Shown one piece after another: positions 1 to 33,021 of a DNA stretch of 33,021 nt. The position numbers and the translations under genes are program-made. The notes under the pieces were generated by a model. It did no database searches. It was given only the letters and a program-made list of their open reading frames with translations, and was not told where the DNA came from. The number at the start of each line of letters is the position of its first letter. The stretch's first letter is position 1. This DNA is from an uncultured Selenomonadaceae bacterium (GTDB lineage Bacteria; Bacillota; Negativicutes; Selenomonadales; Selenomonadaceae). Where the stretch lies: assembly GCA_905236725.1 (NCBI GenBank), contig CAJOCT010000011.1:1-33021 (forward strand). The letters run 5' to 3'.

Positions 1-917
1 ATTTTCCGCAGTCACCATAATGTTACGCAAAAGATCAGCCGCGTCCGCTCCAAATCTCCACTCGCCCAAAGGTTTCCAATTATACTTTTTGCAAAGCCAA
101 GAAATAGATTCTTCGGTGTAAATATGAGTGTGAGTAGCGTAAAGAGTACGCGGGTAAACTTCAGGGATAAGGGTATCTATGATACTTGCAAGCGAAAACA
201 TCGGAACGGAAAAATAAATCCAACGAATATTTGAATTTCTCTGTATTGCGTCGAAGACTTCAACAACATTTATTATATGTTCAAAGGCGTAAATGCAGGT
301 AAGTACGTTTGCATCAGATTTTTCAATGTAATCCAAAATTTTTTCTGAAGGACAATGTATCAGCAGCCCTTCAGGCAATATGTTTTGTGCGTACCTTACT
401 TGATGGACATCTACTTCTACTCCAAGCGCATTTAATCCCTCGTTATGCATCGCGAAGGCAAAATGACCTGTTCCCGCGCCAATATCCAAAAATTTCAGAG
501 CGGAGTAATTTATACCCCCCCCCCCATACTGTTGGTAAGTACTTCTTTCATAAATTTTACTTTGGGGAGATAAATCGTCTCTACTCTCTGAAGGTAACGC
601 GCTTTTTCGGAATCCTCGTAAGTGTTTCCAAAACATCCGTCATCATTTTCGTAAAGCATGCGGCAATACTCTTCCGTATCCTCATGGCTGCCGTTGATAT
701 GGCCGCAGGTGTCGCAACAAAAATACGTTACGCCATGAGAATGAAACTGCCAACGCTTTTCTGTGCCGTGACAAATTTTGCAAAATTTGCGTTCGGGCTG
801 TTCTTTGTAAATTTGATAAAGTCTGTCATTGTGCTTTACCAAATTTTCATTGTCAGCCGTCAAATTTTCTTTGAAAGTCCACATATTGGCATAAGACTTA
901 CTAAATTTGTGAATCAT
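1..917 (-). pseudogene. Zinc-ribbon SAM-dependent methyltransferase, frameshifted at a G11 tract (possibly phase-variable); 3' end outside the window
   Basis: Read on the minus strand, the first frame (917 to 510) starts with an ATG preceded by AGGAGG (929-934) and encodes a Cys-rich N-terminal domain (CKICHG, then CCDTCG) typical of zinc-binding modules on class I methyltransferases. It stops just after a run of 11 G. The next frame, from about 516 to 1, is open to the window edge and holds the SAM-binding motif LDIGAGTGHFAF and a later FEHIINVVEVFD segment. One extra G (or two fewer) in the tract would join the frames into a protein of more than 300 residues. The gene lies 22 bp downstream of rsmE on the same strand, so it is probably cotranscribed. 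The substrate is unknown; similar enzymes modify sugars in surface-glycan loci. A sequencing error in the homopolymer cannot be excluded. Confidence 0.8.
515..525 (-). repeat. Homopolymer tract of 11 C (11 G on the coding strand) inside the methyltransferase gene
   Basis: Eleven consecutive C residues on the plus strand sit exactly where the reading frame of the methyltransferase breaks. Tracts of this kind are classic slipped-strand sites. A length of 12 or 9 would restore the full frame; 11 gives termination four codons after the ATG at 527-525. Confidence 0.9.
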
Positions 918-939
918 TTAATAAATAACCTCCTTTAAA

Positions 940-1806
940 CTAACTCAGTTCGTATTGAACAACTGCAAGCGTGGAAATTGCCGCCGTGTCAGTTTTCAAA
1001 ATTCTTTTGCCGAGCGAAACACTCACGCCGCCGACAGATTTTATTTCGCGGACTTCTTTTTCACTGAAACCGCCTTCCGGTCCGATTAAAATAATTATAT
1101 CTTTGTCGCAATCGGAAATTTTATATTTGCGCAAGATATTTTGAATTTTTTCTTCAATTTCTTTTTCGTAACAGAAAAGTAACAACGCGCCTTTGCAGTC
1201 GAAAATTTTTTCGCCTTTTTTATTTTCGATAAAATGCCCCAAAGTCGGCTCAATATTTTTCAGCCAATCGCGAAGTTCCAGAATTTCTCCAAACTCCGGC
1301 AAAGTGTCGCGGGCGCATTGTTCGGCGGCTTCTTTGGCAACACGAGCCCAACGCTCAAGTTTAGTTTTTGCGCGAAAATTTCCCGGTCTTGCGATTGTTC
1401 TGTCGGAAATCAGTGGCGCAATTTTGTCAACGCCGAGTTCAGTCGCCTTTTCGACCACGATGTCAAATTTATTTTGCTTGGGAAGACACTCGGCAAGCGT
1501 AATTTTTTTCTTGTAAATTTTTTCGCCGTTTGAATGAGTTTCCTCAGTAGCGCTGTTTTTGCCGACGCGATGAATAATTTTAATCGTGTCCGTTGTTGAA
1601 ACTTTCTTAATTTCGCTCACGCATTTGGCGAAAATTTTTTCTTTGTCAAAGTCGATGAGTTCGATCGTCGCAGTGTTTCCGGCTTTGTCAACCGCAATAA
1701 TTTTGTCGCCTTTTTTCGCCCTCAAAGAATACGCCAGATGATGAGCGTCTCTGCCCGTGATGATTATGTTTTCGGAAATCTCGTCCTCCAAAAAAATTCT
1801 CTTCAT
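940..1806 (-). CDS. rsmE: 16S rRNA m3U1498 methyltransferase RsmE
   Basis: SPOUT-family enzyme that methylates N3 of U1498 in 16S rRNA, using SAM in a C-terminal trefoil knot. The knot signatures are clear: LIGPEGGFSEKE and SLGKRILKTDTA close to the C-terminus, and the central FDIVVEKATELGVDKIAPL segment. The chosen ATG (1806-1804) has AAAGGAGG just upstream; an ATG 27 bases further upstream has no such site. At 288 residues it is longer than the usual 240-250. The extra length lies mainly in an insertion around residues 85-105 (a Lys- and Glu-rich stretch after KNSATEE) and in a longer segment before the knot. It is the first gene of a minus-strand pair with the frameshifted methyltransferase. 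Confidence 0.93.
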   Translation of the reverse strand: MKRIFLEDEISENIIITGRDAHHLAYSLRAKKGDKIIAVDKAGNTATIELIDFDKEKIFAKCVSEIKKVSTTDTIKIIHRVGKNSATEETHSNGEKIYKKKITLAECLPKQNKFDIVVEKATELGVDKIAPLISDRTIARPGNFRAKTKLERWARVAKEAAEQCARDTLPEFGEILELRDWLKNIEPTLGHFIENKKGEKIFDCKGALLLFCYEKEIEEKIQNILRKYKISDCDKDIIILIGPEGGFSEKEVREIKSVGGVSVSLGKRILKTDTAAISTLAVVQYELS

Positions 1807-2002
1807 GACAACCTCCTTTGCGCCCGTTTCCATACAAATAAAAAAGATAGTTCGCCAAAAAATCTGATAATTCCTTCAATTTTAATTGCCCGAAACCAAA
1901 AATATTCTGCAGTGATTCGCTTTAAAGAGTGCAAAGATTTGCCGCTAAAAAATTTTTTTGCGGTTTAAAATTTCGACAAATTTTTTTGCGGAGGCGAGAC
2001 AA

Positions 2003-3844
2003 ATGCAATTTTACGAGGGAAAAATTATTTTTGAGAATTGCGCGGAAGATTTTTTTGAGCTTAATGAAAAAATTGCCGACGAAAAATTTTTGCCGATAAT
2101 TTTTTCTGAAACTGTCAATCAATTTAAATTTTTAATTCTGGCGGATTTTTTGGAAAGAATCGATAAAAAGCAGGTCGAAAAAATTTTTGAAAAGTTTTGC
2201 ACGGTGAAAGAAATTTTTTTGCGTGAAATCACTCCTTCGCAGGCAAAAAAATTTTTGCTGAAAGCCGAGCGCGAAAATTTTATTTCAAGTTATCTTGCGC
2301 ACGTTCAAAATAATCTGCGCGGGCAGGAAAATTTTTCGTTGGATTATTTGGACAACCCGAATTTAAAAATTGAAGAAATTTTGCTTGATTTTGAACCGTT
2401 GAATTTTTCTGCGGCGATAAAAAATTTTGCGGTCGATAAAAATTTTTTGGAAGAGTTGAAAAGAATTTATTCGCCGAATCACCCGAAAAAATTTTTCGGT
2501 CACCCCGTTCATTATAAAATTTCCGCGAAAAATCTTTACGGCGCGAAGGAAATTGCGAAAATTCTCTGCCGTGCGCTTTATGAAAATAATCGACTTGTCG
2601 GCGGTTGCGTGAATTTTATTTATGACGTTAAATTTGCCGAAATCGACGTTGAGAATATTTTTCGGCAATCGGCGGGCTCTGCGGTGATTATCGAATTAAA
2701 AAACTTCGACGAATTTTTTTGCGAACTTGTCAAAAAATTTTGCGGCGAAGTTTTATTTATTTTTGTCGGCGAAAAAAATTTTTGCGGCGATTTAAAAATT
2801 GTAGAACTCAAAGAAAATTTTCTCAACCGCGAAGAAAGTTTTATTTTCTTGAAAAATCTTTTGACGGAAAAAATTTTGAGCTATAACGATGCGGAAATTT
2901 TTGACGCGCTTGGAGAAAAAAATTTTTTCTGCCCGTCCGATATTTATGAAATTTTTGAGAAACTTCGCGAGGAACATTTAAGCAGAAAAATTTACGTCGA
3001 TTACAAAAATTTTCCCCGCGTCGAAGAAAATTTTAACGCTTATAAAACTTTGCAGAATCTTATCGGCTTGACTGAAACTAAAAAAATTTTGGCGCAAATT
3101 ATCGACAATTTTAAAATTCAAAAGTTGCGGGAGGAATTTGGCTTAAAAAATTTTCGTCAAAATATGCATATGGTTTTTATCGGAAATCCCGGCACGGCGA
3201 AAACTACCGTCGCAAGACTTTTCGCGCAGATTCTGAACGTGAAAAATTTTGTCGAGTGCAGCCGTGCGGATTTGGTCGGAAAATATGTAGGTTGGACCGC
3301 GCCGAATGTCGAAAAAATTTTTCAAAAGGCACGCGGCGGAATTTTGTTTATCGACGAAGCTTATTCACTGCTTGACGAAAATTTTGGCAACGAGGCAATA
3401 AATGAAATTGTCAGGCAAATGGAACTTCGCAGAAAAAATACGATTGTAATTTTCGCGGGTTATCCGGAGCCGATGAAAAATTTTCTTGAGAGCAACGCGG
3501 GTTTGAAAAGTCGAATTTCTTTTGTGATAAATTTTCCCGACTACAATATTGACGAACTTTTAAAAATTTTAAAATTTATGACACGAGAAAAAAATTTAAA
3601 AATTTCTGCGGAAGTTGAAAAAAAATGCAGAAAAATTTTTGCTGAAGTTTATCGCAAAAAAAATTTCGGCAACGGGCGTTTTGTCAGAAATCTTTTGGAA
3701 CAGGCGATTTTTAATCAATCTCAACGAATTTTGCGCGAAAACAAAAAAATCTCCCGCGATGAACTTTTAACGCTCAAGGCGGAAGATTTTGACGAAAAAA
3801 TTTTTGTTTGGGACGAAGACAAAAAAATCGGCTTTATAACTTGA
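2003..3844 (+). CDS. AAA+ ATPase of the SpoVK/CbbX type with a degenerate N-terminal AAA-like half
   Basis: Start ATG 2003 follows GGAGG at 1990-1994; 613 residues. The C-terminal half is a complete CbbX/CfxQ/SpoVK-type AAA+ module: Walker A GNPGTAKTTVAR (about residue 394), Walker B GGILFIDEAYSL (about 446), the pore-region segment LVGKYVGWTAPN, and an arginine-rich sensor region near GRFVRNLLEQA. The N-terminal half resembles a second AAA fold that has lost its catalytic residues: a segment near residues 175-190 (AKNLYGAKEIAKIL) stands where a P-loop would be, without GKT, and AVIIELKNFDE replaces a Walker B. Related proteins act as hexameric remodelling ATPases. The substrate here is unknown, and neither neighbour suggests one. 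The gene is strongly enriched in AAA, TTT and GAA codons. Confidence 0.8.
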   Translation: MQFYEGKIIFENCAEDFFELNEKIADEKFLPIIFSETVNQFKFLILADFLERIDKKQVEKIFEKFCTVKEIFLREITPSQAKKFLLKAERENFISSYLAHVQNNLRGQENFSLDYLDNPNLKIEEILLDFEPLNFSAAIKNFAVDKNFLEELKRIYSPNHPKKFFGHPVHYKISAKNLYGAKEIAKILCRALYENNRLVGGCVNFIYDVKFAEIDVENIFRQSAGSAVIIELKNFDEFFCELVKKFCGEVLFIFVGEKNFCGDLKIVELKENFLNREESFIFLKNLLTEKILSYNDAEIFDALGEKNFFCPSDIYEIFEKLREEHLSRKIYVDYKNFPRVEENFNAYKTLQNLIGLTETKKILAQIIDNFKIQKLREEFGLKNFRQNMHMVFIGNPGTAKTTVARLFAQILNVKNFVECSRADLVGKYVGWTAPNVEKIFQKARGGILFIDEAYSLLDENFGNEAINEIVRQMELRRKNTIVIFAGYPEPMKNFLESNAGLKSRISFVINFPDYNIDELLKILKFMTREKNLKISAEVEKKCRKIFAEVYRKKNFGNGRFVRNLLEQAIFNQSQRILRENKKISRDELLTLKAEDFDEKIFVWDEDKKIGFIT

Positions 3845-3870
3845 CCGAAATATAATTGCTTTAATATAAT
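3841..3870 (+). promoter_or_regulatory. Predicted sigma-70-type promoter for argD
   Basis: TTGACC at 3841-3846 and TATAAT at 3865-3870 are separated by 18 bp and lie about 29 bp upstream of the argD start. A second TATAAT at 3851-3856 is too close to this -35 box to pair with it. Confidence 0.6.
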
Positions 3871-3898
3871 TCAGCTTTAAAGATTGGGGGAATTTTTT

Positions 3899-5098
3899 AT
3901 GGAAACGCAGGAACAAATTTTTGCGCGCGACGACAATAATTATTTGCCGGTTTTCAATCGCTACAAGATTGTTTTGGATCACGGCGAGGGCGCATATCTT
4001 TACGACATCAACGGGAAAAAATATATCGACTTCCTTGCGGGAATCGCCGTAAATGTTTTGGGACACGGCTGCAAACCTTTGGTCGATGCAATTTCAAATC
4101 AGGCGGCGAAAGTCATTCACGTTTCAAATTTATATTACACCGAGCCTCAAGCGAATGCGGCGGCGAAACTTGTAAATTTGAGCGGATTGGACAGAGTTTT
4201 TTTCGCAAATTCCGGCGCGGAGGCAAATGAAGGCGCAATTAAAATCGCCCGCAAGTTCGCAAAAAGTTTTTCCGAAGACAAAACGCAAATTATAACCGCG
4301 TGGGACAGTTTTCACGGAAGGACGCTTGCAACTTTAACCGCGACGGGTCAACCGAAATATCACAAAGGTTTTGAGCCGTTGCCCGCAGGTTTCGATTACG
4401 TTCATTACAACGACATCGACGAGCTTGCAGAAAAAATTTCCGATAAAACCTGCGCGGTTATGCTTGAAACAATTCAGGGCGAAGGCGGAGTTTATACGCC
4501 GAAAGACGATTATCTGCAAAAAGTTCGTGAACTCTGCGACAAAAATAATGCGCTGTTAATTCTCGACGAAATTCAGGCGGGTATCGGACGGAGCGGAAAA
4601 TTTTTTGCTTACGAAAAATACGGAATCAAGCCCGATATTGTCACGCTTGCGAAAGGTCTGGCGGGAGGAGTTCCGATCGGCGCATTTATCTGCACGGAAA
4701 AAGTTGCGAATGCTTTACACCCCGGAGATCACGGCACGACTTTCGGCGGAAATCCTCTTGCATGTGCGGCGGCAAATGTTGTTCTCGATACAGTTCCCGA
4801 CGAAAAATTTTTGTCTCACGTCGAAGAAGTCGGAAATTATTTCAAAAATAAACTCATCGACTTGCAGAAAAAATATCCCGAACAAATTTCTGAAGTTCGC
4901 GGCGAGGGTTTAATTCTGGGCGTGCAACTTTCCAACTCGAAAAAATCCGGCGTGGAAATCGTCAACGAATGTATGAAACGCGGAGCAATTATCAACTGCA
5001 CGGTCGGCACGGTGTTAAGATTTATTCCGCCGCTGATTATCACGAACGAGCAAGTTGACGAGGTTATAAAAATTTTGGACGAAGTTTTTGCAGAGTAA
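3899..5098 (+). CDS. argD: Acetylornithine aminotransferase
   Basis: Class III PLP-dependent aminotransferase, predicted to convert N-acetylglutamate semialdehyde to N-acetylornithine in cytoplasmic arginine synthesis. Visible family features are YDINGKKYIDFLAGIAVNVLGH near the N-terminus, FFANSGAEANEGAIKIAR (phosphate binding), LILDEIQAGIGRSGKFFAYE (the Asp that pairs with the PLP ring), and the Schiff-base lysine K252 in TLAKGLAGGVPIGA. The length of 399 residues is normal. ATG 3899 is preferred over a TTG 15 bases upstream because the G-rich ribosome-binding site (3886-3890) precedes ATG at the right distance. No other arginine gene is nearby; valS follows after 15 bp. Related ornithine or succinylornithine aminotransferases cannot be fully excluded. 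Confidence 0.9.
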   Translation: METQEQIFARDDNNYLPVFNRYKIVLDHGEGAYLYDINGKKYIDFLAGIAVNVLGHGCKPLVDAISNQAAKVIHVSNLYYTEPQANAAAKLVNLSGLDRVFFANSGAEANEGAIKIARKFAKSFSEDKTQIITAWDSFHGRTLATLTATGQPKYHKGFEPLPAGFDYVHYNDIDELAEKISDKTCAVMLETIQGEGGVYTPKDDYLQKVRELCDKNNALLILDEIQAGIGRSGKFFAYEKYGIKPDIVTLAKGLAGGVPIGAFICTEKVANALHPGDHGTTFGGNPLACAAANVVLDTVPDEKFLSHVEEVGNYFKNKLIDLQKKYPEQISEVRGEGLILGVQLSNSKKSGVEIVNECMKRGAIINCTVGTVLRFIPPLIITNEQVDEVIKILDEVFAE

Positions 5099-5113
5099 TT
5101 GGAGGAAAAAATT

Positions 5114-7747
5114 TTGGACGAAAAAAATATTTCAAAAGTTTATGAGCCGCAAATTTTTGAGAAAGAAATTTATCAACAGTGGGAAAAAAATAATTATTTT
5201 CACGCCGACGTAAATAAGCCCGGCGAATCTTTCAGCATCGTCATTCCGCCGCCTAATGTCACGGGGCAACTTCATATGGGTCACGCACTCGACGAAACTT
5301 TGCAAGATATTTTGATTCGCTATCACAGAATGAAAGGTGACAATACTCTGTGGATGCCGGGAACGGATCACGCGGGAATTGCCACTCAAGCGAAAGTCGA
5401 AGAATCTTTGCGGGCGGAAAATACCAATCGTTACGAACTCGGGCGCGAAGAATTTTTGAAAAGAGTTTGGCAGTGGAAAGAAAAATTCGGCAATCGGATT
5501 TCTTATCAGCTTAGAACTTTGGGATCAAGTTGCGACTGGGATCGCGAAAGATTTACGATGGACGAGGGTTGCAGTCGTGCCGTTCAAAAAGTTTTCGTCA
5601 CGCTTTACAACGAAGGCTTGATTTATCGCGGCACCCGCATAACAAATTGGTGTCCTCACTGCAACACGGCTTTATCTGATATTGAAGTCGAACACGTCAC
5701 GGAGAAAGGTCACCTCTGGCATTTGCGCTATAAATTCAAAGACAGCGACGAATTTATCGAAATTGCGACGACTCGCCCCGAAACAATGCTCGGAGATACG
5801 GGCGTTGCAGTTCACCCCGACGACGGAAGATATAAAAAATTTATCGGGCGGACTTTAATTTTGCCCGTCGTCAACCGTGAAATTCCCCTCTTCGCCGATG
5901 ATTATGTTGACAAAGAATTCGGCACGGGCGCGGTTAAAGTCACTCCCGCGCACGATCCCAACGACTTTGAAATGGGCTTGCGTCACAATCTCGAACAAAT
6001 TAAAGTTATCAACAATGACGGCACGATGGCTGAAGGTCTCGGCAAATATTCCGGTCTCGACCGTTACGAATGCAGAAAAATTCTCGTCGAAGATTTAAAA
6101 AATCTGGGCGTTTTGGTTTCAGTCGAAGACCATGAGCATGCAGTCGGTCATTGTTCACGTTGCAACACGACTGTTGAGCCGTTAGTCAGCAAGCAGTGGT
6201 TCGTTAAAATGGAAAGTCTCGCGAAACCTGCGATTGAAGCGGTTAAAAGCGGAGAACTTCAATTTGTTCCCGAAAGGTTTACGAAAATTTATATCAACTG
6301 GCTTGAAAATATTCGCGACTGGTGCATAAGTCGGCAACTTTGGTGGGGACACAGAATCCCCGCGTATTATTGCGACGATTGCGGAGAAATGACTGTCGGC
6401 GAAGATGTTCACGAATGCGCACATTGTCACAGCGCAAATATTTCTCAAGACGACGATGTCTTGGACACTTGGTTTTCGAGCGGACTTTGGCCTTTTTCGA
6501 CAATGGGCTGGCCTGAAGAAACTGCGGAGTTGAAAAAATATTATCCGACGAGTGTTTTGGTCACGGGTTACGATATAATTTTCTTCTGGGTTGCGCGAAT
6601 GGTTATGATGGGCTTAAAATTCCGCGGCGAAGTTCCTTTCAGAAAAGTTTTCATTCACGGACTTGTTCGCGATGAACTCGGGCGGAAAATGTCGAAATCT
6701 CTCGGCAACGGCGTTGACCCCGTCGAAATTATCGAAACTTACGGCGCGGACTCATTGCGCTTTATGCTCGTCACGGGCAACACTCCCGGCAACGACTTGA
6801 GATTTTATAAATCGCGCGTTGAATCGGCTCGAAATTTCGCAAATAAAATTTGGAATGCGTCAAGATTTTTGCTGATGAATCTCGAAAACTTCGACGTAAA
6901 TTTCAAACCTGCCGAAAAAGATTTAACTTTGGCTGACAGATGGATAATTTCTCGACTGAATAAAACCGCACAGGGTGTTACGGAAAATCTCGAAAAATTT
7001 GAACTCGGCGAAGCGGCGCGGCTGATGTACGAATTTATCTGGTCGGAATTTTGCGACTGGTATATCGAACTGACGAAAGCAAGACTTTACGGCGAAGATT
7101 TGCAGGCGAAATCAACCGCGCTTTATGTTTTGATGACGGTTTTGGAAAAATCTTTAAGGCTTCTGCATCCGTTTATGCCGTTCTTAACCGAAATCATTCG
7201 CCAAAAACTTCCCAACGCAGAAGGCTCGATTATGCTTGCGGACTGGTTTGCGGGCGGAGAAGTTGACGAAGTTGCGGAAAATCAAATGGGCGCGGTTATG
7301 GAAGTCGTCAAAGTCATTCGCAATTTGAAAAACGAAATCGGAGTTGAGCCGCGTAAAAAATCCGAAGTCATTTTAAAAATTTCCAACGCCGAACTTGCCG
7401 AAGTTTTGAAGTCGAACAAAAAATATATTTCAGACCTCGCCGCCGCAGCCCCCGTAACTTTCGCCGACGAAAAACCCGATCACGCTTTGAGCGGAGTTGC
7501 GGAAGGCGTTGAAATTTTCTTGCCGCTGAAAAATTTAATCGACACGGACAAAGAAATTTCCCGCCTGACGAAAGAACTTGATAAACTGCGCAAGGGAATC
7601 GCTTCGACCGAAAATAAACTCAAGAATGAAAAATTTATTTCAAAAGCTCCCGCCGAAGTCGTTCAAGCCGAACGCGAAAAACTTTCTATCGCAATAGAAA
7701 AAATTTCTTCCGTCGAATCGCGAATCAATCAGTTAAAAAATTTGTGA
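5114..7747 (+). CDS. valS: Valyl-tRNA synthetase
   Basis: Class I aminoacyl-tRNA synthetase of 877 residues. The HIGH motif appears as HMGHAL (about residue 52) after PPPNVTGQL, and KMSKS in GRKMSKSLGNGVDP (about 525). The CP1 editing domain lies between (TTRPETMLGDTGVAVHPDD; TGAVKVTPAHDPNDFE). Cys pairs near residues 175 and 420-440 are probable zinc sites. The anticodon-binding region and the valine-specific C-terminal coiled coil (from about residue 810) are intact. The start is the TTG at 5114, because GGAGG at 5101-5105 is 8 bases upstream. The gene follows argD by 15 bp and has no T-box leader, so it is probably read from the argD promoter. A strong terminator follows. Confidence 0.97.
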   Translation: MDEKNISKVYEPQIFEKEIYQQWEKNNYFHADVNKPGESFSIVIPPPNVTGQLHMGHALDETLQDILIRYHRMKGDNTLWMPGTDHAGIATQAKVEESLRAENTNRYELGREEFLKRVWQWKEKFGNRISYQLRTLGSSCDWDRERFTMDEGCSRAVQKVFVTLYNEGLIYRGTRITNWCPHCNTALSDIEVEHVTEKGHLWHLRYKFKDSDEFIEIATTRPETMLGDTGVAVHPDDGRYKKFIGRTLILPVVNREIPLFADDYVDKEFGTGAVKVTPAHDPNDFEMGLRHNLEQIKVINNDGTMAEGLGKYSGLDRYECRKILVEDLKNLGVLVSVEDHEHAVGHCSRCNTTVEPLVSKQWFVKMESLAKPAIEAVKSGELQFVPERFTKIYINWLENIRDWCISRQLWWGHRIPAYYCDDCGEMTVGEDVHECAHCHSANISQDDDVLDTWFSSGLWPFSTMGWPEETAELKKYYPTSVLVTGYDIIFFWVARMVMMGLKFRGEVPFRKVFIHGLVRDELGRKMSKSLGNGVDPVEIIETYGADSLRFMLVTGNTPGNDLRFYKSRVESARNFANKIWNASRFLLMNLENFDVNFKPAEKDLTLADRWIISRLNKTAQGVTENLEKFELGEAARLMYEFIWSEFCDWYIELTKARLYGEDLQAKSTALYVLMTVLEKSLRLLHPFMPFLTEIIRQKLPNAEGSIMLADWFAGGEVDEVAENQMGAVMEVVKVIRNLKNEIGVEPRKKSEVILKISNAELAEVLKSNKKYISDLAAAAPVTFADEKPDHALSGVAEGVEIFLPLKNLIDTDKEISRLTKELDKLRKGIASTENKLKNEKFISKAPAEVVQAEREKLSIAIEKISSVESRINQLKNL

Positions 7748-7791
7748 GAAATTTGTTTCAGAATTAACAAGTTTTATCACGTCGATTTTCT

Positions 7792-7823
7792 AAAAAAGTT
7801 CGATAATTTCGTCGAACTTTTTT
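7792..7823 (+). terminator. Rho-independent terminator after valS
   Basis: AAAAAAGTTCGA (7792-7803) pairs perfectly with TCGAACTTTTTT (7812-7823) around an 8-base loop, and the T-run continues to 7826. Confidence 0.85.
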
Positions 7824-7855
7824 TTTATGCAAATTTTTACGACTGTGTTTTTCTG

Positions 7856-7884
7856 TTGAAAACGATAAGGGCTTTTGATATAAT
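7856..7884 (+). promoter_or_regulatory. Predicted sigma-70-type promoter for the ireB-ruvX-mltG cluster
   Basis: TTGAAA (7856-7861) and TATAAT (7879-7884) with a 17-bp spacer, located between the valS terminator and ireB. It gives a leader of about 65 bases. Confidence 0.75.
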
Positions 7885-7955
7885 TCCCCCGTTAAATTTC
7901 TTAAGTTTTTGACATGACATAAAAATTTTTTGCGTTTAAAATCGGGGGTGTTTTT

Positions 7956-8216
7956 ATGGTCAGCGATGAAACTATGATGTTCAGTTTCGGCGTGGAAGAA
8001 AACCGCGCCGCAAAAGTTATTAAAACCGCCTGCCAGGCCATGAACGAAAAAGGCTATAATCCCGTTCATCAACTTGTCGGTTATCTTTTGAGCGGCGATC
8101 CGGCTTATATCACAAGTCATTTGGACGCACGCAGCAAAATCCGCAAAGTCGAACGCGACGAACTTCTTGAAGAGCTTGTCAGAACTTATCTTGAAAGAGC
8201 GGAGATTCAAAATTGA
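7956..8216 (+). CDS. ireB: IreB family regulatory phosphoprotein (UPF0297)
   Basis: Small cytoplasmic protein of 86 residues matching the whole IreB/UPF0297 family: ETMMFSFG near the start, then [25 protein letters not shown], ending in an Arg/Glu-rich helix. In Enterococcus, IreB is a target of the Ser/Thr kinase IreK and affects cephalosporin tolerance; a comparable role here is inference. The conserved N-terminal Thr (SDETMMF) that is phosphorylated in the family is present. A GGGGGTG site precedes ATG 7956. Its stop overlaps the ruvX start by four bases, so the two are translationally coupled, and the order ireB-ruvX-DUF1292-mltG is conserved in Firmicutes. Confidence 0.93.
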
Positions 8217-8641
8217 GGTACGCCGCTTTGGATGTCGGGGACAAGACAATCGGAGTTGCGGCGAGCGATTTGCTTGGGCTTACCGCGCAGGGAATCAAAA
8301 CCATCAAGCGCACTTCAAACAAAAATGATTTGCTTGAGCTTGAAAAAATTGTTTCTGAATTTGAGGTCGGAACTTTTGTAATCGGTCTGCCGAAAAATAT
8401 GAACGGCACTGAAGGGGAACGTTGCGAGATTGTAAAAAAATTTGCGGAAAAAATCGGCGCGGCTTTTCCCGACGTCAAGCAAATTTTTTGGGACGAAAGA
8501 TTAAGCACTGTTGCGGCGGAAAAAAATTTAATAGCGGCTGATGTCAGCCGAAAAAAGCGAAAAAAAGTTATCGACAAAATGGCGGCGGTTTACATCTTAC
8601 AAGGATTTTTGGACAGCCTTGGGGCAATGCGTAATGCTTAA
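8213..8641 (+). CDS. ruvX: Holliday junction resolvase-like / pre-16S rRNA nuclease RuvX (YqgF)
   Basis: RNase H-fold protein of 142 residues. It starts with [14 protein letters not shown] (first catalytic Asp), has [16 protein letters not shown] in the middle, and ends with [14 protein letters not shown] plus [18 protein letters not shown] (further acidic residues). YqgF proteins trim the 5' end of 16S rRNA in E. coli and have been proposed to resolve Holliday junctions. The start is TTG 8213, which overlaps the ireB stop and has GGAG at 8201-8204 as its ribosome-binding site. A hairpin spans its stop codon. Confidence 0.93.
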
Positions 8642-8661
8642 TTCGTTGCGCATTGCGCATT
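8626..8661 (+). terminator. Hairpin across the ruvX stop codon, possible attenuator
   Basis: AATGCGTAATGC (8626-8637) pairs with GCATTGCGCATT (8650-8661) with one G-T wobble and a 12-base loop, followed by TTTT. It lies between ruvX and the DUF1292 gene, so it may partly terminate or mark an RNA processing point inside the operon. Confidence 0.5.
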
Positions 8662-8686
8662 TTTAATTATTGGAGGGGAAAAATTT

Positions 8687-8992
8687 ATGGCAAAAAAAAA
8701 TGTCGAGGAAAATTTTGACGACGATATTCTTGTCGAAATGACGGACACGGACGGAAATGTTTTTCTTTATTCCGAAGAAATGATTATTCCGGTTGACGGC
8801 GAAAATTTTGCGTTGCTGATTGCCATTCACGAGGATGACGAAGAAATTTTTGAAGACGAAGACGAAGTTATTATCGCGAAAATTATTCTGAACGAGGACG
8901 GCGAAGAAGAATATGTTGAGCCGACCGATGAAGAATTTGAGCGAGTTCAACAGGCTTATGAAAAATTGATGGATGAGGCAGATGAGTACTGA
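8687..8992 (+). CDS. DUF1292 domain protein (YrzB family)
   Basis: Acidic 101-residue protein with the DUF1292 pattern: DTDGNVFLYSEEMIIPVDGENFALLIAI, then an Asp/Glu-rich strand pair and EEYVEPTDEEFERVQQAYEKL. Its biochemical function is not known; the gene is habitually found between ruvX and mltG in Firmicutes, as here. A TGGAGGGG site (8670-8677) precedes the ATG. The 3' end overlaps the start of mltG, which points to coupled translation. Confidence 0.88.
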   Translation: MAKKNVEENFDDDILVEMTDTDGNVFLYSEEMIIPVDGENFALLIAIHEDDEEIFEDEDEVIIAKIILNEDGEEEYVEPTDEEFERVQQAYEKLMDEADEY

Positions 8993-10187
8993 ACCGGAAA
9001 AAAAAATTGACGAAGAAAAAATTTCTGACGTTGAAGAGAAAAAATCTGACGCTGAAGAAAAAAATTTCGACGTTGAGAAAAAAAATTCCGATGACAAAAA
9101 AATTCTTGATTCAATCAACGAAGACGGCTTTAAAAGCAAGATCGGCAATTTTTTTGACGGAATTTCTCTGAAATACGTTTTGACTGTGGCGGGCGGCGCG
9201 TTGTTCTGCGTTTTGGTAATCGGCGCGGTTTTATTTTTCGCCGACTCTTACACAACCGAGCCGATTAAACGCGATATTGCCGCGGTTGAAGAAGAAAAGC
9301 GCGTTCACGTTAAAATTACCGGCGGAATGTCCACCGGCGAAATTGCCGATCAGCTTGAAGAAAAAGGCGTTATCAACAGCAGTTTGAAGTTCAGAATTTT
9401 GTCGAGACTGCGCGGATATGATGACAAGATGAAGCCCGGCACTTACATTTTTACGACGAATATGAGTTACGAGGAAGTTTTCATAAAAATTTTGAGCGGT
9501 GAAAAATATATCGTGACGTTGACAATTCCCGAAGGTTTCGACGTGAAAAAAATTGCCGAGCGACTCTATGAATCGGACTTGGCGGACAAAGAAGACTTTC
9601 TGAAAGCGGCAAAAGATTTTACGCCTTACCCTTACATGAAAAAGCACAAAAACGTTTTATTCGCGGCGGAGGGTTTTTTGTTCCCCGACACTTACGAAAT
9701 TGAAAGCGACGCATCCGTCGAAGAAATTTTGAAACTTTTGTCCGACGAATTCGACAGAAAATTAACGCCTGAAATGCGTGAGAAAGCCGAGCAAATGAAT
9801 TTATCAATTTACGACCTGACGATTTTGGCGTCACTTGTTGAAAAAGAAGTTCGTTACCCTGAAGACCGCCCGATCGTTGCACAAGTTTTTTTGAAACGTC
9901 TGCAAATGAAAATGCCGTTGCAAACCGACGCAACTTTGCAATATTTGATGGACACACCGAAGGAAGATGTTTCAATCGAAGACACGCAGATAAATTCGCC
10001 TTACAACACTTATCAGCATAACGGATTGCCGCCGGGACCGATTGCATCGCCGGGACTTGAGTCGATAAACTCGGTTTTAAATCCTGCGGACACTGATTAT
10101 TTATATTTCGTGGCGGACAGGAGCGGTCACAATCATTACGCGACGACTTACGAAGAGCATATGGAATTGGTCAACCAATACAGATAA
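8982..10187 (+). CDS. mltG: Endolytic peptidoglycan transglycosylase MltG
   Basis: Membrane-anchored lytic transglycosylase that cuts nascent glycan strands and sets their length. The layout is a charged cytoplasmic N-terminus with a loose repeat of D-x-E-E-K-K units (about residues 5-45), one membrane segment (LTVAGGALFCVLVIGAVLFF, about 65-85), a LysM-like part around IPEGFDVKKIAERLY, and the YceG catalytic domain with glutamate E287 in LASLVEKEVRYPEDRP. It ends with NTYQHNGLPPGPIASPG and FVADRSGHNHYATTYEEH. ATG 8982 is chosen because AGG precedes it closely; ATG 8973, three codons upstream, is possible. The gene overlaps the DUF1292 gene. Confidence 0.95.
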   Translation: MSTEPEKKIDEEKISDVEEKKSDAEEKNFDVEKKNSDDKKILDSINEDGFKSKIGNFFDGISLKYVLTVAGGALFCVLVIGAVLFFADSYTTEPIKRDIAAVEEEKRVHVKITGGMSTGEIADQLEEKGVINSSLKFRILSRLRGYDDKMKPGTYIFTTNMSYEEVFIKILSGEKYIVTLTIPEGFDVKKIAERLYESDLADKEDFLKAAKDFTPYPYMKKHKNVLFAAEGFLFPDTYEIESDASVEEILKLLSDEFDRKLTPEMREKAEQMNLSIYDLTILASLVEKEVRYPEDRPIVAQVFLKRLQMKMPLQTDATLQYLMDTPKEDVSIEDTQINSPYNTYQHNGLPPGPIASPGLESINSVLNPADTDYLYFVADRSGHNHYATTYEEHMELVNQYR

Positions 10188-10199
10188 CGGGAGAAAAAA

Positions 10200-11411
10200 T
10201 TGAATAAAATTGAATTGCTTGCGCCTGCGGGAAATTTTGAAAAACTGCAGGCGGCTTTAATTTACGGAGCGGATGCGGTTTATATCGGCGGAAAAAATTT
10301 CAGTCTGCGTGCTTACGGCGACAATTTCACCGAAAAAGAAATTTTGCAGGCCGTCGAATTTACTCATTCGCTCGGGAAAAAAATTTATGTCACGGTGAAT
10401 ATTTTCGCGCATAACGACGACATTGAAAAAATTTCCGATTGGCTGAAATTTTTAGATTCAAGCGGAGTTGACGCGATTTTAATTTCTGACTTGGGAATTT
10501 TATCGCTTGCGAAAAGTTTGACGAAAAATCTTGAATTTCACATAAGCACGCAGGCAAATGTCACGAATTATCGCGCGGCAAATTTTTTTCACGATTTCGG
10601 AGCAAGTCGAATTGTTTTGGCTCGTGAATTGACTTTTGACGAAATAAAAAAAATTAAGTCCGAAACTTCCGCCGAACTCGAAATTTTTGTTCACGGCGCA
10701 ATGTGCATTTCGTATTCCGGCAGATGTTATCTTTCGCACTATTTGACGGGACGCGACGGAAATAAAGGCGAATGCACTCATTCCTGTCGCTGGAAATATT
10801 CTCTCGTCGAAGAAAAACGCGCGGGAGAATTTTTTTCCGTGACTGAAGACGATCGCGGCGCATATATTATGAACTCGAAAGATTTATGTTTGTTGCCGCA
10901 TATCGACAAAATTATTGATTGCGGCATAACTTCTCTGAAAATTGAAGGGCGAATGAAAAGCGTCAATTATGTTGCGGGCGTGGTGAAAACTTATCGGGCG
11001 GCGATTGACAGTTATTTGAAAAATCCCGCCGAATTTAAAATTTTTGACGAATGGATTTCCGAACTCGACAAAGTTGCTCATCGACCGTATACGACGGGAT
11101 TTTTTATTTCCGACAATCAGTCGACGCAAATTTATGACACGTCGAAACCTAAACGCACTTCGGAATTTTTGGGGATTGTGAGAAAATTCGACGCAAAAAA
11201 AAATATCGCACTGATTGAACAGCGCGGTAAATTTGAAGTTAATCAGCTTGTTGAATTTTTTCAGCCGCACGGAAAAACTTTTCAACAAAAAATTTCCAAA
11301 ATGTTCGACGCGGAAACCGGTGAAGAAATTTTTTCAGCTCCGCACGCTCAACAACTCATAAAAATTCCCGTCGAAAAACCTGTCGAAATTTGGACGCTTA
11401 TGCGTTCATAA
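10200..11411 (+). CDS. trhP: U32 family protein, tRNA 5-hydroxyuridine synthesis protein TrhP
   Basis: Peptidase-U32-type protein of 403 residues. It opens with ELLAPAGNFEKLQAALIYGADAVYIGG and has the iron-sulfur cysteine set C169, C176, C192 and C196 (CISYSGRC and CTHSCRW), then SLKIEGRMKSVNYVA. Members of this size next to mltG in Firmicutes correspond to the TrhP proteins that make 5-hydroxyuridine at tRNA position 34 using prephenate; the older name is collagenase-like protease. The start is TTG 10200 with GGGAG at 10190-10194, 12 bp after mltG. Its stop overlaps the converging TtcA-like gene by six bases, with no terminator between them. Confidence 0.88.
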   Translation: MNKIELLAPAGNFEKLQAALIYGADAVYIGGKNFSLRAYGDNFTEKEILQAVEFTHSLGKKIYVTVNIFAHNDDIEKISDWLKFLDSSGVDAILISDLGILSLAKSLTKNLEFHISTQANVTNYRAANFFHDFGASRIVLARELTFDEIKKIKSETSAELEIFVHGAMCISYSGRCYLSHYLTGRDGNKGECTHSCRWKYSLVEEKRAGEFFSVTEDDRGAYIMNSKDLCLLPHIDKIIDCGITSLKIEGRMKSVNYVAGVVKTYRAAIDSYLKNPAEFKIFDEWISELDKVAHRPYTTGFFISDNQSTQIYDTSKPKRTSEFLGIVRKFDAKKNIALIEQRGKFEVNQLVEFFQPHGKTFQQKISKMFDAETGEEIFSAPHAQQLIKIPVEKPVEIWTLMRS

Positions 11412-12197
11412 ATTTTTTTTTACATAAGAATAATAAATTTTTTTCATATCCTGCCGAGATTTTTTTTCGTCCCAAAGTTCGCCGACGGAATTTTTTCTCA
11501 TTGCGGCGGTCAAATGTTGAAATAAATCGGGAAAAATTTTATTTAAATCGGTTATGAGATTTTTCACGGTCTGCCGGTTCGTTTTTCCGTCAATCGGGCA
11601 AGGAGATTTCACGACTTCAAAATTTTTTTCTTCGACGAATTTTTCAATTTCAAATTCGCGCAGATAAATCAAAGGACGAATGACGGTTAAATTCGTTCGA
11701 CTCAAAAAAGTTTTCGGCAAAAAAGTTGTCAGCTGTCCCGACGAAAGCAAACTCATAAAAAAAGTTTCCACCGCGTCGTCAAGATGATGGGCATAAGCAA
11801 CTTTATCGGCTCCGATTTCATTGGCAACCCTGTTCACTGCCGCGCGTCGAAAATATGCGCAAGTGAAGCAGGGTTTTTTATTTTTTTGTGCGGCAATCGT
11901 CCCCGCAATATCGGTTTTCAAATATTTGTGCGGAATTTTTAAATCGTCGCAGAATTTTTTTAATTTTTCAGAAGTATGCTCAAAATTTTCATCGAATTGC
12001 GGGTCAACGGTCAGCGCATACAGTGAAAAATTTCGCGCAATTTTTTCTCGCAAAACTGTCAGAGCATAAGTTAAAAATAAACTGTCTTTTCCTCCCGATA
12101 AACCGACTAAAATTTTATCTCCGTCTTGAATCAAATCAAATTCAACTACCGCACGAATCAATTTACTGAAAAGTTGTTGCGGCAAAATTTTTTCCAT
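11406..12197 (-). CDS. TtcA-family tRNA thiolation protein (PP-loop ATPase)
   Basis: 263-residue PP-loop protein. The ATP pyrophosphatase motif LVGLSGGKDSLFL lies near residue 35. CFTCAYFRRAAVNRVANE supplies a CxxC pair and KSPCPIDGKTNRQTVK a third cysteine, matching the three cysteines that hold the iron-sulfur cluster in TtcA, which makes 2-thiocytidine at tRNA position 32. HHLDDAVETFFMSLL is the usual family segment. ATG 12197 is preferred over the in-frame GTG at 12206, because the GAGG site sits 8 bases before that ATG. It is divergent from the large U32 gene and converges on trhP. TtuA-like members of the same superfamily remain possible, hence no gene symbol. Confidence 0.85.
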   Translation of the reverse strand: MEKILPQQLFSKLIRAVVEFDLIQDGDKILVGLSGGKDSLFLTYALTVLREKIARNFSLYALTVDPQFDENFEHTSEKLKKFCDDLKIPHKYLKTDIAGTIAAQKNKKPCFTCAYFRRAAVNRVANEIGADKVAYAHHLDDAVETFFMSLLSSGQLTTFLPKTFLSRTNLTVIRPLIYLREFEIEKFVEEKNFEVVKSPCPIDGKTNRQTVKNLITDLNKIFPDLFQHLTAAMRKNSVGELWDEKKSRQDMKKIYYSYVKKNL

Positions 12198-12222
12198 TTC
12201 ATTCACCTCGAATTTTTTTATA

Positions 12223-12252
12223 TTGTAACATAATTTCTTTTTGTGGTATCAT
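12223..12252 (+). promoter_or_regulatory. Possible promoter for the double-U32 gene
   Basis: TTGTAA (12223-12228) and TATCAT (12247-12252) with an 18-bp spacer lie in the gap between divergent genes, 33 bp before the TTG start. Boxes for the opposite gene were not clear. Confidence 0.4.
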
Positions 12253-12285
12253 TGGCGAAAATTTTTATTGAGAGAAGGGATTTTT

Positions 12286-14682
12286 TTGGCAGAATTATTG
12301 GCACCGGCAGGAAGTTTCGAAGCGTTAAAAGCCGCAGTCGAGGCAGGAGCTGACGCAGTTTATTTGGCAGGAAAAAATTTCGGAGCGCGAGCATATGCAG
12401 AAAATTTTTCGCAAGAAAGCATGGTACAAGCGGTAAAATTTGCACATCTCAGAAATGTTTCGATCCATGTCACGGCCAACACACTTATTTCCGACGACGA
12501 AATTTCGAATTTTGTAAGGTATATCGAATTTTTATGTCAAGCAAACGTCGACGCAATTTTGGTTCAAGATTTGGGAGCAGCGTCAATCATTAAGCAAATT
12601 GCGCCGAAAATGCCTTTGCATGCCTCAACGCAAATGACAATTCATAATTTGGAAGGCGTTTTGATGTTGGCTGAATTGGGATTTAGCCGTGTGGTATTGA
12701 GCAGAGAACTTTCTTTGAAAGAAATTGAGTATATATCTAAGAATTCTCCTATTGAGACGGAAATTTTTATTCATGGTGCTTTGTGCGTATGTTATTCGGG
12801 ACAATGTTTAATGAGCAGTATGATCGGCGGACGTTCGGGAAATCGCGGGCGTTGCGCTCAACCTTGCAGGCTTCCTTATATTTTGGTTGACTCGAATGGC
12901 AATGATATTTTAAAAAATTCTGCGGGCGAATATCTTTTAAGCCCCAAAGATTTAAATACACTGAACATTTTGCCCAAAATTCTTTCAACAGAGGTTACTT
13001 CTCTAAAAATTGAAGGCAGGATGAAACGACCCGAATACGTTGCAACCGTTGTAAAAATTTATCGCGATGCCATTGACAGATGTGGAAAAAGCGAAGTTTT
13101 TAATGTTACTGCTGAAGAAAATAAAAAACTTGCACAAATATTTAATCGCGATTTTACTACAGCATACCTTGAAAAAAATCCGGGTAAAAATCTAATCAGT
13201 GACAAACGCCCAAATAATCGCGGAATTTTAGCTGGTAGAGTTGTGAAAATTCGGCAAAATGAACTTGCTTTAAAACTTGTTGAACAAATTAACGAGGGTG
13301 ATCAAATTGAAATTTGGGTAAAAGTCGGAGGTCGCAAAAATTTCACAGTAAAAAAAATTAGATTTGAAGATGAGCTTTGTATCATTGAGATTAATGACAC
13401 ACGTGGGATTAAAATTCATGACAGGGTATTTAAAATTTTCGATGCTAAACTTATATCTGAAGCAAGAAAATTTTTTAAGAACGAATCGCCAATAAAAAAA
13501 ATCTCTGTTACAGCTGAAGTTTATGCCGAAATTGGCAAACCTCTGACTTTGGTAATGACTGATGAAGATGGAAACTCGGCTGAATCTAAAACAAATTTTT
13601 CTGCAGAAATCGCAAAAAATGCACCTTTAACTTTGGACGTCTTGAAAAAACAAATTGGCAGATTAGGTAACACAATCTTTAATTTAACAGATATAACTGC
13701 TAAAATCGGTTCAAATTTAATGGTGCCGTTAAGTGAAATAAATGAAGTACGCAGAAAAGTTGTAGAGTCTCTTGAAAAACATCGCCTTGAGAAATTTGAT
13801 AAGAAATTTTTCATCCCTGTTTCAAAAGATTTAAAGATTTTCGAGCCGTATCATGCAAAAAGCACGGAATTGATTGCCCAAATTGATACCCTCGAAAAGT
13901 TAAACATTGCCATTGAAAATGGTGCAGATGCAGTTTTGTACGGAGGGGAAAATTTTTGTAGCAGGATGGTCGGAATTGAGGAAATTCTGGAAGCCTTGAA
14001 TATAATCCATTCCACAGGGAAAAAATTTTATCTGGCAACTCCACGAATTATTCGCGATGCAGAAATCGATGATTTAAAAAATGTTCTAAAATTAGGAAAA
14101 TTCGATGCGGTTTATGTTCACAATCTTGCCACATTGCGGTTAGTAAAACAGTTAGTTTCGGTGCCGATACATTCGGATTTTTCGTTGCCAACTTTTAATA
14201 GCTTAACGATAAATTTTTTTAAAAATCTCGGGGTAAAAAGCGTAACTCTTTCTCCGGAATTGACGTTGGAACAAATCAAAGATTTAACCAAAAAATCAAG
14301 TTTACCTGTTGAATGTATTGTGCATGGACGTACAGAGCTGATGATTTCTTCTTACTGTGTACTTGGAAACTTTTTAGGAAAAAATTACGGTAAAAAGTGC
14401 AGTCATATCTGTAAAATCGACAACTTTTACTTAAAAGATAGAAAAAATATCTTATTTCCTGTCAAAACAGATCAATTCTGCCGAATGCACATTTTAAATT
14501 CAAAAATTTTATCTATGATTGAACACAGAACAGCTTTTGAAAATGTGGCAAAAATTCGCGTGGATTGTCGAGACATGGATTTTGGAGAAATGGCGGAGGT
14601 TATTTCTGCCTATAAGTTAGGTGGAAATGAAATCGAAAATTTTACTCGAGGACACTATTTTCGAGGTATAACATGCACTTAA
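12286..14682 (+). CDS. Double-domain U32 family protein (RlhA/TrhP-like, with DUF3656-type middle)
   Basis: 798 residues. The first U32 domain (1-340) begins AELLAPAGSFEALKAAVEAGADAVYLAGKNFG and carries cysteines in CVCYSGQC and RGRCAQPC, then SLKIEGRMKRPEYVA. A beta-rich middle section (about 345-510) matches the place of DUF3656. A second U32-like domain follows (about 535-798: LEKLNIAIENGADAVLYGGENF, then YCVLGNFLG and KCSHIC with FCRMHILNSK). Proteins with this layout include E. coli RlhA, which hydroxylates C2501 of 23S rRNA; RNA hydroxylation is inferred here. The start is TTG 12286 after AAGGGA. Codon choice becomes less GCG/TCG-rich after roughly the first 150 codons. Confidence 0.85.
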   Translation: MAELLAPAGSFEALKAAVEAGADAVYLAGKNFGARAYAENFSQESMVQAVKFAHLRNVSIHVTANTLISDDEISNFVRYIEFLCQANVDAILVQDLGAASIIKQIAPKMPLHASTQMTIHNLEGVLMLAELGFSRVVLSRELSLKEIEYISKNSPIETEIFIHGALCVCYSGQCLMSSMIGGRSGNRGRCAQPCRLPYILVDSNGNDILKNSAGEYLLSPKDLNTLNILPKILSTEVTSLKIEGRMKRPEYVATVVKIYRDAIDRCGKSEVFNVTAEENKKLAQIFNRDFTTAYLEKNPGKNLISDKRPNNRGILAGRVVKIRQNELALKLVEQINEGDQIEIWVKVGGRKNFTVKKIRFEDELCIIEINDTRGIKIHDRVFKIFDAKLISEARKFFKNESPIKKISVTAEVYAEIGKPLTLVMTDEDGNSAESKTNFSAEIAKNAPLTLDVLKKQIGRLGNTIFNLTDITAKIGSNLMVPLSEINEVRRKVVESLEKHRLEKFDKKFFIPVSKDLKIFEPYHAKSTELIAQIDTLEKLNIAIENGADAVLYGGENFCSRMVGIEEILEALNIIHSTGKKFYLATPRIIRDAEIDDLKNVLKLGKFDAVYVHNLATLRLVKQLVSVPIHSDFSLPTFNSLTINFFKNLGVKSVTLSPELTLEQIKDLTKKSSLPVECIVHGRTELMISSYCVLGNFLGKNYGKKCSHICKIDNFYLKDRKNILFPVKTDQFCRMHILNSKILSMIEHRTAFENVAKIRVDCRDMDFGEMAEVISAYKLGGNEIENFTRGHYFRGITCT

Positions 14683-14683
14683 A

Positions 14684-15073
14684 TCAAAAATGGAAATGAT
14701 TCATCATTCTTTTGGTAAGAGACAGGGCATCATCTGATTTATGTTTCAATAAGTAATCTAAAGTTGAAACGTTAAAAAATGATGTTATCGGAATATATCT
14801 GTTGTACTTTCTAAAATCTCCCCACTGCATAAGTTTATGATGTAATGTTTGAATATCTGATTTTGTAGCATGATTTTTTTTCAAAATACGATTAAGAAAA
14901 ACATCATTACAAATTTTTTCAAAAATTTCATCAATCAGTTGCGGATTATTTTTATCACAGCTATACCTCTCAATTAACTTCACTGAAGTCTTTGAAATTA
15001 AAAATGCTCTATATATTCCGGTAAAAAATACGGCTGTAACTGTAAAAAAAAGTAAAATCCAAAAAATTTTCAT
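14684..15073 (-). CDS. Small membrane-anchored protein of unknown function
   Basis: 129 residues, not recognised. ATG 15073 follows GGAGG 5 bases upstream on the minus strand, a strong start. Residues 3-22 (IFWILLFFTVTAVFFTGIY) form a single hydrophobic segment, followed by a basic, helical soluble part of about 105 residues with no catalytic motif that I can name. The gene ends one base from the stop of the converging U32 gene. It is divergent from the cobalamin methyltransferase, and their start codons are about 120 bp apart. Confidence 0.7.
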   Translation of the reverse strand: MKIFWILLFFTVTAVFFTGIYRAFLISKTSVKLIERYSCDKNNPQLIDEIFEKICNDVFLNRILKKNHATKSDIQTLHHKLMQWGDFRKYNRYIPITSFFNVSTLDYLLKHKSDDALSLTKRMMNHFHF

Positions 15074-15086
15074 TATGACCTCCATA

Positions 15087-15115
15087 TTCACAAAAAAATT
15101 TTTTTATGTTATCAT
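15087..15115 (+). promoter_or_regulatory. Predicted promoter for the cobalamin methyltransferase gene
   Basis: TTCACA (15087-15092) and TATCAT (15110-15115), 17-bp spacer, with a TG at 15107-15108 giving an extended -10 element. The leader would be about 75 bases; it is too short for, and shows no box of, a cobalamin riboswitch. Confidence 0.5.
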
Positions 15116-15194
15116 GTACCGTGTATGAGCGTTATATCGGTTGAATCGAACGGCTACGGGGGTATTTTACCATATTGGAGGTATCATTACAAAA

Positions 15195-15917
15195 ATGAAA
15201 AATTTTGATACGGTAGGTACTTTTTTCGGGATTGGTGTGGGACCTGGAGATTCTGAGCTTTTGACATTAAAAGCAGTTAATGCTTTGAAGATGTCTAATG
15301 TTGTAATTGCTCCCAAGACTGAAAAAAAAGAGGGGAGTGTAGCTCTGTCTATTGCCAGACCATATATTTTGCCAGATGTGGAAATTGTTTACCAAACTTT
15401 TCCTATGGTACAAAATTTTAAAGACTTACCTCAAATTTTCGAGCATAATAAAGAGGAGATACTCCGTTTTCTTAGGGCGGGTAAAAATGTTGCGTTCCTG
15501 ACACTTGGGGATCCGATGTTTTACAGCACTTACATATATATTTTTAGATTGTTAAAAGAGCTTGGTGTTAAAATCAAGACTATAGCAGGTATACCTTCTT
15601 TTTTGGCAATTTCAAGTTACATTGAAAAACCTCTTTCATTTGGAAACGATATTTTAACTGTAATTCCTTCTACTGCTGATCCGAATAAGATTGCAAATGC
15701 ATTAAAAAATTCAGATGTAGCTGTGTTAATGAAGGTTTATAAAAATTTTGATCAAATAGTTGATATGCTCAAAAATGAAGATATGTCAAAAGAAGCGGTT
15801 TTGGTTAGCAGATGCGGATTAAACGGCGAAAAAATTATAAATAACGTTGAAGAACACAAATTTGAAAAAATAAATTATCTGTCCACTATTTTGACTCGAC
15901 GTAATCAACAATATTAA
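15195..15917 (+). CDS. cbiL: Precorrin-2 / cobalt-factor II C20-methyltransferase
   Basis: Tetrapyrrole methylase fold of 240 residues. It has the N-terminal GIGVGPGDSELLTLKAVNAL loop, FLTLGDPMFYSTYIYIFRLL, and TIAGIPSFLAISSYI, a set characteristic of the CobI/CbiL subgroup that methylates C20 of the corrin precursor with SAM. An anaerobic lifestyle favours the CbiL name. ATG 15195 is used although GGAGG (15177-15181) is 13 bases away; no better in-frame ATG exists. No other corrin-pathway gene is present here. It is followed after 20 bp by a substrate-binding lipoprotein, probably in the same transcript. Confidence 0.87.
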   Translation: MKNFDTVGTFFGIGVGPGDSELLTLKAVNALKMSNVVIAPKTEKKEGSVALSIARPYILPDVEIVYQTFPMVQNFKDLPQIFEHNKEEILRFLRAGKNVAFLTLGDPMFYSTYIYIFRLLKELGVKIKTIAGIPSFLAISSYIEKPLSFGNDILTVIPSTADPNKIANALKNSDVAVLMKVYKNFDQIVDMLKNEDMSKEAVLVSRCGLNGEKIINNVEEHKFEKINYLSTILTRRNQQY

Positions 15918-15937
15918 ACAGCAAGGGGATCAAATTG

Positions 15938-16882
15938 ATGAAAAAAATTTTTTTTGCTGTAACGTTCGGGATGTGTATTTTTTTTTCTGCGTGTAGTCAA
16001 GACAGCTCTTTATCAGTTCGTAATAACGTAGAGAGTTTCGTGACAATAGAAGATGATTTAGGGAACGAAATTATTTTTAAGGAAAAACCTAAAAGGATCG
16101 TCGTGACTTCAGCCTCTTTTATGGAATCGCTTCATTCAGTCGGTGCCAATATTGTGGGTTACCCCGAATCTAAAAATAAAGCTCCGGAATGGGCTAAGAA
16201 TATTCCTAACATAGGTCATGTCTATCAAATTGACGTGGAACGTTTACTTGCATGCAATCCGGATTTGGTAGTCATAAACGCAGGAATGAATGAAAAAATA
16301 TTAGATATACTTAATAAAAATGATATTTCTGCGTTGGTTATAAAAATGAAAACGTATGATGAAGTCAAGCACGCCTTAAAAATTTTTTCCAAATTAAGTG
16401 ACAATCCCGAAAAAGGCGAACAGCTGATAAAAAAAATGGATGACGATATTCAAAATATTGTTGATAAAATTCCTGAGGAAAAAAAACAAGTAACAATTAT
16501 TCATAGCACCACTCAAGGTATGTCTATTCAAACAGATAACAGCATTGCAGGGAATATTGTAAAAATGTTGGGATGGGAAAATATTACATCGGATATACTG
16601 TCACCAGAAGAAAACACCGATTCAATAGCTTATAGCATGGAAACTTTGACTGAACGAAATCCGGAAATAATTTTCGTCACCAGTATGGGAAATCCGGATG
16701 AAATAAAATTAAAAATGGATCAGCTGATAGCATCCAATGAAGCGTGGCAATCGCTTCAAGCAATTAAACATAACCGGCTTTATTACTTGCCACAGGACAT
16801 GTTTTTGTTGAGTCCGGGATTAGATTATCCAAAAGCGGTGAAGTATATGGCACGCTTGGTTTATCCCGACATTTTCAAATAA
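15938..16882 (+). CDS. ABC transporter substrate-binding lipoprotein, BtuF/FepB-like
   Basis: 314 residues. A lipoprotein signal peptide (MKKIFFAVTFGMCIFFSAC) ends in the lipobox Cys at about residue 19. The mature part has the helical-backbone binding-protein pattern of the BtuF/FepB class: IEDDLGNEIIFKEKPKRIVVTSASF, then VDVERLLACNPDLVV-like text and a C-terminal HNRLYYLPQDMFLLSPGLDYPKAVKYMARL. Such proteins bind corrinoids, haem or siderophores and deliver them to a BtuCD-type permease. Its position directly after cbiL suggests a corrinoid, but that is inference. The permease and ATPase genes are missing from the vicinity, so it is an orphan. ATG 15938 follows AAGGGG at 15923-15928. Confidence 0.85.
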   Translation: MKKIFFAVTFGMCIFFSACSQDSSLSVRNNVESFVTIEDDLGNEIIFKEKPKRIVVTSASFMESLHSVGANIVGYPESKNKAPEWAKNIPNIGHVYQIDVERLLACNPDLVVINAGMNEKILDILNKNDISALVIKMKTYDEVKHALKIFSKLSDNPEKGEQLIKKMDDDIQNIVDKIPEEKKQVTIIHSTTQGMSIQTDNSIAGNIVKMLGWENITSDILSPEENTDSIAYSMETLTERNPEIIFVTSMGNPDEIKLKMDQLIASNEAWQSLQAIKHNRLYYLPQDMFLLSPGLDYPKAVKYMARLVYPDIFK

Positions 16883-16921
16883 AAATTTTCAAAAATTTTA
16901 TTTGAAGACGTTTTTTAGATG

Positions 16922-16950
16922 TTGAAAATGATTACCTAATGTTGTAAAAT
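16922..16950 (+). promoter_or_regulatory. Predicted sigma-70-type promoter for the AAA_14 gene
   Basis: TTGAAA (16922-16927) and TAAAAT (16945-16950) with a 17-bp spacer, 36 bp before the chosen start. Confidence 0.6.
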
Positions 16951-16986
16951 GAGAACGTGAGTTTTGTAAAAAAGGGGGGAACGCGC

Positions 16987-18165
16987 TTGTATATCGAGGT
17001 GTATCTGAATACTCTGCTGAGTTTGAGAGAAAATTTTTCGGTGAAATTGATCACCGGATTTCGTGGCACGGGTAAACTTGAGTTGCTTAAAAATTTTATC
17101 GAGTACCTGAAGTCTAAAGAAATTTCTGAGGATCAGATTATTTTCATAAATTTTGAGGAAACCAATACTTTTATGGACTTTCAGCAGTTGTACTTGCATG
17201 TAAACAAAAAAATTGCCAACTTGGATTATGCTTATCTGATTTTTTACGGAATTCAACAAATCGATGGATGGGAAAAAGCAGTGAATGCATTTTTTTTAGG
17301 TGCTTCGGTAGAAATTTATATAGCCGATTCAAATGAAAAGATTTTACTTGAAAAATTAGTTCCTCTTTTGCCCGATAATTTTGACATCATAAGGATGTAT
17401 CCGCTTTCGTTTTCGGAATTTGTGCAATCATCGGGTACAAATATTACAAATTTATTTGAAAAATATTTAAAATTCGGTGGTTTACCTTGTATTTTTAAAT
17501 ATTTTGATGACGATAAAATTTCTCGACAATTACTTAAAGGTGTCTTGTATGAATCTCTGCTTAAGGATGTGATCATAAAGTATTCTGTCAGAAATTCGAG
17601 ATTATTTCAAATAATGTTGAATTTTTTGGCGATTAACACAGGAAATTCAATAAAAAAGAATCGTCTCAAGAAATATTTTGATGATATAAATCGACCGATA
17701 ACGCCATTTACTGCGGAAAATTATTTAAATATTATTAGTGATGCAGGTTTCTTCTATAAAATTTCCAGATACGACGTGCAAAATGACATCCTTATAAATG
17801 GCGGAGAATATTTTTACTGTGCTGACAATGGTATATGCAACGCTCTTTCGAGGTTTGGCGCATTCAACGAAACTGCAATGATAAAAAATGTCGTCTGTTT
17901 AGAGCTTTTGCGACGCGGTTATGAAGTTTATTGCGCACGAATTGGCACGATGACGGCAGATTTCTTTGCTGTATCCGATAAAAATAGAATTTGTATTCAA
18001 GTTTTGCCTGTAGAAAATCCAAAATTGGCAGGGAAATTACTCAAGGTTTTACGTAAATTACCTGACGATGTGAAAAAAATACTGATTTCAAAAGAACCCA
18101 TAAAAATCAAAGGTGATATAAAAAATCTCACCACAACAGATTTTTTATTGCATGATAATTATTGA
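16987..18165 (+). CDS. AAA_14/DUF4143-type ATPase with degraded active-site motifs
   Basis: 392 residues with the overall plan of the AAA_14-DUF4143 family: an N-terminal P-loop domain, an IRMYPLSFSEF segment, LFEKYLKFGGLPCIFKY, and a C-terminal part resembling the family nuclease-like domain (VCLELLRRGYEVYCARIG, then ICIQVLP). Key residues have drifted. Walker A is GFRGTGKL with Leu in place of Thr/Ser. Walker B, normally IFLDEIQ, reads IFYGIQQ so that both acids are lost. The EIDF-like motif reads TADF. The frame is nevertheless intact, with a good ribosome-binding site (16973-16979) before TTG 16987. Family members are often of unknown role and scattered by transfer. A non-catalytic function or slow decay are both possible. 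Confidence 0.8.
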   Translation: MYIEVYLNTLLSLRENFSVKLITGFRGTGKLELLKNFIEYLKSKEISEDQIIFINFEETNTFMDFQQLYLHVNKKIANLDYAYLIFYGIQQIDGWEKAVNAFFLGASVEIYIADSNEKILLEKLVPLLPDNFDIIRMYPLSFSEFVQSSGTNITNLFEKYLKFGGLPCIFKYFDDDKISRQLLKGVLYESLLKDVIIKYSVRNSRLFQIMLNFLAINTGNSIKKNRLKKYFDDINRPITPFTAENYLNIISDAGFFYKISRYDVQNDILINGGEYFYCADNGICNALSRFGAFNETAMIKNVVCLELLRRGYEVYCARIGTMTADFFAVSDKNRICIQVLPVENPKLAGKLLKVLRKLPDDVKKILISKEPIKIKGDIKNLTTTDFLLHDNY

Positions 18166-18215
18166 AAAACTGGCAGAATAGCAGCTCGCTTTATATTGAA
18201 AAAGGGGTGTTTCTT

Positions 18216-18692
18216 ATGGCTGAGCGTGAAATAAAATATCGCGGCTTAAAAACTTTCCAAATATTCAGCGGGGAAACAAAAAGTATTTGGATTTATGGTT
18301 TTTATCTGAAACGCGGTACATACGGCGATCCGGGTCCTCAAGCGCATATTTTTGTATACGAAAACGGCTATGAAGGTTATCGTGTAGAAGCGGAAACGAT
18401 AGGACAGTTTACAGGGTTGACGGATTGCAACGGAAAAGAAATTTACGAGGATGATATTGTTTCCTTCAACAACGGTCAGATAGGTTATGTGGAGTTTTTT
18501 CAAGGTTGCTTTGTTGTGCGCGACATAAAAAACGATGATGTCCGTTCTTTGTATGATATTCGCGATTGGAACTTAAAAATTTTGGGGAATCGTTTTGAAA
18601 ATCCCGAATTGCTTATCGACAGGTTGGTTACAAAAAAAAATAAAAAACTCAATCTTTCGGAAAGCGGTGAAAATTTTGAAATTACGGCCTGA
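18216..18692 (+). CDS. YopX family protein
   Basis: 158 residues with the YopX pattern: EIKYRGLKTF at the N-terminus, a central GQFTGLTDCNGKEIYEDDIV, and a C-terminal NLKILGNRFENPELL. YopX proteins are common in phages and prophages of Firmicutes; their function is unknown. The start ATG 18216 has AAAGGGGTG at 18201-18209. The ORF can be extended upstream by 18 codons to overlap the preceding gene, but without a ribosome-binding site. No structural or integrase phage genes lie next to it, so it is an isolated phage-type gene, perhaps cotranscribed with the AAA_14 gene 50 bp upstream. Confidence 0.85.
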   Translation: MAEREIKYRGLKTFQIFSGETKSIWIYGFYLKRGTYGDPGPQAHIFVYENGYEGYRVEAETIGQFTGLTDCNGKEIYEDDIVSFNNGQIGYVEFFQGCFVVRDIKNDDVRSLYDIRDWNLKILGNRFENPELLIDRLVTKKNKKLNLSESGENFEITA

Positions 18693-18738
18693 ATGTTATA
18701 CCAGATAAAAATTCTCGATTTTTTATCTGGTATAACAT
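18693..18738. repeat. Perfect 19-bp inverted repeat after the YopX gene
   Basis: The arms at 18693-18711 and 18720-18738 are perfect reverse complements (ATGTTATACCAGATAAAAA) around an 8-base loop. The right side is not followed by a T-run, so a simple terminator is not indicated. The core GTTATACCAGAT reappears with one change at 18772-18783. Confidence 0.8.
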
Positions 18739-18786
18739 GGGTTGTCCTGATTTGTCTTGCCTAAAAATACAGTTATACCTGATTAT

Positions 18787-18823
18787 AAAAAAAGATGCCA
18801 AATTTTTATAGGCATCTTTTTTT
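18787..18823. terminator. Bidirectional terminator between the YopX gene and the Rrf2 gene
   Basis: AAAAAAAGATGCC (18787-18799) pairs perfectly with GGCATCTTTTTTT (18811-18823) around an 11-base loop. A/T runs on both sides serve both converging transcripts. Confidence 0.85.
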
Positions 18824-18832
18824 GTGCATGAT

Positions 18833-19237
18833 TTATGATGGATTTAAAAGATCGTATAATGTGATTCCAGAAAAAAAATCGTAGGTCATACTGTCAAATT
18901 TTTTCCACATAGGTAAGGTTAGACAATAAGATTCCCTTTCACATGGTGGAACTTTGTCGCTTAAGCAGGACACTATTGAAAGAGAACCTTCAGTAAGTTC
19001 CAATATTTCAAAAACCGTATATTCTGACGAATTGCGTGTAAGTTTATATCCTCCGCCTTTTCCTCTCAAACCTTTCAAAAAATTATGTTGTACCAGAGAT
19101 TTTAAAATGATTTCAAGATATTTTTTTGAAATTCCCTGCCGCTCCGCAATTTCATTCAAGGGAATAAATTTCTCGGGGTCTTGTGCGGCAAGATCAAGCA
19201 TAACTCTTAAAGCATATCTCCCCTTCGTTGATATCAT
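18833..19237 (-). CDS. Rrf2 family transcriptional regulator (IscR/CymR-like)
   Basis: 134 residues. The N-terminal winged helix MISTKGRYALRVMLDLA and IAERQGISKKYLEIILKSL is typical of Rrf2 proteins, with the LRGKGGGYKL wing. Three cysteines C91, C99 and C105 match the iron-sulfur ligands of IscR in position and spacing, so the protein probably senses iron-sulfur status. It is divergent from iscS-iscU-cysK-metY, which fits control of both cluster assembly (as by IscR) and sulfur-amino-acid synthesis (as by CymR). ATG 19237 is preceded by GGAGGTGG. The promoter spacer contains an inverted repeat, which suggests autoregulation. Confidence 0.92.
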   Translation of the reverse strand: MISTKGRYALRVMLDLAAQDPEKFIPLNEIAERQGISKKYLEIILKSLVQHNFLKGLRGKGGGYKLTRNSSEYTVFEILELTEGSLSIVSCLSDKVPPCERESYCLTLPMWKKFDSMTYDFFSGITLYDLLNPS

Positions 19238-19270
19238 TATATCCACCTCCATAAATAAAATTTAGGCTTT

Positions 19271-19299
19271 ATTATAGTCAAATCTGCTAAATTTGACAA
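19271..19299 (-). promoter_or_regulatory. Promoter of the Rrf2 gene with an inverted repeat in the spacer
   Basis: On the minus strand TTGTCA (19299-19294) and TATAAT (19276-19271) are 17 bp apart. The spacer is bounded by GTCAAAT (19277-19283) and ATTTGAC (19291-19297), a 7-bp inverted repeat with a 7-base centre that a dimeric regulator could cover, blocking both boxes. Confidence 0.65.
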
Positions 19300-19302
19300 G
19301 GA

Positions 19303-19341
19303 AAATTACCCATTGACATAATAGGTAATTTGCTATATCAT
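19303..19341 (+). promoter_or_regulatory. Promoter of iscS-iscU-cysK-metY with an inverted repeat around the -35 box
   Basis: TTGACA (19313-19318) and TATCAT (19336-19341), 17-bp spacer. AAATTACC (19303-19310) and GGTAATTT (19324-19331) form a perfect 8-bp inverted repeat that flanks the -35 element, a likely site for the divergent Rrf2 protein. Confidence 0.65.
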
Positions 19342-19371
19342 AACGCCGTTGTGAGAAAGGAGGTTTGTTCA

Positions 19372-20559
19372 ATGATTTATGCGGACAATGCGGCAACAAC
19401 AAAAATGTGTAAAGTCTCAATAGAAGCTATGACTGATTGCATTGAAAAATTTTGGGGGAATCCTTCGAGCTTATATGCTTTCGGACAAAATGCGGCAGAA
19501 AAATTAAATCAAGCACGTAAAACTATCGCAGAATGTATCGGAGCTGACTCTGCAGAAATTTATTTTACTTCCGGCGGGAGCGAATCAGATAATCAAGCGA
19601 TTATTTCTGCAGCAAATATCGGAGCAAAAAAGCATAAAAAACATATTATATCTTCGACTTTTGAGCATCATGCCGTGTTACATGCTCTTAAAAAACTTGA
19701 AAAAGAAAATTTTGAAATTGAGTTATTGGATGTTCATGAAAACGGCATCATTCTCCCGCAACAAATTAGCGACGCGATTCGTAATGATACTTGCTTGGTA
19801 ACAGTTATGTTTGCCAATAACGAAATCGGTACAATTCAGCCGATTACGGAAATTGGCAGGATATGTCATGATAAAAAAGTGATTTTTCATACCGACGCAG
19901 TTCAGGCAACAGGTCATTTACCGATAAATGTTGTCGAGCAAAACATAGACATGTTGTCAATGTCGGCTCATAAATTCAACGGTCCCAAAGGAATCGGCGT
20001 ACTATATGTCAGAAGAGGCGTTCCTTTGACTACGCTAATTGAAGGTGGCGCACAAGAGAGAGGAAAAAGAGCCGGAACCGAAAACGTTCCTGCTATTATG
20101 GGAATGGCCGCAGCTTTAAAAGAATCTTGTTATAACATGGCAAAATCCAATAAAAAGCTCATTGAATTGCGAGAAAAAATTATCGACGGACTTTCAAAAA
20201 TTCCTTACAGTGTACTAAACGGAGACAAAAAAAATCGTTTGCCCGGAAATGTGAATTTTTGCTTTGAAGGCATTGAAGGTGAAAGTTTACTGCTTTTACT
20301 TGATGATAGGGGAATTTGTGCTTCATCGGGTTCCGCTTGTACTTCAGGATCGCTTGACCCAAGTCATGTACTTTTGGCAATTGGAAGACCTCACGAAGTA
20401 GCTCATGGGTCGTTGAGACTATCAATTGACGAAAACATTAGTGAAGCAGATGTTGGTTACATAGTTCGTTCAGTCACGGAAATTGTTGATTATTTACGCA
20501 ATCTTTCACCGCTTTGGAAAGACAAAATAACTGGAAAACGTAAATTTTTTCTGATATAA
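19372..20559 (+). CDS. iscS: Cysteine desulfurase IscS/NifS
   Basis: Class V PLP enzyme of 395 residues that removes sulfur from cysteine as a protein persulfide and passes it to the scaffold IscU. IYADNAATTKM opens the protein. The PLP lysine is K201 in SMSAHKFNGPKGIG, and the sulfur-carrying cysteine is C323 in SSGSACTSGSLDPSHVL, in the longer IscS/NifS-type loop. ATG 19372 is preceded by AAAGGAGG at 19356-19363. It is the first gene after the regulated promoter; iscU starts 20 bp downstream. Confidence 0.95.
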   Translation: MIYADNAATTKMCKVSIEAMTDCIEKFWGNPSSLYAFGQNAAEKLNQARKTIAECIGADSAEIYFTSGGSESDNQAIISAANIGAKKHKKHIISSTFEHHAVLHALKKLEKENFEIELLDVHENGIILPQQISDAIRNDTCLVTVMFANNEIGTIQPITEIGRICHDKKVIFHTDAVQATGHLPINVVEQNIDMLSMSAHKFNGPKGIGVLYVRRGVPLTTLIEGGAQERGKRAGTENVPAIMGMAAALKESCYNMAKSNKKLIELREKIIDGLSKIPYSVLNGDKKNRLPGNVNFCFEGIEGESLLLLLDDRGICASSGSACTSGSLDPSHVLLAIGRPHEVAHGSLRLSIDENISEADVGYIVRSVTEIVDYLRNLSPLWKDKITGKRKFFLI

Positions 20560-20579
20560 CTTTGGAAAAGGGTGAAAAT

Positions 20580-20969
20580 ATGGCACTTTACAGCGAAAAA
20601 GTAATGGATCATTTTCGTAACCCCAGAAATGTCGGGAGCATCGAAAATGCTGATGGGGTCGGTGAAGTCGGCAACGAAAAGTGTGGCGATATCATGAGAA
20701 TTTATTTAAAAATCGATAATGATGTAGTTACAGATGTAAAATTTGAAACTTTTGGTTGTGCTTCTGCCATCGCTTCGAGTTCAATGGCAACTGAATTGAT
20801 AAAAGGGAAAAATCTGAGTGAGGTGATGCATCTGACAAATAAAGCCGTTACAGAAGCACTTGACGGTTTACCAGCCCATAAGTTGCACTGTTCTGTTTTG
20901 GCTGAGGAAGCAATTAGGGCGGCGATAGAGGATTATTTCCATAAAAATCAAATTGAATATATTTCTTGA
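20580..20969 (+). CDS. iscU: Iron-sulfur cluster scaffold IscU/NifU N-terminal type
   Basis: 129 residues, the length of a stand-alone NifU-N/IscU scaffold. All three cluster ligands are present: C35 in NEKCGD (with D37), C60 in FGCASAIASSSMATE, and C104 in LHCSVLAEEAI. It receives sulfur from IscS and assembles [2Fe-2S] or [4Fe-4S] clusters in the cytoplasm. AAGGGTG precedes ATG 20580. No hscA, hscB or fdx follow, so this is the short iscS-iscU form common in anaerobic Firmicutes. Confidence 0.95.
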   Translation: MALYSEKVMDHFRNPRNVGSIENADGVGEVGNEKCGDIMRIYLKIDNDVVTDVKFETFGCASAIASSSMATELIKGKNLSEVMHLTNKAVTEALDGLPAHKLHCSVLAEEAIRAAIEDYFHKNQIEYIS

Positions 20970-21022
20970 AGATATAACTGTGAAAATACACAATTTTAAA
21001 TAATGAAAGGGAGTTTTTTTCA

Positions 21023-21952
21023 TTGGGTAAAATTTATCAAAGTGTTACTGATTTAATCGGACATACACCGATTCTTGAAGCCAAAAATTTTGCGAGGAAG
21101 TTTAATATTTCCGCAAAAATTCTGGTAAAACTGGAATATTTCAATCCGGCAGGAAGTGTCAAAGACAGAATCGCCAAAGGTATGATTGAAAAAGCTGAGC
21201 GCGAAGGAAAATTAAGACAAGATTACGTAATTATCGAGCCAACCAGCGGAAATACAGGAATTGGTTTGGCGAGTGTTGCGGCAGCAAGGGGATATCGAGC
21301 AATTCTGACCATGCCGGAAACAATGAGTATTGAACGCCGAAATTTGTTGAAAGCATACGGCGCGGAGATTGTTTTAACTGACGGCACAAAGGGAATGAAG
21401 GGAGCTATAGCTAAAGCTGAAGAACTGGCAAATGAAATTCCCAATTCATTTATTCCGTCACAATTCACCAATTTAGAAAATCCTGCTGTACATGAATCAA
21501 CTACAGGACCCGAGATTTGGGAAGATACAGCAGGTGAAATCGACGTTTTTATAGCAGGAGTAGGAACCGGCGGAACAATAACGGGCGTTGGCAGATTTTT
21601 GAAATCTAAGAATTCAAAAATTAAGATTTTCGCTGTTGAACCTGCAACTTCTCCCGTTTTATCCAAAGGAACGGCAGGCTCTCATAAGATTCAAGGCATC
21701 GGAGCAGGCTTTGTACCCGAAACTTTAGACACCAAAATTTACGATGAAGTGTTGCCTATTACCAATGAAGAGGCTTTTAAATTCGGTCGTGAATTTGCTC
21801 GCGCTGAAGGTGTTCTCGTAGGAATTTCGTCGGGAGCAGCTTTGGCGGCGGCGTTTCAAATTTCCAAACGCGAAGAATATGTCGGAAAAAATATTGTGGT
21901 TCTTCTTCCTGACACAGGTGACCGCTATCTTTCGACAGATTTGTTTCAATAA
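21023..21952 (+). CDS. cysK: Cysteine synthase (O-acetylserine sulfhydrylase)
   Basis: Fold-type II PLP enzyme of 309 residues that makes cysteine from O-acetylserine and sulfide. PLP lysine K47 lies in NPAGSVKDRIAKGMI. The substrate loop is PTSGNTGIGLASVAAARGY, the phosphate loop GVGTGGTITGVGRFLK, and the C-terminal ISSGAALAAAFQ serine contacts the PLP nitrogen. The start is TTG 21023 with AAAGGGAG at 21006-21013. Placed after iscU, it replenishes the cysteine consumed by IscS. In Bacillus, CysK also binds the Rrf2 protein CymR as a corepressor; whether that applies here is open. Confidence 0.95.
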   Translation: MGKIYQSVTDLIGHTPILEAKNFARKFNISAKILVKLEYFNPAGSVKDRIAKGMIEKAEREGKLRQDYVIIEPTSGNTGIGLASVAAARGYRAILTMPETMSIERRNLLKAYGAEIVLTDGTKGMKGAIAKAEELANEIPNSFIPSQFTNLENPAVHESTTGPEIWEDTAGEIDVFIAGVGTGGTITGVGRFLKSKNSKIKIFAVEPATSPVLSKGTAGSHKIQGIGAGFVPETLDTKIYDEVLPITNEEAFKFGREFARAEGVLVGISSGAALAAAFQISKREEYVGKNIVVLLPDTGDRYLSTDLFQ

Positions 21953-21970
21953 AATTTAGGAGTGGATGAG

Positions 21971-23263
21971 ATGAGCAAAAATACTAAATATAAGTTTGAA
22001 ACTTTGCAGTTACATGTCGGGCAGGAATCTCCCGATCCCGTGACAGATGCACGAGTTACCCCGATTTATCAAACTACATCATATGTTTTTCACAATTTTG
22101 ATCATGCGGCGGATCGTTTTGGGCTTAGAGATGCGGGAAATATTTATGGTCGTTTGACTAATCCTACACAGGATGTTTTTGAACGTCGTATAGCTGCACT
22201 TGAAAAAGGTTCTGCGGCATTGGCGGTTGCTTCCGGTGCCGCGGCTGTTACTTACGCTGTACAGGCATTGGCTCACAAAGGTCATCATATCGTTGCGGCA
22301 ACTACTATTTATGGAGGTACATTTAATCTTTTTGAGCATACTTTGCCGGATTATGGAATTACGACGACTGTTGTTGACCCTTCTAAAGGCACAGATGTTT
22401 TTGAAAAAGCTATAAAAGACAATACACAACTGATTTTTATTGAATCTGTCGGCAACCCGAATGCGACTTTAATTGATATCCAAGCTGTAGCGGATATTGC
22501 TCATAAACACAATATTCCTCTCGTTATCGACAATACTTTTGCTACACCTTATTTAATTCGACCTTTTGAGCATGGTGCTGACATTGTCATTCATTCGGCA
22601 ACGAAATTTATAGGCGGGCACGGAACAACTCTTGGCGGAATTATCATTGAAAGCGGAAAGTTTGATTGGGAAAAATCCGGTAAATTTTCATGGCTTGTTG
22701 AACCAAATCCAAGTTATCACGGCGTAAGTTTTTATAAGTCACTCGGATCAGCGGCTTTTGTTACCTACATCAGAGCGATTCTCTTGCGGGACACGGGTGC
22801 GGCGATTTCGCCTCTCAATGCGTTTTTACTTTTGCAAGGCACTGAAACTCTTTCGCTCAGGGTTGAACGTCATGTTGAAAATGCCTTAAAAGTTGTGTCA
22901 TACCTTAATAAAAATTCAAAAGTTGATAAAGTTAATCATCCGTCTTTGAAAAATCATCCCGATCATGCACTGTATGAAAAATATTTTCCCAATGGCGGAA
23001 TTTCAATTTTTACCTTTGAGATCAAAGGTGGTGCAGAAGCCGCAAAGAAGTTTATTAATAATTTGAAAATTTTTTCCCTGCTGGCCAATGTAGCCGATGT
23101 TAAATCTCTTGTTATACACCCCGCATCAACGACTCATTCGCAGATGACTGAAAAAGAATTGGCGGAGTCGGGAATTACGCCTTCAACAATTCGCCTTTCA
23201 ATAGGTACTGAACACATTGACGATATTATCGCCGATCTTGAGGAAGGATTTTCAGTAGTTTAA
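21971..23263 (+). CDS. metY: O-acetylhomoserine sulfhydrylase
   Basis: Cys/Met-metabolism PLP enzyme (fold type I) of 430 residues, the length typical of MetY rather than of shorter cystathionine synthases. The start FETLQLHVGQESPDPVTDARVTPIYQTTSYVF, the YGRLTNPTQDVFERRIAALE segment, and the PLP lysine K212 in HSATKFIGGHGTTLGG are family hallmarks; the C-terminal IHPASTTHSQMTEKEL completes it. It makes homocysteine from O-acetylhomoserine and sulfide for methionine. ATG 21971 follows TAGGAGTGG, 18 bp after cysK. It is the last gene of the operon and is followed by a terminator. Confidence 0.94.
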   Translation: MSKNTKYKFETLQLHVGQESPDPVTDARVTPIYQTTSYVFHNFDHAADRFGLRDAGNIYGRLTNPTQDVFERRIAALEKGSAALAVASGAAAVTYAVQALAHKGHHIVAATTIYGGTFNLFEHTLPDYGITTTVVDPSKGTDVFEKAIKDNTQLIFIESVGNPNATLIDIQAVADIAHKHNIPLVIDNTFATPYLIRPFEHGADIVIHSATKFIGGHGTTLGGIIIESGKFDWEKSGKFSWLVEPNPSYHGVSFYKSLGSAAFVTYIRAILLRDTGAAISPLNAFLLLQGTETLSLRVERHVENALKVVSYLNKNSKVDKVNHPSLKNHPDHALYEKYFPNGGISIFTFEIKGGAEAAKKFINNLKIFSLLANVADVKSLVIHPASTTHSQMTEKELAESGITPSTIRLSIGTEHIDDIIADLEEGFSVV

Positions 23264-23285
23264 AATAAAAAAAGCAGGTATACCT

Positions 23286-23323
23286 AAAAACTTCAGCAAA
23301 ATAAAAACGGCTGAAGTTTTTTT
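23286..23323 (+). terminator. Rho-independent terminator after metY
   Basis: AAAAACTTCAGC (23286-23297) pairs perfectly with GCTGAAGTTTTT (23310-23321), loop of 12, with a T-run to 23323. The palindrome AGGTATACCT lies just before it at 23276-23285. Confidence 0.85.
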
Positions 23324-23403
23324 GTTTGTAAAAATATTTGGCAGGAATTATCGATACAGTTCAAGAATATTTCGATTGATTTTTGGGAAAGGAGTTGTTT
23401 TTT

Positions 23404-24282
23404 ATGTTGTATACCTTGCAAAATGAACTTATTGAAATAACAGTTGCAGATCATGGGGCAGAATTGAAGTCAATTACTGAATTGTCTGACGGCACGGAAT
23501 ATATTTTCAACGGCGATCCTAAATGGTGGAAGTACACTTCGCCGGTTCTCTTTCCTATCGTCGGTAAATTGGTGAACGGAAAATATCGCGTCAATGGAAA
23601 AGAATTTGAACTGCCCGGACATGGTTTTGCCAGAATTTCTGATTTCAAATGTATTCGCGAAGCGGCAGATGAAATTGTTTTTCAGCTTAATTGGAGCGAG
23701 GAGACTTTAAAAGTTTATCCATATAAATTTTCGCTGGAAATCGCATATATACTTCGTAAAAATCGCGTGGAAATTATTTGGACCGTGAAAAATATTGATG
23801 ACAAACTCATGTATTTTTCCATAGGAGCGCATCCGGCGTTGAAGTGTCCGATTGTTGAGGGGGAATCTTTTGAAGATTGTTATCTGAAATTTGACAGGGA
23901 AGAAAATTCTTCGAGAATTTTACTTTTGCCTTCCGGATCTCTTTCTCGCGACAGAGTTCCTACTCTCAAAGGCAAAGAATTTGATTTAAATTACGAAATT
24001 TTCAAAGGTGACGCGCTTGTTTTTGACGATTTAAAATCTGACGAAATTACTCTTTGTTCGCGAAAAAGTTCAAAGTCAATCAAAATGATTGCAAAAGGTT
24101 TTCCATTCTGGGGAATTTGGACTCCCGATAAAGGCGGCGCGCCTTTCATTTGCATTGAGCCGTGGCATGGTCACGCGGATTTTGCCGATTTTGCAGGTGA
24201 TATCAGTGAAAAAGACGGAATCAGAACTCTTGCCGCCGGAAAATCTTTCGACGCGGGTTATGCTTTCGTCATAAATGAGTAA
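23404..24282 (+). CDS. Aldose 1-epimerase family protein (LacX-like)
   Basis: 292-residue beta-sandwich epimerase of the galactose-mutarotase superfamily, LacX branch. It starts with the usual LIEITVADHGAELKSI and has YTSPVLFPIVGKLVNGKY with GHGFAR. The catalytic-type His is in FSIGAHPALKCP and the Glu in FICIEPWHGHADF. The substrate is a free or phosphorylated hexose, not determinable here. ATG 23404 follows AAAGGAG at 23388-23394. It is followed after 14 bp by ridA and probably cotranscribed. Confidence 0.9.
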   Translation: MLYTLQNELIEITVADHGAELKSITELSDGTEYIFNGDPKWWKYTSPVLFPIVGKLVNGKYRVNGKEFELPGHGFARISDFKCIREAADEIVFQLNWSEETLKVYPYKFSLEIAYILRKNRVEIIWTVKNIDDKLMYFSIGAHPALKCPIVEGESFEDCYLKFDREENSSRILLLPSGSLSRDRVPTLKGKEFDLNYEIFKGDALVFDDLKSDEITLCSRKSSKSIKMIAKGFPFWGIWTPDKGGAPFICIEPWHGHADFADFAGDISEKDGIRTLAAGKSFDAGYAFVINE

Positions 24283-24296
24283 CAGGAGATTTGTTT

Positions 24297-24671
24297 ATGA
24301 AAATTATTCATACAGATAAAGCACCGGCGGCGGTTGGTCCTTACAGTCAAGCTGTAGAAATCTCAGGTATAGTTTATACTTCCGGGCAAATTGCGATTGA
24401 TCCCGCACAAGGAAAAATTATTGCTGAAAACATCGAAGGGCAAGCCGAACAATGTTGCAAAAACATCGGCGCGATTTTAAATGAAGTCGGGTTGAATTTT
24501 GAAAATGTCATCAAAACAACCTGCTTTCTTGTCGATATTGCCGATTTTAAAAGGTTTAACTCGATTTATGAACAATATTTTATCAGTAAACCTGCGCGAA
24601 GTTGTGTTGCCGTTAAAGATTTGCCTTCAGGCGCACTTTGCGAAATAGAAGTTATAGCATGTAAAGATTGA
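24297..24671 (+). CDS. ridA: 2-iminobutanoate/2-iminopropanoate deaminase RidA
   Basis: 124-residue member of the YjgF/YER057c/UK114 family. It hydrolyses reactive enamine/imine intermediates released by PLP enzymes, which suits a region with four PLP enzymes (argD, iscS, cysK, metY). VGPYSQAVEISGIVYTSGQIAIDP is the signature, the substrate-binding arginine is R101 in KPARSCVAV, and the ending CEIEVIA is typical. CAGGAGA precedes ATG 24297; a TTG two codons upstream is less likely. Confidence 0.95.
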   Translation: MKIIHTDKAPAAVGPYSQAVEISGIVYTSGQIAIDPAQGKIIAENIEGQAEQCCKNIGAILNEVGLNFENVIKTTCFLVDIADFKRFNSIYEQYFISKPARSCVAVKDLPSGALCEIEVIACKD

Positions 24672-24691
24672 AAAAATTTTTCACGTGAAAC

Positions 24692-24729
24692 AAAAAAATC
24701 CCTGCGCGTTTAAACGTCGGGATTTTTTT
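24692..24729. terminator. Bidirectional terminator between ridA and the LptF/G gene
   Basis: AAAAAAATCCC (24692-24702) pairs with GGGATTTTTTT (24719-24729). The loop contains the small palindrome CGTTTAAACG. Confidence 0.85.
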
Positions 24730-24749
24730 ATTCGAATACTTAGAAAATC

Positions 24750-25844
24750 TTACATTGAAGCGCGTCTGATTAAAATTGCGCCGCAGGTCAAGCCGATTAT
24801 ATTCGGAATCCACACGGCGAAAAAAGGCTCAATAACTCCGCCGCGTGCCAATGCGTTCGATAAAGTCATAATCGAATAATACGCAAAAATTATTATGACG
24901 CTCAAAGCAAACCCCATTGACGAGGAAGTTCGCGTCGGTTGAAGCCCGAGCGGCACGCCGATCAACGCGAAAACCAAACTCGCCATAGGAACCGTCACGC
25001 GCTGATAAAGTTCGGTTTCAAGTTTCGCCGTGTTGATGTATTGAGTTTTCATAATTTCGATTTGTGCGCGAAGTTCTTTCATCGTGAGTTCTTCGGGCTT
25101 TTTTTGTTCACGAACAATTTGGCGCGGGCTGGCTTTGACCGGCAAAATTTGTTTGTTAAATCTCATCGTATGCGTCGATTCGTCGGAAGAAATATCATAA
25201 ATCATTCCTTCGTGCATAATCCAAGTTTCGTTTTTCCATTCGGCGAAAGTCGCGTTTTCGACGTGCGTAACCTTGCCTTCGTCGTTAAATTCCTGCATAG
25301 TCACGCCCTGCAAAGTTTCATCGCTCGCCCTGTACTCGCGCGCGTAAACCAGTCGCTGAATTTTATCGCCGACAATCTCTTTGACGATTATGTGGTCTTG
25401 AGATTTCATTTCGGTATTGCCTTCGATTTCGTAGTAAAAAACATCGTTGCCCGCCGAATTCGCCCAAGGCACAACGTGTTCATTAAATAAAATCGCGCAA
25501 ATGCTCACGATAAAGCCGAGAAAAATCGCAGGCGCGGCGATTCTGCCGAAACTTATCCCGCAAGACTTCATCGCGGTTATTTCGCTGGCACTTGAAAGCC
25601 GCCCGAAAGTTAAAAGCGTCGCCAAGAGCATCGACATCGGAAAAGTCCACATAATTATTCCCGGCAGACCGTACACAAAAATTTTTACGACGCTTGAAAA
25701 ACTTGCGCCGTAATCGGTGATATACCTGGCGATTTTAAAAAGAGTTCCCGAGCCGATAAAGACCGCCGAAAATGCGCAAATTCCGAAAATCGCCGAAAAG
25801 AAAACTTCTCGAAAAATATATTTATCCAAAATTCTGATGTGCAT
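24750..25844 (-). CDS. LptF/LptG family lipopolysaccharide export permease
   Basis: 364-residue YjgP/YjgQ protein. It starts with ILDKYIFREVFFSAIFGICAF; three membrane helices in the first 115 residues are followed by a beta-jellyroll periplasmic domain (about 130-265) and three C-terminal helices (MASLVFALIGVPLGLQP, SVIIIFAYYSIMTLSNAL, IPNIIGLTCGAILI). In the Lpt machine this subunit takes lipopolysaccharide from the inner membrane and passes it to LptC/LptA. Its presence with Firmicute genes is the main evidence for an outer membrane. A single gene of this family could be LptF or LptG. ATG 25844 has no clear Shine-Dalgarno site. Other lpt genes are not in view. Confidence 0.92.
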   Translation of the reverse strand: MHIRILDKYIFREVFFSAIFGICAFSAVFIGSGTLFKIARYITDYGASFSSVVKIFVYGLPGIIMWTFPMSMLLATLLTFGRLSSASEITAMKSCGISFGRIAAPAIFLGFIVSICAILFNEHVVPWANSAGNDVFYYEIEGNTEMKSQDHIIVKEIVGDKIQRLVYAREYRASDETLQGVTMQEFNDEGKVTHVENATFAEWKNETWIMHEGMIYDISSDESTHTMRFNKQILPVKASPRQIVREQKKPEELTMKELRAQIEIMKTQYINTAKLETELYQRVTVPMASLVFALIGVPLGLQPTRTSSSMGFALSVIIIFAYYSIMTLSNALARGGVIEPFFAVWIPNIIGLTCGAILIRRASM

Positions 25845-26056
25845 TTATCAAGAGATTAGGAAGCCGTGATTCAGGGGCAAAAATTTTTATTCCCCAAATC
25901 CTGTTTCCCAAATCTGATTCCCCTCCTTCCGTTCATCTGAAAAATTTTTTCAATCTTTTTCGCCAACGTTACGTAAAATTTTTTTTCGGCAAGATTATAT
26001 GTTATTTTTTATAATTTTTAAAGAGGCGAAAAATTGGCAATCGAGGATAAATTTTT
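25845..26056. other. Gap upstream of the LptF/G gene with short G/C-rich repeats
   Basis: No coding sequence was seen. CCCAAATC occurs twice (25893-25900 and 25907-25914), flanked by GATTCAGGGG (25868-25877) and GATTCCCC (25916-25923). The rest is A/T-rich. Confidence 0.5.
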
Positions 26057-27163
26057 TTACTTCGCCAAACTCAAAATTAAATCGGAAATTTCTTCTGCCG
26101 CTTGAGGTCTGCCGAGTTTCAAACTTGCGGCGGACATTTTTTTTAATTCGGCGGGATTTTTCAAAAGTTCTTCAATTTGCTCCGATAAAATTTCTGACGT
26201 TAAATCTTTGTTCAAAATCATTTTTGCCGCGCCGCCATCGACCAAAACTTTCGCGTTAAATTCTTGATGATTTTCTGCCGCAAAAGGATAAGGAATCAAA
26301 ATTGCCGGGATTCCTCGCGCAGTGAGTTCTGCCAAGCCCGTCGCTCCCGCGCGAAAAATCGCCAAGTCCGCCATCGCCATCGCCTGCGGCATATTGTAAA
26401 GGTAAGGCACAATTTTTATGTTCGGATTGTCAAAATTAAAATTCGCATCTTTTAATTTTTTTGTGACGGAATCAAATTCATTTTTTCCGGTGACGTGAAG
26501 AAATTGCGCAGAATTTTTTTCCGCCGCATTTTTTAAAACGTCAATCATCGCAAGATTTATACTCCTTGCTCCTCGACTTCCGCCCGAAATTAAAATTACA
26601 GGTTTATCTTCGGAAAAATTAAATTCTTTCAAGCCGTCAATTTTTTTTGCCGCCAAAACTTCCGCGCGGATCGGGTTGCCGGTATAAACAGTTTTTTCTG
26701 CGGGAAATTTTTTTAATGCAAGTTCGGAGCCGACCGCAATTTTATTGACGAACTTCGACAAAATTTTATTCGTCACTCCCGCAACAGCGTTTTGTTCTTG
26801 AATGAGCGTGGGAATTTTTTTCAAACTTGCCGCCAATAAAATCGGTCCGCAAACATATCCGCCCGTCCCGACAACAACATTCGGCGAAAAATTTTTTATA
26901 ATCTCCCCCGCACGCTTGACGCTCAAAAGCGCATCTGCCGCGCGTTTCAAATTTTCCAAGGTGAAATGACGTTCAAAACCGCCCTCAAGTTTCAGCGCGG
27001 TAAAATTTATTCCCGCCTTCGGAACAATATCGGATTCCAAGCCCGATTCAGTGCCGACGTACAAAAATTCAGTATCGGGCATTTTATTTTTAACGGCATT
27101 TATCAAAGTCAGCGCGGGATAAATATGTCCGCCCGTACCGCCGCCCGAAAAAATTATTTTCAT
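26057..27163 (-). CDS. murG: Undecaprenyldiphospho-muramoylpentapeptide beta-N-acetylglucosaminyltransferase MurG
   Basis: 368 residues, normal for MurG, the membrane-associated GT28 enzyme that converts lipid I to lipid II. The N-terminal glycine-rich loop FSGGGTGGHIYPAL, a central VVGTGGYVCGPILLAA, LIQEQNAVAGVTNKIL, and ISGGSRGARSIN are visible; the donor-site region reads FRAGATGLAELTARGIPAILIPYPFAAENHQ. ATG 27163 follows AAGGAG (27179-27174). It stands outside any mur-fts cluster, with its own promoter and divergent from the small gene to its right. LptF/G lies downstream on the same strand after 212 bp. Confidence 0.96.
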   Translation of the reverse strand: MKIIFSGGGTGGHIYPALTLINAVKNKMPDTEFLYVGTESGLESDIVPKAGINFTALKLEGGFERHFTLENLKRAADALLSVKRAGEIIKNFSPNVVVGTGGYVCGPILLAASLKKIPTLIQEQNAVAGVTNKILSKFVNKIAVGSELALKKFPAEKTVYTGNPIRAEVLAAKKIDGLKEFNFSEDKPVILISGGSRGARSINLAMIDVLKNAAEKNSAQFLHVTGKNEFDSVTKKLKDANFNFDNPNIKIVPYLYNMPQAMAMADLAIFRAGATGLAELTARGIPAILIPYPFAAENHQEFNAKVLVDGGAAKMILNKDLTSEILSEQIEELLKNPAELKKMSAASLKLGRPQAAEEISDLILSLAK

Positions 27164-27203
27164 AAAAAATTTTCTCCTTCGCAAAAAAAAATATTTCGGA
27201 AAA

Positions 27204-27233
27204 ATTATAATCAACGCCGCGCAAAATCGTCAA
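27204..27233 (-). promoter_or_regulatory. Predicted sigma-70-type promoter for murG
   Basis: On the minus strand TTGACG (27233-27228) and TATAAT (27209-27204) with an 18-bp spacer, about 40 bp before the murG start. Confidence 0.65.
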
Positions 27234-27360
27234 GGGGCGGTAGTATTCGACAAAAATATTTTTAAGTACGATAATCAAATTAAGAAATCCCGAAATTTTT
27301 TATATTCGTCGAGATTCGCCGGACTCTCAAACAAATGAAAAATCTTTTTCGCCGCAAAGG

Positions 27361-27702
27361 TTGGAAAAAACTGTCTCTTCGCAAATTAAACTTTTCGGGC
27401 AAGTTGACAAATTTATTTCGAGTTTTGAATTTTTCCGCGACAATAAAATATTTGATTATCTGATAAAGACAAAAATTTTTATCGCTCAAGAAAATTTAAG
27501 CAACGACAATTTACATATTACGGGAAATAAAAATTATGCCGAACTGTACAAGGTGACTGAAAATATTTTCAAAAAATTTTTCGGATTGGACGGCGTATAT
27601 TTTGCGTTGCTTTATCATTGGGGGCATATTATGCAATTCAAAAAAAGCGAGGCGAAAAAATTACTTTCGGATTGCCTGAAAATTTTGGGCAGTGATATTT
27701 GA
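27361..27702 (+). CDS. Hypothetical small protein
   Basis: Open frame of 113 residues from a TTG at 27361; the frame is open further upstream to about 27244 but has no ATG and no good ribosome-binding site, so the start is uncertain. The sequence is rich in Lys, Phe and Ile with a segment LDGVYFALLYHWGHIMQF, and no domain is recognised. It lies between divergent murG and rplI. It could be a real but poorly initiated gene or a remnant. Confidence 0.45.
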   Translation: MEKTVSSQIKLFGQVDKFISSFEFFRDNKIFDYLIKTKIFIAQENLSNDNLHITGNKNYAELYKVTENIFKKFFGLDGVYFALLYHWGHIMQFKKSEAKKLLSDCLKILGSDI

Positions 27703-27778
27703 AAAATTTAAAGGAAAATTTAAAGTCAAGCAGAATCATTCAGCGTAAAAATTTTTTTACGTAAAGGGGTTTTTTCAA

Positions 27779-28225
27779 ATGAAATTGATTTTACTTGAAG
27801 ATGTTAAAAAAGTCGGTAGAAAAGGCGAAATAGTGGAAGTTGCGGACGGTTACGGCAGAAATTTTCTCCTGCCCAGAAAACTCGCCGCCGAAGCCACAAC
27901 CGCCAATCTCAACACCGCAAAAACCAACGCGGAAAATAAAGCTCGTCAAGCTCAACGCGAAGCGGACGAGGCAAAACTTTTGGGCGCACAGCTTGAAAAA
28001 ATCAGCGTCAAAATTCCCGTCAAACTCGGCAAGGACGGCAAACTTTTCGGCTCTGTCGGCGGCTCCGATGTTGCCAAAGCTCTCAAACGCGAAAATAATT
28101 TGAACGTCGACAAAAGAAAAATCACCCTGCAAAGCGAAATTGTCGGGGTCGGCACTTACGAAGCGGTTATCAAACTTCACCCCGAAGTCACGACGAAAAT
28201 CAAAGTCGAAGTCGTTGCGGGATAA
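27779..28225 (+). CDS. rplI: 50S ribosomal protein L9
   Basis: 148 residues, full length. The N-terminal rRNA-binding domain [36 protein letters not shown] is followed by the long connecting helix (about 41-75) and the C-terminal domain with [20 protein letters not shown] and [21 protein letters not shown] precedes ATG 27779. A short palindrome (GTAAAAA-TT-TTTTTAC, about 27746-27761) lies in the leader. lonC follows after 63 bp, an order seen in related Firmicutes. Confidence 0.97.
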
Positions 28226-28288
28226 AATTTTTTGTGTAGAGGGCTGAAAATTTTCTTCACTCTGCACTTTTTAATTGGAGGAAAAAGT

Positions 28289-30400
28289 TTGTTTAAAAAT
28301 TTATTTGGCAAGATGTTCGGCAAGAAAAAAAATGTGGCGATTCCACAGCGAACCGAAACTGAAATTGACCGCGAAATTTCCGCACTCTACTCAATCGTTG
28401 TCGATGTTATCGGCTCGGACAGATTGGTTTTGCAGGCGGGAAAAATGGACGCGCTGAGATATTTACGCTCACCCGATCCCTGCGAAAGAGTTTTGGCACT
28501 GCGCAGAATTTTGGAAGAAAATCCGACACTCGGTCCCGCGCCTTCAAAAGACGAATTGCCCGCCGAAATTATTCGACTTTCCGAAATGATGGCGGACATA
28601 ATCGCGCGGCGGCAAATAGAAGATAAAATCGACCGAAAAGTTTCCGAAAAAATGGAACACGATCATCAAGAGTACGTCAAAGACATTCGCCTGCAAATTT
28701 TGAAGGAAGAAAAGCCAAGTCAAGAAACGCCGCACGAAGCAAAAAAGCGCGAGCAACTTGAAAAACTTGAAGAAGTCGAATTGACGCAATCGGTTATGGA
28801 ACTTTTGCGCCCGAAATCTTTGGACGAAATCGTCGGGCAGGAACGGGCAGTCAAATCACTTCGCGCAAAATTGGCATCACCTTACCCGCAACATTTAATT
28901 TTGTACGGACCGCCCGGCGTGGGAAAAACAACTGCAGCTCGACTTGTACTTGAAGAAGTTCGCGAACTGGATTACAGCCCTTTCGCGGAGGACGCGCCTT
29001 TTGTCGAAACGGACGGCACGACTTTAAGATGGGATCCGCGAGATATGACAAATCCGTTGCTTGGCAGTGTTCACGATCCGATTTATCAAGGTGCGCAAAA
29101 ATCTTTGGCGGACAGCGGAGTACCCGAGCCGAAACCCGGACTTGTCACGGACGCGCACGGCGGAATTTTATTTATCGACGAAATCGGCGAAATGGATGTA
29201 ATGTTGCAAAATAAACTGCTCAAAGTTCTTGAAGATAAACGCGCTTATTTTGAATCGGCTTATTACGACCCGACCGACGAAAGAGTCCCGCCTTACGTGC
29301 GAATGCTTTTTGAAAACGGTGCTCCCGCCGACTTCGTTTTAATCGGCGCGACAACTCGCGAAGCAAGCGCGATAAACCCTGCTTTGCGTTCCAGATGTGC
29401 GGAAATTTATTTTGAGCCATTGACTCCCGCTCATATCGTCGAAATTGTCAAAAACGGCGCGAAAAAATTAAACGTGGAACTTGACGACGGAATCGCCGAA
29501 ACCATTTCGGAATACACGATCGAAGGCAGAAAGGCTTTAAATATTTTGGCGGACGCTTACAGCCTTTCGTTGATGCGCAATGAAGAAGGCGAAGAAAATT
29601 CTCCGGCGACAATTAAAATTACGAAAAAAGATATTTATGAAGTCGCGCAGGTCAGCAGGTTGTTTCAGTTCGTCACGAAAAAAGCGTCAAGTAAATCTGT
29701 CGTCGGTCACATTTTCGGCTTGGGCGTGAGCGGTTTTTTGGGTTCGGTGATTGAAATTGAGGCTGTGGTTTTTCCTGCGTCAGAGAAGGGCAAAGGCACA
29801 ATCCGATTTAACGAGACTGCGGGAAGTATGGCGAAGGATTCGGTTTTCAATGCGGCTTCGGTTTTGCGAAAAGTCACGGGCAAAGATATTCACGACTTCG
29901 ACGTTCACATAAACATTATCGGCGGCGGAAATATCGACGGACCGAGCGCGGGCACTGCGATTTTGGCGGCGTTGGTCAGTGCGGTCACCGGAAAAAAAAT
30001 CCGTCAAGATGTGGCGGTTACCGGCGAAATTTCTTTGCAAGGAAACGTCCGCCCCGTCGGCGGAGTTTTTGAGAAGGCTTACGGCGCGAAGCAGGCGGGA
30101 ATTAAAACTCTCGTCATTCCCAAAGAAAATTCAAAAGATATTCCGCGCTGGCATTTAGGTTTGAACATTCACCCCGTTGAGACTGCCGAAGACGCTTTCA
30201 AGTGGATTTTTTCAGATGAAATTGACTTGCCCGAAGAAAAGCCCGTCGAAAAAATTTCTAAACCCAAGCGAAAGAAAAAATCTGTCAAACTTGAGAAAAA
30301 AATTTCTGACGCTGAAAAACTTCTCGACAAAAAAATTGATGATATTGCCTCGACGACTTTAACGCCTGAAGAATTGGAATTTTTGAACTCAAAAATATAA
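28289..30400 (+). CDS. lonC: ATP-dependent protease of the Lon family, LonC type
   Basis: 703 residues. An N-terminal region of about 170 residues is helical and charged. The AAA+ domain follows with Walker A GPPGVGKTTAAR (about 207), the family-specific TTLRWDPRDMTNPLLGSVHDPIYQGAQ and Walker B GGILFIDEIGEM. The Lon protease domain has catalytic S553 in GNIDGPSAGTAI and K596 in GGVFEKAYGAKQAG, 43 residues apart as in Lon. This pattern is that of the LonC proteins of the sporulating Firmicute lineage. A Lys-rich tail of about 55 residues extends past the protease domain. The start is TTG 28289 after GGAGG at 28277-28281. It degrades misfolded or regulatory proteins; its specific targets are unknown. 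Confidence 0.92.
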   Translation: MFKNLFGKMFGKKKNVAIPQRTETEIDREISALYSIVVDVIGSDRLVLQAGKMDALRYLRSPDPCERVLALRRILEENPTLGPAPSKDELPAEIIRLSEMMADIIARRQIEDKIDRKVSEKMEHDHQEYVKDIRLQILKEEKPSQETPHEAKKREQLEKLEEVELTQSVMELLRPKSLDEIVGQERAVKSLRAKLASPYPQHLILYGPPGVGKTTAARLVLEEVRELDYSPFAEDAPFVETDGTTLRWDPRDMTNPLLGSVHDPIYQGAQKSLADSGVPEPKPGLVTDAHGGILFIDEIGEMDVMLQNKLLKVLEDKRAYFESAYYDPTDERVPPYVRMLFENGAPADFVLIGATTREASAINPALRSRCAEIYFEPLTPAHIVEIVKNGAKKLNVELDDGIAETISEYTIEGRKALNILADAYSLSLMRNEEGEENSPATIKITKKDIYEVAQVSRLFQFVTKKASSKSVVGHIFGLGVSGFLGSVIEIEAVVFPASEKGKGTIRFNETAGSMAKDSVFNAASVLRKVTGKDIHDFDVHINIIGGGNIDGPSAGTAILAALVSAVTGKKIRQDVAVTGEISLQGNVRPVGGVFEKAYGAKQAGIKTLVIPKENSKDIPRWHLGLNIHPVETAEDAFKWIFSDEIDLPEEKPVEKISKPKRKKKSVKLEKKISDAEKLLDKKIDDIASTTLTPEELEFLNSKI

Positions 30401-30404
30401 AAAA

Positions 30405-30450
30405 TCCCCCTCGCCGATTTTTTTCGACGAAGGGGGAAAATTTTTTTTTT
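30405..30450. terminator. Terminator between lonC and the acetyltransferase gene
   Basis: TCCCCCTCG (30405-30413) pairs with CGAAGGGGGA (30428-30437, one bulged A), followed by A4 and T10 (30441-30450). A-rich flanks allow use in both directions. Confidence 0.8.
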
Positions 30451-31006
30451 AAAGTTTTCTGACGACTTGGCAGGGATTGCCGAAAGCCACAACATTTGCG
30501 GGAATATCTTTCACGACAAGAGATTTTGCGCCGATAACAGAATTTTTCCCGATATTCACGCCGGGCAAAACCGTCACGTCCGCGCCGATCCAAACGTTTT
30601 CTCCGACTTCAATCGGCTTGGCAATTTCCAGCCCTGCGTTCCTCTCTTCCTCCTCTAAAGGATGTTGCGCCGTATAAAATCCGCAATTCGGACCGATAAA
30701 ACATTTTGATCCGAAAATAATTTTCGCGCAGTCCATAAGGTAAATATTGTGATTAAAAAAGCAACCCTCGCCGATTTCGACGTTGTAGCCGTAATCGACC
30801 ATAAACGGCGACAAAATTTCAATTTTGTTCACATTTACATTCGGCAGAATTTTTTGCAACAATATGCGGCGCACGTTGGCATTTTGCGGACTTGTATTGT
30901 TCAGCTGAAAACAGAGGTCTTTAACAAAATTTCTTTCGTTGATAAGTTCCTCGTCAAAATTCGCGTTGTACCACTCGCCCGCCAACATTTCGGTTTTTGC
31001 AGACAT
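30449..31006 (-). CDS. Maltose/galactoside O-acetyltransferase family protein (left-handed beta-helix)
   Basis: 185 residues, the Maa/LacA size. An N-terminal helical cap (MLAGEWYNANFDEELINER) is followed by hexapeptide repeats (VEIGEGCFFNHNIYLMD, KIIFGSKCFIGPNC, VWIGADVTVLPGVNIGKNSVIGAKSLVVKDIPANVVAFGNP). The catalytic histidine is H115 in TAQHPLEEEERNAGLE, the same position as in the E. coli enzyme. It transfers acetyl from acetyl-CoA to a sugar hydroxyl. The acceptor is not predictable. ATG 31006 follows GAGGAG on the minus strand. Confidence 0.93.
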   Translation of the reverse strand: MSAKTEMLAGEWYNANFDEELINERNFVKDLCFQLNNTSPQNANVRRILLQKILPNVNVNKIEILSPFMVDYGYNVEIGEGCFFNHNIYLMDCAKIIFGSKCFIGPNCGFYTAQHPLEEEERNAGLEIAKPIEVGENVWIGADVTVLPGVNIGKNSVIGAKSLVVKDIPANVVAFGNPCQVVRKL

Positions 31007-31043
31007 CAATTTTTCTCCTCTCGACAAAAAATTTAACGGTCGA

Positions 31044-31052
31044 ATTATAACA
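31044..31052 (-). promoter_or_regulatory. Extended -10 promoter element for the acetyltransferase gene
   Basis: On the minus strand TGT directly precedes TATAAT (31049-31044), about 38 bp before the ATG. No good -35 box is visible, as is common for extended -10 promoters. Confidence 0.5.
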
Positions 31053-31156
31053 TGTTTCAAATATTTTTACCGAAAATATTTTCAGCTAAATTTTCGCGCT
31101 TGCCTTGCAGAATTATTTTCTGACCCCAATCTTATCGGAAAGGGGGCGTGACCAAA

Positions 31157-31198
31157 ATGTTATCCATATTTCTCATAACGGTCGCGGCAAATAAATGA
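31157..31198 (+). CDS. Micro-ORF 1: 13-residue hydrophobic peptide (toxin-like candidate)
   Basis: ATG 31157 to TGA 31198 encodes MLSIFLITVAANK. AAGGGGG (31140-31146) is a good ribosome-binding site. The first 11 residues are hydrophobic or small and could enter a membrane. The leader and first codons (GCGTGACCAAAATGTTATCC) are nearly repeated 147 bp downstream before micro-ORF 2. A compact hairpin and a terminator follow. The pattern resembles type I toxin genes, but 13 residues is shorter than most known toxins, so it may be a shortened copy. Confidence 0.4.
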   Translation: MLSIFLITVAANK

Positions 31199-31202
31199 TT
31201 AG

Positions 31203-31231
31203 ACCGCCTCTAAGGTGACTTAGCCGGTGGT
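31203..31231 (+). ncRNA. Structured hairpin after micro-ORF 1
   Basis: ACCGCC (31203-31208) pairs with GGTGGT (31226-31231) with one wobble, and inside it CTAAG (31210-31214) pairs with CTTAG (31219-31223) around GTGA. GCGTT/AACGC (31234-31238 and 31247-31251) forms a second small stem. It looks like the structured 3' part of a short mRNA or regulatory RNA. Confidence 0.45.
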
Positions 31232-31264
31232 TAGCGTTATTCCTAAAACGCGCAAAAAAGTTTA

Positions 31265-31295
31265 AAAAACCCCCCATTAGCCGTCGGGGGTTTTT
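31265..31295. terminator. Bidirectional terminator between the two micro-ORFs
   Basis: AAAAACCCCC (31265-31274) pairs with GGGGGTTTTT (31286-31295) around an 11-base loop, with A and T runs outside. Confidence 0.8.
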
Positions 31296-31303
31296 GCGTA
31301 ACC

Positions 31304-31366
31304 ATGATGTTATCCATTTTTTTAGTTATCTTACTAACTATTTGTACTTTAATAATTTGCAAGTAA
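31304..31366 (+). CDS. Micro-ORF 2: 20-residue single-membrane-span peptide (toxin-like candidate)
   Basis: ATG 31304 to TAA 31366 encodes MMLSIFLVILLTICTLIICK, almost wholly hydrophobic with one terminal Lys, like small type I toxins of the Ibs kind in size and character (family membership not claimed). It shares the leader GCGTxACCA and ATGTTATCCAT with micro-ORF 1. Its ribosome-binding site would be the GGGGG of the terminator stem just upstream, so folding of that stem could hide it. A long hairpin and T-run follow. No antisense RNA is proven. Confidence 0.5.
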   Translation: MMLSIFLVILLTICTLIICK

Positions 31367-31367
31367 T

Positions 31368-31446
31368 CAGCCCGCTCACCAAAAAAATTTTTATGAAAGA
31401 AGGTGAACTCCCCTGAAAAAAATTAGTAATCGGGCGGGCTGTCTTT
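31368..31446 (+). terminator. Long structured terminator after micro-ORF 2
   Basis: CAGCCCGC (31368-31375) pairs with GCGGGCTG (31434-31441), and inside it TCACC (31376-31380) pairs with GGTGA (31402-31406). TCTTTTT follows. The large loop could also be the target of an antisense RNA. Confidence 0.6.
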
Positions 31447-31469
31447 TTAAAAAATTTGGAGTGTTGATT

Positions 31470-31693
31470 ATGTGGGAACTCAACTCTGACGGAGTGATTG
31501 CGGAAAATGCGGATACGGGCAAGGGCGATGTATAAAATTTTCGTCAAAGTCGGCGCATATATCGCGGCGTTGCCGAAATCCGTACATTCTTGAATATATG
31601 GACGAGATACGCCGCATAAATCCTGACATAAATTCAAATTTGAAAGTCGGCGACGAAATAAAAATTCAGTACAAGGAGCGGAAAAATGATTGA
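31470..31693 (+). pseudogene. Frameshifted small gene with a LysM-like C-terminus
   Basis: ATG 31470 has GGAG upstream and reads MWELNSDGVIAENADTGKGD before a stop. The product continues in the next frame as YKIFVKVGA (from 31531) and in the third frame as ISRRCRNPYILEYMDEIRR and INPDINSNLKVGDEIKIQ, ending at 31693. The last part matches the end of a LysM-type repeat (NPDI followed by LKVGDEIKI). Two one-base changes, near 31530 and 31558, would restore about 75 residues. LysM units of this kind occur in phage tail and cell-wall proteins; the assignment rests on a short segment. Confidence 0.5.
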
Positions 31694-31699
31694 CGATGC

Positions 31700-31768
31700 A
31701 TGAAGTTTGATTCTGTTGGCTGTGAATGTGCCGATTGCGACGAAAGTTGGGACTACGAAAATTTTTAA
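31700..31768 (+). CDS. Very short Cys-rich ORF, possibly a gene fragment
   Basis: ATG 31700 to TAA 31768 encodes 22 residues with a CECADCDESWDYENF ending. An ATG at 31686 with AAGGAG upstream (31673-31678) reads only MIDDA in another frame before stopping, so a frameshift may separate a proper start from the Cys-rich part. Not recognised. Confidence 0.25.
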   Translation: MKFDSVGCECADCDESWDYENF

Positions 31769-31778
31769 CTGAAAAAAA

Positions 31779-31815
31779 GGCGGCGAAAAAATTCTATCGC
31801 TATAGAATCGCCGCC
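31779..31815. repeat. Strong hairpin upstream of the mini-gene chain
   Basis: GGCGGCG at 31779-31785 pairs with CGCCGCC at 31809-31815, and ATTCTAT (31791-31797) with ATAGAAT (31802-31808) around CGCT. A small A-rich bulge interrupts the left side. No T-run follows, so a terminator role is uncertain. Confidence 0.6.
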
Positions 31816-31837
31816 AAAATTGAAAGGGCTGATGTAA

Positions 31838-32125
31838 ATGATAATTGAGGGAGTAGTCGTCGAGGCTGACGAAATTGTTTTCAGAGCCGACGAACTCAAA
31901 AATTATGTGGAATACGCGAAGGCAAACAGCGACGGAACTTTGAAAAAAATCCGAATAAAACTTTGTGCCGACGGAAAAGTTGACATTGACTATAAATCCA
32001 ACGTGCCGTTTGAACGTATCAGAAGAATCACGGGCTACCTGACTGGCGACCTTAATTCTTGGAACAATGCGAAAAGAGCGGAAGAATCGGAACGCGTTAA
32101 GCACGGAGTTGATGATTATGAATGA
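31838..32125 (+). CDS. Free-standing NrdD-like glycyl-radical tail protein
   Basis: 95 residues, good start (GAAAGGG before ATG 31838). The C-terminal third, FERIRRITGYLTGDLNSWNNAKRAEESERVKHG, has the pattern found at the very end of class III anaerobic ribonucleotide reductases, in which the glycine of R-V-x-G-Y-L carries the radical (here G66). The rest of the enzyme is absent. The first 55 residues (DEIVFRADELKNYVEYAKANSDG, then KLCADGKVDIDYKS) are not recognised and lack the zinc cysteines of NrdD. It could be a spare-part protein, as GrcA/YfiD is for pyruvate formate-lyase, or a phage accessory protein. It overlaps the next gene by 8 bases. Confidence 0.6.
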   Translation: MIIEGVVVEADEIVFRADELKNYVEYAKANSDGTLKKIRIKLCADGKVDIDYKSNVPFERIRRITGYLTGDLNSWNNAKRAEESERVKHGVDDYE

Positions 32126-32468
32126 AAAATTTTTGTCGATACAAGTGCGAAATGCCAAATCAACTCGGCGCAAGAAGGCTTACGCAAAAGAAATTCCTGC
32201 GAAAGTTTTACAAGAAATTTTGTCGATGACGGAAGTCGACGGAGAAATTACGCTCATTCATTCGGGCTCAAAAATTCTTTTCACTTTTGAAAATTTGCTT
32301 GTCACGACAAGAATTATCGATGGCGTATTTCCGCCGTATGAAAGAGTTTTTCCGAAAGAAAATGAAATCGCAGAAAAAATAACGATCGGAATGAGTAAAT
32401 CGCTTGCGCCTGTTGATTTTCAAGCCGAAAATTTTCATTACGTCGTTACGCCTGTGAGGAGGTCTTGA
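32118..32468 (+). CDS. Shortened DNA polymerase III beta-clamp (DnaN)-like protein
   Basis: 116 residues against about 370 for DnaN. KEIPAKVLQEILSMTEVDGEITLIHSGSKILFTFENLLVTTRIIDGVFPPYERVFP matches the second half of the middle clamp domain. After EKITIGMSKSL the text jumps to APVDFQAENFHYVVTPVRRS, which matches the extreme C-terminus of a clamp (the PxR ending). Domain 1 and most of domain 3 are missing, yet the frame is uninterrupted. The start ATG 32118 lies inside the end of the preceding gene. A complete sliding clamp cannot be formed; it may be a remnant of a phage clamp or a mini-protein that binds clamp partners. Confidence 0.6.
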   Translation: MNEKFLSIQVRNAKSTRRKKAYAKEIPAKVLQEILSMTEVDGEITLIHSGSKILFTFENLLVTTRIIDGVFPPYERVFPKENEIAEKITIGMSKSLAPVDFQAENFHYVVTPVRRS

Positions 32469-32469
32469 G

Positions 32470-32640
32470 ATGAAAATCATTGAACCGTCAGCGGTATTGA
32501 TGAGAGATTTCGACGGCGCAGAAGTTATGAAATTTCTTGAACTTTGCGGCAGAACGGCTTATCAGTCGAAGAAAAATATCACCAATGATTCAGCGGAAAA
32601 ATTTATGAAAAATTTAATAAGGAGCGTGATTGAGAAATGA
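32470..32640 (+). CDS. Truncated flavin-dependent thymidylate synthase (ThyX) N-terminus
   Basis: 56 residues from ATG 32470, preceded by GAGGAGG at 32456-32462. FDGAEVMKFLELCGRTAYQSKKNITNDSAEKFMKNLIRSVIEK follows the N-terminal pattern of phage-type ThyX (LELCGR, then the NLI segment). ThyX usually continues with a GHESVLEH-like stretch; here NLIR passes directly to SVIEK and stops, so a few codons are missing and everything after is gone. The active-site and FAD motif RHR is therefore absent and the product cannot be an active synthase. Its stop overlaps the next start (ATGA). Confidence 0.6.
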   Translation: MKIIEPSAVLMRDFDGAEVMKFLELCGRTAYQSKKNITNDSAEKFMKNLIRSVIEK

Positions 32641-32843
32641 CGGTTGAGGAACGTTTTAATATTCTTGAAAAAAACTTAATCAAACTTTCCGCGCATTGTT
32701 TTGAAATGAAAAGAAAACTTAACGCAATCAATAAAAAATTTTCCGTTCGTGATGACGAATTGGCTGAACGACTTGAAATAATCGACAAAAAATATTTCCA
32801 CGCGATGAAAAACCTCGTCGAATATATAAAAAAATCGGAATAA
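32637..32843 (+). CDS. Hypothetical coiled-coil protein in the mini-gene chain
   Basis: 68 residues, almost wholly alpha-helical by composition (VEERFNILEKNLIKLS, DDELAERLEIIDKKYF), not recognised. It starts within the ThyX-like stop and uses AAGGAG at about 32619-32624. The overlap suggests coupled translation with the preceding short genes. Confidence 0.6.
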   Translation: MTVEERFNILEKNLIKLSAHCFEMKRKLNAINKKFSVRDDELAERLEIIDKKYFHAMKNLVEYIKKSE

Positions 32844-32934
32844 AATTCTGTGATAAAAATAAAAAACGCCGTCCCCCGACAGCGCACTTTGATTTTAATT
32901 TCTGAAAGTTGTGTTGTCAAGGAGCGGTATTTTT

Positions 32935-33021
32935 ATGACATTTGAGGAATTGAATATTGTGCGGACACTAAAAAAGAAAATTTCGGACGAAGAACAAAAA
33001 CTTCAAGGATTTAGAGAATTG
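32935..33021 (+). CDS. Start of a small helical protein, runs off the window
   Basis: ATG 32935 with AAGGAG at 32919-32924. The first 29 residues (TFEELNIVRTLKKKISDEEQ and on) are charged and helical and resemble the many small phage proteins of unknown function. The 91-bp gap before it holds an imperfect hairpin (CGCCGTC / GACAGCG, about 32866-32885). Confidence 0.5.
   Translation, partial: MTFEELNIVRTLKKKISDEEQKLQGFREL

Follow-up and report, generated by a model that had tools for sequence, protein, structure and literature searches.

How should a methyltransferase gene be understood that appears in two different reading frames in an assembled genome? This question is raised by the left end of the window, the 33,021-bp stretch of DNA analyzed here, which is the entire contig C11 of an uncultured rumen Selenomonadaceae genome (210 contigs, 2.65 Mb, 97% complete). 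The contig end truncates the gene, whose N half and C half lie in different frames that meet at an uninterrupted run of 11 Gs. Judging from sequence features, this gene very probably encodes a surface-glycan methyltransferase whose frame would be switched by the gain or loss of G in the 11-base tract through slipped-strand mispairing.

A methyltransferase gene split at a G11 tract

The plus strand carries 11 Cs at positions 515..525, corresponding to 11 Gs on the coding minus strand. The N half (510..917, minus strand) is an open frame of 135 aa that begins with an ATG at position 917, contains two CxxC pairs and ends at a stop codon just 3' of the tract. An AGGAGG ribosome-binding site can be read from the sequence 11 bases 5' of this ATG (929..934, minus strand). 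The C half (1..636, minus strand) is open to the contig edge, its homologous part covering approximately positions 4-504, and exhibits a Methyltransf_23 domain (PF13489; E 3.4e-12, 46.8 bits against a Pfam cut-off of 27). The tract is situated in the linker between the zinc ribbon-like N half and SAM motif I. The assignment as a zinc-ribbon/SAM methyltransferase, made in a preliminary description of this DNA, stood for the methyltransferase part; the N half returned no match in Pfam and NCBIfam searches, and its zinc-ribbon label is one that we presume from the CxxC motif. A search of PDB sequences yielded weak methyltransferase matches only (E about 0.005).

The genomes G202 and G211, both from a different genus of the family, encode an intact homolog, an open frame of 378 aa that contains no G run. 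This homolog matches two places in the genome carrying the split gene, with no others at E up to 1: residues 26-157 correspond to window positions 525-914 (N half, 42%) and residues 163-329 to positions 4-504 (C half, 44%). The five unmatched residues coincide exactly with the G11 tract, where the sequence of the homolog differs, and both CxxC pairs are conserved in the alignment. As the homolog spans both halves and its alignment breaks at the tract, the two halves belong to one class I SAM methyltransferase gene whose reading frame is lost at G11, a split that is seen directly. The preliminary description had further stated that the tract is the only break, that one more G would restore the frame and that neither half shows other damage. 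The frame arithmetic is correct, and the tract is the sole visible cause of the frame break. Both halves are open up to the tract, so that freedom from other lesions applies to the visible part of about 300 codons; homolog residues 330-378 (approximately 49) would fall beyond the contig end and have no counterpart in contig C11 or in the rest of the genome.

The improbability of the tract was evident from a direct count, as it is the only run of at least eight Gs in the window. The four 8-G matches observed compare with a mean of 0.17 in 100 dinucleotide shuffles, none of which reached four. In the proposed mechanism, slipped-strand mispairing during replication would add a G to the tract or remove one. 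At the assembled length, the ribosome would leave the frame within the tract and stop right after it, leaving the enzyme off; because of this immediate stop, no catalytic domain would be made. Other cells of the population would carry other tract lengths and produce the full enzyme. The sugar methylated in this on state would belong to a surface polysaccharide or to a flagellar glycan. We infer that such switching is reversible and that its selective reason may be the avoidance of phage, protist or host immunity.

The glycan substrate is likewise inferred, in this case from the neighbors of a homolog in another genus. In G202, the intact gene is surrounded by genes for NeuB (nonulosonic acid synthase), a cytidylyltransferase/PseG-like fusion, a TylF-type methyltransferase, DUF4910, MBOAT and AlgX-like acyltransfer proteins and a WbmS-like deacetylase; the cluster also includes a PglK-like ABC transporter and a GDP-fucose synthase. 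This arrangement resembles a nonulosonic-acid/fucose surface-glycan cluster and supports the surface-glycan role suggested for the window gene in the preliminary description. The exact sugars are not claimed, since scores in the cluster stay below the NCBIfam equivalog cut-offs (NeuB_NnaB 304.8 vs. 399.7; GDP-fucose synthase 481.7 vs. 500). The methyltransferases of this nonulosonic-acid cluster in G202 and G211 share the Methyltransf_23 domain and the cysteine pairs of the N half with the window gene, but are open throughout and carry no G tract. Consequently, the tract arose in the present lineage or in its donor.

The gene itself is rare. It is found in 3 of 189 family genomes, including its own, and in 1 of 66 genomes of its genus, namely this one metagenome-assembled genome (MAG). 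No copy besides its own was detected among 398 genomes of the phylum at E 1e-20, and no independent copies were found in viral contigs or phage records. On the visible side, the gene is flanked by housekeeping genes; its upstream neighbor on the same strand (940..1833, minus strand), which we take to be rsmE, coding for the 16S rRNA m3U1498 methyltransferase, ends 22 bases away. Relatives whose RsmE is 65-74% identical are MAGs labeled Selenomonadaceae or Selenomonadales, most of them from goat, sheep, deer and buffalo rumens. The RsmE loci of 17 named relatives show no G run of at least eight. Among the eight of these with downstream genes listed, the methyltransferase is absent after rsmE and different genes follow, indicating that this site is variable. 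The relatives thus yielded, at the rsmE locus, no ortholog of the tract with which its length might be compared.

This rarity, together with an assembled state that encodes no whole enzyme, would suit a horizontally acquired gene in the course of decay, with a fixed frame break and the G run being no more than the place of the first disabling indel. We consider this unlikely, as no second lesion has accumulated in the visible codons, the catalytic domain is conserved and a run of 11 Gs is improbable without maintenance.

Further G tracts in the same genome

The preliminary description had advised a search for other G tracts in neighboring glycan genes. Across the genome, tracts were found in a DUF4422 gene, a GT61 gene and a polysaccharide pyruvyl transferase gene among others. 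In total, the genome contains 15 runs of at least nine Gs, with lengths of 9-13, whereas about two are expected from an independent-base model. These sibling tracts are directly observed, as is the occurrence of both frame states among them: five tracts are flanked by at least 60 open codons on both sides, four of them out of frame and one in frame. Besides the window gene, tracts out of frame were identified in a Citrate_ly_lig-type gene, next to which lies a tandem paralog that is intact (611 aa) and has no tract, in a gene for a DUF7657/DUF7654 membrane protein and in the DUF4422 gene. The GT61 gene carries its tract near the gene start. The tract genes on contigs C35 and C61 were examined by hand, the automatic choice having taken a frame on the opposite strand.

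A gene combining Methyltransf_23 with the polysaccharide pyruvyl transferase on contig C69 exhibits a G10 tract in frame, just before SAM motif I (L073, 4027-4036). It encodes the second zinc ribbon-like methyltransferase of the genome, with a tract position like that of the window gene. A relationship of the two genes as recent paralogs was considered and rejected, the intact homolog matching the C69 protein at 26% over 85 residues. Given this limited similarity, the shared tract position is probably convergent or due to chance. No match to the C69 gene was found in the other 65 genomes of the genus at E 1e-40.

A second group of tracts lies in putative promoter spacers, three of which passed a strict promoter test. 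On contig C61 (15213-15222; L071, 5514-5523), a G10 tract separates TTGACA from TATACT in a flagellin promoter-like spacer, and the gene directly 3' of it, which runs off the contig, codes for a flagellin (Flagellin_N, 8.6e-30). This promoter is predicted to be phase-variable. Another spacer-type tract is located upstream of a gene for a TPR protein. The third occurs on contig C3 (47511-47519; L062, 4012-4020) in the arrangement TTGACT-N11-G9-TATAAT; as no gene of at least 70 aa starts within 250 bases downstream, the question arises as to whether its target is a small RNA or a small protein. Three further tracts upstream of genes for RTX-repeat proteins show a -10-like hexamer by eye and failed the strict test. 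The last three, at or near contig edges, are without gene assignment. The window switch would accordingly belong to a genomic set in which glycan enzymes carry tracts of the frame type, and flagellin and other genes tracts of the spacer type.

A gene in decay would sit poorly with the fourteen further tracts of at least nine Gs, and with the C69 methyltransferase, whose in-frame tract occupies a comparable place in the linker. The same set of tracts bears on a different explanation, in which the frame break is a homopolymer sequencing or assembly error, the true length being in frame and the gene simply on. Eleven-base homopolymers are error-prone, and the consensus of a MAG gives one length only. 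Moreover, 6 of the 15 tracts are found no more than 600 bases from a contig end, a zone that makes up 9.5% of the genome (P 0.002, for a threshold picked after the data had been seen), indicating that assembly is troubled at tracts, and the G13 at the very edge of contig C15 could be a sequencing artefact. Nevertheless, an error seems quite improbable as the full account, and it would alter the assembled state, not the switch, because a tract of this kind is hypermutable regardless.

Poly-G tracts across the genus

An analysis of related genomes revealed that long G tracts are widespread in the genus. In a first sample, at least four 9-G matches (overlapping count) were present in 36 of 36 other genomes of the genus, whereas 14 of 23 class members outside it had any, mostly few, with top values of 20, 16, and 11. 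When tracts of at least 10 Gs were counted, 65 of 66 genomes of the genus contained at least one (median 6) and 23 of 66 at least ten, compared with 72 of 123 (median 1) and 4 of 123, respectively, in other genera of the family. The difference between the genus and other family members is pronounced (P about 6e-20, with the base composition of the outsiders uncontrolled). The four outsiders with at least ten tracts are G226 and the three members of g45, another genus of the family, all of which (G353, G354, G318) contain 10-17 tracts. The trait is therefore strong in the genus and not exclusive to it. In G226, 15 runs of at least 10 Gs are crowded on one strand within 1.1 kb (contig C9, 3589-4675), and this cluster is probably a sequencing artefact that inflates the count of the genome.

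A detailed set of 124 tracts was assembled from the genome containing the window and from two further genomes, G003 (100% complete) and G006. G003 exhibits 88 tracts of at least nine Gs, with a mode of 12 and a longest run of 19, and G006 has 21, of which 16 are of the minimum length of 9. In the three genomes, 59 tracts are open on both sides, 19 of them in frame and 40 out of frame (1 of 5 in the window's genome, 14 of 45 in G003, 4 of 9 in G006), as judged by a mechanical criterion that possibly misassigned some frames on the opposite strand. About one third in frame is close to random phase, and such a near-random distribution is poorly explained by a systematic homopolymer error. The slipped-strand switch proposed in the preliminary description is thus favored by the break of the homolog alignment at the tract, the 15 tracts of the genome, the enrichment in the genus and the near-random phase.

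Of the 124 tracts, 19 lie between consensus -35 and -10 elements. The opposite strand yields a single such case among 124, and shuffling the flanks 300 times gave a mean of 1.1 and a maximum of 5. Scoring promoters more loosely (8 or more of 12) proved noisy and was dropped (38 of 124, shuffle mean 12), and a pattern limited to 9-10 Gs was too narrow and was excluded from the counts. Including the tract, the total spacers between -35 and -10 measure 14 to 22. The optimal spacer for sigma-70 is 17, and a range around this value is as expected if the spacing wanders. Of five pairs of paralogous tracts in G003 whose flanks are similar, four consist of tracts that differ in length. In this genome, a C precedes 67 of the 88 tracts, and many of them, including tracts in unrelated genes, share a similar surround (ctc-G12-ca) that is missing from most tracts of the window's genome; it may stem from a common element that seeded the tracts or from an effect of slippage at the tract boundaries.

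The diversity of lengths and the spacer tracts also bear on a third alternative, namely that the window tract is a recoding site at which, with the length of the DNA fixed, transcriptional or ribosomal slippage would yield some full-length enzyme. Polymerases can slip on long homopolymers. Slippage recoding, however, is described mostly for A/T runs or for heptamers with stimulators, tract lengths are many and varied, and recoding would be senseless for tracts in promoter spacers. Recoding is thus very improbable, and switching through changes in tract length remains the preferred reading.

Pfam tallies of the genes associated with the tracts cover 84 of the 88 G003 tracts and all 21 G006 tracts; for 8 of the 124 tracts, four each in the window's genome and in G003, there was no usable gene. 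The families in G003 and G006 comprise glycosyltransferases (GT2, GT8, GT11, DUF4422), WcbI, FkbM, type 23 methyltransferases, flagellins, TonB receptors and RTX repeats, which are usual clients of phase variation. The tract genes of G006 also include housekeeping families such as UvrA, ClpX-like proteins and transketolase, and some of the frames chosen there will be neighbors or chance. Type IIG restriction-methylation genes carry tracts in both genomes (MmeI domains; REase_MTase_IIG). Since poly-G occurs in such genes in two species, the genus may have phase-variable methylomes (phasevarions).

Relation to known phase-variable systems

The proposed mechanism, a well-known type, is that of classical simple-sequence-repeat phase variation, whose poly-G form has been described chiefly in mucosal pathogens. 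A PhasomeIt survey of Campylobacter phasomes gives 5-81 phase-variable genes per strain at a cut-off of seven Gs, with 18-39 in C. jejuni (PMC6321876). The poly-G runs of Campylobacter mostly measure 9-10 Gs; as in the genomes analyzed here, a genome contains many of them, located inside genes that include those for flagellar and capsular modification, with frame-type on/off states (PMC6321876). In contrast, the present genomes belong to a different phylum, and G003 has 88 tracts at the higher threshold of at least nine Gs. A second source describes two tracts of Neisseria meningitidis, a poly-G in frame in lgtG and a poly-G between the -35 and -10 elements of porA (PMC3639595). The window gene resembles lgtG as a glycan enzyme with a G tract in its reading frame, and the promoter-spacer tracts found among its siblings resemble porA (PMC3639595). 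Unlike these, the present case concerns a methyltransferase of a rumen bacterium, with both types of tract occurring together and switching predicted from sequence. Invertons, on which a paper exists, represent a mechanism different from poly-G slippage.

The single gene is of a known kind; the apparent novelty lies in the large poly-G phasome of uncultured rumen Selenomonadaceae. As judged from lists of papers and the beginnings of abstracts, no such tracts were found in the available literature on Selenomonas, Selenomonadaceae, Negativicutes, the rumen and gut Firmicutes, outside of which most subscription papers and all preprints lie. It is likely that this genus runs a poly-G phasome that rivals or exceeds that of Campylobacter in size and is undescribed in this gut lineage, with the window methyltransferase as one unit. 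Tens of frame-type and spacer tracts would make up this phasome, each switching its target independently of the others; the targets would be flagellin, RTX-repeat surface proteins, TonB receptors, glycan enzymes and type IIG restriction-methylation genes.

If such a set exists throughout a genus of commensal rumen Negativicutes, stochastic surface switching would be a general answer to life in the gut, with its phages, protist grazing and host antibodies, and not a virulence trait. The phasome also yields a prediction that is testable in any metagenome with reads. Glycan genes that are annotated as broken in such MAGs would then probably be switched, not lost.

Follow-up and report, generated by a model that had tools for sequence, protein, structure and literature searches.

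A short glycyl-radical protein of Quinella and its phages as the predicted trans-acting subunit of a split class III ribonucleotide reductase

Near the end of a contig from a bacterial draft genome lies a short gene, ORF A, which probably encodes the trans-acting glycyl-radical subunit of a split class III ribonucleotide reductase (RNR), the anaerobic enzyme for DNA precursors, whose radical part is sensitive to oxygen. Phages carry this gene too, and the two ORFs that follow it, B and C, are most likely dead remnants. We hold this reading with good confidence on the basis of sequence, synteny, and phylogeny; complex formation, radical transfer, and the benefit to the phage are the parts of it that we infer. 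The window, by which we mean the whole stretch of DNA analysed (33,021 nucleotides), is the entire contig C11 of a 2.65 Mb draft genome in 210 contigs. The source genome belongs to Quinella, family Selenomonadaceae, and the same draft contains several related prophages.

The block at the contig end consists of four consecutive ORFs on the forward strand: A (31838-32125, 95 aa), B (32118-32468, 116 aa), C (32470-32640, 56 aa), and D (32637-32843, 68 aa). The coordinates confirm the tight packing described in an earlier, sequence-only reading of this DNA, with an 8-bp overlap between A and B, a 1-bp gap between B and C, and a 4-bp overlap between C and D. That reading also gave each ORF its own ribosome-binding site, which is plausible at least for C and D, since the Shine-Dalgarno-like sequences GGAGG and AAGGAG lie ahead of them, respectively. 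Positions 31598-31693 (+) hold the 3' stub of a LysM-like gene, whose counterpart in contig C135 has 105 aa. On the other side, the next phage gene (MTFEELNIVRTLKK..., 32935-33021, +) is present only by its start before the contig end cuts it; its homologue is found at 4801-5250 of C113. The region 31351-33008 aligns piecewise and colinearly with other prophage contigs of the same genome: C135 for the LysM region, C158 and C179 for ORF A, and C113 for dnaN, thyX, and the later gene. ORF D gave weak library matches only, with no convincing relative and none in the loci compared, and ORF B, too, has no relative among those loci for its first ~25 codons.

Only the last residues of ORF A match NrdD (PF13597 positions 532-562, E 1.2e-7). 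This segment (32009-32104, +) holds the glycyl-radical loop and the C-terminal tail and aligns with residues 707-738 of the Prevotella copri NrdD chain in structure 8p23. The predicted radical glycine, Gly66 (codon GGC, 32033-32035, +), lies in an invariant RITGYL motif and aligns with Gly711, which carries the radical in P. copri NrdD (PMC11226230); because the chain in the crystal has 4 extra residues, we infer the numbering offset. In an alignment of 67 related sequences, 16 positions are invariant, and ORF A keeps all 16, Gly66 included. The ten-stranded barrel, the active-site cysteine, and the zinc site of NrdD were not found in ORF A, as the Pfam match is confined to the NrdD end. The Pfam scan detected NRDD and no glycyl-radical domain of the pyruvate formate-lyase (PFL) type. 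The remainder of the protein (31838-32008, +) is an N-terminal domain that is not part of NrdD, is conserved in relatives, and is predicted by AlphaFold2 to be beta-alpha-beta-beta (pLDDT 76-83). The model as a whole is of moderate quality, with a pLDDT of 71 overall and ~60 at the radical loop, and a Foldseek search with it against the PDB gave no significant match. The same two-part protein, N-terminal domain plus radical loop, occurs in many Selenomonadaceae and Clostridia. The sequence-only reading had counted ORF A among genes cut down from enzymes. We rejected this, since A is, as far as its sequence tells, a complete member of an old conserved family of short proteins with their own N-terminal domain. 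A further copy of the gene, at 119-317 of L013 (from C179), has a one-base insertion in a run of A that shifts the frame, and it looks broken.

The host NrdD lacks the very part that ORF A carries. The chromosomal NrdD of the window genome ends in CPHCHRKEIISGTFHIERLK and a stop codon, shortly past the zinc site, with no radical glycine loop. Its active-site cysteine is the site of an intein-like insertion of ~350 aa (G000:C2:43649-46507; L098, L099), and a comparable length (1030-1149 aa) is found in several other NrdDs of Quinella. A hidden radical exon was considered and rejected, as none was found in any frame within ~900 bp downstream of the host nrdD, and a profile search found none genome-wide. 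In the other Quinella genomes, a set chosen by kinship only, every main NrdD whose end is covered stops at Pfam position 531-541 of 562. Three of them (G015:C5, G016:C62, and G021:C16) have an additional full-length NrdD of ~780 aa beside the truncated one, twice on one G015 contig.

A truncated main NrdD was also found in 18 of 18 further Selenomonadaceae genomes (G060-G077), which cover Selenomonas ruminantium, S. noxia, S. flueggei, S. massiliensis, S. montiformis, Anaerovibrio, Megamonas, Pectinatus, Mitsuokella, Schwartzia, and Quinella; these were chosen for carrying the short gene and so show co-occurrence, not frequency. Three other families of the same class (G044, G048, and G056) combine an NrdD ending at 530-538 with the short gene. 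The truncation spares the catalytic part: the Pectinatus NrdD aligns with 8p23 through MGCRTR up to the zinc site, keeping the barrel and the active-site cysteine, and the zinc cysteines are kept in every Selenomonadaceae NrdD tail that was read. In a tree of the barrel, the truncated NrdDs form two separated groups with full-length kin near each. This tree requires three changes, and on its well-supported branches alone the radical domain must have been lost at least twice. Such repeated loss would be expected if a copy in trans already did the job.

The short gene (~95 aa) is present in 35 of 37 Quinella genomes and was not found in G014 and G028, both of which are incomplete. Truncated nrdD is followed by the short gene and then by nrdG in Pectinatus, Megamonas, Schwartzia, and Anaerovibrio RM50, and the short gene overlaps nrdG by 14 bp in Pectinatus, Megamonas, and Anaerovibrio RM50. 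Overall, nrdG begins within ~220 bp downstream of the short gene at 24 Selenomonadaceae loci and one Oscillospiraceae locus. In Quinella, an mscS-like neighbour of the short gene is kept and nrdG is located elsewhere. NrdG itself is present in 59 of 60 relatives. Host copies of the short gene are under purifying selection (dN/dS 0.03-0.09).

No large subunit of a class I or II RNR was detected in any of the 37 Quinella genomes, while control genomes were positive as expected. The same search was negative in S. ruminantium (two strains), S. noxia, S. flueggei, Selenomonas sp. FOBRC6, S. massiliensis, Anaerovibrio RM50, and Schwartzia. Most of the genomes are metagenome drafts, and the absence rests on its repetition across them. 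With no class I or II enzyme detected in Quinella or in several cultured Selenomonas, the truncated NrdD and the short protein together are expected to form the sole RNR of these bacteria. Clostridia with the short gene mostly have a full-length NrdD, so in them the short protein would have to be a spare part or have some other role. Three Oscillospiraceae/Ruminococcus drafts (G083, G084, and G086) have the short gene, yet neither an NrdD beyond it nor a class I or II RNR was found; they are either incomplete or have an unusual RNR.

In at least 15 Quinella genomes, every copy of the short gene that was found is interrupted directly 3' of the radical-glycine codon. The inserts that were read base by base fall precisely at the junction of the Gly and Tyr codons. 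They come in two sizes, 203-249 nt and 663-739 nt, with 751 nt in the viral contig L090, and the long ones encode an HNH endonuclease. The copies in C158 (L012), C179 (L013), and L090 are interrupted at this same site, and the window copy is uninterrupted. Insert-bearing loci are L154-L162, L193-L203, L218, and L090, along with the ends of C158 and C179. The inserts end in a terminal G, mostly preceded by U, as in group I introns, and Rfam gave no match to them at the gathering or a relaxed threshold. Their exact position, the terminal G, and the HNH ORF favour introns, possibly of group I. They presumably splice, given that most of these genomes yielded no other RNR.

Phages carry the short gene as well. 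Stand-alone viral ORFs of 49-134 aa end in sequence like FERIRRITGYLVGTLDRFNNAKRAEERDRVKH, which corresponds to the end of NrdD. Among 48 viral loci, 34 have the short stand-alone form and 10 a full-length NrdD, and the remainder are interrupted or cut. About one third of the short viral ORFs have an extra N-terminal domain of ~55 residues like that of ORF A. Some viral loci have a truncated nrdD with the short gene nearby: L041, where the two overlap by 4 bp and nrdG follows, L048, L059, L070, and L081. In other phages, among them the family in the window, no nrdD was seen in the examined flanks of the short gene. The nrdD of the isolated Eggerthella phage EL753P1 lacks the radical loop as well. 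In that phage, a short ORF after nrdD (L273 2873-3081; OP172808.1 6964-7172) ends in FERIRRI, and the remainder of the loop lies in another frame, which may be a frameshift, an error, or recoding.

We propose the following mechanism. Host NrdD, which ends ahead of the radical loop, would supply the catalytic barrel, the active-site cysteine, and the zinc site, and the short protein would dock in the vacant radical-loop site. NrdG would then place the radical on the glycine of the short protein (Gly66 in ORF A), from which it would move to the barrel cysteine and start reduction. In Selenomonadaceae, the split form would be the normal enzyme. In bacteria with a full-length NrdD, the short protein may instead serve as a spare part after cleavage by oxygen, as YfiD does for pyruvate formate-lyase. 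Phages could keep dNTP synthesis running via the short gene. In the prophage family of the window, the gene shares a cassette with dnaN and thyX; the prophage in the window itself has been worn down by deletions. The sequence-only reading had suggested, as one of two options, that the short forms are kept for a purpose, for example as decoys or repair parts for host enzymes. The repair-part idea comes near the mark for ORF A alone. In this host, whose NrdD is without a radical domain, the short protein is predicted to be a required subunit and more than a repair part.

A bolder form of this proposal can be put forward only tentatively. Throughout Selenomonadaceae and in phages, the class III RNR might be obligately split, with a radical subunit that can be exchanged. 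Phages might then bring in a subunit of their own and so seize control of the host RNR; one aim could be to restore it once oxygen has damaged it, another to change how it is regulated. No description of a split class III RNR was found in open-access papers, the scope of our literature search. If the split enzyme is real, an essential enzyme of common gut, rumen, and oral anaerobes has its radical on a separate, replaceable protein, and radical formation and catalysis can be studied on separated parts. Annotation would be corrected as well, since these short ORFs exceed the Pfam NRDD cut-off and are easily mistaken for NrdD fragments. Also, the phage copies suggest a route by which phages could support dNTP synthesis in anaerobic hosts.

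The phage protein could instead be a decoy or inhibitor that blocks the radical site of host NrdD or exhausts NrdG, and thereby stops dNTP synthesis of the host or of rival phages. It would compete with the host short protein for the same site, and phage and host copies do differ (ORF A is 58% identical to the host copy in C42). However, neither the radical glycine nor any other invariant residue has been lost from the phage copies, and the pairing of the short gene with a truncated nrdD and nrdG in some phages fits supply over inhibition. We therefore consider a decoy improbable.

ORFs B and C differ from ORF A in being deletion remnants of prophage dnaN and thyX. The resemblances given in the sequence-only reading hold for A (the NrdD end), B (DnaN), and C (the ThyX start), but B has lost the DnaN N-terminal domain in addition to the missing middle. 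ORF B (PF02767, E 2.1e-6; phrog_947, E 1e-10) aligns with C113 in two pieces, 32192-32368 with 7011-6835 and 32369-32466 with 6597-6500. The 5' part of dnaN and exactly 237 bp (79 codons) from mid-gene are gone, leaving ~90 DnaN residues in place of three clamp domains. The dnaN of C113 has at least 221 aa and is interrupted by the contig end. ORF B had no match when searched against phage and viral sequences. ORF C had no library match, and its DNA is 93% identical to the 5' end of the intact thyX of C113 (202 aa). The alignment (32470-32606 with C113 6230-6094) ends after ~45 codons, well short of a full-length ThyX (~200 aa), and unrelated, non-ThyX sequence follows. The 93-aa ORF that separates dnaN and thyX is absent from the window. 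An independent viral contig, L090, has the intact order of short gene, dnaN, small genes, and thyX. Thus the suggestion of a phage module eroded by in-frame deletions stands for B and C, which are colinear with the intact genes of C113 and the L090 cassette, and fails for A. The LysM stub is likewise a product of prophage erosion by deletions. The open frames of B and C need no selection, since the 237 bp lost from the middle of B divide evenly by three and C merely reads on past its ThyX part until it meets a stop codon.

It is similarly doubtful that the truncations of B and C are an assembly artefact joining fragments of several prophages. The window does reach the contig end in a fragmented draft with related prophages, but the pieces differ from C113 by ~5-14% in DNA and so are not copies of it, and gene order is preserved over several successive junctions. 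Less probable again is that all four ORFs are the debris of one prophage, with A the surviving 3' end of nrdD. ORF A does sit amid remnants, and Pfam matches only the NrdD end. This explanation is already largely refuted, though, as the N-terminal domain is conserved in dozens of phages and hosts, the intact L090 has the short gene and not nrdD at the same place, and ORF A compared with exon 1 of the C158 copy has a dN/dS of 0.21. That the short forms of B and C are retained for a function of their own is the least credible: their frames are open and their dN/dS values against C113 are low (0.28 and 0.11), but we rejected these values as a sign of selection on the short forms because most of the divergence is probably older than the deletions, B is without a whole clamp domain, C keeps ~45 of 202 ThyX residues, and neither deletion form, when sought in other strains, was seen among 60 related genomes.

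Among known systems, prophage decay by deletions accounts for B, C, and the LysM stub, which are colinear pieces with clean deletions, but not for A, which is complete. Split class II RNRs (NrdJa/NrdJb) likewise take a C-terminal part from a separate gene (PMC5704485; PMC9669993). Their separate part is a cysteine-rich re-reduction domain, whereas here it is the class III radical carrier. Class III NrdD/NrdG (P. copri 8p23 and phage T4 1h78) has the same barrel, active-site cysteine, zinc site, NrdG activase, and an identical radical loop motif; the difference is that the loop proposed here is on a separate polypeptide. A parallel in form is GrcA/YfiD and T4 Y06I, which, like the short protein, are small, stand-alone, and end in a glycyl-radical loop, with a phage-borne example here too (PMC8683613). 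In contrast to GrcA/YfiD, the loop here is of the NrdD and not the PFL type, the N-terminal domain has another length and matched no known fold, the large enzyme of Selenomonadaceae is permanently without its own loop, and the short gene is clustered with nrdG. YfiD and Y06I are the spare-part precedent for PFL, and the authors asked about other enzymes (PMC8683613). If the split RNR proposed here is real, it would answer that 2021 question on spare parts beyond pyruvate formate-lyase.
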